From NCBI GenBank assembly GCA_037074705.1, contig CM073594.1:78989009-79053008 (forward strand): 64,000 bases of DNA. Direction: 5' to 3'. The notes under the pieces were generated by a model that was given only the letters and a program-made list of their open reading frames with translations, did not search any database and was not told the origin of the DNA. Positions within the stretch are counted from its first letter, which is position 1, and each line of letters begins with the position of its first letter. The DNA comes from Zhengitettix transpicula. Its lineage: Eukaryota; Arthropoda; Insecta; Orthoptera; Tetrigidae. The position numbers and the translations under genes are program-made. Positions 1-64,000 of this stretch are shown piece by piece.

Positions 1-424
1 TGTAAGGCAAGTACAATTCAAAAAATTAGAGATGAAAGTTTTAAAAATAGTGTATTAGAATTACTAAAAAGTGAATCAGAATTTATTTCTGGTGGTTCTA
101 GGACAATGTATTATTTATTTAACGGTCTCAGCTGACAATTTATGAATTTCAAATATAAACTGAGATTTATGAGTGATTGCTAATCCCCTTTATCGAAAAT
201 GCTTGTTGCTGTATGGTGAGATTAACGACCTATGGCTCAAATTAATGGCTTTCAGCCGCAAAGACAAAAAGACCGAGCAGCCACTATGTGCAGAAAGAAG
301 TGCAAACACAATATCTTACTTCTAGTACGTCAATAGATATAACGTTTCAAGTTTACAGGTACAGTGTTAGGATATACTGTAATCAGTGATTTTAAACATT
401 AATATTAGTTGTCTTGGTGTGGGC
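1..424. other. No recognisable feature
   Basis: AT-rich sequence without a convincing reading frame, tRNA, or repeat shared with the rest of the window. Confidence 0.5.
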
Positions 425-1290
425 ATGTTGGAGTGATAACTAGTCACACGCCCGGCCATTCGAACAAAGATTACTGCGACAGGTTTGTGAGGGACGCCGC
501 GTCAGGTAATTTTCTGGCCATAAGGGTGAATGTGATCGGACAAAGGTGACCATGGCCGGACACAGCTGTGGCGGGTGTTGGCAGTTGCGTCCTGGAAGGC
601 AGGAGAGCGGACGTGGTCAGCTTTTGGAGAACTGTAAGGGACGGACGCGTAGGAGATTTTGGCTGAGGAGGTTCTTGGAGGAGAGAACCGTGAATTGCTG
701 AGTGAGTGTAGGCGGACGTGCCTATGTGTTTTAGCCGCTTCTCTGCGTGCGATATTGGCGGCGAGGATTTGGTCAGCAGACCGGCAAGGCACCTGAACCT
801 GGACATCAACAGAAAACAACGCGTCGCAGCACAGTAAGCAAACTTCCCTCCCTTTCCCTGGATCGCGTGAAAGTAGTGCGAATTAAGATTTGTCGGTCCA
901 ATGACCGGCAGTGTTCTCAAAGGACGTATTAAATTTGGCAAAAATTCTGAAATTTCTGGAGATTGTTGTTAGATTTAAGTTTATGAATGAAAGTGTATGA
1001 AAAGGCAACATTTGGCGATTGATGAGTCGTGGCCGAATACCATTTTGTGCATTAAATTGAATTTAATGTTTATATATTGTTTTAATTAATTGATTCCTTC
1101 CCCACGTAATTGATCAAAGCCAGGACCCCTGAGATACAGTTATTGAGAGTCTCATGCTCGACTCAACTACTCACGAGTCCTGGCAAATCGTTTATCGGCT
1201 CCCTGGTGTTGATCGCGCGGATCGCGAATGTAAATTAATGAGACGATTGTCGTTTGTATAATTAAAATAAATCATTTCTGCACATGCAGT
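425..1290 (+). repeat. Possible LTR of an unclassified retroelement, with PBS-like sequence
   Basis: The stretch begins TGTTGGAG and is relatively GC-rich from about 480 to 830. Around 1,115 it has a 'ccaggacccctgagatac' segment that resembles the R/U5 segment of the LTR-A copies ('aaacccag...gaccctgagat'). It ends near 1,284 with GCACA, followed by TGGCGCCCGGGGCGGC, which looks like a primer-binding site read from the plus strand. No second LTR and no gag/pol reading frame follow. The start is a guess from the TG dinucleotide. The 156-codon open frame on the opposite strand (471-941) looks like chance in GC-rich sequence. Confidence 0.35.
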
Positions 1291-2026
1291 GGCGCCCGGG
1301 GCGGCATTCGTCCATTTAATGGTTCCGAAGGAGCGGGTAAGCGATTAGAATACACATCACAGAAATTTTGAAAGGGGTAAAAAAGTAACTAATAGAATGT
1401 TTTTAGCTGTTTCATATTCATGATTAAATGGGAAATTAATCAAGGGGCCATTACGAGAGATGAGAAATATTATTCTCACATATCAGTTCCTTGAAAGCTG
1501 TTATCAACTACAATTATTTTATCAAATATTGTGTCTGTAGAAGTCGATTCGATCTAAGTAGATTATTTAAAAGAAGTGTTAACTGAGCATGGGCCAGACC
1601 TGGTTTTCGGCAAGGCGCGTCAAGAAATTAAAGGGATTTTCAGAGCTCATTATTGTCTGGACCAGTGAAATTTCTTGCTCCAGGAATGTCAAACAAATGA
1701 GTCGATAAGAAATTATTCCTCATTTAGTCGTAATTGAGAGAACACAAGCCGAGAGACGACGGTGAAAACTTAGCAGTGAAAAGATTCAAGTTGACCGGGA
1801 TGACAGTTCAAAAACGGTAACTGTCTTGACACTCTGAGGGTAACTCAACCTATGGCTAAACCTGAGGTCTGATTGTGACAACTGAAATATTACTGTTTAA
1901 TAATTTGTAAATAAATAACATAAAATTGTGCAATGAAAGAAAATAATTTTTTATTAATACCCGCTATTTCTTCAAATAAACTTATTTATAAAATTCCATA
2001 TTAATTAAAACGGAATTCATATATAA
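1291..2026. other. No recognisable feature
   Basis: AT-rich interval between the possible LTR and the first well-bounded LTR-A copy. No coding or RNA signature is visible. Confidence 0.5.
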
Positions 2027-3168
2027 TGTAGTAATTGGTAATTAAGGCATTGTTCTAATTGAGAAGTTGAATTGTAGAGGACTCATTATTGGTGGATATA
2101 GCGGACGCCGCAACAAACCGGCAAGGCAAAGAAAGCATTGTTGATCGGTCGAGAAGGTTTTACGCGCTCAAAATTTACGAGACGAACGAACAGTCGGGCA
2201 GCAGACAGCAAATAGAACAGACGAAAAGAACGAACAGTCGGGCAGCAGACAGCAAATAGAACAGACGAAAAGAACGAACAGTCGGGCAATGAACGGCGAG
2301 GCATAAAGACCTGAAAAGTCAATTTTACAAAAGTAGTACAGTCAGGCAATGAACGGCGAGGTGTAAAGACCACAAAATTCTAATACACGAAAAGTTGAAC
2401 AATTTAGTCAGTCAGCAGCGAGAATGAAAACGGTCTAATTTAAAGAACGAGAAAGTGTTCCAATAATATGTACGCTGTTATATCAAAAATGCAGAAATTG
2501 AACTAGTCTTCAGTCAACAGACAAAACCAATGAGGTGCATTTTTAACAAAAATCCACGAGACCTACAAATCCAGGTTGCAGTAAATCATCGAGAATCGAC
2601 AAATTTATGTTAAACCAACTAACAAACTACGCTAATTACAGTCTGTGAACATTTAGAGCCTGTGAGAACTTAGAATCAGTGATATCCCCAAAATTGTGCT
2701 GGAAAAGTTAAAATGAGACCTGGGCTGCCGTAAGTAGAAAGAAAACTTTAAAATCATTGTAAACCACGTTTAAAAGATAAACGTCAGATCGTTCTTTAAT
2801 TATCGACAAAATGAGATCTTTAATTATTCAGATCATTCTTTATTTCTTGATAAAAATTAAAATTGTTTAAATTCAATCTTTAGTATTATTTCTTCAGCAA
2901 CAAATTTCGTCTATATTCAGACGCATTGATTCCCATATAAAGCAAATGTAATTTTTGTGATTTCGATTATATAAATTCTGCCATTATCAAACCCAGTTCA
3001 AGACCCTGAGATCCCAAATATTTTGTAATTTGAATACTTGTTTTAAAATTGTTAATAAATCTTGTTTAATAGTTTTCACGTAATAGTTCTTTTCATTTAA
3101 AAACGCCACATAATTCATATCCAGATTTATTGTCAAAGGATGTTAAGCTATGTAAAGAAATTATTACA
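2027..3168 (+). mobile_element. Solo LTR, family LTR-A
   Basis: The element starts TGTAGTAATTGG and ends TTATTACA, and is flanked on both sides by ATAA (2,023-2,026 and 3,169-3,172), which reads as a 4-bp target-site duplication. Internal landmarks shared with the other LTR-A copies are the early 'taattaaggcattg' segment, 'cgtcagatcgttc' near 2,782, and 'atcaaacccagttcaagaccctgagat' in two parts near 2,987. There is no internal region or gag/pol on either side, so it is a solo LTR of about 1,142 bp, presumably left by LTR-LTR recombination. Length, ends and duplication support this; the superfamily (probably Gypsy-like) is inferred. Confidence 0.75.
2183..2360 (+). repeat. Minisatellite in the U3 part of LTR-A
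   Basis: The motif 'cagtcgggcagcagac' starts at 2,191 and 2,235, and a third unit starts at 2,279 (44-bp period). A related 60-bp step follows at 2,339 ('cagtcaggcaatgaacggcg'). Other LTR-A copies carry different short tandem repeats at the equivalent place. Confidence 0.8.
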
Positions 3169-3334
3169 ATAAATAAAATGAAAATAATAAACACGTTTAG
3201 GAAAAATTATTCTCCATTCTTGGCCTACATGGCTATTTTTATTGCAAACAATATGTTGTTAAAATAATATACCCTGCTTCAAAAAATGATTTAAATATTT
3301 TCCCCATATTTTTCTTCTCTTTCCGAACTCTTGG
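3169..3334. other. Spacer between LTR-A and repeat X
   Basis: Short AT-rich interval, nothing recognised. Confidence 0.4.
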
Positions 3335-4360
3335 GATTTAATTAGTTATTTTTAAGATATTTAATGTTATATAAATAGTTATTGTTACTCTGAATTATTT
3401 AATTATATTTCATTCGAGAAATGAATCACATTAATTAATAATTTATATTTTATTAACAATATAACATTCACTTCCCGCTCTCTTTATCAATTTTAATACC
3501 CACGGCTAATTTTAAAAATGAACAAAACAGAACAAACAAAAAACAGAGAATTTCTAACAGGGGTTGGTAAACCAAAATACTGTGGTTATATGGTTTTAAT
3601 ATACCGACTTTGATGGCATTGTTTCATTTGCAGATGTGGTCAGGTTCAGAGTCGCAGACGGCTGACACTGCAATCCCAGGTAATTCCTGGAAGACAGGTC
3701 ACCCAGCTGGTCTACAGGTGTTGTCAGCAGGACAGCAGCATAATATCCTCAAAAACTTGTTCTCCACCCAAAACTTGAAAACTTACTTCCTCTTACAAAC
3801 ATAATAACTTATAATTGAATAGACACAACCCAAAACTAAAAACCAGTTTTTACAAACTAAAATCTAACTTCTCCAAACTTAAAAAGAAACTTCTGAAAAC
3901 TTAAATCATCTTCTCAAAACTTAAATATAACTATCTCCCGCTTGCTCGCCTAGATTCCTTTATACGTCGGTCTTTCGAAATTTCCCCCACAGAGTCTTGG
4001 ATTATACAGTTTTTACCCAATAGGAATTAGATATGTACTCCCACAAACCTTGATTTCATAATTAACCACACCCCCAACGGGGTTCGCATGACCAAAATCA
4101 GGGAAGACGCTTTCGCGATGGCGCCAATCTGGTCGAGCATCTACTGTGAGCGTGCTAAATTCTTGAGACCAGAGATTAGCCTAGCCAGACATGCACAATA
4201 TTATAATATTTGCAAATGATCGCCGTTACGGGGTTGCTTTTGTTTTTCCCGAATACCTGGGAAGCGAGTATTGACCCAATCCGAGAATATGAACTTCTTT
4301 GGTAAAAAAGTTATAATAAATAATAAAATAAAATAACTCTAAATTACTTTTGTACACTAC
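3335..4360. repeat. Interspersed repeat X, copy 1 (unclassified, possibly LTR-like)
   Basis: Aligns by eye with 37,440-38,155 plus 39,140-39,360, and partly with 61,945-62,290. Shared landmarks are 'ttaattagttatttttaa' at the left, 'cacggctaatttt' / 'cgcggctagttt', 'caggggttggt', 'gcagatgtggtcaggt' / 'gcagatctggtcaggt', an A-rich stretch of 'acttctcaaaacttaaa'-like units (about 3,770-3,930), and 'ggaagcgagtattgaccc' near the right end. No coding potential survives. The 64-codon frame at 3,610-3,804 lies inside the repeat and is probably chance. Confidence 0.6.
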
Positions 4361-5615
4361 ACTTTAAATATGAGTCGTATATTTGCTAAAAGCATGATCC
4401 TATCTCGCGCTTGAACATATATAATTTCACCATAGAACAATTATGAATAAATGTTATATACTTCTAAAATGTTTCTTGAAAGTGAAGATTGCTGTGTCAG
4501 TATTAAAGTGTTAAAGTGTTATGAGCTAATAAAACTATAAGTGTGGATAGCATATTTTTCACTGTATATAATATTTCCATTATTTTATAAACTAAAATAA
4601 AATAACGTCAAAAAAATCGGCACTATACGGGAATTGTTTGGGGAAATGTGAAGTCAACAGGACATATCCTTAAGTGTAGTTGAGTGCTTGGTAGGACCAC
4701 TTGGACTAAATGCCATTCTACTTTCTGGCTGGTAGCACTTCATTGGGATGTAACGGCTCCAAACGACTCGCTTGGATGGTCGGTCGATTTTGCGACTTGT
4801 CTCTCTCGGGCCATTAGTTTATAGGTTTCAGTGGTGATCTGATCAAAGTTCGCAAGAATAGTACGAACTACGGAACTGGGATAAGATCTCAATGTTTTCT
4901 TCTTGGCAATTAATACCTTATCCCACACGAATACCTTTCAAATATGCAGACGTGAGTTACTAAGAAATTTTAACACACCGAAGGTATATATTTTTATTTA
5001 TTTGTTAAATAACTAATTTTTGTTTACATGTAATTTGTAGTATTGCTATCATATAAAATTATGGAATGGATAATAGTGATGTAAATCTAAAAATAACTAA
5101 CACAGTAATATATATAGAGCCAAACAATTAGCTTACATTAAAAAATGAATTATGAATACAGTTTTATGATTGCAATAATAATAGTATACTTGTTCCAGAA
5201 TGGAGTAAATGTAATATAACATAACTCAAATCCAGAAAGTTATATTAATAATTGAAGTTTCTAACAATTTTAATTGATATTCTTGTTGGGCACAAATTGT
5301 TTGTTATACTTTTAAGATACGTATTGGTAATTGTAGAATAAAATTCTGTAGGTCAGTTTATAGTTAATAGTTGCACAGTTACAGTTTTTTCATCGAATAA
5401 TGATGTATAAAAAACTTTAAAATCAAAGCTGCCGGACGTTTCGACGCGGATTAGAGTCGTTTTTTGACTGCCTTTAAATTTTACTTAATTTAAGTGTTTC
5501 TTTTTTAATTTTGTCTGTTGTAAAGATCGTTAACATTATTAATAATGATGTATGACTAGAGCTGAAACTATTCGTGAAGTATTAAATTTATATATATATA
5601 TATATATATATGTAT
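4361..5615. other. No gene; ends in an (AT)n tract
   Basis: AT-rich. An (AT)n tract at 5,590-5,611 immediately precedes the LTR-A copy. The segment 'gccggacgtttcgacgcggattag' (two parts around 5,431-5,456) resembles the tail motif of hammerhead-bearing retroelements on the minus strand, but no complete core is present. Confidence 0.4.
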
Positions 5616-6530
5616 TGTAATACCAATTAAACATGCTATTAATTGTTTTTAATATAATTTAATTGTTGGCGGTACGGGTGCTTAAAGACGACAATCAAGG
5701 CGGGTCTTTCTTTGTTAACAATGGAGACCGCGCGCTTAGAGAACTCAGTCTGCGGCGAGAGGCGAGGTGGATAAAGTGTGCGTGGAGTATGCGTCGAGAA
5801 CTGGGACATAGCAGTTCGGTCCACACAGAGAAATAAAAACAGTAAAAGTCTGCGGATACAGAATTATGAATAGGGCTATATAGGAAGTCCAACGGCGAGA
5901 TATAATAGTTTACATAAAACGCAAGTAAACAGTTTTGACGGAGAGACTTATAAAATCACAGTTTGGAAGCAGAAGTTTTGCTTCACAAACTGAACTAATT
6001 TTCGCATAGAGAGGCTTTGAGGAGATCTACGTCCGGCAACTGGCTGAGGATAGAAGAGATCCAGAGCAACTACCGTGTGTTCGAAATCGAATGGGTAGAA
6101 TCAGTGTTAAACAGACTGTTTAGTGGGCGTTGACTTAAAGATACAAGAGTCCGAACTGGTACCAATAGCACTGTCGTGAGTACAAAACAATTATTAATGA
6201 CAGTGAACGATCATTAAAGGGTATAGTCAGATTTCGTTCGCGTTTTTCTTTTCATTCGTTTTCTTTTACTTTTGTATTTAATATTGTATTCCGTTAACTC
6301 AATGAGTTTGGATTGTTAATATTTTAGTTAAATGTATTTGTTCTTTCTATCAAACCCAGTGGTGACCCTGAGATAATGAGAAATTCAACGTAATTGATTG
6401 TAAAATTATAAAGCTATATTTTCATGGAACGCCACGAATTAATAAAATAAAAAATTGAAATATTTGTTTCTCAAATTGATGGCGTGCAAAGCAGGGATTA
6501 TAATATGTAATTATCAATAATAAATTTTTA
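5616..6530 (+). mobile_element. LTR-A copy, 3' end uncertain
   Basis: Begins TGTAATACC directly after an (AT)n tract. It contains 'gtatagtcagatttcgttcgcg' (in two parts, about 6,220-6,242), 'atcaaacccagtggtgaccctgagat' (about 6,350) and AT-rich U5-like sequence, in the order seen in the other copies. It runs into another (AT)n tract at 6,533-6,551. The usual TTATTACA end is not clear, so the right boundary is approximate. No internal retroelement coding sequence adjoins it. Confidence 0.6.
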
Positions 6531-6551
6531 AATATATATATATATATATAA

Positions 6552-8239
6552 TTTTCGCATAGAGTTCTTTTAGGAATTTTTAAACCCGGCTACTAATAAT
6601 ATTTACGTTTTATCTAATAGTTTTTGGAATTGATATTGAATATCATTTAAGAAGCAACTCCAGACGGCGAAAAGACACTTTCGTCACCTTGCCAATAGAA
6701 TTTCTCCGAGGGTTGGAAAAAAAAAAGGATTTGATGATAGATGTAACGAGACCTTTCTTCTGTTTTAACAATTTTTTATTCTAATACTGTTATTTTTTTC
6801 GAACCATTTAATAAATTACAACTTTTTAGTTAAAATACTTTCATTCTTCACATGGCTTACAATCAAGTGATTTTTCTTTATCGTCACGTTTCATGTATTG
6901 GAAAATCCGAAAGAATGTAATCTAAATTCCTGCCTGTCTCTCTTGCCTTTCAGCTTTGTTTTACCACTTTTCTCAAGGAACCGATCCGACTGATTTCAAT
7001 TAAATGTTTCTTTTTTGTATTATAAGAATTTTTTATCAACAACTTCCGTGTTTAAGTAAACTCACAATCGGTCGAAAACTGATTTTATTTCCTTGGACAG
7101 TAATTTACATCGTTTTACCGAAAAAAAATGAATAAATAATTTTCCTCTGAAGTGGTAAATAACGTTGAGCCATTGTTAGCCTGCCGTCCGCCATATAAAA
7201 AGCGTGAAACTTGAAATGAAGTCTAATTTATTTTCCTTTTACGGGCAAGTTTTATTAACTGAGGAAAAATATTTGTTTTTTATTGATACACTATTGAATA
7301 CGTGCCTATTTATATGTTTACAAAAACTTCGCAGAAGGAACAAGTTGAAGTTTTTGTATATACATTTTCAAACCCGTTACTCCACCTCCAATTGCGGTGC
7401 TTGTACATAATAAAGCGCAGGGGCGAGTCTCGATTTCTTCCCGTTTTTTTCGGTTTATAAATGATAGTTCGACTATCTCCGTCCGAAACTTCAGCGAGTC
7501 CCGATTCCTGCACACCTCCGTAACAACCAAAAACCACAATCGATTCTCAATTTTTACTGCAATCATCCTCTATCAATTAAATTATAAACCATTGCCCGTT
7601 TTTGTAATGAAGTTTATTACCTAAAATTCCGCAATTTTTTAAAAATTTAAATGGCGAATTCCTTTTTTCAGTGGGTTTTATCAACGAATATATTAAATCT
7701 ACACTTAAGAAAACTAAATCGTCTTATGAATTAGCTACCAGAACAACAACTTTAAATTGTATGCCCTTTAAAAATGAAATAATATTAATATTTTTAAACT
7801 GTCTGAATTATTCAATTGTTATATATAATACAGTTTATGACCAGTTTCAGAGAGATTATTAGATCAATTAAACAACAGTTTTGTTACGTATTAATTTTTA
7901 TCTACTTCAAGTTTGTAATTAAATAAATTGTCAGAAACTGCATTATTAATTGGTGATTAATTTTAATGTTATTGAATTATTTGCCTAAAATTCAAATGAA
8001 ATAAGGAAAGATTGTTTTATTGATTTTTCATAATTTTTGTAATCGTGATTCTTACAAGTTTTCTGCATATATTTTTGCAGAAGTTCTGGACAATTTTTCT
8101 TTATTTGACACAGCTAATAATGTAGCATACAGCATTTTTAATAAATAATACATGACATGAAAATAAAAATTGCTGATGAAAATACATTCGACATGATTTT
8201 AATGTAGTATTGGATCGGGAAGGAATTGTTTACTTCTGA
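6552..8239. other. No recognisable gene
   Basis: Several open frames of 60-82 codons overlap on both strands at 7,200-7,860. They have low-complexity composition and no motif I recognise. No splice-bounded exon or RNA gene is evident. Confidence 0.45.
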
Positions 8240-8355
8240 ATGGTCGGCAGGTAGTTCTGGGAAGAACACTTGGCTACCTTCCTCTATCCTTCCGCATCCC
8301 CACTTTGAAATCCCTTCCTATGCTTTTAAAGGGGAGTTGTAACCTGTTACTCTAA
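8240..8355 (-). repeat. R1 repeat fragment
   Basis: Reverse complement of the first part of the R1 repeat seen complete at 17,748-18,306. Shared features are 'ttggctaccttcctctatcc', 'ccgcatcccc', 'aatcccttcctatgc' and 'aaaggggagttg', ending at the 'cctgttactct' terminus. Confidence 0.75.
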
Positions 8356-9285
8356 AAAGAATAGCGGGACGTTAAAAGGACTGCATCCGTGATTCCGAAC
8401 TTCATGACATTGGTGTCACGCGATCGCTGGAAGGGTAAAGCCTGATTCTTCCTCATGTTTTCAAGCACGTAACGTTGTACGAACAGGAAACTGACAGATA
8501 TGTAGATGTGTATGGATTGGCTTATGGCAATGCAAGGTGAACGCTTCTCTACAAAAAAAATACATTAAAAATGGATTGGGCGCCAGCAGATATACATATA
8601 GTCTGCAAAAAATTAACAATAATTATCTCCGGCTTGGTAAATGAAATCCTCCTTCTCTTCAAGGTAATGTGGGCGGCTCGGTGGAAATTCATAAACAGAG
8701 CTTAGTTCCGTACTGTGTAAAAAAATCTTTAACGTCTGAATGCACTTTACATTAATGATGACCCTTACTTTATCTCGTTGCATCAGTCGACTTGCAGCGG
8801 ATCACTGGTCTTGTAGCACCCCACGATCTTCTTCGGCCTCCACACGATGGACGTCCACACTCCAAAACTTTTGTTCGTTACAGCTAGCCAAATTTTGCAC
8901 CCTCTCGCCTCTCTCACTTCACTTTCAGTCCCCTCTGGTCAGTCTCCCGGGTGCGGAGTATATACCCTTACTCCGCCCCCCCCCCAAACGATGCAAAAAA
9001 AAAGGAACGCGTACCCTCGGCTTCTTGGGGCCTCTCGGGCGCACGTCAACTTTTAATTAAATCCTTCTCAGGCCCGCGAACAAAGGAAGGCCACTTACCG
9101 ATGCTATTCACTACAGTATATCAAAATTTTAAGCGGTAGTAGTCATAGTGAGGGCAGGCAACGAGTGACTCATACGCCCTGTATGGAATAAAATGTGTTC
9201 TATACCGTAGAGATGAATCCGAGTAGCTGCACCCGCTGGTGTTTGGGATATTGTGTACATCGTAATTTACTAGCCGCACAATTAT
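8356..9285. other. No recognisable gene
   Basis: Contains a short C tract at about 8,970-8,984 followed by an A run at 8,995-9,003. A 106-codon frame at 8,740-9,060 has no recognisable domain. Two alternative frames overlap it, so I do not call it. Confidence 0.4.
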
Positions 9286-10080
9286 ACTTACTACTTACTA
9301 TACGGCACTACAGCCCTGGGTGAGTCTTGGCCTCCTTTACAATCAACCTCCATGCTTCGGTAATATTAATCCTCTCTCACCATCTCTTCGCCTTCATAAT
9401 TATCAAATCCTGCAGTACACAGTCCATCCACCTCAATATTCCTCCTTTCCTTATCGAGTAATCTTGCTTTGAGCATTTCTGAGGTATTCTGTCTTCTTGC
9501 ATCCTTTTCACATGACCCTATAATTGCAGCCTTTTGGATTTTATAAATCTCACTATATCTTTTCCCTTAATTATTTCATTAAATTCACGATTATACCTTA
9601 TTCGCCACACTCCATGTTCCATTACAGGCTCATAGATTCTTCTCATTAATTTACGTTCAAATTTTCCTGGTCTATTTTAGTCATTGTCCAGGTTACTGCA
9701 TCATATGCCTTACTAATGTTTTGTATATCAATATTTTAGATTTTCTGGTTAGCAATTAATTGCAGGTTTGCAAAGTATGCTTTATTTCTTGCCTTTAAGT
9801 TCGTATCCATGCTACCCTTGTTATCTATTACGTTTCCAAGGCATTTAAAATTAGATACTCCATCAAAGACCTTCTGTCCAATTTCCAAAGCTTTCTATTT
9901 GTTCGTGTAGCCGATATAAACATTTGTTTAGTTTTCCTGGTATTCACTATCAATCCCATTTTTTCAGGCTTTCGTTCTAATTAATTACAGACTTCTTTTA
10001 TTATATTTTTAGACCTGGATACTAAGGCAACGTCATCTGCATGTGCACATATTTCACTCATCTTGACTCATTATATACCC
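9286..10080 (-). pseudogene. Decayed LINE reverse transcriptase, C-terminal half
   Basis: Read on the minus strand, 10,045-10,020 encodes HADDVALVSRSKN, the reverse-transcriptase active-site block (variant of YADDVAL). It is followed by 'PEKMGLIVNTRKTKQMFIS', typical of the next palm block. Further downstream come KRYSEIYKIQKAA-like and EVDGLCTA-like segments and a terminal region resembling 'DSPRAVVPYSK', as in insect RTE/CR1-type LINE ends. The frame is interrupted by many stops and shifts, so it is an old dead copy with no endonuclease domain in view. The family is inferred from motif order only. Confidence 0.75.
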
Positions 10081-10127
10081 ATATAACCTAAAAATAACTG
10101 CTCCTCACCGCTTATCCTGCAATACAT

Positions 10128-11000
10128 TGTAATAATAATTAGAGGCCATTAGTTTTTGATAATGGGAAATTTGTGGTGGATTGTTATCGACGAAAATATA
10201 AAACAACAATGGGTACACATGTAAAGGCGAGCCTTTTTCGGCAGCAGGCATTCTAAAACTGCAGTCTAACAGCGGTAGTTGCGGGCAGATATTCATCGAA
10301 AAAAGTCGCGGGCAGAAATTTGATCAAGTAAAGGTTGCGGACAGTAATTCATGGAGTAAAAGTGGCGGGAAAGTAATTTAATAAGTCAAGCCACAGTGAA
10401 ATTAAAATAGTAAAACTGTTCGCGAATTTCATCGAGAAAGAGTTTGATAACAATCTAGCTGACCAATAGTTAGAACGAGAAATAAAATATGGCCTGTTAA
10501 ATGTGAAAAGTGTAAAGTGCATCTCAACCCAAAACGAAAGTCTGGTACCAGCAGAGACTGTAAGAAGAAAGAAATTTAATAAAAGTTTGTAAACGTTAAA
10601 TAAGGATCAAATCGTCAGATTTCGGTTTCACGTTTATTTTATTGTTTAACTTTAATGTTGTAAAGAAAAATTTTGATTGTTTAATTTAAATGTAAAAAGG
10701 TTGGTTCTTTATTTAGAAGAATAAACGACCCTGAGATGAGAGTTGATAAAATTTGTAAAATAGCAAGAACACAAATGTAAATAATCACGTCAAGAAATGT
10801 TTTTTTTACTTGGAATAAATTAATTGTTTTGTGAAGTTTAAAATTTGGTAACATTATTTTAAATCCTTTTCGTTTAAACTTAATAAAATAAAATAAATCC
10901 ATTAATCAATTGCTTAAATTTTGTTAATATTCTATTCATTACAAATTGGCGTCATTAACGTGTGGCCAACCATTGAATTAATATCAAGTTATTTATTACA
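10128..11000 (+). mobile_element. Solo LTR, family LTR-A, with exact 4-bp target duplication
   Basis: Starts TGTAATAATAATTAG and ends GTTATTTATTACA, giving an 8-bp terminal inverted repeat TGTAATAA/TTATTACA. It is flanked by ACAT at 10,124-10,127 and 11,001-11,004. Inside are U3 short repeats around 'cgggcag...aattcat' (10,275-10,395), 'atcgtcagatttcg' (10,609) and 'cgaccctgagatgagag' (10,727). Near the 3' end, 'attacaaattggcgtcatt' and 'aacgtgtggcc' (10,938-10,966) form a tRNA-Lys primer-binding-site-like block lying inside, not outside, the LTR. No gag/pol adjoins it. Confidence 0.82.
10944..10966 (+). promoter_or_regulatory. PBS-like block inside the LTR-A 3' end
   Basis: 'TTGGCGTCATTAACGTGTGG' resembles the complement of the tRNA-Lys 3' end (TGGCGCCCAACGTGGGGC) with an insertion and mismatches. 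It directly follows ATTACA, as a real PBS follows an LTR, but the target duplication shows the element ends 34 bp further on. Confidence 0.55.
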
Positions 11001-11004
11001 ACAT

Positions 11005-11437
11005 ATTTCTGGTACTCTATGACTTGTGTCCCTTGATTTTGAATGTTTTATACATAAATGAAGCTTATTTGACAAACAAAATAAAAAATTAAGAAAACAG
11101 AGGCAATTTATCTGTGTGCTTCATAAACTCTCTATGTTCGGTTTGCGTTAGAGTGCATCCGGAGATAACTCTTCTTAGGTAGCTCGAAGGACTCCGTAAT
11201 ATATTTTATCATATGCCGCTTTTCCCTGAAGATAATCACTCAGATGCCATTTCATTAAGTTAATTTTCAGTTATGTATTTACCAGAAGACTACCAATGGA
11301 CTTAACGTACCATTTTGGTTTAATAAAATACAAAATATTTGACGAATGTAATTTTTTGTAGATACTCTCCGTTTTAATCACAGATATTCTGTTACACTCG
11401 GGACATATTACAGTACACTCTCATATATTGCGCTCAC
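11005..11437. other. No recognisable feature
   Basis: AT-rich spacer without coding or repeat signatures that I can place. Confidence 0.4.
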
Positions 11438-11712
11438 AGATAGTCCGCTATTACTATTGGAATAGTCGGCCATTGCCTCCTAAACCGCTCGAGGAACGGA
11501 GAACTGAATGCTGCGACCGCACAGCGTGGGACAAGGACCAAATGTCCGACCTACCTGATGCAGTGTTTGTCCTTAAAACTACAGCCTGGGGGCCCTGGTT
11601 AACCCTTGGCTACCTTTCTCTAGCTTTCCGCATTTCTCCTTTCAGTCCCTGTCCTATCCTATAAGAGGGGAGTTGTCACTAAGGTGGTTACCCTATATGT
11701 AGCCTGTCTACA
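11438..11712 (-). repeat. R1 repeat, partial copy
   Basis: Minus-strand match to R1: 'ctattggaatagtcggcca', 'ctcctaaaccg', 'gacctacctgatgcag', 'cctgggggccctgg', 'ccttggctacctttctct', ending 'aagaggggagttg...ctatatgtagcctg'. Middle segments are missing relative to the full copies, so it is internally deleted. Confidence 0.75.
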
Positions 11713-12011
11713 CAATCTTTTTCTTCTTCTCAGTACTCGCAGATATTCAGTGCATACAGATGTTTTATACACTACAATTTCTTGCGATACAATGTGGAAT
11801 ATAAGCTGCATAAAATTTCCTTCTGAAAAGACCATTTTTAAATAAATGTGCTGCAAGGCGTAATTCGAGTAGACTCTTCGATTAGTAAATATTTATAACT
11901 CCATTTAATAATTTAAATGTCTCGTGAAGTGTGTTCTAGGATTTGTGGATTTGTGGAAAAGGTGTAAAAAGTGTAAATGTCCAACAAGAGGTTAACGGTT
12001 TGATAGTTTTA
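11713..12011. other. Spacer before mariner insertion
   Basis: Nothing recognised. The last two bases, TA at 12,010-12,011, are the mariner target dinucleotide. Confidence 0.4.
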
Positions 12012-13313
12012 CCACTGTGAACAAAAAGTATGGTGAATTTATTTATAAAATATAAATTCTTTATTTATTGTTTCAAATCAATTTCATCCCCTTCAAAATA
12101 ATCCCCGTCCGATAAAACGCACTTTTCCCAACGCTTTTTCCAGTCCTCGAAACAGTCGGAATAGTCTTTTTCTGGTGTAGCCTTCAAGACCTTCTTCGAT
12201 TCGGTTTTTATCTCCTCAATCGTGTCAAAACGGCGTCCCCGCATTGGCCTTTAAGTTTTCTGAATAGCCAGAAGTCGCACGGAGCCAACTCAGGCGAATA
12301 CGGTGGTTGCGGAACGATATGAGTCGAGGTTTTGGCAAAAAAGTCGCGATGAACCAATGCAGTATGACATGGTGCATTATCGTGATGAAGGAACCAAGAG
12401 TTGTTCGCCCATAATTCCGGCCGTTTCAGACGAATGGCTTCACGCAAACGACGCATAACGGTCAAATAATATTCTTTGTTGCCAGTTTGGCCCAGCGGAA
12501 GGATATCAAAGTGCACCACACCACGATAATCAAAGAAAACTGTCAACATGACCTTGATTTTCGATTGACTTCGCCGTGGTCTTTTCGGTATTGCTTCACC
12601 TTTTGCACGATATTCGCTGGATTGGTCGGTGTTTTCAGGGTCGTATGCGTAAATCCAAGTCTCGTCTCCAGTAATGATGCATTTCAAGTGGTCCTTATAG
12701 TCAGACAGCAAAGTTTCACACACATCAACACGACCCTTTTTTTCAAAAACATTTAGCGAATTTGGCACCAATCGAGACTTGACGCGATTGAGACACAAAA
12801 CATTCTTCAAAATGGTTTGGGCTGAGCCATATGATATTCGAACACTATCAGCGAGATCTCTAATTGTCCATCGACGATTTTCAAGCACCAAATCTTTGAT
12901 TTTTTGGATGATGCCCTCGTCGGTAGACGTTGATGGTCGTCCAGGGCGCGGTTCGTCTTCAACGCGTTCTCGGCCCTCTTTGAACTCGTGGTACCACTTA
13001 TAAACGTTTTTTTGTGCCATTGTTTGATCACCAAGGGCCTTCCGCAACATTTTCAACGTGTTCCACAAACAAAATTTTATGCCAGTTCTTTGCTCATAAA
13101 ATCACCCATTGCAAAAATCGAAAAATTCACTTTTGGTTGTTTACAAAAACACGTGTAACTCGGAGATAATAAAACCTTTTAACAAACAGACGCTTGGCAA
13201 ATATTATAGACAGCCCTACGAACTTAGGAAAAAAAAATTACCTGCCTTCCTAATACCCGGGAGTTTTAAATAACAATTTCATCTTACTTTTTTATCACAG
13301 TGATATGTAAAAT
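12012..13313 (-). mobile_element. Full-length mariner element (family 1), defective
   Basis: Bounded by imperfect terminal inverted repeats: CCACTGTGAACAAAAAGTA at the left and the complement of TTTTTTATCACAGTGA at the right. TA dinucleotides lie on both sides (12,010-12,011 and 13,314-13,315). The length is about 1.3 kb, as expected for mariner. It carries one transposase reading frame on the minus strand. It shares TIR and protein with the element at 42,495-43,771, so both are one family. Confidence 0.92.
12090..13110 (-). pseudogene. Mariner transposase pseudogene (family 1, DD34D)
   Basis: The open part (13,068-12,208, 286 codons) holds the N-terminal helix-turn-helix region (KNVYKWYHEFKEGRERV, then GRPSTSTDE and NRRWTIRDLADSV). 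It also keeps all three catalytic acidic residues: GDETWIY, HHDNAPCH, and PYSPELAPCDFWLF, with 34 residues between the last two. It would bind the TIRs and cut and paste the element in the nucleus. Damage: the reading frame shifts between a plausible MSKELA start and the IKFCL segment, which also lacks a few codons, and a one-base loss in the A run at about 12,253 shifts the frame after LFRKLKG. The remaining C-terminus (KDYSDCFEDWKKR) is legible in another frame down to about 12,090. It is dead as it stands. Confidence 0.9.
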
Positions 13314-13315
13314 TG

Positions 13316-14185
13316 ACTCGGATGAGATTTTGCAATAAAAGTTTCTGATTAGAATAAACAAAGAGGATTCAGCTATTGTGATTGTTTGGCCAGTTCAATA
13401 GGAAATAACAAAGAAGTGTGTGCCAAACATTAAACCTGTTTGTTTGAACAGAGGACAAACGTCATTCATAGTATCAATCTGTGCATATTTTGTGTGGTGC
13501 ATTTCCGTGGGGAAATGTGTTTCCACATGGCTCGCCACTATCGACTTCGCCGCCTTCCGCTTCATTAGCAAGCCTGGCCTGTCAACATTTTGTCAATGCG
13601 ATCTTTACGCTTCCCCCTGTAGCGGCGCGTGTAATGAAAAGCTCCTGAATATCCAGTGACTGTGTTTAGGTTCAATTAGCCGCTGACAAACCGCATTACA
13701 GCTGAAGGTACACGGCAAATCCTTGTCTACCTACCCAAACATACGGCTTCATTCACAGATTAAAGTCATGGGAATGTATAGTTCCATTCTCGCATGCAAC
13801 TCAATCGCAATATAGAAGTCTTTCATACTTCGGGTTAAATAAAAGTAATTTCGCATAATTCAAACCTAGCAAAAAAAATGTGGCCTGTTGAAAAGATAAA
13901 TTTAAACAAATATTTTTATTCATAATTTATAGTATGTACTCACTTCGAAGAGTAGAAAATGGAAATGAGGAAAACTAATATCTTTCAGTAGGACATATAT
14001 AGAAATTAATAAAGCTTTGAAAGCGTATAAAATGGAAAAAAAATGGTGAAACGTAAGCGTAGACGTGAATAACTGTAGTGTGGGTGGGGAGGAGTCGTTT
14101 AAATGTATCGCATGTTTAAGATTATATACAGAACATACATATATATACACGCACAAATTTATTCATTATATGTATATATAAACGA
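13316..14185. other. No recognisable gene
   Basis: Includes a slightly GC-richer patch (13,480-13,640) with a 79-codon frame (13,420-13,659) lacking known motifs. The remainder is AT-rich. Confidence 0.4.
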
Positions 14186-14189
14186 CCTG

Positions 14190-15137
14190 ATCGTTCAATA
14201 CAATTTTTTTAAATTGACGTTTAAAGTCGCGTCGGCATCGTGGTCATTGGCGACGCGTATGCTATTTACAATAGTTTTTATCGTTATTATTTACATAAAT
14301 TTTAACATTATTAGCAATTGGGTTTCTATATCTCTTCACTCATGTTTGCTTCCTCGATAAATTTGATGATGTCCAAGGCAGCTGTCGTTGAAGTCCAGAG
14401 GTGTGAGATGTGGTGTTTTGCGATTGAAGCTCTTCTGATGTCGTTGTACCTGCTGCAATAGAATAGTACATGGGGAATAGTTAGTGGTTGACTGCATTCT
14501 TCACAGGTTGCTTGGGTAGATCTGGAAAATAGGGACGCATGAGTATAAACTGAGTGGAGGGTTATTACTGTAGATACCATCACCTGTTTTTTTCCGTTTA
14601 TGGTTTTGGGAATTGTTATATCTTTGTAGTGTACTAGTTCACTGTGAATTATTTCGTTGTTCTTCCTTCTCCTTTTTTCGCTTCATCTGTTTTCGAATTT
14701 TTCTTTACAACAGTTCCACGTTTCCTTGCTGTTGCACTGGAATTCGTTTTCTCTGTTGTGTATGTTTCTTGATGGTACTTTTGCCAACTTGTCGGCCCCC
14801 CTTAGGTTTCTGGGTATTCCTGTATCCTCATAGGGATCCATGCTAGACAGATGTTTTGATTTATATTCCTTATCTTCGTGATATTGTCCCTAATGTGGTT
14901 CAACGTTTTGTTCCTCTTTTGGGGATTTATGATATCTTTGATTGCTTCCGATGAGTTTGTTAGAATGAAGTTATTGTTATCCGGGATGTTTATGCAGAGT
15001 TGAGTGGCCATGTAGATAGCTTGCATTTCAGCCGCCAGGGCCGACGACTGGTTATTTAGTGTTCTATTGCTGTAGATTGCGCTCGCTACTCCTGCTGCAG
15101 ACTTGCATCCATCTGCATACACTGATCTGGGATAATA
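14190..15137 (-). pseudogene. LINE 3' end: RNase H domain and C-terminal zinc-knuckle-like tail (I/Jockey group)
   Basis: On the minus strand, 15,137-14,802 encodes 'ISVYADGCKSAAGVASA', 'SSALAAEMQAIYMATQ', 'ILTNSSEAIKDI' and 'ICLAWIP'. These are the D, E, D-position (here N) and WIP blocks of a LINE RNase H. After frame breaks, GADKLAKVPS continues the domain. Then 14,583-14,326 gives 'STQATCEECSQPLTIPHVLF' and 'YCSRYNDIRRASIA', the usual C-terminal Cys/His segment of these LINEs. The 3' UTR carries 'gacgcgactttaaacg', matching the tail at about 63,745. The upstream reverse transcriptase is missing: a mariner sits at 15,138. RNase H has lost one catalytic Asp and the frame is shifted, so it is inactive. 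Confidence 0.85.
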
Positions 15138-15622
15138 CGAGGGTGGTCTGAAAAGTTTCCGACCTCAACGTGAAGATGGCAGCACTAGTAAATAAAAGCT
15201 AGTGAATTTCATTGTTCATCTCTTGACAGTTACTCACCAAAGTTTCAGCCATTTTGGACGCGCAGTTGTTATGTAACAGTCGTTTAAGTGAGTTGATGTG
15301 AGTGTTTTTGGTGAAAATGGAGTATCGAGCTGTTATTAAATATTTGTTTTTGAAAGACAATACGCCGACTCAAATCAAAGATTAGTTGAACTCTGTGTAT
15401 CGGGACACTGCACCATCATTTACCACAGTGAAATTTTGGGCAACTGAATTTAAACGTGGCCGTAAGAGCTTGGGAGACGACGAACGTTGGGGACGTCAAA
15501 AAACTGCAACTAACGACGAAAACATCACCGAATGGTGCTACACGACCGCCGAGTTAAAGTGACAAAGATAGCAGAGGTCATGAGGACGTGTTTGTCACAT
15601 ATTAAATCAACATTTAGGCATG
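15138..15622 (+). mobile_element. 5' part of a family-2 mariner, truncated
   Basis: Starts with the family-2 TIR CGAGGGTGGTCTGAAAAG after a TA, then 'ccgacctcaacgtgaagatg'. The transposase begins at about 15,319 (MEYRAVIKYLFLKDNTP) and follows the family through SFTTVKFWATEFKRGRKSLG. A stop replaces Glu in 'KD*LNS', and a small deletion shifts the frame near 15,528. It carries the same 'catgagg-acgtgtttgtcac' deletion as the copies at 33.4, 53.9 and 55.8 kb. Homology stops at 15,622 after 'atttaggcatga'; the DDE catalytic half and right TIR are absent. It lies inside the LINE tail to its left. Confidence 0.85.
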
Positions 15623-15629
15623 ATAATGC

Positions 15630-16045
15630 TGATAAGTTTCAGAAATGTTATACATTAAACTTGTATTACATTCACTTAATGTTAAAACCAAGACTGATAA
15701 AGCTGCTCTTCGGAAAACTTTATACCTGCTCACTCAGCGGTCAGGATTGAGGAAGGGACTGTTGCCCGCTCAGGGCACGGCCGCTCAGAATACGACACCG
15801 TCCCCGACGTCTACAATTTCTTGGACTTCACCGGAAGTGATTAGTGTCGTGCGCGTGTTTCCTAAAGATAGTGTGTATGATTGTAGTGATTAGACAAATG
15901 TGGATATATTTTTTTTTATGTGTGTGTGTAACCTATTAATATTAATTCTGTTTATATGTAATTTATCTACTGTACATTTGTGACGAATCCTATTTCCTCT
16001 TAAGAGGGGTAATGGTGAATAAATCTATCTATCTATATATATCTA
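15630..16045 (+). repeat. Probable LINE 3' terminus with (ATCT)n tail
   Basis: One frame ends EYDTVPDVYNFLDFTGSD then a stop (about 15,779-15,893), which looks like a LINE ORF2 C-terminus. A short 3' UTR with 'cctcttaagaggggtaatgg' follows, then 'aataaatctatctatctata', the simple tail typical of insect LINE copies. No catalytic domain is present, so the call rests on the tail architecture. Confidence 0.45.
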
Positions 16046-17264
16046 AATAAAGATTTTTGATTACCCTGTTTGCGGGTCTGTGGATTTTCCTAATCCGGCC
16101 TGCAATTGCCTTCTGTCGACTTTTCGGCGCTGGCAAGCAACGTTCTCAAGTCTCCACGCAGAAATTAAAAATAAAATTACTAAAATATTCAATATTAATG
16201 ATAAGTGCTAAAAGTGCACCATAGTGCAAAAATAACTTCCCACTCGTCTCGGAACACAACACTGGAAAATGTGTATAGTATGTCGTTCTCCGATGTCCAG
16301 ATGCCAATTGTTTAATAAAATATTTAATATACAAAATAATTCTACAACGACGTCAACTGAGACTGCCCAAGCACTGCCTACATGTCGTTTAAACGGCGTT
16401 CCTGAAACGTTACGGCTGCCCAATAAACGCCAACTCCTCGAACAAGTCACTAGCAATCGCTCGCTGCAGCTGGGCTCCGTCAAACTCGAACTGAGACGTC
16501 CAAAAGGCAAGCTGGAACGTATGAATGCAAACTGGCGCCCAGCACTTAAACAATTTTGCAAAGGCAGCAACGTCTACGTCATCGTAAACAATATTGCAGA
16601 GGGCAGCAACGTCTACGTACGAACTGCAGAAAAACCGATGTCAGCTAAAAGCTGCTTTTATTTAGGCAGTACTGCAATGATTATAATTGCTTAGACTGTC
16701 TTAGAATGCTATAACTGCTTAGAATTACAGACGTACCTTCTCATCTTCACAGTTCACACCACGTAGTATTTCTTTGCTCCCAGAAAACTTATTTTTCACT
16801 GGTCATTATTCTGACTTTCCCATATTTACTCCTGTGACCCCGTCAACATATATGAAGCCCCATCTCCCTATATTTAGTATCCCTTCCAGACATTGCGTTA
16901 TAATAATATTTGCTGTTTTTTTCTCACGCTGGAGTGTATACCAACAAGATGGTCTACCCCTGCACAAACATTAACCTGCACTAATACTTTAATTGCCTCG
17001 TTTGTGGGAACACAGTCGCTTTGCTGTCCTAAGCCGCCTCATATATACAGACCATGTGCGACTGTGCTTGCGGAATTTTAACCAAGCAGCCGGTTCTCAT
17101 AATATTTTATTAATTCCTATCGCTTACCAATTTTTATGCCATAAGACTAACGGAGCATGTAAATGGAGGAGATCACATCTCCTGTAATAATTCATTTATA
17201 TGTGGGAATTCGATTTACATACTTCAAATATAAAATATGAATGTTATGGCGAAGATTAAACCTT
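16046..17264. other. No confident gene; one 141-codon frame
   Basis: The plus-strand frame 16,269-16,694 has no recognised domain. Its only notable feature is the near-repeat 'ggcagcaacgtctacgt' at about 16,564 and 16,601, giving two GSNVYV hexapeptides. Upstream (16,060-16,145) is GC-richer sequence without a match elsewhere in the window. I do not call it a gene. Confidence 0.35.
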
Positions 17265-17745
17265 TGTTTTTTTAGGGTAACAGGCTACATGGTGGCAACT
17301 ACCCTTTAATAGCATAGGAAGGAATTTGAAAGGGGGGATGCGGAAGTGTAGAGCAAGGTAGCCAAGGGTTAACTAGGACCCCCGGGCTATGGTTTAAGGA
17401 TCCTACCAGGCAATTCGCCTAAAAGTGATGCAGGGAAAACCCTAGAAAATCCTGCATCAGGTAGGTCGGGCATTTGATACTTGTCCCACGCCCTTCCTAT
17501 GGCGGGAGAGGGAGGGGCTGTGGGGTCGCAGCTTTCCCCTCTCCGTGCCTTAGCCATTTTAAGAGGCAGCTGGGCGACTATTCCTATAGGAATAGCGGAC
17601 AACTCTTACCGTATTCCCAAGGTCTGCGACCCCGGAACATACACCTCTCAAAACAGGCCAAGGTGCCTCGGCATGTGGGAACCTTAGTTCAAAGAAACCA
17701 CAGAGTTGTGAAGGCATTCCCAAAGATAGCCTCCGCCAGAGCTCA
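17265..17745 (+). repeat. R1 repeat, first of a tandem pair
   Basis: Begins with a T run and 'agggtaacaggctacatgg', then follows R1 through 'aatagcataggaagg', 'tagccaagggtt', 'gcagggaaaaccctagaaaa', 'ggtaggtcgggcat', 'cttgtcccacgcccttcc' and 'ggaacatacacctctc'. It lacks the terminal hairpins and stops near 'gccagagctcagaagg', where the next copy starts. Confidence 0.85.
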
Positions 17746-17747
17746 GA

Positions 17748-18306
17748 AGGTTTTTTTTTTAGGGCAACAGGCTACATGAGGGTGATCCACATTGGGCAAC
17801 TCCCCTTTAATAGCATAGGAAGGGATTTGAAAGGGAGGATGCGGAAGGGTAGATGAAGGTAGCCAAGGGTTTCTAGGGCCCCCGGGCTATGGTTTTAGGA
17901 TCCTACCCGGCATTCGCCTAAAGAAATGCAGGGAAAACCCTAGAAAAACCTGCATCGGGTAGGTCGGGCATTGGGTACTTGTCCCACGCCCTTCCGATAG
18001 CGGGAAAGAAGTTTGCTGTGGGGACGCAGCATTCCCTTCTCCGTGCCTCGACCAGTTTAGGAGGCAGCTGGCCGACTATTCTAATGGGAATAGGGAACAA
18101 CTCTTACCGTATGCCCAAGGTCTGCGACCCCGGAACATACACCTCTCAAAACAGGCCGAGGTGCCTCGGCTTCTGGGAACCTTAGTTCAAAAACGGAGAG
18201 GAAAAGGCATACCCAAAGGTAGCCCCTTCGTATCTCTCCTAAAAGGTTCTGCCTGCGAGAGAAAATCCATCGCAGGTTACCTGCGAGAGAATCCTCTCGC
18301 AGGCTT
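17748..18306 (+). repeat. R1 repeat, complete copy with terminal hairpins
   Basis: Most complete R1 copy (about 560 bp). It starts T(n)-'agggcaacaggctacatg' and ends with two successive stem-loops built on CCTGCGAG...CTCGCAGG. The last one (18,280-18,303) is a perfect 10-bp stem, CCTGCGAGAG / CTCTCGCAGG, with loop AATC. It has no long terminal repeats, poly(A), pol III boxes or coding capacity that I can see, so its class is unknown. It is abutted head-to-tail by the preceding partial copy. Other copies: 8.2, 11.4, 51.7, 59.1 and 60.0 kb. Confidence 0.88.
18280..18303 (+). other. Perfect terminal stem-loop of R1
   Basis: Ten-base arms CCTGCGAGAG and CTCTCGCAGG around AATC. The equivalent hairpin at 59,664-59,687 has the same arms with loop GATT, that is, the exact reverse complement of this one. 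Confidence 0.9.
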
Positions 18307-18540
18307 TTTTCTCTAGTAAGAACGTTTTTTAGTATTGTCTCTAAGAAGAAAGAAACGTGAACTAAAACAGCAGAAAGAAATATAGCAAGGAGAAAAAAGG
18401 AATTTAAAATAATGGTACACGATAACGATCTATGACTGGTCAATTAAATATATTTCATCTTAAGCACTATATGTGACAAAGCGTACCGACAGATTTTATG
18501 ATATAATTGCTAATGTTTATATGTGGTTTGACACATCTTT
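18307..18540. other. Spacer
   Basis: Short A/T-rich sequence; nothing recognised. Confidence 0.35.
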
Positions 18541-18950
18541 TAATCTAATAAATAAAGCAGAGAGTTTGTATATTTGTATGTTCTTAATACAAATTTTATT
18601 GCGTGGACAGAATTCAACAAAAATTGGTATATATATTCTGCCAAAACCGAGAATCAGCACTGTGGGGGTGAGAAACCCCTAGAATAAACGTAGAAATAAT
18701 TATAGTTGAAATAAGTTACGAATTAGTGTTAAATTACTGCGCGCCAAGAGACGGTGACGTCATTGGAAAAACATTGACGCATCATAAAAAATATAGTTCT
18801 GTATTTCGTAATGAAATAAAGCAGAAATATTTTGATTGAATAAAAAGTATTACCTTTTTCCAGTAATACTCCATCGAATAGATAAAAAACAATACGAAAT
18901 ACTTTACCATCTTTGCTCAAAGTTAATTTGGAAAAGTTAATTACGCCGCC
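18541..18950 (+). mobile_element. Non-autonomous Helitron fragment (5' part)
   Basis: Matches the reverse complement of the bounded element at 39,950-40,587. Shared features are 'tttgtatatttgtatgttctt', 'attgcgtggacagaattcaac', 'gggtgagaaacccctaga', 'attactgcgcgcca', 'gacggtgacgtcattgg', 'ccatcgaatagataaa' (in parts) and 'actttaccatctttgc'. The copy loses similarity around 18,950 and shows no hairpin/CTAG end of its own. Confidence 0.65.
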
Positions 18951-19570
18951 GTACTTAAAAAAGCCAATATGGCGCCTTATAATACATTCAAATATGTGTC
19001 GGCCGATATTTTAAAGTTTCATAATATAACGTACTACTGTATCCTGTATAATATTTCAGAAGATAATAAGATTTGTCTAAGGTACGTCTGCTGAATTATG
19101 TGTTTGTAACTATAAAGGTATTCAAAATGACGTACGGAACTCCGAAAGTTTTTATGGTCGTTATTCAATTCATGCACTCTCAATCAAAGGTATTCAGAAA
19201 TAGGAACATTTTAATTGAATTAAAAGTACAATTAATTATACTTTACGCAACGTATTTCTATAAATTTGTATAAATGTAAACAAATTATTGCGTGCAATTT
19301 GTGTCGTGACACAAAAATTTGAGGTTAGGATAGCAGTATTTGTTTTCCATTTTTGAGATCGACGTTCTAGATGTTCAATTTCTGAGAAATGAAGCTGAGC
19401 AAAAATATTTTGATTGAATAATAAGTATAATTAAATCTACCAATACCACATCGAGTGATAAATAAAATTCATTATCAAAGGTTATACAATCCATGGCATT
19501 AAATTTCTTTTAAATAACTTGACTTTTGACGTGGAATATATAACGGGATCAGGGACCAATATGTTGCCAA

Positions 19571-19916
19571 ATTATATCTTGCAATACGCACTGGAAGATA
19601 CATAGAATTATGATAAAACCGATACATAAATGTTCAAAATTGATATTTTTCTATTGAAGACAGCGTATTTCGTAACGTTTTGTATTAATTTTAAACAATG
19701 CTACCAACTGCAGACAGCTAAAACAACCAAATAGTTTATTTTCATTATATCTTGCAATACGCACGGGAAGATACATATAATTATGGTAAGAACAATACTT
19801 AAATGTTAAAAACTAATATTTTTCTATTAAAGAAAGCGTATTTCGTAATGTTTTGCACTAATTTTAAACAATGCTGCCAACTGCAGATTGCTAAAACCAC
19901 CAAATAGTTTATTTTC
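19571..19916 (+). repeat. Tandem duplication, 2 x 173 bp
   Basis: 'attatatcttgcaatacgca' starts at 19,571 and 19,744. Both units continue through 'atttttctatt', 'gcgtatttcgtaa', 'aaacaatgct', 'ccaactgcag' and 'ccaaatagtttattttca'. The units differ at scattered bases, so the duplication is not very recent. Confidence 0.88.
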
Positions 19917-19952
19917 AGATGGAAAAAATATATATCTACAAATTTAGTAATT

Positions 19953-19990
19953 GTTTTAAATAGTGTATATATATATACACTATTTAAAAC
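19953..19990. other. Perfect 38-bp palindrome next to Helitron start
   Basis: Each half is GTTTTAAATAGTGTATATA and its exact complement. It ends 5 bp before the TCTATTATATAAAA start of the long Helitron. It could extrude a cruciform, or be the remnant of two inverted insertion ends. Confidence 0.85.
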
Positions 19991-22498
19991 TAGCTTCTAT
20001 TATATAAAATTGGCTTATGCGGGTATTTATGTGTGTATACATGTGGGCATGTTCCGCTTACAAATCTACACCCTCGAAGCATTTTCACCAAATTTCGTAC
20101 ACGTGTTCTTTGCGTCAGGGAAACAAATATTGTGCGGGTGTAACACGCCTACCACCCCTAGGAGAATGATTGGACGGTGGTGGAAATCTTCAAACATGCT
20201 AAAATGTCCGATATTTGCGTTGCATAAATATTTTTCAGGGTTAATTAGATTTATAGTATTTCTACTCATGTGATTTTTATTAATTTTAATCCATTGTGGC
20301 ACGAGGGTTGAGCACATTAAGGAGTGGCGGTGGAGGGGGTTTCCAAGTAAATAACCCTAAAAATACCGAGATTCGAGTCAACTCAAAGGTAATGGATGTC
20401 GCTGAGTTAATTTATGACAATCTGGGCAACGCGCAGTTGTAGGATTGGGTAAGAAGGGTTGGGCGGAGGGTAGAACTTTTAAAATAGCCGAATTTTGTAT
20501 CAAATAAATATATTTCTGGACCAATGATATTCATAAAATTTCCCTACATGTTCTCCGAGTTTAATTTCAACCCATTTCGGGCTTGGGAGGGATGCGCCCT
20601 TAAGGGTAAGGGTGGACGGGCGTTACAAGAAAATAACGCGAATACAACCGAGATTAGAGTCAAATCAATGATTATGGATGGCACTGAGTTTAATTAAGAC
20701 AATCTATTGGTGTTTTAACCGCCAGGAGCAATGGTGGACGGGGGTTGAAATTTTAAAACATAATAAGCAGTCGATATTTGCGTCGAATAAATATTTTTCT
20801 GGTTCAGTGATATTTATAAAATGTCTCTAAATGTTCCATATATTTAATATTAACCTTTTTCGTGGTTTTGGAGGAGCACCCTTAAGGGTGGGGTGGAGTA
20901 GATTTATATAAAAATAATGCAAACACAATCGAGATTGGACTCAAATCCAGGGTTATTGTTGTCAGTGAGTTTAATTATGATATTCAAGTTGTTGTTTAGT
21001 GTCTCAATTAGGAGTAGATGGGATGGATATATTTAAACATGCTAACACGGCTGATATTTGAGTAGGATAAATATTTTCGGGGAAAAAGTGATTAATAATG
21101 TTTGTACCAATGTATGTCAGTAAAATTTCAACCTCTTACGGAATGGGAAAGGAGCACCTTAGGGTTAGGGGTGGAGGGGTATTACAAGAAAATAACGCGA
21201 ATACAACCGAGATTGGAGTCAAACCAAAGGTAATGGATGTCGCCGTGTTCGATTATGACATTCAATTGGCCTTTTAACCCCGAAGGGTTGGGGTGGACGG
21301 GGGTGTAATTTTTCTAACATGTTAAACGGTCGATATTTGCATTAAATAATTAATTGTCGAGGTCAATGACATTTATAATATATCTACCGATGTTGTTTGT
21401 AAAATTTAACCTTTTTCGGCATTAGAGGGAAGCACACTTAGGAGAGGAGCTGGAATCATTAAAATATGCTAAAACAGCAGATGTTTAGGCAGATAAAAAT
21501 TTTTGGGATCAAAGAGATAGATAGTAATTTAATCGATGTTATTTGAGTATGGTTTCAACCCCTTACATCATGGAAAAGGAGCACTCTTAGGGGTGAGGGT
21601 GGACGGGCATTATAAATAAATAACGCGAGTAAAACCAATATTACAGTCAAACCCAGGTTTCTGGGTGTCACAAAATGTAATTATGATATTCAATTGCTCA
21701 CTTAATCCCCAGGGGCGGGAGAGGATGGGGTTGAAAATTTTCAAACATGTTAAAAGGTCTATATTAACGGAAAATATTTTTTTTCAAGGTTAATTAATTT
21801 ATAGTATTTATACCCATTTTATGTATTACAATTTCAACCTCTTGCGACATGAGGGTGAAGAACGCTTAGGGGAGGGGGGGAGACGTGTGTTACAAGAAAA
21901 TAACTCGAAAACAACCAACATTCGAATGAATCGAACGTAATTAATGTCGCTGAGTTAATTTATGACAATTTGAGCAACGCGCAGGGTTGGGCTGGACTAG
22001 GGTGGGAGGGTTTGGGTGGAGGTGAGTGGAGAATACAAATTTTAAAGGAACTTAAGCGGCTGAATTTTGCAACGATTACATATATTTCTGGAACAATGAG
22101 ATTATTAAAATATCACTACACGGTCTCTGAGTTTAATTTGAATCCCTTTCGGGATTGAGAGGGAGCTCACATTAGGGGGGGGGGGAAGTCAACGGGTGTT
22201 AAAAATAAATAACGAGATTAGAGTCAAATACAGGGTTATGAATGTCACTGAGTTTAATTATGACATTTAATTTGTCATTTAACTCCCGAGGAGTGGTGTT
22301 TGACGGGAGTGGAAATATTGAAACATGAAATCACGACCGATATTAGAAGTGAATAATATTTTCAGGGTTAATTGGATTTAAAGTAATTCTACCCAAGTTG
22401 TGTGTGTAAAAATTGAACCCCTCTTTCGGCATGAGGGCGATGCATGGGGGTAGAGGGCACCGACAAGAAAAAAACGAGTCAAATCGAAGGATGTCGCT

Positions 22499-22622
22499 GA
22501 ATTTATTTATGACATTCTGGACAACGCGTGAGGGGTGGTCTGAGGTGGGAGGAGTTGGGTGAATTTATTTATGACATTCTGGACAACGCGTGAGGGGTGG
22601 GCTGAGGTGGGAGGAGTTGGGT
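22499..22622 (+). repeat. Recent 62-bp tandem duplication inside the Helitron array
   Basis: 'gaatttatttatgacattct' starts at 22,499 and 22,561, and the two units differ by only one or two bases ('ggtggtctgagg' against 'ggtgggctgagg'). They are far more alike than the ~280-bp units around them. Confidence 0.92.
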
Positions 22623-23930
22623 GAATTTTTAAAAAAAATGTTGACCGGTCGTTATTAAATATATTTCTGGATCAATTTGATTAATAAAATTTATCTATAT
22701 TTTCTCCGCGTATAATTTCAACCCCTTTTGGGATTGGGAATGGAGCTTCCGTTAAGGGTGAGGGTGGAGTGTAATTACAATATAATGATGCAAAAACAAT
22801 CGAAATTGGAGTCTAACTCACGGTCATGGATGTCAATGAGTTTAATTATTACAATCAACTAATCATTTAACTCTCCCCAAGGAAGGGTTGGCGGGGGTGT
22901 TAATTTTAAAACATGTTTAACGGTCCATTTTTGAAAGGAATGAATATCTATCGAGGTCAATGTACTGATAATATTTCTACCGATTCTGTTTTTAATTTAA
23001 ACCTCTTAAGGACGTGAAAGATCACACTTAGGTTAGGGGTGGGGGTATGAGGGGCGTTACAAGAAAATAAATCCCAGATTGGAGTCAAATTCAAGTTATG
23101 GATGTCACTGAGTTTATTTATGACAACCATTGGGAAAGTGACTGGGGGTGGTAAGTTCTGGGCGGGGGTATAAATTTTCAGAAATGTATAATGGCCGATA
23201 TTTGCGTGAAATAAATATTTTACGCAGGCAATGTCATTGATAGTATTTCTACCGATTTTGATTGAGTATAATTTCAACACCTTACGGCATGGTAGGGAAG
23301 TACGCGTAGAGATGGAGGTGTGTTTCATAAAACTAACCTCAAAAAACGAGATTCGAGTCACTTGGCTACGTGGACAATGCACGAGTTTTGGTGGGGGTGT
23401 GAGGGGCCTCGCGGAGTTGGGCGCGGGAGGAAATTTTCAAACATTTTAAACGGTCGATATTTGCGTTAAATAATTATTTCCCTGGGTTCATGACTTTGAT
23501 AGTATTTTTACCTATGTTGTTTGTGTACAATTTCAACCCATGTGAGGGGAGCAAGGTTAGCGGTTGGGGTGGAATTACGTTAAATAAAAATAACGCTAAA
23601 ACAACCCAGATTCGAATCAATTCAGAAACTATGAATGTCGCCGAGTCTAATTTGGACGGGTTTGGGAGGTGGTGGGCGGGGGTAGAAATTTCCAAACAAT
23701 GTAATCGGTCGATTTTTGCGTGGAATAAATACTGTTTGATTATCGCACATTTGTGGGGGTGGTCATCTTCTAACATGTAGAAACGGCCGATATATTATGT
23801 CAATGAGTTCAACCTCCTTCGGCATCGGAGGGTGCACATTTAGGGATAGGGTTCGTGGATCGTTACATAAAAATAGCGCAAAAGCAACCGAAATTGTAGA
23901 CATATTGGGGATTATAGATAAATGACATCT

Positions 23931-23955
23931 CGGGCAACGCCGGGCACCCAGCTAG
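23931..23955 (+). other. Helitron 3' terminal hairpin and CTAG end
   Basis: Stem CCGGG/CCCGG-type within CGGGCAACGCCGGG, about 10 bp upstream of CTAG, with T as the next base: the standard Helitron 3' structure. Confidence 0.82.
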
Positions 23956-24649
23956 TTTTTTTAATAAAGTGGAATTTGTTCGTGGTAGGTAATTTTTATT
24001 AATTATCGGAGAGCATTGCCTAAAATATTTACTAACATAATAATTGTCCTAATTTAGTTCCTTTACGTAACAGACTATTTTACCTAGTTTCGGAATATAA
24101 GCTAAATTTTCATTTTCTTTATCAGCATATTCTACAGCTATTAATAAGAAAATTATAACGCTCACATTACTATGAGTTAGTACCGATCAAGACCTAGTCT
24201 TTAATTGTTGATTCTTGTGCTATTTGTGGATTATGGTCCCCCTAGATTATCAAAGTGCTCCAGTGCTTGAAATTAGCTAACTGTAAGCTTAAGTGATGGG
24301 GATCAAGGTCATGGAGCGCACGATTTATTTATATTCATGCACATGTGGAGATTCCCTTATGAATAAATATGATGCCTCCATTAGTGGCGATCAAAGTTTT
24401 CAGTGCGCTCGAATTGATTGGTTCATGAATCCAAAGCTGCCAAATTTTCGCCAGTTGTATTTCAGCCGATAATAGCAACATAAACGAACATTTATAAGAC
24501 GAGATAATATCACTTAATAATCTATAATATTCACTATATGAACACCTAAAATTCTATAATTCTTTCCTATAAATAATCTTGCCGATACATTTATTGATTG
24601 TGTACTACATGTTTATTATTAATGAATAAGAAAGATAGCCAATTCAGAC
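23956..24649. other. No recognisable feature
   Basis: AT-rich unique-looking sequence. The halves around 24,225 and 24,295 share 'tgatggggatcaa'/'tatggtccccctagatta'-like opposed segments, but no gene is evident. Confidence 0.4.
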
Positions 24650-24679
24650 AAAAAAGGTGATAATATAAATACCACACAA

Positions 24680-24710
24680 CGTTTCTGGGATCCTTGTGCC
24701 TTTCGTCAGG
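24680..24710 (-). ncRNA. Possible degenerate hammerhead ribozyme core in PLE UTR
   Basis: Minus strand reads CCUGACGAAAGG, then CACAAGGAUCCCAGAAACG. CUGACGA fits the hammerhead CUGANGA box and GAAAC the second box. PLEs are known to carry hammerheads in their terminal repeats. Stem II is imperfect and stem III would be only 2 bp, so activity is doubtful. Confidence 0.3.
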
Positions 24711-24849
24711 TGGGATGAAAAGCCTACAGCGACACAACTGCATTTGTCAGTTGACAAAACTGTAAAGCGAGGGAAACTCCACGACAATGGGAGAGCCGAA
24801 GGGTTAGCGTAACAATAAGGAGAGCAACGACAATGGAAAAACAGAAGGT

Positions 24850-25225
24850 TTAGCGTAATAATACGGGATCATAGCAATTATTGAGTTTCATAGTGTCTAT
24901 TTGTACATTAATAGCTGTGATGTTTGATTTAATGTGAAGCATCTCTGAAATGAGTCTGGAATTGTACCTGGTGTCAATGGCTAAAATTTTAGCATTTTGC
25001 CAATCAAATGTATGTTTAGAATTGATTATATGTTTGGATACTACAGATGGTTTATCAATGGGAAGTTTGATATTAGACATATGTTCCTTGATACGTGTAT
25101 TAAGGGAACGTTTTGTTTGCCCTATGTAGCAGGAATTGCAATTAGAGTAAGAGATTTTGTAAACAACACAATATTTGCTGTAGGTGTCAAGGGGTCCTTG
25201 TGGTTTTTAATCATAATAATTTTTG
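24850..25225 (-). pseudogene. PLE GIY-YIG endonuclease domain (C-terminal fragment)
   Basis: Minus-strand translation gives 'VVYKISYSNCNSCYIGQTKR' followed by SLNTRIKEHMSNIKL. This is the Cys-containing linker and the GIY-YIG nuclease core of Penelope-like elements (YIG, then the R-x3-R and E-H positions). It continues through 'VSKHIINSKHTFDWQNAKIL' and ends in LLR. In an intact element this domain nicks the target for retrotransposition. Only the last ~125 residues remain, without a reverse transcriptase, so it cannot act alone. The same domain occurs on the plus strand at 60,690-60,960. Confidence 0.85.
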
Positions 25226-25315
25226 AATATTTGAATACATTTAAATATTAGAATAAATTTGTGATGTAGAAACATTACAGCTATTAATGTACAAACAGAC
25301 ATAAAGTAACACAAC

Positions 25316-26310
25316 AACACTTCGCGCGTGCTTGATGACCGCAATTCACAGACGAGCAATGATAGATCAGTTATCTATGTCCAAAAAGAGGACTACAGCA
25401 AAAGATCGCGAATTTTTTTCCAACTTGTATATGTTGTGACCAATTTGGAAAACTTAGGAAAAGGTTCTGTTGCCTATAAACCGCGAAATTTTGCACCTCT
25501 TTTCAGTTTTTCCGCTAATAGCAAAAGCATGATGCATTCTATTGAAAATAATGTTAAGTAAAAAATTGTAGAGCATAAAATTGTAATCGAATGATGTCGA
25601 GTACAAAACTCGGTCAACGAAGTGGTAGAAATCGTTCGTCAAGTTTACGAGATTTTACGTCATTTACGAAAAGAATGCAGTTTATCACAATTCTAGTGCT
25701 GATATCTCCAAAATGGTCGACAGTAAACTAATTTGTCATAGATTAAAGGTTTTAGAGAATTTAATTCTCTTTCCAACGAATGATCAAGTTTTAATATTCA
25801 CTGAGAATGGCCGAAAATGGCTGTACAGCGCAGGCCATTGCGCTAATATTAGGGCGCTGAGGATGGGAGTTGTGGAGCTGGCCTCCACTGAACTTCACGT
25901 CTATCTTTCGTCGACTTTCTCTGCGAACATCAGCTGACTTCTCTGCTAGCATCGCTGACGCCTCATCCGCCAGCCGTAGCGGAGAAGGGGAAAAAGAGAT
26001 CGGAGCGCAGAGAACTTCTAGTCGACGCCGAGTCCAAAGGATAAACACTGCTTAATTATGAACTCTCATTGTGCAAAAATAAGATTCTTTTCTTATGGAG
26101 TAAAAAAACAATTAGAGTCCAGTTCGTTCCGAGCAATTGACCAGTGAACATGATTTAGAAAAGAGAAATAAAATATTGAAAAAATAACTACTCTCGTCAT
26201 TTAATCGTAACCCGTGCTATAACACACAAACAAATAATATATATTATAATTTTAAATTTTCTTCCCGTGTGAGGTGTCGCAACTGATAATACTACGGAGT
26301 CCGCCACATA
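25316..26310 (+). repeat. Left arm of a large palindrome (LTR-like)
   Basis: Reverse complement of 26,369-26,906, except for about 465 bp (25,393-25,879) present only here. Shared segments from outside in are 'gcgcgtgcttgatgaccgca', 'ctatgt-caaaaagagg', 'cctccactga-cttcacgtc', 'gagtccagttcgttccgagc', the polyadenylation-like 'gaaataaaatattgaaaaa', 'cttcccgtgtg' and 'actacggagtccgccacata'. The polarity (promoter-like part, AATAAA, then the PBS side) suggests an LTR reading left to right with its 3' end at the palindrome centre. Confidence 0.82.
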
Positions 26311-26355
26311 CTCCAGATCAGAAGGTTGCGTGTTCAAATCAAGTCGGGGTCACCA
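26310..26355 (+). other. tRNA-Trp 3' half (46 nt) including CCA
   Basis: The sequence runs from the anticodon loop (ACTCCAGA, anticodon CCA) through the anticodon-stem 3' strand TCAGA, the T-arm 'GGTTGCGTGTTCAAATCAAG', and acceptor TCGGGGTCA, followed by CCA. Nuclear tRNA genes do not encode CCA, and the 5' half is absent, so this is not a tRNA gene. Read on the minus strand, it is a retroelement primer-binding site (TGGTGACCCCGAC) extended far into the tRNA. The T-arm has one change (AAG for the usual ACG). Confidence 0.85.
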
Positions 26356-26368
26356 ATTTTTCTCCCCT

Positions 26369-26906
26369 ATGTGGCGGACTCCGTAGTATTATCAGTTGCG
26401 ACACCACACACGGGAAGAAAATTTAAAATTATAATATATATTATTTGTTTGTGTGTGATAGCACTGGTTGCGTTTAAATGACGAGACTAGTTATTTTTTT
26501 CAATATTTTATTTCTGTTTTCTAAATCATGTTCACTGGTCAATTGCTCGGAACGAACTGGACTCTAATTGTTTTTTTACTCCATAAGAAAAGAATCTTAT
26601 TTTTGCACAACAATGAGAGTTCATAACGCTTCCGAGAATTACGCAGTGTTTATCCTTTGGACTCCGCGTCGACTAGAAGTTCTCTGCGCTCCGATCTCTT
26701 TTTTCCCCTTCTCCGCTACGGGTGGCGGACGAAGCGTCAGCGAAGCTAGCAAAGAAGTCAGCTGATGTTCGCAGAGAAGTCGTCGAAAGATAGACGTGAA
26801 GCTCAGTGGAGGCTATCTCCACAGAGTTCTAGGCCTCTTTTTGTACATAGGTACTGATCTATAATTGCTCGACTATGCATTGCGGTCATCAAGCACGCGC
26901 AAAGTG
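26369..26906 (-). repeat. Right arm of the palindrome (LTR-like), followed by PBS on the minus strand
   Basis: Read on the minus strand, this arm runs from 'cactttgcgcgtgcttgatg' through a polyadenylation-like AATAAA to 'gagtccgccaca'. Then come a ~13-nt AG-rich spacer and the TGGTGACCCCGAC primer-binding site at 26,355-26,343, the order LTR-PBS of an LTR retroelement. The left arm repeats the same LTR in the opposite direction beyond the tRNA segment. Divergence between arms is a few percent by eye. Confidence 0.8.
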
Positions 26907-27483
26907 CCTCGCATCTCTAAAAATGTTCGCCAATGACTCCTTCTATCAAGCATGTCGTAATTTTGAGCATTTGTTTTAAGCATTGCTCGAAAGAAGAACT
27001 TTGTGATGATACTTTTCTTTCCTTGTATTATTTTTTGTGTTCGTGCCTCAACGCGCCACTTCCGACCGTACATTCATATACAAAAATTTTAGTAATCTTT
27101 GCCATCCCTCACAGAGTATCCCATGAACGTATATTTGTTTATGTAAATCATTTAGTTACAAGAAATGAATGTAATAAGAAAAGAAAAATATATAAATAAT
27201 ATTAAATCACATTTAATAACCTAATTTCAATTTAGCGTATTTTATGAAGTGTCTTTTTTTCCTTTTGGCCATTTCCCTGCTCCTACGTTCGTCGTATCAT
27301 TTCAATATTCTTCATCTGCTGAATAATTAAGGATAAAAGTTTTGTCCAAAAAAAAATCGCGACCTTTTGCTGTAGGAGGCCTGAATTGTTGTTGTTGGGC
27401 TATGAGGGTTTACTGGTGATGTAGAATTTGATGGGATGGGTGGGGTGGGTGGGTGGGGTCTGCGAGTGTGAAAATGGGGTGGG
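26907..27483. other. No gene; short repeat shared with 29.7 kb
   Basis: 'gcctcaacgcgccacttccgac' (two parts, about 27,048-27,065) with adjoining 'atacaaaaat' matches 29,740-29,790 ('gcctcaatgcgtcacttcc'). The repeat unit is undefined. A G-rich stretch (27,436-27,470) lies at the right. Confidence 0.4.
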
Positions 27484-27770
27484 TTAGGAGGTGCCAGAGT
27501 GTTCTGGGGGAAGGATGAGGTCGATAGGGCGTTTTGTCTTGAGGCGACGTGAGTGTAGTGGTGGGGGAGGGTTACTATGGAATTGCTGGATCGTTGTGTT
27601 AGGATGGATGAAGGTGCTTTTGATTAATGAGGTTACGGATTTGGTGATTATAGAGTTGACTTGGGGAAGTTTAATGTCGTGGTGGATTATGGAATTTGTG
27701 AGGTACCAGCGAGAGTTAGTGATTGTGCGAAGGATTATGTTATGTTTTGTTTGGATTTTGGCTGAATGAA
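27484..27770 (-). pseudogene. Jockey-type LINE reverse transcriptase C-terminus
   Basis: The minus-strand frame contains IQTKHNIILRTITNSRWYLT, NSIIHHDIKLPQVNS and FHSNPPPPLHSRRLKTKRP then IDLIL. This is the conserved tail following the reverse transcriptase in Jockey-group LINEs ('Q-K-LR-I-N-PWYV-N--IH-DL-IP-V'). Only about 90 residues remain. The frame is open, but the catalytic palm is absent. On the right it abuts LTR-A sequence that continues the U5 part known from 10,850, so one element interrupted the other. Confidence 0.82.
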
Positions 27771-27953
27771 CCCTTTTCATTTAAATTTAAATAAAATAAA
27801 ATCAATTGCTTAAATTTTGTTAATATTCAATTAATTACAAATTGGTGTCATTAACGTATTGCCAACCATTGAATTCTTTTAATTATTTTTACTAATTACA
27901 AATTGGTGCCTCAACGTGGGGCTAATTCAATTAATATCTGGTTATTTATTACA
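27771..27953 (+). mobile_element. LTR-A 3' end fragment with two PBS-like units
   Basis: Starts in the U5 segment 'ataaaataaaatcaattgct' shared with 10,880 and ends TTATTTATTACA at 27,953, next to an (AT)n tract. It contains two successive units, each ATTACA + AATTGGTG...: at 27,834 ('ATTGGTGTCATTAACG') and at 27,895 ('TTGGTGCCTCAACGTGGGGC'). The second is nearly identical to the tRNA-Lys primer-binding site. Confidence 0.72.
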
Positions 27954-27980
27954 ATATATATATTTATATTATGTCTATAT

Positions 27981-28039
<59 letters not shown>
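27954..28039. repeat. (AT)n microsatellite between two opposed LTR-A ends
   Basis: AT dinucleotide run with a few interruptions near its left end, bounded by TTATTACA at the left and TGTAATAACC at the right. Confidence 0.95.
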
Positions 28040-28042
<3 letters not shown>

Positions 28043-29429
28043 AATAACCAAACGTGGGTCGAAATAAATAAAATAAAATTTTGATTTTAACAAACAAATT
28101 TTATTAACAATTATCTGAATTTACAGAAGAATTCAATATTTAATATTATAAAAAGATCTCTTTCTCTCATGGGTCTCTACTGGGTTTGATAACGGACAGA
28201 ACACTTAAATAATCAAAGAACGCAACATTTATCTTTAAATTAAACAGAAGTATCGACGAAACTTATTACCGAACTTATTCTACAGATTGTTTTTAAATTT
28301 ACAAGAGTTTATTTTATTAACACAAGAAGAGAACGATATCTGACTGTATCCTTTAATTACGTTTACACATGTTAAAACCATAAATTTTAACTCACGATTT
28401 CTCAGGAACCTTTGGCTCGTTCATTAAACACGAACTTTATAGATTGGACGTTTACACACACTGACTCTAACACATATTACTGGTTCGACGATAGCTGGTT
28501 CTCCATACCCGGCGAAGGACATCCCAGTTGCTCGTGGTGACACTACTCGACGCTGGATGTTGTATCCTGGTCTCCTACCATTGAAGACTGGTCAAATTTT
28601 GATACTAATACAAATTGAACTTCTGCATATAAAAATGTTTATAGTTGAATAATTTTCTATTTCTCTCGCAGGCTGCTTTCTTTCTCCATACCCTCCGCTC
28701 TGACACTCATCTCCAACTAACTTACAAGTTCGATGCCCACAGCATCCCTCCTCCACTCTATCTCCAAAACTCCTCGATGCATACAGCACCCCTCTCCCAC
28801 GCTGACTCTACTCACGATGCTCACAGCACCCCTCTCCCACGCTGACTGAATCACAATAGTTTATCCCTTGCATTTATACAACTAGCCTCCTCGTTTCATT
28901 TTGTTCAAAGACCCACGTCGCATCTTCGCGGTGACAGAATCTCCATTACTGAGATTTACAATCTGCAGTTGCAGTTCCTTAGCAAAATAGCTAGCCCCTC
29001 CGTCATGTCACATCGAGACAGGACCCGCAATTACTTTGCACCCTCAATTACCCTGGACTTGTCGTCCTCACAAGCCTTGCACAAGACTCACGTTGACCCC
29101 TCCTTACAAATCCTAAGTAAATACGCCACTTGTCAGGCCATTAATCAGAGACAATAGCCTGCCCCAAAATCACTTTGGGACCGGCTACTCGAATGCCTTT
29201 CTTCAACCGATCCCTCTTGCGCCCGGCCACCCACGTGCCCTTTTTTTTGCTGTATACGTCGTAAGTACACATTGCAACTTCCTGTGCCGGCCCAGACCCT
29301 TCATCCGAAATAAATGTCTTGCCGCTCTGTCTTGTCACATCGAGACAGGACCCGTAATTACTTTGCCCTTGCGTCCTCTTCCCAACATGTGGGCTGTTCC
29401 GAAACAATGCATTCCCTCAATGCATTACA
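28040..29429 (-). mobile_element. LTR-A copy between AT microsatellites
   Basis: Minus orientation: the left end is the complement of GGTTATTACA and the right end the complement of TGTAATGCATTG. Both sides are (AT)n, consistent with an ATAT target duplication. Landmarks on the minus strand are 'cagtagagacccatgagaga' (about 28,166-28,185) and the U3 region. U3 holds a 40-bp doublet, 'acagcacccctctcccacgc' at about 28,781 and 28,823, and a longer-range repeat, 'gtcacatcgagacaggaccc' at 29,007 and 29,335. A short PBS-like 'aacgtgggtcg' lies inside the 3' end (28,051-28,061). The 88-codon minus frame (29,141-29,407) lies in U3 and matches nothing I know. Confidence 0.7.
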
Positions 29430-29544
29430 ATATATATATATATATATATATATGCATATATAAATATTGATTTATTACAGTCGTATCAACAGCTCTCGAG
29501 TCCAGTTCTGATTATTATTATTCCCCGATCTTTAGCGCAGTAGT
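29430..29544. other. (AT)n tract and spacer
   Basis: AT run at 29,430-29,452 flanking LTR-A, then unplaced sequence. Confidence 0.5.
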
Positions 29545-29705
29545 ACGTATATAGCTACTGGGCTATGAGTCAACTGGAAACTCGTAAATAATGGTCTTAG
29601 ATGTGCCCATAAGAAGTAATCGATGCTCGATAAATCTGGTGATCGGGGTTGCCATCGTACCGGTCTACCACGTCCAACCATTGCTGGAATGAAGTTTCAG
29701 TCGAA
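29545..29705 (-). pseudogene. Fragment of a third Tc1/mariner-type transposase
   Basis: A minus-strand frame reads GRPVRWQPRSPDLSSIDYFL then WAHLRPL. This matches the 'RSPDLTPLDFFLWG' block that holds the last catalytic residue of Tc/mariner-related transposases. It differs clearly from both mariner families elsewhere in the window (PPYSPELAPCDFWLF and HPDLAPSDFF). Only about 50 residues are legible. Confidence 0.65.
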
Positions 29706-30042
29706 TAATGTTTTTCTTTTCACGTCTCATTATTTGCGTGTCCGAGCCTCAATGCGTCACTTCCGACTATTCGTTACAATACAAAAATGGTATGTTTTAT
29801 AAACGACTCATGACTGTAGAATTACCCTATATAATAATTTTCCTTGGTGTATTCTGCTAACATTGTTCAGTTTAATTAGGTACTACGTTAATATAATCGG
29901 AAAGAAACATTTCCAATTTGATGTCTGAATTAAAATATGCATTTCAATTGATTTTGAAGCACTGAATTTCCAAAATGGAGGTCTGTATATCCGCAGGTAT
30001 TCGTGTGACATTACCACTATATATATATATATATATATATAT
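29706..30042. other. No gene; (AT)n tract at right
   Basis: Contains the short repeat shared with 27.05 kb (about 29,740-29,790) and an (AT)n tract at 30,018-30,041. Confidence 0.45.
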
Positions 30043-30506
30043 ACGACAAACACTAATTAATAAACAATTAAATACAACAGTGACCCACGTTGGTGAAGCC
30101 AATTTGTAATAAACACAAATGAAGGACAAGTTATATTGAAACAAAGGTAAAATGTGTCACACGTTAAGGCGACAATTTTTAATATTCTCAAATAATAAAC
30201 AATTATAATAACAGTTAGCCCGCGTTAATGCATCAATTTAAATAATTTAATTTTAAAATGAAAGGAAATTTAATAAATAAGAAATTTTACCTGAACAAAC
30301 ATTTATTTATTCATTGTTCAAAGATTTACTTTTACAAATAGTTGTCCATTGAAATTTTTACAATAGTTATCATGTACAAACAAAATTTTACTCTCTCTCT
30401 CTCGATCTCTCTCTCTCGATCTCTCTCTCTCTCTCTCTCTGTCTCTGTCTCTGTCTTTTCTCTGTCTCTGTCTCTCTGTCTCTGTGTCTCTGTCTCTCTG
30501 TCTCTG

Positions 30507-30540
<34 letters not shown>

Positions 30541-31756
30541 CGTCTCTCTGTCTCTCTCTGTCTCTGTCTCTCTCTCTCCGTCTCTCTGTCTCTCTCTGTC
30601 TCTGTCTCCCTGTCTCTTTCTCTCTCTCTCTCGATCTCTCTCTGTCTCTGTGTCTCTGTCTCTCTCTGTCTCTCTCTCTCCGTCTCTCTGTCTCTCTCTG
30701 TCTCTGTCTCCCTGTCTCTTTCTCTCTCTCTCTCGATCTCTCTCTGTCTCTGTCTCTGTTTTTTCTCTGTCTCTGTGTCTCTGTCTCTCTCTGTCTCTCT
30801 CTGCCTCTCTCTGCCTCTCTCTGCCTCTCTGTCTCTCTCTGTCTCTCTCTCTCCGTCTCTCTGTCTCTCTCTGTCTCTGTCTCCCTGTCTCTTTCTCTCT
30901 CTCTCTCGATCTCTCTCTGTCTCTGTCTCTGTTTTTTCTCTGTCTCTGTGTCTCTGTCTCTCTCTGTCTCTCTCTGCCTCTCTCTGCCTCTCTCTGCCTC
31001 TCTGTCTCTCTGTCTCTCTGTTTCTCTCTATCTCTCTCTGTCTCTCTCTATATCTCTCTCTGTCTCTATCTCTCTGTCTCTCTCTCTCTCACTCATGGTC
31101 TTCACTGGGTCTTTAAACAAAGAAATCTATTTGTTGACAATTGATTTTTTTTCTTCTTCAAAGTATTTTTACAATGCAATATAAAATATTAACGATATTA
31201 GATAACCCGAAATCTGACGATTTATCATTAATTAATGGTTTACAATAATAATTTAATGGATGTATGACTTACAGTTCTCTGGTACCAGGCAAATTTTTAA
31301 CTCGTTGAGATACACTTAAACAAACTTAACAGGCCATTATTTTCACTGGCTCTACACATCACTGTTGGTTTAATAAGTGTTGGCTAGACGACGTCTTATT
31401 CTGCAATAATTCACCAACTTTATTCTGCAATGATTCCTCCACGAAGACAAAACCTGTTATACTCTGCAATCTTTACGCTGCAATATCCCGATGAATGCTA
31501 CACTATGCTTAAATTCAACAACTTTATTTTACAATACTTTGACGACGTCTGGTCTCCTTCTATAACAACCGCTCTCTGCTGTATTTCATCGACGACTGAC
31601 TTACATGTTCCATTCCGCGTGCCATCAGTCTACAATACTTTAGACCTGTTATATTATTGTCCATTCTTGTGTGTAATTCGTGTGTTTTTGCCGCTAAAAA
31701 ATCAGGACCAAAATTTCTTTTAATTATTAATTACTAATTGCCTTTTAATTACCACA
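30043..31756 (-). mobile_element. LTR-A copy expanded by a CT-rich microsatellite
   Basis: Minus orientation, between (AT)n tracts. The right end is the complement of TGTGGTAATTAAAAGGCAAT, as in the 47-48 kb copy. Two PBS-like units sit inside the 3' end: 'cccacgttggtgaagccaat' (30,084-30,103) and 'gttagcccgcgttaatgc' (30,215-30,232), both complementary-strand versions of TTGG...AACG-GGG. The R-like block 'ctcatggtcttcactgggtc' is at 31,092-31,111. Between the 3' U5 part and this block lies a ~700-bp CT/CTGT microsatellite. Without it, the LTR length (about 1.0 kb) fits the family. The left end is degenerate. Confidence 0.65.
30393..31092 (+). repeat. Large (TCTCTG/TCTC)n microsatellite with higher-order units
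   Basis: About 700 bp composed of TCTCTCTG, TCTCTGTG and CTCC variants. Longer blocks recur: the segment with 'tctcgatctctctctgtctc' then 'tctgttttttctctgtctc' appears around 30,733-30,770 and again around 30,905-30,942 (a period of about 172 bp), showing segmental duplication inside the array. The long Ser/Leu frames here (up to 280 codons) are repeat artefacts. Confidence 0.95.
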
Positions 31757-32637
31757 ATATATATATATATATATATTCTGGGGAAAATCATCACTCCACA
31801 TTCTGCTCAAATAATTCTGTCCTGCAGCAGCTGAAACAATTTGTTAAATACGTGTGCTTTCTTTTGCTTCCAGCACACACAATCCAATTTATTTAAACCC
31901 CTGCGATAGGAAATGTTGGTACGTTCCTCCTATACTTTCACAAAGCTACTGCAAAAGGTGCACCATAAGACTGGCCATAAATTGCGTTTACGACTTTCGC
32001 GTAAAACACGGTTGTTTTGGAACGTGGGCAACAATTCATTGTGGCATAAAACATTTCTTCCAGATGTGGGTGATTAGAGTGCTTTGGCGATCTTCCGCCA
32101 TTCAAAAATAGTGTCGAGGGGGGAAAAAGTGAAGGGAAATTGCTCTAACAGTCACAAGATACTAATTTAGAAATATAAAACAGTAGGCCAGCAGTAATGA
32201 CCAACTGGATTTCAGCATTCGTAAAGAGTCTGTTTAATGATAAAATAAATAATTCAATTTTATTAATACTCCTTCGTCAATGTAATTAACGAGACAAAAT
32301 CAATGTTTATTTTTATAGTTGTGACAATATAAAGTTCATTACGTTCAAACTGTTCTCCTCATACTCATACCATTTTCGAACCTATTCTTAAAAGCCGTTT
32401 CTCGAAAGTTTCTCAAGACATATAATCACATTTTAATAATTTGCTTTCAATTTTAGTTTTACCCGTTGGGGTAACTGTTGAAATTTGTTGGCGCGACATT
32501 GAGTAGAGAGAATATTCCATAATCCTTAAAATACTTTTTTATTAGTAATACTTACTTGTTATTAGTAATGCTTACTGGTTTTCTGAATATTATGGATAGG
32601 CTTACAATACGTAAGTATTTTATACGTACAGCCCTTA
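31757..32637. other. No recognisable gene
   Basis: Begins with an (AT)n tract. An 85-codon frame at 31,854-32,111 has several Cys residues but no recognisable domain, and no splice or promoter context supports it. Confidence 0.4.
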
Positions 32638-33819
32638 CGAGGGTGGGCTGAAAAATGTCCCACCCAAAAATGATACAAGGTATTTTTTAGAATTTTATTT
32701 TTATTTTTCAACATAGTCTCCTTGTAACTCTCCACACTTCTCACAGCGATGCTCCCATCTCTGTAACCCGTCCAAAAATTACTCGGCGTTTTTCTCTGCA
32801 AAATATGTGTTCACGAAGGTGATTGCCACGTCATTTGACGAAAATAACTGTCCTACAAGCGCAATTTTTAGATGAAGGAACAAGAAAAAGCCGCTTGGGG
32901 CTAGATCTGGATGGTCAAGCAATTCAAACCGTAATTCGTGGATTTTCGCCATGCGAACCACTGAGATGTGAGACGGTGCGTTGTCTTGGTGAAAATGGAT
33001 TTTCTTTTTATGCAAATGTGGCCGTTTCTGCCTTCAGCTTGTCAAGTAATGATGCTCCTGTAATGGTTTTTCCTTTTTGAAGATAATCGATTAAAATAAC
33101 TCCATGACTATCCCAAAAAACAGTCGCTATCACTTTCCTAGCCGAAAAACTTTTTTTCAAAGCCGGTTTCCCCTTTGCAGTCCACTGTTAGGGCTGTATT
33201 TTTGTTTCGGGCGTATAATGATGTATCCAAGTTGCATCTAATCGGCGCCAAAACTCGGATTTATTGCGCCTAAACTTCGCCAAAAAAGCGTTGGAAATGT
33301 TCATTCGAACACGTTTTTTGTCTAACGTGAGCAAACGCGGCACCCAACGCTCGGACAGCTTTCTCATGCCTAAATGTTGATTTAATATGTGACAAAAACG
33401 TTCTCATGACCTCTGCTATCTCTCTCACTTTAATTCGGCGGTCGTGTAGCATCATTCGGTGAACTTTGGCGATGTTTTCGTCGGTAGTTGTAGCTTTTGG
33501 ACGTCCCCAACGTTCATCGTCTCCCAAGATCTTACGGACACTTTTAAATTCAGCTGCCCAAAATTTCACTGTGGTAAATGATGGTGCAGTTTTCCCAATA
33601 CACAGAATCCAACTCATCTGTGATTTGTGTAGGCGTATTGCCTTTCAAAAACAAATATTTAATAACAGCCCGATACTCGATTTTCTCCATTTTCACAAAA
33701 ACACTCACATCAACTCACTCAAACGACTGTTACATAACAACTGCGCGTCCATAATGGCTGAAACTTTGGTGAGTAACTGGCAACAGATCAACAACGAAGT
33801 TCACTAGCTTTTATTTATG
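32638..33819 (-). mobile_element. Family-2 mariner, 5' TIR missing
   Basis: The right (3') TIR of the element is at 32,638 (CGAGGGTGGGCTGAAAAATG after TA). Homology runs to 33,819 ('cactagcttttattta' on the plus strand), short of the other TIR by about 60 bp. It is oriented on the minus strand and carries a broken transposase. Confidence 0.88.
32690..33700 (-). pseudogene. Family-2 mariner transposase pseudogene
   Basis: N-terminal part (from about 33,691): SFTTVKFWAAEFKSVRKI, TTTDENIAKVHRMMLHDRR and IKVREIAEVM. The frame is then lost at the same 'catgagaacgt' deletion found in the 15.5, 53.9 and 55.8 kb copies. The catalytic part keeps HFHQDNAPSHISV. The block 'LLDHPDLAPSGFFLF' lacks the four residues PYSP of a normal mariner, and Gly replaces the third catalytic Asp. 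It cannot be catalytic. The C-terminal NTYFAEKNAE segment is recognisable. Confidence 0.88.
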
Positions 33820-36339
33820 TATGGATATTTTTGTGCTGATAGTACAAACACTAATTTTGGTACAGCCTCACGTAAAGAAAAAATTGGTCGTACCTTGCTA
33901 GTTATAGAATGCGGAGCGGACATTATTTTTGTTCAATTCGCATCTGATAAATTACCTATAGATATAGAAATCACATTGATAAAAAAATTACAAATATTTT
34001 CATTTTTGTACGGTCGGAGTCACCAGTCTTAATTTTTTTTTGGTGATATTGCCGAGGTTGAATACGAAAGAGTACTATCACACTCTATTAGTAGATGTTT
34101 TAGTAATTCAGTCGATAATATATTTAAGGCTTGAAATCGTGTTGCTTACTTGCTTGCCCAAAAATGATATAAACATTTTTTGAAAATTAGATGTATGAAG
34201 CCTACATGTGGATTCTTCACGGTAAATTCTTCAAATAGAAAAGAATGACGTTTCAGGATTATTTATAATGCTATACGAACAAATTCGTAAACGTAAGAAC
34301 CAAGGAGGCAAACAGATATTGACGAAAATTCGAGAATCTGGCCACGTCGTTGTGCAGCGATTCAAAAGTGATGATTTTTTTCCCTGTGAAAACTGCATGA
34401 AATAGCAAAATAGAAGAATCCGCAATTTTAGTAAATAGATAACTTTTTGAAACAAATGAAATTAATATTAACAACTTTTTTGATTACATTTTAACAATAA
34501 ATAAAATGGAATAAGTGAATATATTGATTCGACATCACAAAAATGGATTGAAATGTTCCAAGATTTTACGGTCAATTTACAATGAAAGTGTATTTTTATT
34601 AAATTAATCGAGGATGTATTTTGTTAACTTGGGGAAATGGTCAGTAGTAAAAAGAAAATTTTCTATTATGAATTCCTGCGAATTTGGGAGTTTCAAAAAG
34701 AATGTTTCGTTACATCTGCTGAAAATTATTTGAAAACGGATCAGGAGCGATCAATTTCTAAAGAAAAAAAATAATTATTACCTAGTGTATTTTGATTTTG
34801 TAACAAAGTAAATAAGTTTCGTATTTATATTTGGTTTAATGAGAGGGGGAGGGGAATTTGAGGCCTGTCCATAATTTGCTTCCTAAAATTATGATAACCC
34901 TAGTTAAGGAGCAAGGCCGTTCCGATGGTTCTGGACGTTTCCTCCTGGAGCCACGGCCAACAATTTCCACGTTAAGGTCTTTGTTTTTATTGCAGAGGAG
35001 TGAATCGTTACGAATTGATTCCATACAATCAAACTGTTAACAAACACTTCAAACTAACTATTTACTACTAAGCAGATTGTAAAAAATCAGTAGGTCTCAC
35101 CACCAGTCACTATCAATTTCAAGTAGTTGCTAATCAGTTTTCGTGTTATTGATATCGGATTTTAACTTTGATCTGCGGCTGGATTTTAGGTACTAGTGCA
35201 AAAATAACACTTTTTATTCATTGTGAATCATATTTAACCATTCTCATATGATGGAGAGACTTTGGTTACAATTTCATCACTGGTAAAACTTCTGTCCGCA
35301 CGATTTTACGGTCAAGATCAATGTATTCGCGAGAAATAGCATGGTATGTTAGATGCACAGTAGAAGGGAAAAGGTGGAAAGGAGTATTGTCGTCAGGTGG
35401 GAACTCGTAGGAGCAACGCTACTATCATTCTTAAAAACATTCATAACATTCTTACAGACAGCGACGAGGTCTTTTATCACACCCCGTGCTTATCATTTCT
35501 TACCTTTCACGGATAAGTTATTTGACGAACAACATATCCTGGATTGAACTTGCGCCAATGTTTTCATAATAGTTTTTAGACTACCAAGTTGCCGTTACAA
35601 ATGTTCGTGCTAAACCCTCACTACAATTACAGGTCTGTGGACCACTTCCCATCGGGTTTAGCCACGACTATTTTTTCCCCCCAGTTTGTTTGTTACTAAA
35701 GTGGCCGGGTCTTTTGCAAAACTGATGCTCCTTTCAGGAAAACGCTTATGTCACTATATATTACTTTCTCAACACATCGCTTTACGTAGGCTGTCGTCAA
35801 CATGTCAGAATTTTGAATGGTTATTTCTTTGTAAATATGAATTTTAATGTTTTTACACTGTATGTTAGCCGTCATTTCAGAATCCGACAAACAGTCTCAA
35901 TGTATACACGCTCAGTGAGTGACAGGTTGAAACAAGTCCCCGAGCGGATACAACGCTTCGCAGCCAATGTTGCAAGCACGAAAACAAAAAATTCCGTGGC
36001 TAACGCTAGTCTGGCAGAGCTGTGAGCGCCATTTCGGGCAACGTTTTTTCTGCATTTCGTATATGAACTTAACAAATAAAATAATGTATCTATGCTACAC
36101 ACGTTGCAGTTCCGTCTCGGTCAAACCTTAATGTTGGAAATGAAAATTTCTTTATAATAACTATCGTGTAGATTTTATGAATGATTGTATCAACCACATT
36201 TTGTGGGGCAATAAACATTGCTGATAAGAAGTAAATTGTAATGATTAAAAGGGAAGCTAATTAAATGAAATATTTAATCAAATTTATTAAAATTAAAAAA
36301 ACTTTTAACAGGTGTTTTTAGTTTTAGTTTTAAAAATGA
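33820..36339. other. 2.5 kb without a recognisable gene
   Basis: Several 60-85-codon frames on both strands, none with a motif I recognise. One pyrimidine-rich 'tttgtttttattgcag' (about 34,980-34,995) looks like a 3' splice site but is not followed by a convincing exon. GC-richer patches occur at 34,890-34,980 and 35,910-36,040. No repeat shared with the rest of the window was found. Confidence 0.4.
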
Positions 36340-37290
36340 TTAGTCCTGGGTTGGCACGCGGAATTCAATCAAAATTTACAAACAAATTTTTATTTTATAA
36401 TTTGTGGCGTTCAAGGTAAAATACAATCTTTTATATTTTACAAACAATCAAATTTAATAACTCTTCTTCTCAGGGTCTTTACTGGGTTTGATAAGTAAGA
36501 ACAAGATTATAAATAAAATAATTAACAATTCAAACAAATTGATACGAACGGAATACGAAATCTAAGAAAATGAAAAGAAACGAAATCTGACTATACCCTT
36601 AATTAGCGTTTACATAATTTAATTATTTTGGTTTGTACTTACAAATGTCCTGCTGGTTCCAGACTTAACGTTTTCGAAGCTTGGGGACACAATTCACAAT
36701 AAAAAAAGCCATTAATCACAGACTTGAACAAACACACGGTTGTATTCCTTGGATTACTCCTCCAGGAACTCGAATATTTGCAACTCCGGTCAAGCGTCAA
36801 ACGTATTAAATTTCAATACCTTTTTGTGGAAAATGTTATTTCGGAGCGCGGATTTATCTGAACGGGGCGCTAAACCTTTTGTCTTAGCTTTACAGATTGT
36901 TATATAACTTGTCTCTCCGTCCAGATCTTTTTACAAATGTAATGATTAACATATAAGTCACTCAGTTGAATTACTAAGCTTGGAACACGCTGTTCGTACT
37001 CTTAAATTTCGCTCCCTCTCTCGACCACAATATTAGCCAGACTGCAACCAACTGCCCTTCCGTTCAATGCGCGCAGTTCACAACAAAGCTAGCCGACAAA
37101 GAGCTTGCCGTCATTGTTATCTTTTAAGATGGGTGCCGCTAAACAATTCATTATAATTTAAACAATTAATGGTCTCCTTAATTAGTATTGCAAAATAGAT
37201 AATCGAACCTTCCTGAACCTTTAACCTTTGGCTAATACTGCGATTAATAGTTCTTTAATATTTACGCTACAGAAAACTCACAACTATGAA
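36340..37290 (-). mobile_element. Diverged LTR-A copy, boundaries approximate
   Basis: Carries the family landmarks on the minus strand: the R-like block whose plus strand is 'cagggtctttactgggtttg' (about 36,473-36,492), then 'cgaaatctgactataccctt' (36,579-36,598), 'tagcgtttacataat' and 'cttacaaatgtcctgctgg'. The U3 side is GC-richer (36,960-37,120). Neither TGTAATAA terminus is clear. Confidence 0.55.
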
Positions 37291-37329
37291 ATCAATTTAT
37301 CTTTTCCTCATAAATTAAATAGGACGTAC

Positions 37330-37435
37330 GTTTGAGTGTTTATATGTATGTTCCGCATAACCGTGGAGCAAATTTCACCAAATTTCGACCACATGTTCCT
37401 TGCGACTAGATACGAACACTTGTAATGTTTTATCT
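37330..37435 (+). mobile_element. Short Helitron leader fragment
   Basis: 'tgttccgcataaccgtggag' and 'caaatttcaccaaatttcga' match the post-5'-end leader of the long Helitron at about 20,050 and the copy at about 62,500-62,810. Confidence 0.6.
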
Positions 37436-37439
37436 GAAT

Positions 37440-38155
37440 CCGGACTTTTAATTAGTTATTTTTAATATATTTAATTTATTCAATTATGTTGCAGGGGAGA
37501 AATTAATCATAATAATTAATTATTTATATTTTATGAACAAAATAAAATAAACGCCAGCTCTCATTATCAATTTAAACTCCCGCGGCTAGTTTACAAAATA
37601 AATTAAAATAAAAACACAGAGACAATTTCTCACAGGGGTTGGTGGGCCATAACACGGTGGTGATATGGCTTTGATGGCTATTATGTCCGGTACATTACCT
37701 CTTGCAGATCTGGTCAGGTCAAGACGTCACAGATAGCTGAGGTGGACGCTGCAATCCCACGTATATCCAGGAAAATCTCCGAAAAGACTCAAAACTAAAA
37801 TATAACTCCACGTAAACTAAAAAACAGCTTCTCAAAACTTGAACTGTAGTTTTCGAGAAGTGAGATCTAACTTCTCAAAGTTAAATGTAATTTCTCAATA
37901 CTAATATAACTATAATGCTAATATAACTAACTCATGACTAAAATTTAACTAACTCTCACTTACTCTGCCAGCTCCCTTCACACTTCGGTTGTTCGAAAAT
38001 TCCCCCCACAGGGTCTAGTATTCTGCAGTTTTTATCCAATCGGAATTAGATTCGTGCCCCCAAAAGTCTCAATTTCTTAATTGCCCACATGGCCAAAATT
38101 AGGGGTGTGAAATGACACGGTAGCCATGGTGCCAATATGGTCAAACATATTGTGA
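37440..38155. repeat. Repeat X, copy 2, left part (split by a LINE)
   Basis: Collinear with 3,335-4,150: 'ttaattagttatttttaata', 'cgcggctagtttac', 'cacaggggttggtgggcc', 'gcagatctggtcaggtc', A-rich 'acttctcaaagttaaatgt' units, 'ttccccccacagggtct' and 'atccaatcggaattagat'. It resumes after the LINE at 39,140. Confidence 0.65.
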
Positions 38156-38165
38156 GAGCACAGAT

Positions 38166-39135
38166 TTGATTTGATTTATTTTAATCCATTAGTCCTAGTA
38201 TGAGAAAATAGTATACCTCAATACATAAAATTACAATATTATAATTGGATGCTACAATTATAAATAATTAGAAGTTAACATCAAAATACTAAAATTCGGG
38301 AACACAAATTTCCCTGTCCAACATAAGTAAAATATATTAATAATATCAAAAATAATAATTTTTAATTATAATAAGGGTATAATATAATATTTACAGTTGT
38401 AATAAAAAAATTGTATGCATACTAGTAAATAATTCATGAATTAACTATCATAAAATATAGAATTACATATCACACAAGAATAAACACAAAACTTGACACA
38501 CGCACACTCGAAGGAAACACGCGAAACAGGGACGAAGAATCTGCCATTCCGTAGAAACTCCAGGCCGTATATGCAACAAACAAACAAAAGAGCAGAAAGT
38601 ACCAACGGCGACTAATCAAGTTCTGAAATAAGTAGTTATTATTAGCAACACATTAATTTTGTAAAAGAACTGCAAAAGTATTGAATTATTGGGGGACCGA
38701 TCAAGAAACTCCTGTACTGAGTAAAACACCGGCGCCTTTCAGTAGAATATTTTTACATTCAATCCCAAAACTCTTGTAGTTATTATTGTTCTTAACATCT
38801 GGAGGAAGACTATTGTATAAAACTATCCCTGGATGGTGAATACTTCTCTGGTAGAGAGCAAAGATCTTAGACCTGAGCGACTTCTAGTCTCATAATCGTG
38901 AGACTCGCCATTCGTTTGAAAAGATTCGTGGGAAGCTTAACGAACTTTAAAATTTTGATAATAAACACGCTGGTTTTTGAAAAATGGTTTACAACTGTAT
39001 TTATTATCCGTATTAGAAAGTATTATAATGGCACGCTTTTGCAACTTGAATATTTCAATGCTCTTGGTGTAATTGCCCCAATTTGCAATGCCGTAACACA
39101 TAAGGGAATAAAAATACGCAAAGTACACCATTACT
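38166..39135 (-). pseudogene. LINE 3' end nested in repeat X
   Basis: A minus-strand frame from 39,131 reads MVYFAYFYSLMCYGIANWG then IFKLQKRAIIILSNTDNKYSC and FFKNQRVYY. This is the conserved segment after the reverse-transcriptase palm of CR1/Jockey-like LINEs (YGI--WG, then LQK-AIRI). It continues with broken frames through LRSLLSTREVFTIQG. It ends with a 3' UTR and the tail 'AATAAATCAAATCAAATC' at 38,166. The 5' truncation is typical of LINE integration. It lies inside repeat X, so it is younger than that repeat. The reverse-transcriptase active site is absent. Confidence 0.8.
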
Positions 39136-39139
39136 TAGC

Positions 39140-39360
39140 TGGCCAGACACACACAGTATTATAATCTCTACAAAGGAATGCCAAATCGGGGTTGTTTCAT
39201 ATCTCTGAGTTTCCCTCAGTGCCTGGAAGCGAGCATTGACCCTTGAGTGACCAAAGCCGAAAATATAAAATTCTTAAAATATTTTATTTTGTAAAAGAAA
39301 TTAAAGTGCATAAATAACAATCAACCCTCAATTAAATTATACCGCTTGTGCACACTTCAC
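39140..39360. repeat. Repeat X, copy 2, right part
   Basis: 'ggccagacacacacagtatt', 'ggaagcgagcattgaccc' and the following AT-rich tail continue the alignment with 4,185-4,360 after the LINE insertion. Confidence 0.6.
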
Positions 39361-39369
39361 ACTAGGGAC

Positions 39370-39905
39370 GGTAAGTCACGACTAGCACCGCCAGGGTCAG
39401 GGGTGAACATTTTCAAACACTCTAAAACGGAAGATATTTGTGCCAGATCAATGAGATTGTTAATGTTTCTCCCGATGTAAATTGAGTGCAATTTCAAACT
39501 TCAGTATGGACGGTGAGCACCCTTAGGAGTGGGCGTAGAAACTTGACAAGAAAATAACACGAAAACAACCAGAGATCGGACTCAAATCCGGAGTTATGCA
39601 TGTTGCTGAGTTTTATTACGACATTCTACTTACCGTTTAACCCCTGGGGCGGGGGTGGACTGGGGTGCAAATATTCAAATCAGTTTAAACGGACGATATT
39701 TTCGTCGAAAGAGAATTTTCGTGGGTCAATGAGATTTTCTACGTGTAATTTCAACCGCTTTCAGCCTGAGAGGGGAGCAACCTTCAGGATTGAGGTGGAT
39801 GGGCATTACATTAAAATAACTCTAAAACATCCTAGATTTGAGTCAAATCCGGGGTTATGGATATCTGAGGTTATGACAGCTTGGGAAACGTCGAGCACCA
39901 AGCTA
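39370..39905 (+). mobile_element. Helitron-array fragment (about two units) with decayed 3' end
   Basis: Two units marked by 'aaacactctaaaacgg' (39,415) and 'aaatcagtttaaacggacga' (39,677), about 262 bp apart. The end 'gggaaacgtcgagcaccaag' + CTAG at 39,902-39,905 is a mutated Helitron terminus. Same sequence family as 19,996-23,955. Confidence 0.7.
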
Positions 39906-39949
39906 GTACAAATATAGAACAGAAAAAGTCTCAGATATTTATTTTAATA

Positions 39950-40587
39950 CTAGCTGGGTGCCCGGCGTTGCTCGTGTACTTATATATATAAACTCGAAAA
40001 AGTATTTAATTGAATACTTAAATATATTCCTTGAGTATTTCAGGATATAATTGTCAATTGTCAGTCAGTCTTCATACATTACGAAATATTACATTGATGA
40101 AATTGTTAGCTAGACTCACAACTAATATAGCGCGAAAATTAACTTGCATTTTCCGCAAGGATGGTAAAGTAATTCGTATTCTTCTTTATTACCATTCGAT
40201 GGAGTATTGCTGTATAAAATTATACTTTTTATTTAAAGAACATATTTCTGGTTTATTTCATTCCTAATAAAGGAAATATTTCCTTTGTTCGTTGCGTAGT
40301 AAAGTCTTTCTCTCGCGTGACGTCATTGTCTTTTGGCGCGCAGTAATTTAATATTTAATGATCACGATTTTTAATTATAATTCTTTCCACATGTATGCTA
40401 GGCGTTTCTCACCCTCACAGTACCGTTTCTCGTATTTTGAAGAATATGTGTACCAATTTTTGTTGCATTCTGTCCACGCGATAAAATTTGTATAAAGAAC
40501 AACGTAAATACATACATACATACATACATACATACATAAATACATACATACATACAAATATACATCCTTTTTTATTATATAGATAGA
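39950..40587 (-). mobile_element. Complete non-autonomous Helitron, about 640 bp
   Basis: On the minus strand it starts TCTATCTATATAATAAAA, with A immediately upstream. It passes through a (TATG)n stretch (40,509-40,555) and ends with hairpin GAGCAACGCCGGGCACC then CAGCTAG at 39,950, with T following. This A-T insertion site with hairpin and CTAG is characteristic of Helitrons. It has no coding capacity. Fragments of the same family are at 18,541-18,950 and 46,700-47,205. Confidence 0.82.
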
Positions 40588-42494
40588 TTAAACGACATTT
40601 ATGGAAAGCCCAAGAATGTGTAATGGATAAATGTCTGAGACTATTTCGGGTATATACTTGTATTGATTGTTATCTCAGTCTTTGTAGTTAATTTAATGAT
40701 TTTATAGTTGGTAATTAAATAAATATTCACTTGATCATCTCAATATAAGTGTTCATACAATTTAAAAACGTAGCAGTTTGAAAAATACTGAAAATTGTGT
40801 TTAACTTTAATGTATGAAGAAATATGACAAACATTGATCAAAATAATATTTCACAGAAGTATGCCTAATATTAAAACAAATAATCAGAATAATTTGAAAA
40901 TATGAATAATTAAGTAAAACAGAAATTTTAATAGTATTAAAAAAATAGAGATAATGTATTTTTGTGAGTGTCTTTGAAAATTTTACAGATATTATAGTAT
41001 AATTATTATTACTAAAGTTTTAATTGCTGGTATTGTTAAATTGACAATTGTATTGAGCCAGCAGAAAAAAAAATATGAAAGAAAAACAGATAATATGAAA
41101 AATAAAGTGTAATGGTTTCTCATGGTCTTTGTTCCTCATGTTTATTTTGTTTGTCTCTTATTGTGTATGTTATGAATTTTCATTACAAATGAAAATGCAT
41201 TTTAATTATAGTCTTTTTTATTACAAAGATGACTACGCTAAAGCGATATTATTTATACTGCGCCACTTCAACTAATTTGTCGATTTTTATAGAAAGGAAG
41301 GGAATCTCTTTGATCGTTCTGGTGGATTAACGAGTTTTGAACTCTATAAAATGTTATATATTTATAGGTACATAAGCAATTAATACGAAAGAAACTAACA
41401 ATAATCAAAGAAAAACTTAGATTGTTTATGTAATCAATTTAGATAAAGAAGGAATAAATAATATGAACATGACTGTTCCTTTTTTTTATTGGATTTTATA
41501 AGTATGTGGATGATAACACTAATGCGTTATATTTTATACTTCAGCACTTCAACTAATTTGTCGGTTTTAACGAAAACAAAGTAAGCTCTTTGATCGTTGT
41601 GATGGATAGAAGCGTATTGAACTCTATAAAATGTGATATATTTAGAGTGTACTCAGTGATTGTAGTCTGACCTTAGGTGATAAGAATATTGTTTAATAAT
41701 TACAAAAAAATAATATAAATTTATGACTCTGAGGTTTTCTGTTTCCGCCATTTTTAGGAACATCTACGTGGAAGTAAATTAACCCCTACTACGATAGAAA
41801 CATGAGTTAAACAAATGTTAATCTCTAATTTAAAATAAATATAAGAAATTGACAGTTCCAAAATTTAAACAAATACATTTTGAATTGATTATATATTGGA
41901 TTCTTTACAGTAACGATCAGATTGCTAGTTAATTACTTTGTTTTTATAGTATAACCAGTGGTCGAAACAATACTGGTTTGCAGAAGCCATATGTAAGCTA
42001 AATTACAAATAAACCTATAATTTGATTAAAAATATAAAAAGAATTTCGTGAATTTCTTCTTGTTAAATTTACGATTTTCCCAAGGTAGCAAAACACATTT
42101 CCAGTAACTTTTAAACGAAAAATAATCATAAAATAGCGGTCTAATTACTTTCGTTGAGTTAATTTGGAAAACTAAAGCTGAAAGTAATTAATTTATAATA
42201 TCTAAGGTTTTCGATATTATTTTCCAGAAAAATTATTGAATATTTTTACACGATTCAGAGTTTTTGATAACTGATCGACCTTTTAAATCCTCTTTTTATC
42301 TAATAAAGCAAATTTGTTTGAATGCCAATGGATCAAATCATATTTATTTTCCGTGGATCAACAGGTGAAGGTAAGCTTCAGGGATATGAAAACGGACACA
42401 CATATTGTACATAACGTTCACCTACAATAAATATTCAAATGTAAACTATAAAATATCTGTAACTTATATTATTAATCATGTTACATTAAACATA
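40588..42494. other. AT-rich, no gene; contains spaced direct repeats
   Basis: About 1.9 kb of very AT-rich sequence. Two ~145-bp direct repeats (41,225-41,370 and 41,506-41,650, offset 281 bp) share 'cacttcaactaatttgtcg', 'ctctttgatcgtt' and 'gaactctataaaatgt'. No coding signal. Confidence 0.55.
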
Positions 42495-43771
42495 CCACTG
42501 TGATAAAAAAGTAAGGTGAAATTGTCATTTAAAACTCCCGGGTATTAGGAACGCAAGCCAATTTTTTTCCCTAGGATGGTAAGACTGTCTGTAATATTTT
42601 CCAAGCGTCTGTTTGTTAAAAGGCTTAATTATCTCCGAGTTACACGTGTTTTTTAAAACAACCAAAAGTGAATTTTTCGATTTTTGCAATGGGTTATTTT
42701 GTTTGCGGAACGAATATTATTGTGCGGACACGTTGAAAATGTTGCGGAAGGCATTTGGCGATCAAACTATGGCACAAAAAAACGTTTATAAGTGGTACAA
42801 CGAGTTCAAAGAGGGCCGAGAACGCGTTGAAGACGAACCGCGCTCTGGACGACCATCAACGTCTACCGACGAGGGCCACGTCCATAAAATCAAAGATTTG
42901 GTGCTTGAAAATCGTCGATGGACAATTAGAGATCTCGCTGATAGTGTTGGAATATAATTTGGTTCAGCCCAAACCATTTTGAAGAATGTTTTGTGTCTCA
43001 AACGCGTCAAGTCTCGATTGGTGCCAAAATCGCTCAAGATTTGGAAAAAAAATCGTCGCGTTGATGTGTGTGAAACTTTGCTGTCTGACTATCAGGACCA
43101 CTTGAAATTCATCATTACTGGAGACGAGACTTGGATTTACGCATACGACCCTGAAACCACCGTCCAATTAAGCGAATATCGTGCAAAAGGTGACGCAAGA
43201 CCGAAAAGACCACGGCAAAGTCGATTGAAAATCAAGGTCATGTTGACAGTTATCTTTGATTATCGTGGTGTGGTGCACTATGAATTCCTTCCGCCGGGCC
43301 AAACTGTCAACAAAGAATATTATTTGAGCGTTATGCGTCGTTTGCGTGAAGCTATTCGTCTGAAACGGCCGGAATTATGGGCGAACAACTCTTGGTTCCT
43401 TCATCACGATAATGCATCATGTCATACTGCATTGGTTCTTCGCGACTTTTTTGCCAAAAACTCTGCTCATATCGTTCTGCAACCACCGTATTCGCCTGAT
43501 TTCGCTCCGTGTGACTTCTGGCTATTCAGAAAACTCAAAAGGCCAATGCGGGGACTCCGTTTTGACACGATTGAGGAGATAAAAACCGAATCGAAGAAGG
43601 TCTTGAAGGCTATACCGGAAAAAGACTATTCCGACTGTACTGGAAAAAGCGTTGGAAAAAGTACGTTTTATCGGACAGGTATTACTTTGAAGGAGATGAA
43701 ATTGATTTGGAAGAATTAATAAAGAATTTATATTTTATAAATAAATTCACCTTAATTTTTGTTCACAGTGG
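42495..43771 (+). mobile_element. Full-length mariner element (family 1), 1,277 bp
   Basis: The 5' TIR CCACTGTGATAAAAAAGTA and the 3' end, complement of CCACTGTGAACAAAAATTA, are flanked by TA at 42,493-42,494 and 43,772-43,773. It encodes a transposase with a single nonsense codon in its catalytic-half reading frame. It is better preserved than its relative at 12,012-13,313, with the TIRs matching for about 26 bp apart from three changes. Confidence 0.95.
42690..43733 (+). pseudogene. Mariner transposase pseudogene (family 1, DD34D)
   Basis: The frame reads FCLRNEYYCADTLKMLRKAF, KNVYKWYNEFKEGRERVEDE and GRPSTSTDEGHVHKIKDLVL (DNA-binding region). A TAA at 42,956-42,958 falls where the 12.8 kb copy has Ser (SVRIS against SVGI*). 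The frame then resumes through GDETWIY, HHDNASCH and PYSPDFAPCDFWLF, keeping the three catalytic Asp with 34 residues between the last two. Near 43,636 a short deletion shifts the frame after EKDYSDC, replacing the normal FEDWKKRW ending with unrelated residues. The start codon region is also unclear. So: one nonsense codon, one C-terminal frameshift, intact active site. Confidence 0.92.
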
Positions 43772-43773
43772 TA

Positions 43774-43975
43774 TTTTACTGTGTAATAAATAATACTTCA
43801 TGCTAATCATTATTTAGAAATGTTTTCTTTTGTTTGCAAACATTGTTATCGTTAGGGTTAAGTGAGGTACATATTGTCCACAATGCATACTAATTGTTTC
43901 GTTTTATTTACGTATTAATATTTATTATTAATAATCGCTTAATACCTTTTTAGTGTTTCGTATAGTATTTATAAG
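43774..43975. other. Spacer
   Basis: AT-rich, nothing recognised. Confidence 0.4.
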
Positions 43976-44060
43976 CTGATTAGCTGAGTAGCCGGCGTTG
44001 CCCGGGTGTTTATTTAAATTAGCCCGGAGAAGGAATTGATCGACACAAGCATCTTGGTAA
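43976..44060 (-). mobile_element. Helitron 3' end fragment
   Basis: Minus strand: AATTCCTTCTCCGGGCTAAT, then CCCGGGCAACGCCGG and 'ctactcagctaatcagc'. It matches the 3' end at 51,300-51,361 and the hairpins at 23.9 and 39.95 kb. Confidence 0.65.
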
Positions 44061-45204
44061 ATACATTTAACCAGTGTTTGGAACATTTACCCATTTATGT
44101 TCCACTTCCGAAATTTTCAACTTAAGTTGTTACAATCTACGATTAATTGTATTCTTACATCCATAAATTAATAGTTGCTAGTTGAAGACCCACATTAAAG
44201 GACCGAAAGGTATTGTATTTTTAATTACAGTTTATTTAAATGCTTGCGTGTCTTTTGGCTGTTAATTTCTCGGCCATAACTTAATTTCTTAACTATTTCG
44301 CCGTTTAGGAAAAAGTTACTCTTTCGAGAATTTCTGCCTTCTCGCCCAGCGAACAGGAAGGGGAGGGGGCTTTGGATAGAAAAGGGTCATCTGTCCGTTC
44401 ATCGCACAATATCGGTTTGTCCGCTCATGCCACGTCCGCACATAACACGGCGCCATTGCAGTTAATTTCTAAGAATATTCTTCTCACTTTAATATATGAA
44501 TATAAAATAATTAAAATAAATCGCTTAAAATTAATAAAATCTTACAAACCCCAACACTATAAAAAAATTTTTTATTACATCTGCTTTCAAAAACATTAAC
44601 TGAGAATTATTATTGTCATTCGAATCTGACATTAGGTATATTTCAACGTGATGAGTGCGAAACGTTGATGGCCTCGACGATTGTTGACTAATGAAATCTT
44701 ATGTCAGGCACGTGGATTTATTTTTTATTTCTGTGTCAAGTGAGAAGAGAAGGCTGCCACTCGCGCGGTTTAAATTGTTTCCCTTGCCGACGTCTGAGCG
44801 AGACGGAATTCCCGTTTATTCTCGCTGATTAAATTAACTATTTCCTGTTATTGCAGTTTCCAGAGAAACTGGACCATGCTGCAGGTCACATTATTTGTAG
44901 ACACGTTCTAATTGGTGAATTTACTTTTCAATTGATTAATTACAGCTAACTAAATATTGAGTTTACATGAATTTGAATATATTAAAAACATATTAAAGTA
45001 ATAAATAATTACAAATGTAATAAATATATACAAATTACGTTGTACACTATTTCCAAGTTTCTGTAAAATTATTTTTGTAACATACTGTAGCAGTTCAATA
45101 TAGAGACTCAGCAGTTCTAACCATGGTTTTATTTCAATGTACATACTTGAGAAAAGTCCTAATAATCAGTACAGTAAATATGAAAATTGAACCCATTCCC
45201 ACAT
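44061..45204. other. No recognisable gene
   Basis: AT-rich with a GC-richer patch at 44,740-44,820. No motif-bearing frame or shared repeat was identified. Confidence 0.4.
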
Positions 45205-45800
45205 ATTTTCCCGATTAAGGCTGACATCTCATTATACACTTAACGTCTGAGGTGTCTTCCGGGAAGCTTCTGCCCAGGATAGTATCCGCATCACCGAGCC
45301 CAGGGGCATCAAACTGAATAAAGTGTTCTAATCTCACGTACGTGGGTATCAGTCGCATTGCTTCCAGTAGCCACGTTTGGAGATGTATGCGAGAGCAGTA
45401 TCGACCAGTTGCTATTCTCAGTTGAGAAAGGTGTCCCTTTAACAACAGAAATTTACGGAGGACTCTCCAATGGTGGGATAACAGTCGCATGAGCCGCTCA
45501 CTGTAGGTGGCAGACACACGGTGTTAAACTGATTAAATTGCTTCCAACCTCACGTATGTGGGTAGCGGTTTCAGTGCTTTCTGAATTCATGTGTGGGAGA
45601 AAGGTCGAACGGTGACTATTCTCCTACTACTTTGAGCTGAGGCCTCCACGCGGTTGCGGCACGTGGGAAGGTGGATCTCCTGGAGCTCATTCTGAGAAAC
45701 TACCATCTTGTCCTGCCGGGAGGTGGTGGAGACTGACTCAAGGTGGTCGTCCTGTCTGTGGGGTGTGTGACAGGTGCCCAGAACCAACCGCTAGAAAGAT
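45205..45800 (-). other. Unrecognised GC-richer stretch with a possible duplicated coding segment
   Basis: A minus-strand frame (45,517-45,215, 100 codons) contains LEAMRLIPTYVRLEHFIQFD and LSQLRIATGRYCSR. Upstream, in broken frames, 'KALKPLPTYVRLEAI' (about 45,590-45,540) repeats the 'AMRLIPTYVRLEHFI' block, with a shared DNA motif 'cctcacgtatgtgggta' / 'tctcacgtacgtgggta'. This could be a decayed, internally repeated protein-coding exon. I do not recognise the family, and the upstream unit has stops. Confidence 0.3.
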
Positions 45801-46699
45801 GTGTCGAGGGTTGGGGACTTCTCTTAATCGCCTAGTTATTCGATGACGTCACAACCTGGTCATAATTCTCCTGGTAGCAATTCCCTGTTGTTATCAGAGG
45901 CAGATAGCCCTAACTTGAGAGCCATTCTGGGTAACTAGAAAGTGTGAACACGTTTCAAAGGCCTTCGCGCAAGTGCAACTCCATACTGTGGGGCGACTCT
46001 GACCACGTCAATTTTAACGGAACAATGCGCGCGGCCGACCAAATTCGATTTTAGAACAATGTGGTACCTCGGGGTGGTCGAGGTCCGGCCTATCCTCCAG
46101 AGTCCCAAAAGCCCAGATTGGTTGTCCCAAGCCGACGCACGTTGCAGTTTAGTCAGTGAAAAATTATTAATATACTGGCAGTTTATATTTAAATAAATAT
46201 GCATGCGTTTACTTACTTTTCCTTTTATTCTAGGATCATCCACACACACAAATGACGATCACATTCATTTGAAAAAAACTTTATTCGCGACATTAAAAGA
46301 AACAGCAACAAAGATAATACTTGTACTACTAAAAAACTACGCATCCCTGGACAAAAAATTAATCCCCAAGGAGGTTAATTCTTTATTACGCAAAATAAAT
46401 AATAATTAAAAGAATGTGTTATTGCAAATGGCGTGCCTCAGGGGTAACGATTTTTCAGGCACCTATTTCTCTTCTGTCCACCCTGGGTGCAGGACCCAGA
46501 CCGCCGGGATTTAGGCAAATGTGCATCCCCGTTCCCAAACTTTCGTACCTCATTATGAGTACTTTAATATTGTATACACACATCACTCACGAATGGTACA
46601 TTATCTAACTCTTATTATAACCTGGAATATATTGCAGATATAATATTACTTTACGGCCTCGTGGTATACAATGAAATTTGATGAATCTGGGGCAGAATA
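45801..46699. other. No confident gene
   Basis: CpG-containing sequence at 45,940-46,150, then AT-rich. A 68-codon Lys/Leu-rich frame (46,203-46,409) and a 64-codon frame (46,414-46,608) have no known motif. Confidence 0.35.
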
Positions 46700-47205
46700 C
46701 ATATTTGGAATTTTTAACTCAAAATGAAAACAGATAGTCGCCATAATGAAAATATAAATATGGAGGATAATAGTTATTTAAATTTTCTCAAGGAACGTAA
46801 AGTATTTAGTATTTTTTTCATTTCATACGATAGAGAATTGATCCATAAAATTATAATTTTCATTCAATCAAAATATTTCCGCTTAATCTGATTACGAAAA
46901 AAGGTACTATTCCTTTACTTTTGCAGTATCGTCGCGTAGTATAGTCTTTCTCTCTTGTGTGTAGTGACGTCATGGTCTCTTGGAGCGTAGTTATTTAACA
47001 AAAAATGATCACATATTATAATTATAATTCTTTCCACCTTTATGCTAGGGGTTTCTCACCCCCACAGTACCATTTCTCGTGTTTGGAAGAATATGTGTAT
47101 CAATTTTTGTTCCAATCTATGTCCACGCGTTTAAATCTGTAGAGAGATATCGTAAATAAATAAATGAATACATACAAATTAACGTCATTTTTATTATATA
47201 GAAGA
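46700..47205 (-). mobile_element. Non-autonomous Helitron fragment
   Basis: The minus strand begins near TCTTCTATATAATAAAAATG (47,205) and follows the 39.95-40.59 kb element. Plus-strand landmarks are 'ctaggggtttctcaccccca', 'ccacgcg', 'gtgacgtcatggtctcttgg' and 'attctttccacctttatgct'. The hairpin/CTAG 3' end is not visible, so the left limit is approximate. Confidence 0.65.
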
Positions 47206-47213
47206 TAGAATGG

Positions 47214-47218
<5 letters not shown>

Positions 47219-47248
<30 letters not shown>
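47219..47248. repeat. (AT)n microsatellite at LTR-A border
   Basis: Uninterrupted AT dinucleotide run ending exactly at the TGTAATA terminus of LTR-A. Confidence 0.95.
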
Positions 47249-47251
<3 letters not shown>

Positions 47252-48290
47252 AATATACAAATATTTATTTATTTTATACAAATTAAATGGATGAATTTTT
47301 TATTAAATTAATTTAACGAAAGGATGTTAAATGATCGCAAGGTTTAAATCTCAGAAACAATTGATTTATTCTAATTTTATAATAACAAATTTTCTTTTTG
47401 TAATTTATTTCATTAATGTTTTTATTACCATACAAGCTCCTTTACTCTTGTCTCATGGTCATTAATTGGGCCTTTTAAACAAAGAACAATACCTTTTTAG
47501 TACCATCCAAAATTAACAGACAAATTTTATAACATTCAAAACTTGATTAGAATTAAAACAACTAAAATGAAATTGAAACCGAAATCTGACGATCTATCCT
47601 TATTTAACGTTTACATAGCAATAAATTTATAAAGTTTCTCTCTACTTACAGTTTGTACCGGTACCAGGCAATTGTTTGGATTCCATGATACACTTTACAC
47701 TATGTACACGTAACAGACCTTTGTTTCACTGAATTTAATTTTTAAGTCACTTTCCAAAACTTCGGTATCGTCCACCAGACACAATTGTTCCGTAAAATAC
47801 TGCTGACCTTTACTTTAAGTCCCTCTCTCTATCCAGCCAAGATTGTCGCTCTAGTTCTGATTACGAGCAAATCAGAACGTTGTCGACTCCTTCTCCAAAG
47901 TTCCGCACCACTGCCAGACTCAATTTGTATTTGGTTTCACGGTGTTCTGTACTGTTTAACCAATTTTCAACCTTTCTCCTTATATCATTGTTCAGTGGTT
48001 CAACTTTACCCCACTAGTTTTTGTATACAACTTTACTTGACGAACTTCTGTGTGCGACTCTACTTGACGAAATTTTGCGACAGACTTTACTTGATGAAAT
48101 TCTCTGTCCAACTGTCCTTGACGAAATTCTGCGACCGACTGGTGAGCACCGTAGCTTAAACGCTCGCCAACGACAAAGGCCCGCCTGTTTATGTATTCTT
48201 ACCCATTGTTGTGTTTGTGTTCTCGCCGATAACAATTTATTTCAATTGTTTAATTTATTAATTTTTTAATTGCCTTAAATTATCATCACA
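47249..48290 (-). mobile_element. LTR-A copy between AT tracts, with U3 minisatellite
   Basis: Ends: complement of TATTACA at 47,249 and complement of TGTGATGATAATTTAAGGCA at 48,290, with AT repeats on both sides. Landmarks on the plus strand are 'cttgtctcatggtcattaat' (47,447) with 'tgggccttttaaaca', 'cgaaatctgacgatctatcc' (47,580-47,599) and 'taacgtttacatagc'. About 1,042 bp, with no internal retroelement region next to it. Confidence 0.75.
48012..48145 (-). repeat. 31-bp minisatellite in LTR-A U3
   Basis: Four units containing 'ctttacttgacgaa-ttctg', '-gcgactctacttgacgaaa', 'agactttacttgatgaaatt' and 'ctgtccttgacgaaattctg'. They produce the repetitive LLDE-containing frames seen on the plus strand, which are not genes. 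Functionally equivalent in position to the minisatellites at 2.2, 10.3, 28.8 and 57.8 kb. Confidence 0.85.
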
Positions 48291-49324
48291 ATATATATAT
48301 ATACATGCATTTATTAAAAATGTAAAAATAATATATATGTAATTAACATGAAATGTAATCAAAAAATTATTAAAATATCATTAAAACGACCTGTTATAGA
48401 TAGAATCAAGAAAATAAGTCAGTTAAGTTATTAATAAAAATAATATTTTACAGACCAAATCTGTTAAGTAATTAATGTATAAAATGTATCTCTACGATCT
48501 CCTCTGAGCCGCTCCCCTTACGGTCACCCGATGGAGTTAAGTTATGATATCGGTGAAAGTGTAAAATATTTCTGCGCCCATCCAATTTAGAAATTGTAAC
48601 TCAATAACGAGAATACAGTCGACTTCATAGAAATAAAGAGACGCAATGTTTTATAAGTCACTCTGTCAAACATTAAATCCAATAATCACGAATATCAATT
48701 GTAATATTTAATGAACACTAGGGAATTATTAAATGCAGATTATCTGAATTATATTAGAATCCAGTAACTTGTCGTTAGGCATGTACAACATTATAATGTA
48801 TATGAACACTAGTATTATGTATAGGCTGTGGACCGACATACCCTACTTTTAATGCAATGTCTCACCAGTATACCTTTAACAACATTAACAGTTTGTCATT
48901 TACGTCTAATGTACGGAGGAATACAATGTACGCCCCCAGAATTGTTTTTAGTATTTTCCAGAATGCTGGAATAAGCTACTATTTTGGTTTTCGTTCTCAC
49001 TTAATCGTGCTGTTTACTGAGAAAAATTAACTGTTTATTTTAAAAATAGTCAGGTTAATTATTTTGTAGTTAGAGAACATTCGTAACACAATATTTAATT
49101 AGTCGAGTTAAACGAAATTTTTGTGTTAAACACACAAATTAATAAACGGCATAGTGTTATAAAGGTGATAATATGATGATAAAGATGATGTAGAAAACGT
49201 AATAGTTTGATTAGCTGAACAGAAAACGAGACAAGAAGAATTGAGAGAAATCGAAAATACAACGGAAGGAAATAAGTTAAATTAACAAAAAAAATTAAAC
49301 ATATACGTTATAAATACTCAAATC
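48291..49324. other. No recognisable gene
   Basis: AT-rich, mostly without open frames. A short GC-richer segment 'cctctgagccgctccccttac' (two parts, about 48,501-48,521) is unplaced. Confidence 0.4.
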
Positions 49325-49512
49325 TTAACGAGCTTTGCCCAAGTTTATTTTGGGACCAATTAGATAAAATACCCAACGAACACACAAAATGAAATAAGTG
49401 ATAATATAAATACCACAAAGCGTTTCTGTAATCCTTCGTCCTTTCGTTAGGGGATTAAAAAGGCAAGAGCCGTGAGTACGACACAACTGCATAATCCAGG
49501 TGATGAACATGG
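49325..49512 (-). mobile_element. PLE 3' end, left arm of an inverted pair
   Basis: Nearly perfect inverted copy of 51,388-51,575. On the minus strand it reads 'ccatgttcatcacctggatt', 'gcagttgtgtcgtac', 'ctaacgaaaggacgaagg', 'cagaaacgctttgtgg' and 'tatttatattatcac', a variant of the PLE 3' UTR at 24.7 and 61.1 kb. The hammerhead-like CUGANGA box is mutated to CUAACGA. Confidence 0.78.
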
Positions 49513-49745
49513 ATGGGCGATAGACTCGCATCCTTGCGTTCGAATTGGTCCAATGGAGGTTGTGAGCGAACATTGCGGTGCATTGGAGTTCGCTGGAAGA
49601 ACGCCTAGATTGTGCTGTCTCAGTGGCAAAGCGGAATTGCCATTTTTTCCTCCGCCACCTGAGCCATTGCATTCATTTCTTCGTGGCGAAACACCAGAAT
49701 CACATTTCCTATCGAATACTCAAAGATACAACAAATGACTTCATT
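49495..49745 (+). pseudogene. Helitron Rep/helicase N-terminal fragment
   Basis: A plus-strand frame reads IGPMEVVSEHCGALEF, then PRLCCLSGKAELPFFPPPPE, LHSFLRGETPESHFLSN and TQRYNNDFIW. This is the Cys-rich block just before the Rep domain of animal Helitron proteins ('CxxCGA-xF', then 'CC-xGKVxLPP-xxPPxxL--LL', then 'F--NIR-YN--F'). The intact protein would nick and unwind DNA for rolling-circle transposition. One Cys of the usual pair is replaced (VSEHCGA). About 80 residues remain, ending in stops after about 49,735. It adjoins the Helitron non-coding arrays at 49,970-51,361, but the Rep and helicase domains are gone. Confidence 0.82.
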
Positions 49746-49964
49746 TGGAGCAGACATTATCTAAAAACGCGGATTGAATCCGACAAAACGAAAAATGTCG
49801 TATATCATAAGGTTCTTCAATGAATGGAAACTACCAGAGTGCTGCGAAGTGAATTACACTTTTAATGTAATTATAATACTTTTAATTACCTTTTTTTTGT
49901 ACATTTATTGAGCTTCATTCTTTTAGGGTATATTAACACAACATTTATTGATTCTGAGGCGGTA

Positions 49965-49990
49965 CAAAGTTCGCCGGGTAAGCTAGTATA
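49965..49990 (+). mobile_element. Decayed Helitron 3' terminus
   Basis: 'aagttcgccgggtaag' + CTAG (49,982-49,985) + T, a shortened form of the hairpin/CTAG end. It probably closes the element whose helicase fragment lies at 49.5 kb, and is followed by a (TA)n run. Confidence 0.6.
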
Positions 49991-49995
49991 TATAT

Positions 49996-51361
49996 ATATA
50001 CACTGTCTGTGTGTGCCCTATGAGCTCCATTCATCCGATTGCGAAGAAACTTTGGTGAGTTGTGCGCACCCCCGGAAAGGTTTCACCTTTCGAAGCGTTA
50101 AACAACTCCCAATGGATGGACGAGGGTGAAATTTTAAAACATGCTACAACGGCCGATATTATCGTTACTTACTTGTTGGAGTCTATGTGATGAATACTTT
50201 CTATCCAGAAGTATTTAATGTATAATTCAACCCCTTATAAGCGGGGTGGAGGGGCGTTACATAAAAAAACATCAAATCCATTGTTATAGATGTCAAAAAA
50301 TTTAATTCTGACATTAACTACGACAGTTAAGTTGTAGTTTAGTCCCTAGGTGTGGGGGTGGGGGAGGATGAGGGTGAAATGTCGTTACATAAAAGTAATG
50401 AATTGAGAACAGAGACTGGTGTTGAAATTAGGAGTTATGGAAGTCGCTGAGTTTATTTCGGATATTTACCATACTGATTAATGAGTAGCTCAGCCGCTAG
50501 GGGCCAGTGTGGAAGGGGTCAAATAAATAACGTTTACAATCTGCAATGTGTAGACCAATTTCAACCAAACTTTATACACATGTTACTTACGATCCAAGAA
50601 CAAACCCTGAGGGCTTAAGTCAAACCAACCGCCTCAAGTATGAGCGGGTGGAGGGGGAAGAATTTAAAAACATCCCTAAACGACTATTATCAGCGTCGAA
50701 TAAAACATTGTCGGAGTCGCTTAATTTGATAGTGTCATTCTAAAATTTCTGAGTGTCTAATTTCAACTCCAAAAGGCAAGGAAGGTAAGTACCCTTATGA
50801 TACGAGTGGTGATGAAAGGGGTTCACATAATAACTAATGAAAAAAAGACCGATATTAGTGTTGATTCCGGTGTTATAGAACTCCCTGATTTTAATTCTTG
50901 CAATAACCATGGTAGTTAATGAAAGTTTGTGTTTCTCCTCGTGGAGGTGGACGTGGTTGACAAATGGTTACCCGAAGTAATGGTAACCCTCTTACGTTAG
51001 CGGGTAAGTATTTGATTTTCTTAGGGTACCAGTTATATTTTGTTCTCAATTTAGTTAAAGGTTGTGTTTCTTTACTCCTTTAAGATACCTCGAATGTATT
51101 TAGACTTTATTAAGTTACCGAGTACTTTTTACTGTTTTAATTCGTCGTTATTTTGAGAAACTTTTATTTTCAGTAGGAGGAGAATTTCTGAATTCCTTCA
51201 GTCATCAAAATTTATTTGAAGTTAGATGCCTAGTAAATGCTCCAGACACTGGCGCTACTGGTGCTGGTTATAGGAACTCTTTACAAAGAAGTTAGTGTGA
51301 AATTAATTCCTTCTCCGGGCTAATTTCAATAAATTCCCGGGAAACGCCGGGCACTCGGTTG
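49996..51361 (+). mobile_element. Helitron with diverged array units
   Basis: Leader 'actgtctgtgtgtgccctat', then units with 'gggtgaaattttaaaacatg' (50,126), 'acggccgatatt', 'gttacataaaa-taa' and 'ggagttatggaagtcgctga' (50,442) and 'gttatagaactccctga' (50,871). The 3' end is 'aattccttctccgggctaat' followed by the hairpin CCCGGGAAACGCCGGGCAC at 51,336-51,354. No protein-coding part. Confidence 0.65.
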
Positions 51362-51387
51362 TATTTTAATATACGATGACCTTCTTC

Positions 51388-51575
51388 CATGTTCATCACC
51401 TGGATTATGCAGTTGTGTCGTACTCACGGCTCTTGCCTTTTTAATCCCCTAACGAAAGGACGAAGGATTACAGAAACGCTTTGTGGTATTTATATTATCA
51501 CTTATTTAATTTTGTGTGTTCGTTGGGTATTTTATCTATTTGGTCCCAAAATACACTTGGGTAAAGCTCGTTAAG
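51388..51575 (+). mobile_element. PLE 3' end, right arm of an inverted pair
   Basis: Same sequence as 49,325-49,512 in the opposite orientation, differing at a handful of bases over about 188 bp. The pair brackets about 1.9 kb of Helitron sequence. The 61-codon frame across it is UTR, not a gene. Confidence 0.78.
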
Positions 51576-51659
51576 ATTTGAGTATATACTATATACTATA
51601 TACTAGAATCGTATTGAAACGATACTCGATTCAAATTAATACTTGAATCATTTATTCTT

Positions 51660-52215
51660 GCATTGGAAGCCCTGCGAAGGCTATTCTCCCGCAGGCAGTA
51701 CCTGCGAGGGATGTTCTCACGCAGGCAGAACCTTTTAGGAGAGATACGAAGGGGCTACCTTTGGGTATGCCTTTTCCTCTCCGTTTTTGAACTAAGGTTC
51801 CCACAAGCCAAAGCACCTCGGTCTGTTTTGAAAGGTGTATGTTCCGGGGTCTCAGACCTTCGGCAAACGGTAAGAGTTGTCCGTTATTCCCATTGGAATA
51901 GTCGACCAGCTGCCTCCTAAACTGGTCGAGGCACGGAGATGGGAATGCTGCGACCCCACAGCAAACTCCTCTCCCGCTATCGGAAGGGCGTGGGACATGT
52001 ACACAATGCCAGACCTACCTGATGCAGGTTTTTCTAGGGTTTGTCCTGCATTTCTTTTAGGCGAATGCCGGGTAGGATCCTTAAACCATAGCCCGGGGGC
52101 ACTAGTTACCCTTGGATACCTTCCTTCACCCTTCCGCATTCCCCCTTTAAAATCCCTTTCCCATGCTATAAGAGGGGAGTTGCCACTATGTGGATTATCC
52201 TATACATAGCCTGTC
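51660..52215 (-). repeat. R1 repeat, near-complete copy
   Basis: Minus-strand R1 with both terminal hairpins, degraded: GCCTGCGTGAGAACATCCC and CCTGCGGGAGAATAGCCTTC blocks. The body continues through 'aggttcccacaagccaaagc', 'gaggcacggagatggg', 'gacctacctgatgcagg' and 'aagaggggagttgcc'. It lies directly left of the 1,945-bp duplication. Confidence 0.86.
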
Positions 52216-52245
52216 TACACCCAAAAATAAAATTCTTCTTGCGCG

Positions 52246-52935
52246 TCGAAGATTATCACGTTGTTGATCTGTGGCATCAGCTCGACGATTTCTCATTGCC
52301 AACTGAGCCGTATGACGTGCTGCCTCTCTTTGTTCTTGTCTTTGTGAAGCACCAAGTCGGACCATACTAACGCGGTGATTCCTTGTTCATCTGTAGTGCA
52401 TTGATTTGCAATATTGCGAAGTCTGATTGCATTACGGCTTCGTTGTAAACGATTAGATCTTCTGAGAGCGACGGCTTTCCAGGTGAATCGGCAAGCTCCA
52501 CCATCGTCATCGACGGAGCTTGCCGTCGAAACATTGTTATTCAACAAACAATTGACCCGGGTTGAGACCCGAGAATTTTATCTAGATTAGATCTTCTGGC
52601 TCGCGGCAGTGTAAATAATACTGAGCAACATAACCTTTCACAATATGCACTCCATCAACGTCAATCTAACTGAAATAAAAGAGCCGCCCATCTGCACCAG
52701 CTGTCAAAAGATAATGCACACAACGCCATCTACTGGCATTACCGGAACCAGCATACAACACCATTGGAGAATTTTGTTTATAATTTTTATTTTCGTGATT
52801 TTTTTAGATGTTTTAATAGATATTCTGCTATGCGGGACGGAGACAAATCCAACAAATAAAAAATCATCAAAATCTGTTCAGCCGTTCCCGAATTATAAAT
52901 GGTGTAACTAACCCGACTTTGATATATATATATAT
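52246..52935 (-). mobile_element. Helitron 5' end with N-terminal coding fragment (unit 1)
   Basis: The minus strand starts near 52,935 with 'AAAGTCGGGTTAGTTACACC' and 'ttcgggaacggctgaacaga', the typical leader of an animal Helitron. A frame after 52,547 reads RRSNRLQRSRNAIRLRNIAN, and after a frameshift 'LGASQRQEQREAARHTAQLA' then MRNRRADATDQQRDN. These are the Arg/Gln-rich repeats that begin Helitron proteins. The fragment is truncated at the duplication boundary, so Rep and helicase are absent. An (AT) run borders the 5' end at 52,922-52,936. Confidence 0.75.
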
Positions 52936-53253
52936 ATGGATAAATAATACGTTGTATTTTAATTTTGAAGATTATAATAGAATTATCTAATTTTTAAACA
53001 AAAATGCTACACAAATTTAGCAGTCGAATATACTAACTTCACATTGTTCTCAAATAGGCAACGTGAAATTTTGCCTGATTTCAGAACCGCATTATAGTTG
53101 TGAAATTTATTAAATCTTCAAAGTAATAAAGAAAAAAAGCTTAGGGATTTTCGGAATATAGCACCCTGTTAGGGGTGGCAAACCAGGTGAACAGGGAATG
53201 GTGCTATAAAAGTGAAAGTACATTTAATTAGGTTTGAGAATATTTACATATAT

Positions 53254-53407
53254 TGCTTGTCGACTTGATGTGTAATGATTAGCGTCATTGTATTACATCA
53301 TACTGGGTTTTAAATCTGGTACGGGCATTGATGTTTGTATTTGTCTATCTCGCATTCATCTTCGTCATCAGACTAGTAGCAGAACTTCCGCTAATTCGTC
53401 CCACTAA
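53254..53407 (+). repeat. L repeat (left flank of mariner, unit 1)
   Basis: 'tgcttgtcgacttgatgtgt' ... 'actgggttttaaatctggta' ... 'cttcgtcatcagactagtag' ... 'cccactaata'. A diverged copy, L', is at 56,583-56,745 on the other side of the mariner; an identical copy is at 55,199-55,352. Confidence 0.88.
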
Positions 53408-53409
53408 TA

Positions 53410-54190
53410 GGGTGGCCTGAAAAATTTCCGACCTCAAAGTGAAGATGGCAGCACTAGTAAATAAAAACTAGTGAATTTCGTTGTTCATCTCTTGACAGTT
53501 ACTCACCAAAGTTGGAAGCGCAGTTGTTATGTAACAGTCGTTTGAGTGAGTTGATGTAAGTGTTTTTGGTGAAAATGGAGAAAATGGAGTATCGAGCTGT
53601 TATTAAATATTTGTTTTTGAAAGGCAATACGCCTACACAAATCAAAGATGAGTTGGATTCTGTGTATGGGGACACTGCACCATCATTTACCACAGTGAAA
53701 TTTTGGGCAGCTGAACTTAAACGTGGCCGTAAGAGCTTGGGAGACAATAAACATTGGGGACGTCCAAAAACTGCAACTACCGACGAAAACATCGCCAAAG
53801 TTCACCAAATGGTGCTACACGATCGCCGAATTAAAGTGAGAGAGATAGCAGAGGCCATGAGAACGTGTTTGTCACATATTAAATCAACATTTAGGCATGA
53901 GAAAGCTGTCTGCGCGTTGGGTACCGCGTTTTCTCACGTTAGACCAAAAACGTGTTGGAATGGACATTTCCAACGCTCTGTTGACGAAGTTTAGGCGCAA
54001 TAAATCCAAGTTTTGGCGCCGATAAATTACTGTAGATGAAACTTGGATACATCATTATACGCCCGAAACAAAAATACATTCCAAACAGTGGACTTCAAAG
54101 GGGGAACCGGCTCCAAAAAAAAGTTTTTTCGGCTGGGAAAGTGATAGCGACTGTTTTTTGGGATAGTCATTGAGTCATTTTAATCGATTA
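53410..54190 (+). mobile_element. Family-2 mariner, 5' 60% (unit 1), truncated by duplication junction
   Basis: 5' TIR GGGTGGCCTGAAAAATTTCC after TA. The transposase frame (53,575-53,994) reads MEYRAVIKYLFLKGNTPTQI, FTTVKFWAAELKRGRKSL and TTDENIAKVHQMVLHDRRIK. It then goes out of frame at the shared deletion at about 53,858. The first catalytic block (VDETWIHHYTPETK) is legible in the shifted frame at about 54,030. The element stops abruptly at 54,190. Confidence 0.9.
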
Positions 54191-54880
54191 TCGAAGATTA
54201 TCACGTTGTTGATCTGTGGCATCAGCTCGACGATTTCTCATTGCCAACTGAGCCGTATGACGTGCTGCCTCTCTTTGTTCTTGTCTTTGTGAAGCACCAA
54301 GTCGGACCATACTAACGCGGTGATTCCTTGTTCATCTGTAGTGCATTGATTTGCAATATTGCGAAGTCTGATTGCATTACGGCTTCGTTGTAAACGATTA
54401 GATCTTCTGAGAGCGACGGCTTTCCAGGTGAATCGGCAAGCTCCACCATCGTCATCGACGGAGCTTGCCGTCGAAACATTGTTATTCAACAAACAATTGA
54501 CCCGGGTTGAGACCCGAGAATTTTATCTAGATTAGATCTTCTGGCTCGCGGCAGTGTAAATAATACTGAGCAACATAACCTTTCACAATATGCACTCCAT
54601 CAACGTCAATCTAACTGAAATAAAAGAGCCGCCCATCTGCACCAGCTGTCAAAAGATAATGCACACAACGCCATCTACTGGCATTACCGGAACCAGCATA
54701 CAACACCATTGGAGAATTTTGTTTATAATTTTTATTTTCGTGATTTTTTTAGATGTTTTAATAGATATTCTGCTATGCGGGACGGAGACAAATCCAACAA
54801 ATAAAAAATCATCAAAATCTGTTCAGCCGTTCCCGAATTATAAATGGTGTAACTAACCCGACTTTGATATATATATATAT
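54191..54880 (-). mobile_element. Helitron 5' end with N-terminal coding fragment (unit 2)
   Basis: Identical copy of 52,246-52,935, here truncated exactly at the junction with the mariner of unit 1. Confidence 0.75.
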
Positions 54881-55198
54881 ATGGATAAATAATACGTTGT
54901 ATTTTAATTTTGAAGATTATAATAGAATTATCTAATTTTTAAACAAAAATGCTACACAAATTTAGCAGTCGAATATACTAACTTCACATTGTTCTCAAAT
55001 AGGCAACGTGAAATTTTGCCTGATTTCAGAACCGCATTATAGTTGTGAAATTTATTAAATCTTCAAAGTAATAAAGAAAAAAAGCTTAGGGATTTTCGGA
55101 ATATAGCACCCTGTTAGGGGTGGCAAACCAGGTGAACAGGGAATGGTGCTATAAAAGTGAAAGTACATTTAATTAGGTTTGAGAATATTTACATATAT

Positions 55199-55352
55199 TG
55201 CTTGTCGACTTGATGTGTAATGATTAGCGTCATTGTATTACATCATACTGGGTTTTAAATCTGGTACGGGCATTGATGTTTGTATTTGTCTATCTCGCAT
55301 TCATCTTCGTCATCAGACTAGTAGCAGAACTTCCGCTAATTCGTCCCACTAA
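55199..55352 (+). repeat. L repeat (left flank of mariner, unit 2)
   Basis: Identical to 53,254-53,407. Confidence 0.88.
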
Positions 55353-55354
55353 TA

Positions 55355-56577
55355 GGGTGGCCTGAAAAATTTCCGACCTCAAAGTGAAGATGGCAGCACT
55401 AGTAAATAAAAACTAGTGAATTTCGTTGTTCATCTCTTGACAGTTACTCACCAAAGTTGGAAGCGCAGTTGTTATGTAACAGTCGTTTGAGTGAGTTGAT
55501 GTAAGTGTTTTTGGTGAAAATGGAGAAAATGGAGTATCGAGCTGTTATTAAATATTTGTTTTTGAAAGGCAATACGCCTACACAAATCAAAGATGAGTTG
55601 GATTCTGTGTATGGGGACACTGCACCATCATTTACCACAGTGAAATTTTGGGCAGCTGAACTTAAACGTGGCCGTAAGAGCTTGGGAGACAATAAACATT
55701 GGGGACGTCCAAAAACTGCAACTACCGACGAAAACATCGCCAAAGTTCACCAAATGGTGCTACACGATCGCCGAATTAAAGTGAGAGAGATAGCAGAGGC
55801 CATGAGAACGTGTTTGTCACATATTAAATCAACATTTAGGCATGAGAAAGCTGTCTGCGCGTTGGGTACCGCGTTTTCTCACGTTAGACCAAAAACGTGT
55901 TGGAATGGACATTTCCAACGCTCTGTTGACGAAGTTTAGGCGCAATAAATCCAAGTTTTGGCGCCGATAAATTACTGTAGATGAAACTTGGATACATCAT
56001 TATACGCCCGAAACAAAAATAAATTAAAAACAGTGGACTTCAAAGGGGGAACCGGCTCCAAAAAAAAGTTTTTCGGCTGGGAGAGTGATGGCTACTGTTT
56101 TTTGGGATAGTCATTGAGTCATTTTAATCGATTATCTTCAAAAAGGAAAAAACAATTCTGGAGAATCATTACTTGACAAGCTGAAGGCAGAAACGGCCAC
56201 ATTTGCATACAATGAAAATCCTGTTTCACCAAGACAACGCACCGTCTCACACCTCAGCGGTTGCCATGGCGAAAATCCACGAATTACGGTTTGAACTGCT
56301 TGACCATCCAGATCTAGCGCCAAACGACTTCTTCTTGTTCCCTCATCAAAACATTGCTCTCGGAGGACAGAGATTTTCGTTAAATGAAGAGGCAATCACC
56401 TTCGTGAACAATTAGTTTTCAGAGAGAAACGCCGAGTACTTTTTGGACGGGTTACAGAGATGGGAGCAACGATGGGAGAAGTGTGGAGAGTTACAAGGAA
56501 ACTATGTTAAAAAATAAAATAAAAATTCAAAAAAAATATCTTCTATCATTGTTGGGTGGGAAACTTTTCAGACCACC
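55355..56577 (+). mobile_element. Family-2 mariner, end to end (unit 2)
   Basis: Left TIR GGGTGGCCTGAAAAATTTCC at 55,355; right TIR as complement of GGTGGTCTGAAAAGTTTCCC ending at 56,577. Length about 1.22 kb. It carries the transposase pseudogene described separately. The right flank is not the continuation of the left-flank L sequence but another copy of L from its beginning. Confidence 0.9.
55520..56515 (+). pseudogene. Family-2 mariner transposase pseudogene (DD30D spacing)
   Basis: The DNA-binding part is open to 55,806. There 'gccatgag-aacgtgtttgtc' lacks 11 nt between ATG and GTTTGTCAC (7 nt instead of the 18 seen at 59,777-59,794) and shifts the frame. The continuation in the new frame (GMRKLSARWVPRFL, LDQKRVGMDISNALLTKFRR) meets TAA just before ITVDETWIHHY. 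The second block is FHQDNAPSHTSAVAMAK. The third, 'LLDHPDLAPNDFFLF', lacks PYSP, leaving 30 instead of 34 residues between catalytic Asp. There is also a stop after TFVNN. Inactive by several lesions; two of them are shared with other copies. Confidence 0.92.
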
Positions 56578-56582
56578 TGTGT

Positions 56583-56745
56583 ATTGCATGTCGACTTGAT
56601 GATGTGTAATGATCAACGTCATCGTCTTACATCATACTGGGTTTTAAGTCTGGTACGGGCATTGATGTTTGTATTTGTGTTCCTCGCACTCATCTTCGTC
56701 ATCAGACCAGTTGCAGAACTTCCGCTAACACGTGCCACTATTAAG
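56583..56745 (+). repeat. L' repeat (right flank of mariner)
   Basis: 'tgcatgtcgacttgatgatg' ... 'catactgggttttaagtctg' ... 'cttcgtcatcagaccagttg' ... 'cgtgccactattaag'. About 90% like L by eye. The 71-codon frame over it (56,584-56,799) has no known motif. Confidence 0.85.
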
Positions 56746-56799
56746 CAGCGCAGAATTCTAACCTCGATCATCAAATCGGAGCTGAGCAACAGGTTTTGA

Positions 56800-57599
56800 T
56801 TTCCGAAGAAAAGGGAAAGAGATACTTCTACAAACCAGTCTTAGTACAAACGACTAAATAATTTATTGTGTATTATATAGATTCTGTAAGTAACTTGGAA
56901 ATGGAATACGATCAAATCATTTTAATACCTATTCGATTAAATTCTGTATTTTCTTGTAAAACAAATTGACTAATATATTTTACTGGCCGGACGGTACATT
57001 TCTTTGATAAGCGTAAACAAACATTTCTCTTAAACAGCAATACATTGATATGCTTACATATTCAACTGTATCAGCGGGCCATATTGTCCATTAGCCGTGT
57101 GATTTCGCGAGTGGAGTAATACAAACAATATGGTGGGAGAGTGCTCTCAACATATCCATCAATCCAATAAACATACGTTCAAGCATAATATAGGTTCTGA
57201 GTGATATTAGAAGATATACGATTGTCATATTCACACTGAACCGATGATATTTAATGCGTTGGGGGTCATCTCTGGTTTAATATCTGCAACCAGCTTCTGT
57301 TACACATTCCACTAACGCTACCAAAAACATGGCTGTGAATACATGTTTATGACGCCAGGCGATAAGTGAAGGAAATGGCTCACTGAAACGCGTAATACGA
57401 TTAAAGTTTTCCGAGAATTTGCGGCAGCATACGTAATTTTTTTGCTAGAGCACACCACAATACTTTGCCGCTTAAGGAATAATAATCAAACTTGAAGTTA
57501 TTGGTGATAATTCAAAAAACACCTTCGGTGCAACTTATTACTTCCAAATGGGGAAGGATGCTCCCAAATAAATTTTAATTTTTTGCAGTGGCTAATTAT
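56800..57599. other. No recognisable gene
   Basis: AT-rich, few open frames, no shared repeat noticed. Confidence 0.4.
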
Positions 57600-58713
57600 A
57601 AAACAATGAGGCCTACGTTGTTTTTGTAATTGAAACGGCAGCTGTTCAGCATCCGGACCAAACAAGCTCGTAAACATTCTAGAAATTCGCCACAGTACAT
57701 CTATACGCCGTGGACAAATCAGAAATAATGTATATCGCCTTTGTCGGCGATTATTTAAAAACTCCGGGACTCACAATGGGAGTCGCTGGCAGAATTTCAT
57801 CGAGAGTAGCAGGGAGAATTTCATTAACAGCAGTTGTACACAGAATTTCATCGAGTAAAGGTTGGACATAGAATTCGATCAAGTAAAGGTCGCAGGAAAA
57901 ATTTCAATAAGTAAAACTGAGGGTAGAAAGAACTCCAACCAGTAAAGACAGTTATAAATTTCGTCGAGAAGGAGTGGATAATGTTCTGATTGACCCTTAA
58001 TCAGAACGAGAACTACAATAATTGCTGGAGAGGGAGAGAGACTTAATGCAGAGGTCCACAGTGTTATACGGAGTAATTGTTCCAGGTAAAAGATACAAAA
58101 GTTTTGGACAGTGATTATGAAACGAATTAAATTCTGTGAAATTCTGGTCTGTTATATGTGAATAGTGTATAGTGTGTCAAAGAGCCCAAAACGAATGCCT
58201 GGTATCAGTAAACTGTAAGTAGAGAGAGAAATTTTATGAATTTTATTGCAAACGTTAAATAAATATCAATTCGTCAGATTTCGTATTGACATTCATTTTG
58301 CTGTTTATTTCTAATTAATTTGAATGTTTTAAATTTTTGATTGTTAACTTGAATGTAAGAAAAGCTTTGTTTTTTTATTTAAAAGGCCCAATAAACGACC
58401 ATGAGATGAGAGTATATAAATTTCTAAAATAGTAAGGTCATGAATGTAAATCAATCACAACAAGAAAATTTGTTATTATTCCTTTAAATAAATTAATTGT
58501 TTTCTTAGGTTTAAATTCTGTAATTATTTAACATCCTTTCATTTTAAATTTTAATAAAATAAATTCATCCGTTAATTAACCATAATAATTTAATTTCTTT
58601 TGCATATTACATAGATTGGAAAATTAATTAGTTAATTAATTAAAATCATTCTGAATATTACATTTGGCTCATCAACGTGGGCCGATTAAATTAAATTTAG
58701 TTTGCTTATTACA
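57600..58713 (+). mobile_element. LTR-A copy, 5' end approximate
   Basis: Ends 'gtttgcttattaca' at 58,713, followed by ATATATAT. Landmarks: U3 30-bp units 'aatttcatcgagtaaaggt' / 'aattcgatcaagtaaaggtc' (57,785-57,960), 'attcgtcagatttcg' (58,267), 'caataaacgaccatgagatg' (58,389), and inside the 3' end 'ATTACATTTGGCTCATCAAC' + GTGGGCCG (58,657-58,684), a PBS-like unit. The start is not fixed because TGTAATAA is not evident. Confidence 0.65.
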
Positions 58714-58850
58714 ATATATATGTATTGTAAAGATTAATTTCTGCCTCACTGTTAGGCATTGAATTGACCCACAGTTTTATTGGTTTATATAATTTTGCAG
58801 AATTGTTTTGTAAATATATAAACAAATATTATGAACATGAATTTTTTTCT
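58714..58850. other. Spacer with AT run
   Basis: Short sequence after LTR-A. Contains 'tttatataattttgcag', a splice-acceptor-like string of unknown relevance. Confidence 0.35.
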
Positions 58851-58852
58851 CA

Positions 58853-59088
58853 GGGTTCACGTGAGATTTTTGTTATGAGGTGTGGTATTTTTATGCCACA
58901 ACCAGCTGTTCCGTAATTTACTTTTTAAAAAAACCTGCGTTGTCGATATGGTCCCAGCGAAATCCCAACTTCAAGATCGTCACAAACTGTCCATCCCTCA
59001 CTACTATTGACAACTGTCGTATCATCCATCCGCACCCATACAGTTGCAAGAAGTGCTATACCAAAACTGTGCTTGTTTCTGGATCGTA
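58853..59088 (+). other. Possible isolated exon, unrecognised
   Basis: Between an acceptor-like 'atttttttctcag' (58,841-58,852) and a strong donor-like GTAAGT (59,088-59,093), one frame reads NPNFKIVTNCPSLTTIDN then CRIIHPHPYSCKKCYTK. Five Cys and two His in 35 residues could be a small Cys-rich extracellular module. The frame opens only from about 58,872, so the acceptor is not supported by it. No neighbouring exon is visible and the domain is not one I can name. Confidence 0.2.
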
Positions 59089-59136
59089 AGTAATATGTGC
59101 ACAACATTTGGCTACATTGCAACCACTTACGATATT

Positions 59137-59692
59137 TTTTTTTAGGGCAACAGGCTACATGAGGGTAATCCACTTTGGGCAACTCCCCTTTAATAGCATA
59201 GGAAGGGGTTTGAAAGGGAGGATGCGGAAGGGTACAGGAAGGTAGCCAAGGGTTACTAGGGCCCACGGGCTATATTTTAAGGATCCAACCCGGCATTATC
59301 TTAAAGAAATGCAGGGAAAACCCTAGAAAAACCTGCATCAGGTAGGTCGGGCATTGGGTACTTGTCCCACGCCCTTCCGATACCGGGAGAGGAGTTTGCT
59401 GTGGGGACGCAGAATTCCCTTCTTCATGCCTCGACCAGTTAAGGAGGCAGCTGGCCGACTATTCCAATGGGAATAGCGGACAACTCTTACCGTATGCCCA
59501 AGGTCTGTGACCCCGGAACATACACCTCTCAGAACAGACCGAGGTGCCTCGGCTTGTGGGAACCTTAGTTCAAAAACGGAGAGGAAAAGGCATCCCCCAA
59601 AGGTTGCCCCTTCCTATCTCTCCAAAAAGGTTCTGCCTGCGAGAGAACATCCCTCGCTTGTTACCTGCGAGAGGATTCTCTCGCAGGCTTTA
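59137..59692 (+). repeat. R1 repeat, complete copy with terminal hairpins
   Basis: Collinear with 17,748-18,306 from T(n)-'agggcaacaggctacatg' to the terminal hairpin at 59,664-59,687 (CCTGCGAGAG / CTCTCGCAGG, loop GATT). It is inserted next to, or into, a family-2 mariner remnant that starts immediately to the right. Confidence 0.9.
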
Positions 59693-60010
59693 CTTCAAGT
59701 ACGATAAAATCTCTCAAGTTCACCAAATGTTGCTAGAAAACCGTCGAATAACTGTGAGAGAGATAGCAAAGACTATGAATATGTCCATATAACTTGTTTG
59801 TCACATTTCGAATCAGGATTTAGACATGAGAAAGCTGTCGGAGCGTTGTGAGCCGCGTTTGCACTATCCGCAAATAATCAGAGAATTGGCGCCGATTAAT
59901 TACTGTAAATGAAACATGGAGACAGTATTACATTCCAGAAACAAAAACGTAGTGGAAACAGAAGACTAGAAAGTGGGAATCGGCTGCAAAAATAAAGAGC
60001 AAATTATTCA
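59693..60010 (+). pseudogene. Family-2 mariner internal fragment retaining the ancestral length
   Basis: One frame reads SQVHQMLLENRRITVREIAK then TMNMSI before TAA. Unlike the other copies, 18 nt separate ATG (59,774) from GTTTGTCAC, so it lacks the shared 11-nt deletion. It continues as 'HISNQDLDMRKLSERC', 'ITVNETWRQYYIPETKT' with the catalytic Asp changed to Asn. Heavily decayed and bounded by R1 copies on both sides. It is more diverged than the others and serves as an outgroup for their shared lesions. Confidence 0.78.
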
Positions 60011-60029
60011 TCAATACTTGAGATACTGT

Positions 60030-60290
60030 AGCCATGGGTCAACTAGGGCCCCCGGGCTATGGTTTAAGGATCATACCCGGCAATTTGACTTAAAGTGATG
60101 CAGGGAAAACCCTAGAAAAACCTGCATCAGGTAGGTCGGGCATTGGGTACTTGTCCCACGCCCTTCCGATAGCGGGAGAAGAGTTTGCTGTGCGGTCGCA
60201 GCTTTTTCCTCGCCGTGCATTGACCAATTTAGGAGGCAGCTGGCCGACTGTTCCAATGGTAACAGAGAACGACTCATGTGGGAATCTTAG
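60030..60290 (+). repeat. R1 repeat, middle part only
   Basis: 'agccatgggtcaactagggc', 'gcagggaaaaccctagaaaa', 'ggtaggtcgggcattgggta', 'cttccgatagcgggagaaga', 'gaggcagctggccgactgtt', then a jump to the 'gtgggaatcttagttcaaaa' part. Both R1 ends are missing. Confidence 0.85.
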
Positions 60291-60474
60291 TTCAAAAAAC
60301 CTTTGCTACCTTCCTCTACCCAGAACTTCCTCAACACCCTACCCAGAACTTAGGGATTATCTATCTGCCTCGGCCGCGCCTGGTCAAAATCCAACTTGCC
60401 AAGCTCTCAAACCTTGATAATATGTAATTAAAATAAAATCTATCTATCTATCTATCTATCTATCTATATCTATA

Positions 60475-60475
<1 letters not shown>
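60291..60475 (+). repeat. LINE-like 3' end with (ATCT)n tail
   Basis: GC-richer segment ending 'ccttgataatatgtaattaa' then 'aataaaatctatctatctat'. The simple-repeat tail after AATAAA resembles the one at 16,020-16,045. No coding domain. Confidence 0.45.
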
Positions 60476-60526
<51 letters not shown>

Positions 60527-60535
60527 TATATAGCA
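60476..60535. repeat. (AT)n microsatellite
   Basis: Follows the ATCT tail; nearly pure AT with single interruptions. Confidence 0.95.
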
Positions 60536-60559
60536 ATAATAGAACTATCGCGCTACAAG

Positions 60560-60685
60560 CGTAATAATAAGGGAAATAGCTGTGATGTTTGATTTGATGT
60601 GAAGCATCTCTGAAATGATGCTGGAATTGTACCTGGTGTCAATGTCTAAAATCTTAGCATTTTGCCAATCAAATGTATGTTTCGA
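60560..60685 (-). mobile_element. PLE fragment, minus arm of an inverted pair
   Basis: Minus strand reads KHTFDWQNAKILDIDTRYNS then SEMLHIKSNITAI, the end of the PLE coding region. It is followed directly to the right by the same region on the plus strand. The junction is at about 60,686. Confidence 0.8.
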
Positions 60686-60686
60686 T

Positions 60687-61165
60687 TCAATTCAATTGTA
60701 ATTCCTGCTACATAGGGCAAACAAAACGATTCTTTAATACACGTATTAAGGAACATATGTCTAATATGAAACTTACCATTGATAAACAATCCGTAGTATC
60801 CAAACATATAATTAATTCTAAACATACATTGTTTGGCAAAATGCTAAGATTTTAGACATTGACACTAAGTACAATTCCAGACTCGTTTTAGAGATGTTTC
60901 ACATTAAATCAAACATCACAGCTATTAATGTATAAACAGACACTATCAAACTCAACAAACTGTATTATCCCATACGATTACGCTAACCCTTCGGTTATCC
61001 AATTGTTGCGTCTTCGTCGCTTTTGAGTTTTGTCAACTGATGAGTGCAGTTGTGTCGCTCTAGGCTCTTCTTGGCTCCTGAGAAAAGGGACAAGGATCCC
61101 AGAAACGTTGTATAGTATTTATACTATCACTTATTTTTTCCGAATTGGCTATATTTCTTATTAAA
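60687..61165 (+). mobile_element. PLE fragment, plus arm, with GIY-YIG domain and 3' UTR
   Basis: FNCNSCYIGQTKRFFNTRIK then EHMSNMKLTIDKQSVVSKHI encodes the GIY-YIG core, as at 24.85-25.2 kb. A one-base loss after KHT ('ttgtttggcaaa') shifts the frame to a stop at 60,853, but the homologous sequence continues to 60,960. The 3' UTR follows, with 'ccagaaacgttgtatagtat' and 'atactatcacttattttttc', ending near 61,165. No reverse transcriptase; dead. Confidence 0.85.
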
Positions 61166-61944
61166 ATTTGCATATTGTTCGAATTAATGTTAGTTTTTCA
61201 TCAATTTAATTTCTCGAACAATCATTGAGCTTCAATTGTCCCGACAGAAAAGTAAATTGATTTTCAAATAGTGGAAACAATTTTATGAATGTTACTTGGT
61301 GTAGATGAGACCGTAACATACGTCCAGTGCTAACATCGTGGTGTATGCTTTCATAAAACCACGTTAACGAACTGAAATGATGATATACTCCGCAGTGGAA
61401 ACTGTGTGGCTCGCATGTAAATGCATGTTTTCAGCCATTTCAACCTTTTAACCGCCGCCGGGAAATAAATTACTGTTTTCAGGATGGAATTCACTACTCA
61501 CTGGTACATACAGACATATACGTCGCCGCAGTTACAGGGGAATGACAATCACGCCATCCTTATATGAATTATTTTGTGCATATTTCTTCAATTATTATAG
61601 GTTTAACTACATAATCAATTTTAATAGATTTGAGTAGGTAAACACACCAAAATAAAAAATTGTAATGATTATTAATTATTCTTCTTATTAATAGTTTCAA
61701 TTTTCCGATTGTAAGTATAATTTCTTTAAAGATTTAAAAATTTGTATATGATTAAACATTTTAGTACTTCTTTCCAATAATTTAATAACTGCATTTACAA
61801 TAACTATGAAAAATGCAGTTACATTTTACGAAGTAAGTGAATGTAATTATATGCATTAATTGATCGGAAATTCCAGAATCGCTTGGAATGAATTACAATT
61901 TTTTTGGGGTAATATATCGGAATATAAATGGTAATGTTCAGTCT
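61166..61944. other. No recognisable gene
   Basis: AT-rich, no motif-bearing frame. Confidence 0.4.
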
Positions 61945-62290
61945 TATAGGGGGAAATTACTTATTTTTAAGTAATTTAATTTTTTACTTAGTTATATTAA
62001 TCTGAAAATATTAAATTGTTTGGCAGGTATAAATTATTACATTAATTAATGATTTATATTTTATTAATACATAAAAGTTCCTGCTATTATCATCAATTGA
62101 AATACACACGGCTATTTTACGAACATAAACAAAACGAAAAGAGAAAAAATTCTGACAGATGGTCATATGACTGTAATGAACTGAATTTGGCAGGCTTATT
62201 TTCCGGTACATTAACACTTGCAGATCTTGCAGGTCAAAACTTCGCAGATAGCTCGGATCGGAGGCTACAAGCCTTTGCATATTTATATAT
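61945..62290. repeat. Repeat X, copy 3 (left third)
   Basis: 'ttacttatttttaagtaatt', 'acattaattaatgatttata', 'cacacggctattttacgaac' and 'ttgcagatcttgcaggtca' align with the left part of copies 1 and 2. It is cut off by Helitron sequence at about 62,290. Confidence 0.55.
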
Positions 62291-62875
62291 CCTTTGTATA
62301 TTTATATATTTGGCCTACAGGCTATCTCCAGCAGGACTGTTCACTATCAATATCCCTACCCCTAAAAATATTTATCCGACTCAAATATCGGCTGTTTTAG
62401 CATGTTTAAATATTTCCACCCCCGTAAACCCCCACTTCTGGGTGTGCTAGACGCGTTCTCATCCCTACAGTGTATTTTTTCTGGTCGCAAATAACACGTG
62501 TACGAAATTTGGTGAAATTTGCTCCACCGGCGTAGATTTGTATTCTCCACCCCAAACCCTAAGGGTGCCCTTTTGCCAGGGTGTAGTGGATGAAAATTAT
62601 ATTCAGATAACATCGGTAGAAACACTATCAATATCTTTGACCACTAAAAATATTTATCCGACTGAAATATCGACTGTTTTAGCATGTTTAAATATTCCCA
62701 CCCCCGTTTCTGGGGGTGGTAGACGCGTCTCACCCCGTCAGTGTTTGTTTCCTGGCCGCAAAGAACACGTGTACGAAATTTGGTGAAATTTTCATCAGCG
62801 GTGTAGATTTGTATAAGGAACATACGAATTTATATACATACATACAAACAAAGGAACATACAAACAAACGCTCAA
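62291..62875 (-). mobile_element. Helitron-array fragment with repeated leader
   Basis: Minus-strand leader 'caaatttcgtacacgtgttc' occurs twice (about 62,765-62,784 and 62,491-62,510), each followed by 'gacgcgtctacc' or 'aacgcgtctagc' and 'aacatgctaaaac-g-cgatat' units (62,685 and 62,402). So a leader-plus-unit block of about 275-280 bp is tandemly repeated. Same family as 19,996-23,955. No 3' hairpin. Confidence 0.7.
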
Positions 62876-63150
62876 AAACGCACTCTCCAAACCCAAATCG
62901 CCAATTACGTAATCGGAAGAACATCTTCTTTGTTGTCAGATCAAAATCTAAAATTGTATTTTTAGAATGAAATAGTTTTAGCTAAATACATCAGATAATT
63001 TGGGCTATGGTATTTCTTTTCTCACATTCAATATGAAACACCCTTTTCACACTTTTTTTTAAAATTTACTTTTAGTTTACATAGTCGAATTAGCCTATTG
63101 GTCAGTAGCGAGTTACATCTGTTAAGTTTTACATTTGCTAAACATTTGAA
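62876..63150. other. No recognisable feature
   Basis: AT-rich spacer. Confidence 0.35.
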
Positions 63151-63735
63151 TTACTTTATATAAATCAGTTTTCGTAGTAAAAATCTATAAGGTTGTTTTA
63201 TTGCTGTTGGCGAGTTGCAGATCTCCATCATCGAATCAGCTATAGTTGATTTTCTTATGTCGCTATATTTGGTGCAGTCAAAGAGGACATGAGGAATTGT
63301 TGTGGCCTCCTTGTATGAGCTACATACCGGCTGCGGAGATCTGGAAATCAATAATGAGTGTGTGAAACTGGAGTGCAATGTTCTGATTCTGCCTACAACA
63401 ACCTGTTGCCTTCGAGATAGTTCTTTCGGGTGCGATATTTCTCTAATGCTGCTGACATTTCTGAGGATGACTCCGCATTCCTCTGGTTTTTCCTCTGCTA
63501 TCAGTGTAGCTCGAACCTCAGGATTTGTTGTGGGCATTAACGTCTCCAAGTAACATATAGTTGGATCCTAGTTGCTTGGTTATGTCTTCTAGTTCGTGTT
63601 TCAGCGCCGGATTGTTTCGAGATAGTTCTTTCGGGTGCGATATTTCTCTGATGCTGCTAACATTTCTGAGGATGAATCCACATTCTTCTGGTTTTACTGG
63701 TCTATTCTACTTTTCCTCCAGTTCCTTTTTTTATT
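63151..63735 (-). pseudogene. Rearranged LINE: endonuclease fragment between two copies of its C-terminal segment
   Basis: On the minus strand the order is: KPEECGFILRNVSSIREIS-HPKELSR (63,697-63,618); then KHELEDITKQLGSNYMLLGD then VNAHN (63,615-63,526), the LINE endonuclease motif LGD-NAHN; then, in another frame, KPEECGVILRNVSSIREIS again (63,492-63,413), RRQQVVVGRIRTLHSSFTHS and 'IPHVLFDCTKYSDIRKS' (ORF2 C-terminus). The reverse transcriptase is deleted. The two C-terminal segments are about 95% alike and 205 bp apart. Same LINE group as 14,190-15,137. Confidence 0.85.
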
Positions 63736-63739
63736 TGTT

Positions 63740-64000
63740 GATTTAAGGTCGCGTCAACCTATAGGTTAATGGGCGACACTCTAAAAGTATTTACAAAATT
63801 AACTTACAGTAAGTTAGAAAATTTGTAATTATGAACAGCGTTTCAAATAGCGGATGACAATTTAGCGTCGAAGACGAAATCCGTGGTGTGTATACAGATG
63901 TCTTCTCCTGAGTATTCGGCTAAAGTCCTCCTGCGTATGTCACCATATTTTGTACAATAAAACAGAATATGCTGGATGGTGAGGGCTTGATCACATGCAT
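63740..64000 (-). pseudogene. Second LINE 3' end, cut by the window edge
   Basis: Minus strand from 64,000: ACDQALTIQHILFYCTKYGD then IRRRTLAEYSGED, the same C-terminal block as at 14.5 and 63.3 kb, followed by a stop and a 3' UTR. The UTR reads 'aggttgacgcgaccttaaat' and then A-rich 'caacaaataaaaaaagg' near 63,725-63,745. The rest of the element lies beyond the window. Confidence 0.78.

Follow-up and report, generated by a model that had tools for sequence, protein, structure and literature searches.

A palindromic LTR insertion carrying a tRNA-Trp copy with CCA in Zhengitettix transpicula: a probable product of primer run-on

How does a chromosome come to hold two long terminal repeats (LTRs) in opposite orientation, joined through a piece of tRNA-Trp that ends in CCA? 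We analyzed such a locus in a 64,000-nucleotide stretch of DNA from Zhengitettix transpicula (C5:78989009-79053008, here called the window), comparing it with other copies in the same genome (993.6 Mb, 337 contigs). The preliminary description of the locus had reported two reverse-complementary arms of about 540 bp with 58 nt between them. The inversion stands, but the dimensions had to be revised: the arms are LTRs of 438 and 454 nt, lie 61 nt apart and form a 953-nt insertion (25871-26823; Table 1). The two outer inverted stretches, which are 88% alike, lie beyond the GAGT duplication.

Table 1. Architecture of the palindrome and its borders (window positions)
Feature	Position	Strand	Remarks
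Left outer inverted stretch	25318..25395		Part of the target, outside the insertion
Target duplication, left copy	25867..25870		GAGT
Acceptor arm (LTR)	25871..26308	+	438 nt; U3 start TGTGGAG; U5 end CCGCCACA
Junction nucleotide	26309..26309		T, identical to the first spacer base
tRNA-Trp nt 31-76 with CCA	26310..26355	+	46 nt, tRNA-sense
Segment matching the ordinary 18-nt primer-binding site (PBS)	26338..26355	-	From the alignment of 30 loci
Spacer between LTR end and PBS	26356..26369	-	14 nt, ATTTTTCTCCCCTA; same in normal copies with small changes
Donor arm (LTR)	26370..26823	-	454 nt; U3 start at 26823
Target duplication, right copy	26824..26827		GAGT
Right outer inverted stretch	26830..26906		Part of the target, outside the insertion

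Palindromes are a known cause of failure in long-read assembly, and the proneness of such assemblies to palindrome errors speaks for an artefactual fold-back. Against this, 20 of the 437 aligned positions distinguish the two arms, nine being private to each, and indels separate them further; at the remaining two positions, both states are common elsewhere. Since both arms have thus decayed independently, and since a GAGT duplication flanks them, we give a fold-back virtually no chance: the palindrome is real. Its arms are sisters in two trees (0.974 and 0.968).

A single nucleotide, the 46-nt tRNA-Trp segment with its CCA and the 14-nt spacer make up the 61-nt centre. Compared with the host tRNA-Trp gene (L009) plus CCA, the tRNA segment is mismatched at 1 of 46 positions, and the CCA is not encoded by the gene, which bears out the earlier report of a tRNA-Trp segment with a non-genomic CCA. 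The order proposed for the minus strand, i.e., LTR, 14-nt spacer and TGGTGACCCCGAC, was likewise recovered. At the junction, the A following the T at 26309 may be either a spacer base or tRNA nt 31. ARAGORN and Rfam scans of the window gave no matches.

On either side, the insertion ends in the U3 terminus of the same LTR family (TGTGGAG...CTCCACA). Normal copies of this family are organized as LTR-internal-LTR over about 2.8 kb, with U3 at one end and U5 at the other, and all three cleanly bounded ones are flanked by 4-bp duplications (ATTT, CATC and TATC); the tandem copies at L053 were left out of this set. Unlike them, the window structure has U3 at both ends and GAGT on both sides, and we therefore read it as an insertion bounded twice by U3. 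Recognized LTR termini left and right, together with a duplication of the family's length (GAGT/GAGT), are what insertion by integrase would leave. Two other readings of the borders were rejected. For LTRs spanning out to 25316 and 26906, the outer stretches matched the window alone among the best 40 of 2200 candidates scored; for a DNA transposon with CACTT ends, they lie outside the GAGT duplication and by eye show no duplication of their own.

A different origin would be that the palindrome propagates as an element in its own right, or that it represents the normal structure of a family primed by tRNA halves. A search with the region covering tRNA, spacer and LTR end yielded 41 matches, from which 30 PBS-bearing loci were read. 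Their alignment gives a PBS complementary to the 3' end of tRNA-Trp, and 25 of the 30 pass from a PBS of about 18 nt into the element leader, the exceptions being the window (L017), L018 (in L047), L030 (in L048), L035 (in L050) and L037. These loci are partly non-independent, with three tandem relatives on C59, L031 as the second arm of L050, and L046 being convergent. Half-tRNA priming with a 46-nt PBS, raised in the preliminary description as a possible rule of the family, is thus not its norm. The search for an extended PBS in intact copies had a divided outcome: the ordinary PBS prevails, but in several normal copies the leader beside it is tRNA-Trp-like to 26-27 nt (88-89%, with a 1-nt gap). 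Among the copies matched, this likeness extends no further and falls short of half-tRNA priming. In L054 and L052, the leader repeat units start with the final PBS bases (GACGTGAT), so that the adjoining leader is partly tRNA-Trp-like. At L037/L049, around position 3032, the LTR and 13 nt of PBS are followed by unrelated sequence, and L062 contains a duplication with LTR pieces of the family at a spacing of about 4.55 kb (899-1067 and 5454-5622; 2112-2168 and 6667-7089).

The copies read encode Gag and protease only. In Pfam, the ORF of L051 matches DUF7041 and a retroviral protease but neither reverse transcriptase (RT) nor integrase, and it contains one Gag motif CX2HX9CX3C (L051 being the sole copy scanned); a search of solved structures with the Gag-protease ORF gave no match. 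Members of the CsRn1 clade (PwRn1, AgCR) are described as having a tRNA-Trp PBS, a CX2HX9CX3C Gag motif and LTR ends TGT...ACA or slight variants, and the target duplication of PwRn1 is 4 bp (PMC2582038). The family shares the tRNA-Trp PBS, the motif and the 4-bp duplication, and its LTRs end in TGT...ACA; it differs from the clade as described there in that its copies hold Gag and protease only and that the window insertion has two U3 ends and no internal region (PMC2582038). Judged by PBS, Gag motif, duplication and LTR ends rather than by RT, these properties would agree with a non-autonomous, CsRn1-like Ty3/gypsy family.

Eight cases of convergent LTRs were examined, the window included. 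Six of them are U3-to-U3 insertions with differing junctions and perfect 4-bp duplications, i.e., of the same length as in the three clean normal copies. Based on local composition, the joint chance of the six duplications is about 6e-14, before allowing for the choice of six out of eight. In L047 (C3), the tRNA copy covers nt 31-76 but lacks one base and has another altered; it is followed by AATTTA and a sense LTR ending CGTTCCGAG (duplication CATT). An inverted junction, as sought at other loci, is thus seen here with the same 46-nt tRNA copy as in the window. In L048 (C2), LTR, spacer and 12 nt of PBS lead to LTR position ~27 (AAAC), while in L050 (C4) the donor arm consists of LTR, spacer and a PBS copy of exactly 18 nt and is joined via GTGAT to the Gag-protease region (TATT); here the acceptor site lies on the sense strand about 1.6 kb inside the element, from where the sequence runs antisense back to the U3 end. 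L068 (C1) joins LTR, PBS and about 23 nt of leader to a sense LTR ending CGTTCCGAG (GATT), and L067 (C2) joins LTR 1-362 to LTR 164 without a PBS (GATC). In these insertions, the donor arm stops at a point where extension of a plus strand could have halted, and the acceptor arm returns to U3. The arms of L047 are sisters in both trees (0.895 in the first, 0.677 in the second), those of L050 in the first (0.803) and those of L068 in the second (0.83); the L067 arms do not group as sisters (second tree). L047 and L068 represent two independent junctions at one acceptor site, directly after CGTTCCGAG in the LTR.

With these loci at hand, the idea of a propagating palindrome or of half-tRNA priming as normal structure can be weighed. 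The 46-nt tRNA copy common to the window and L047 and the tRNA-Trp-like leader of several normal copies are in its favor, but the ordinary PBS in 25 of 30 loci speaks against it, as do the differing junctions and targets of the six insertions and the placement of the window and L047 arms in separate LTR subfamilies (first tree). We rejected a propagating palindromic family on the latter two grounds and find the explanation as a whole scarcely credible.

In repeat-rich DNA, nested insertion followed by rearrangement does occur, and LTRs brought into opposite orientation by nesting could later have been fused by deletion or inversion. The two remaining convergent cases, L046 and L066, look complex, as this explanation would have it; a clean duplication was not found in either, and both stand outside the six. 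However, exact U3 ends with matching 4-bp duplications occur in six of the eight cases. The earlier alternative that an element with a long PBS was inverted after insertion is disfavored by the same exact U3 termini within the target duplication. As an orientation control, a 29-nt U3 start pattern was searched with up to 3 mismatches and hit 173 places (96 + 77). Among the 100 of these that were listed, four convergent and no divergent U3 pairs lie within 1 kb, and the tally is unchanged out to 100 kb. Since nesting in opposite orientations predicts equal numbers, plain nesting was rejected within this sample, and we judge later rearrangement very improbable.

The L066 locus (1386-1591) resembles a full-length element in which an inverted U3 start is attached to a 3' LTR broken within U3, with mismatched flanks (GATC/GTAC). 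In L067 (1300-1950), the insertion occupies the GATC centre of an approximately 50-bp palindrome, and its left flank is shared by L066 (1355-1390). L067, the L066 flank and L055, whose duplication is also GATC, may reflect a preference for palindromic targets.

The best explanation, and in our judgment a probable one, is run-on into the primer tRNA, followed by a template switch to a second plus strand and insertion of the two-U3 product by integrase. It starts from what can be read in the DNA: the structure of the unit, its U3 ends and duplication, the tRNA copy with CCA, the recurrence and the types of junction. From these we infer that synthesis ran on beyond nt 58, that the normal transfer failed and that the strand switched to a second plus strand. 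Plus-strand strong-stop DNA would start at the polypurine tract, which would fix the U3 end, and would copy U3-R-U5, the spacer, the 18 PBS nucleotides of the tRNA-Trp primer and onward to about nt 31. The extra 28 nt have no match to the leader beside the PBS, so that the 3' end would not be extendable in normal second strand transfer. It would then be joined to another plus strand at the U5 end of that strand, which would be copied back as far as its own U3 start. The resulting U3-U5-tRNA-U5-U3 duplex, with U3 on each side, would be inserted by integrase with a 4-bp duplication. We also infer the order of the strand events, completion of the complementary strand and RT as the enzyme making the junction. 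Copying to the anticodon arm, a reverse switch to another LTR and integration had been proposed at the outset, and L047 and four further two-U3 insertions support this proposal.

Run-on with template switching is further supported by the tRNA copy with CCA starting at nt 31 in both the window and L047, despite their different LTR subfamilies, and by the L050 junction, which lies exactly at the end of the 18-nt PBS copy with 5 shared nt (GTGAT). On the other hand, the L047 junction contains a 6-nt filler and that of the window insertion has no more than 1-2 shared nt, as expected if host end-joining united two short cDNA ends, one with a tRNA copy, before integrase inserted the product via the remaining U3 ends. 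The varied acceptor breakpoints also fit end-joining, whereas the exact stop with shared nucleotides in L050 and the 5-6 shared nt at the L080 junction do not; we consider end-joining unlikely, though deserving of serious attention. Further points against run-on and switching are the lack of a sister grouping for the L067 arms, the lack of a clean duplication in L046 and L066, the lack of an empty site among the six related target repeats read, and a recurrent stop at nt 31 (32 in the window if the shared base is counted) that has no known block or obvious cause. As L067 carries neither PBS nor tRNA, run-on is not necessary for a U3-to-U3 insertion. A cut tRNA half as template, also considered earlier, fits poorly, since cleavage within the anticodon loop (nt 32-38) would give a template that lacks nt 31.

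Similar tRNA copies were sought in the genome with a 34-nt pattern from tRNA-Trp nt 43 to CCA (up to 3 mismatches). Of 13 places, two are tRNA genes and 11 have CCA or a near form beside other sequence, with copies spanning 34-48 nt. By eye, the copy starts at nt 31 in the window, L047 and L086 (the last with a 4-nt insert), at 29-31 in L055, 35 in L080, 38 in L081, 39 in L079, 40 in L084, 42 in L085 and 43 in L082 and L083; none of the 11 loci found with this pattern, which reaches nt 43, extends beyond nt 29. The sequence after CCA defines five groups (window and L047; L055 and L080; L081 and L083-L086; L079; L082), of which the last three are putative LTRs. In L055, the run-on strand enters a protease-like region (by eye) between two LTRs (duplication GATC), and in L080 the junction falls within 5-6 shared nt (CAGATC) and leads into a tandem repeat, presumably the leader of this copy. 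A kinesin-like ORF (recognized by eye) is found close to L086, and capture at host sites is therefore possible; no 4-bp duplication was seen by eye in L083, L084 and L086. Similar copies at other loci of the genome point to an error of copying that recurs, not to a new way of priming. A broader proposal, which we see as evenly poised, is that reverse transcription has run-on as a recurrent and heritable side branch. A strand that overshoots the m1A58 stop would be shut out of normal transfer and could be rescued by capturing another plus strand, a site inside the element or a break in host DNA; the genome would then keep a fossil record of the stops (nt 31, 35 and 38-43), with two-U3 insertions as a regular minor product.

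In two-LTR circles, U5 is linked to U3, and a solo LTR consists of one LTR by itself. Both share with the window insertion LTR ends without the element's internal region, but in the window U5 faces U5 and U3 forms both outer ends. In HIV-1, native primer tRNA is described as stopping the plus strand at m1A58, with a minor stop at nt 37 in the anticodon loop, whereas unmodified tRNA is copied to its 5' end and disabling TRMT6/TRMT61A lengthens the product past m1A58 (PMC13191261). The same source reports m1A58 in tRNA-Trp primers and, for lentiviruses and spumaviruses, a primer over-extension sequence comparable to the tRNA-Trp-like leader (PMC13191261); it has been argued that the second transfer of HIV is possibly intermolecular (PMC5651808). 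Copying past m1A58 into the primer tRNA would thus be shared with over-extended HIV-1 plus-strand strong-stop DNA, but the HIV-1 products described are cDNA (PMC13191261), whereas here such DNA lies inserted in chromosomes, is linked to other sequence and has its boundary at nt 31 more than once. Half-tRNA priming is named for copia (PMC5371799), and fungal Helenus elements are reported to have a PBS to the anticodon loop (PMC10886601). Common to these and the window insertion is tRNA anticodon-region sequence in a retroelement; their PBS pairs with that region (PMC5371799, PMC10886601), whereas the PBS of the present family is matched to the 3' end of the tRNA and the anticodon portion would be an aberrant extension. 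According to PMC13191261, the plus-strand stop on the primer tRNA has been studied mostly in HIV systems. Among the titles and abstract openings listed in our literature search, which covered few subscription journals, none describes such insertions. If true, chromosomal run-on copies would make this failure countable and datable in nature, reveal the tRNA positions that stop the enzyme in vivo, and show integrase accepting two U3 ends.

The target itself is repetitive. Most of the left flank (25316-25870) belongs to a repeat that is abundant elsewhere, as judged from the best 40 of 2182 candidates scored; the outermost 46 nt of the flank had no match in these 40. Several genome copies of this repeat are close inverted pairs, and it may thus be a fold-back element. 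The six related repeats continue GATG.GAGTGAC, whereas the window reads GAGTTCTAGG; none matches the window right flank, and the target therefore seems to have been rearranged already. To the left, a 118-aa ORF on the minus strand (24850-25206) has a GIY-YIG domain (Pfam, 7.5e-05), which we take to be perhaps part of a Penelope-like element, and an inverted copy of 32 nt of this ORF is present at about 25270-25301. Further along the window, two identical 144-aa mariner-like ORFs (named by eye; 53560-53994 and 55505-55939) lie 1945 bp apart, which suggests a tandem duplication.
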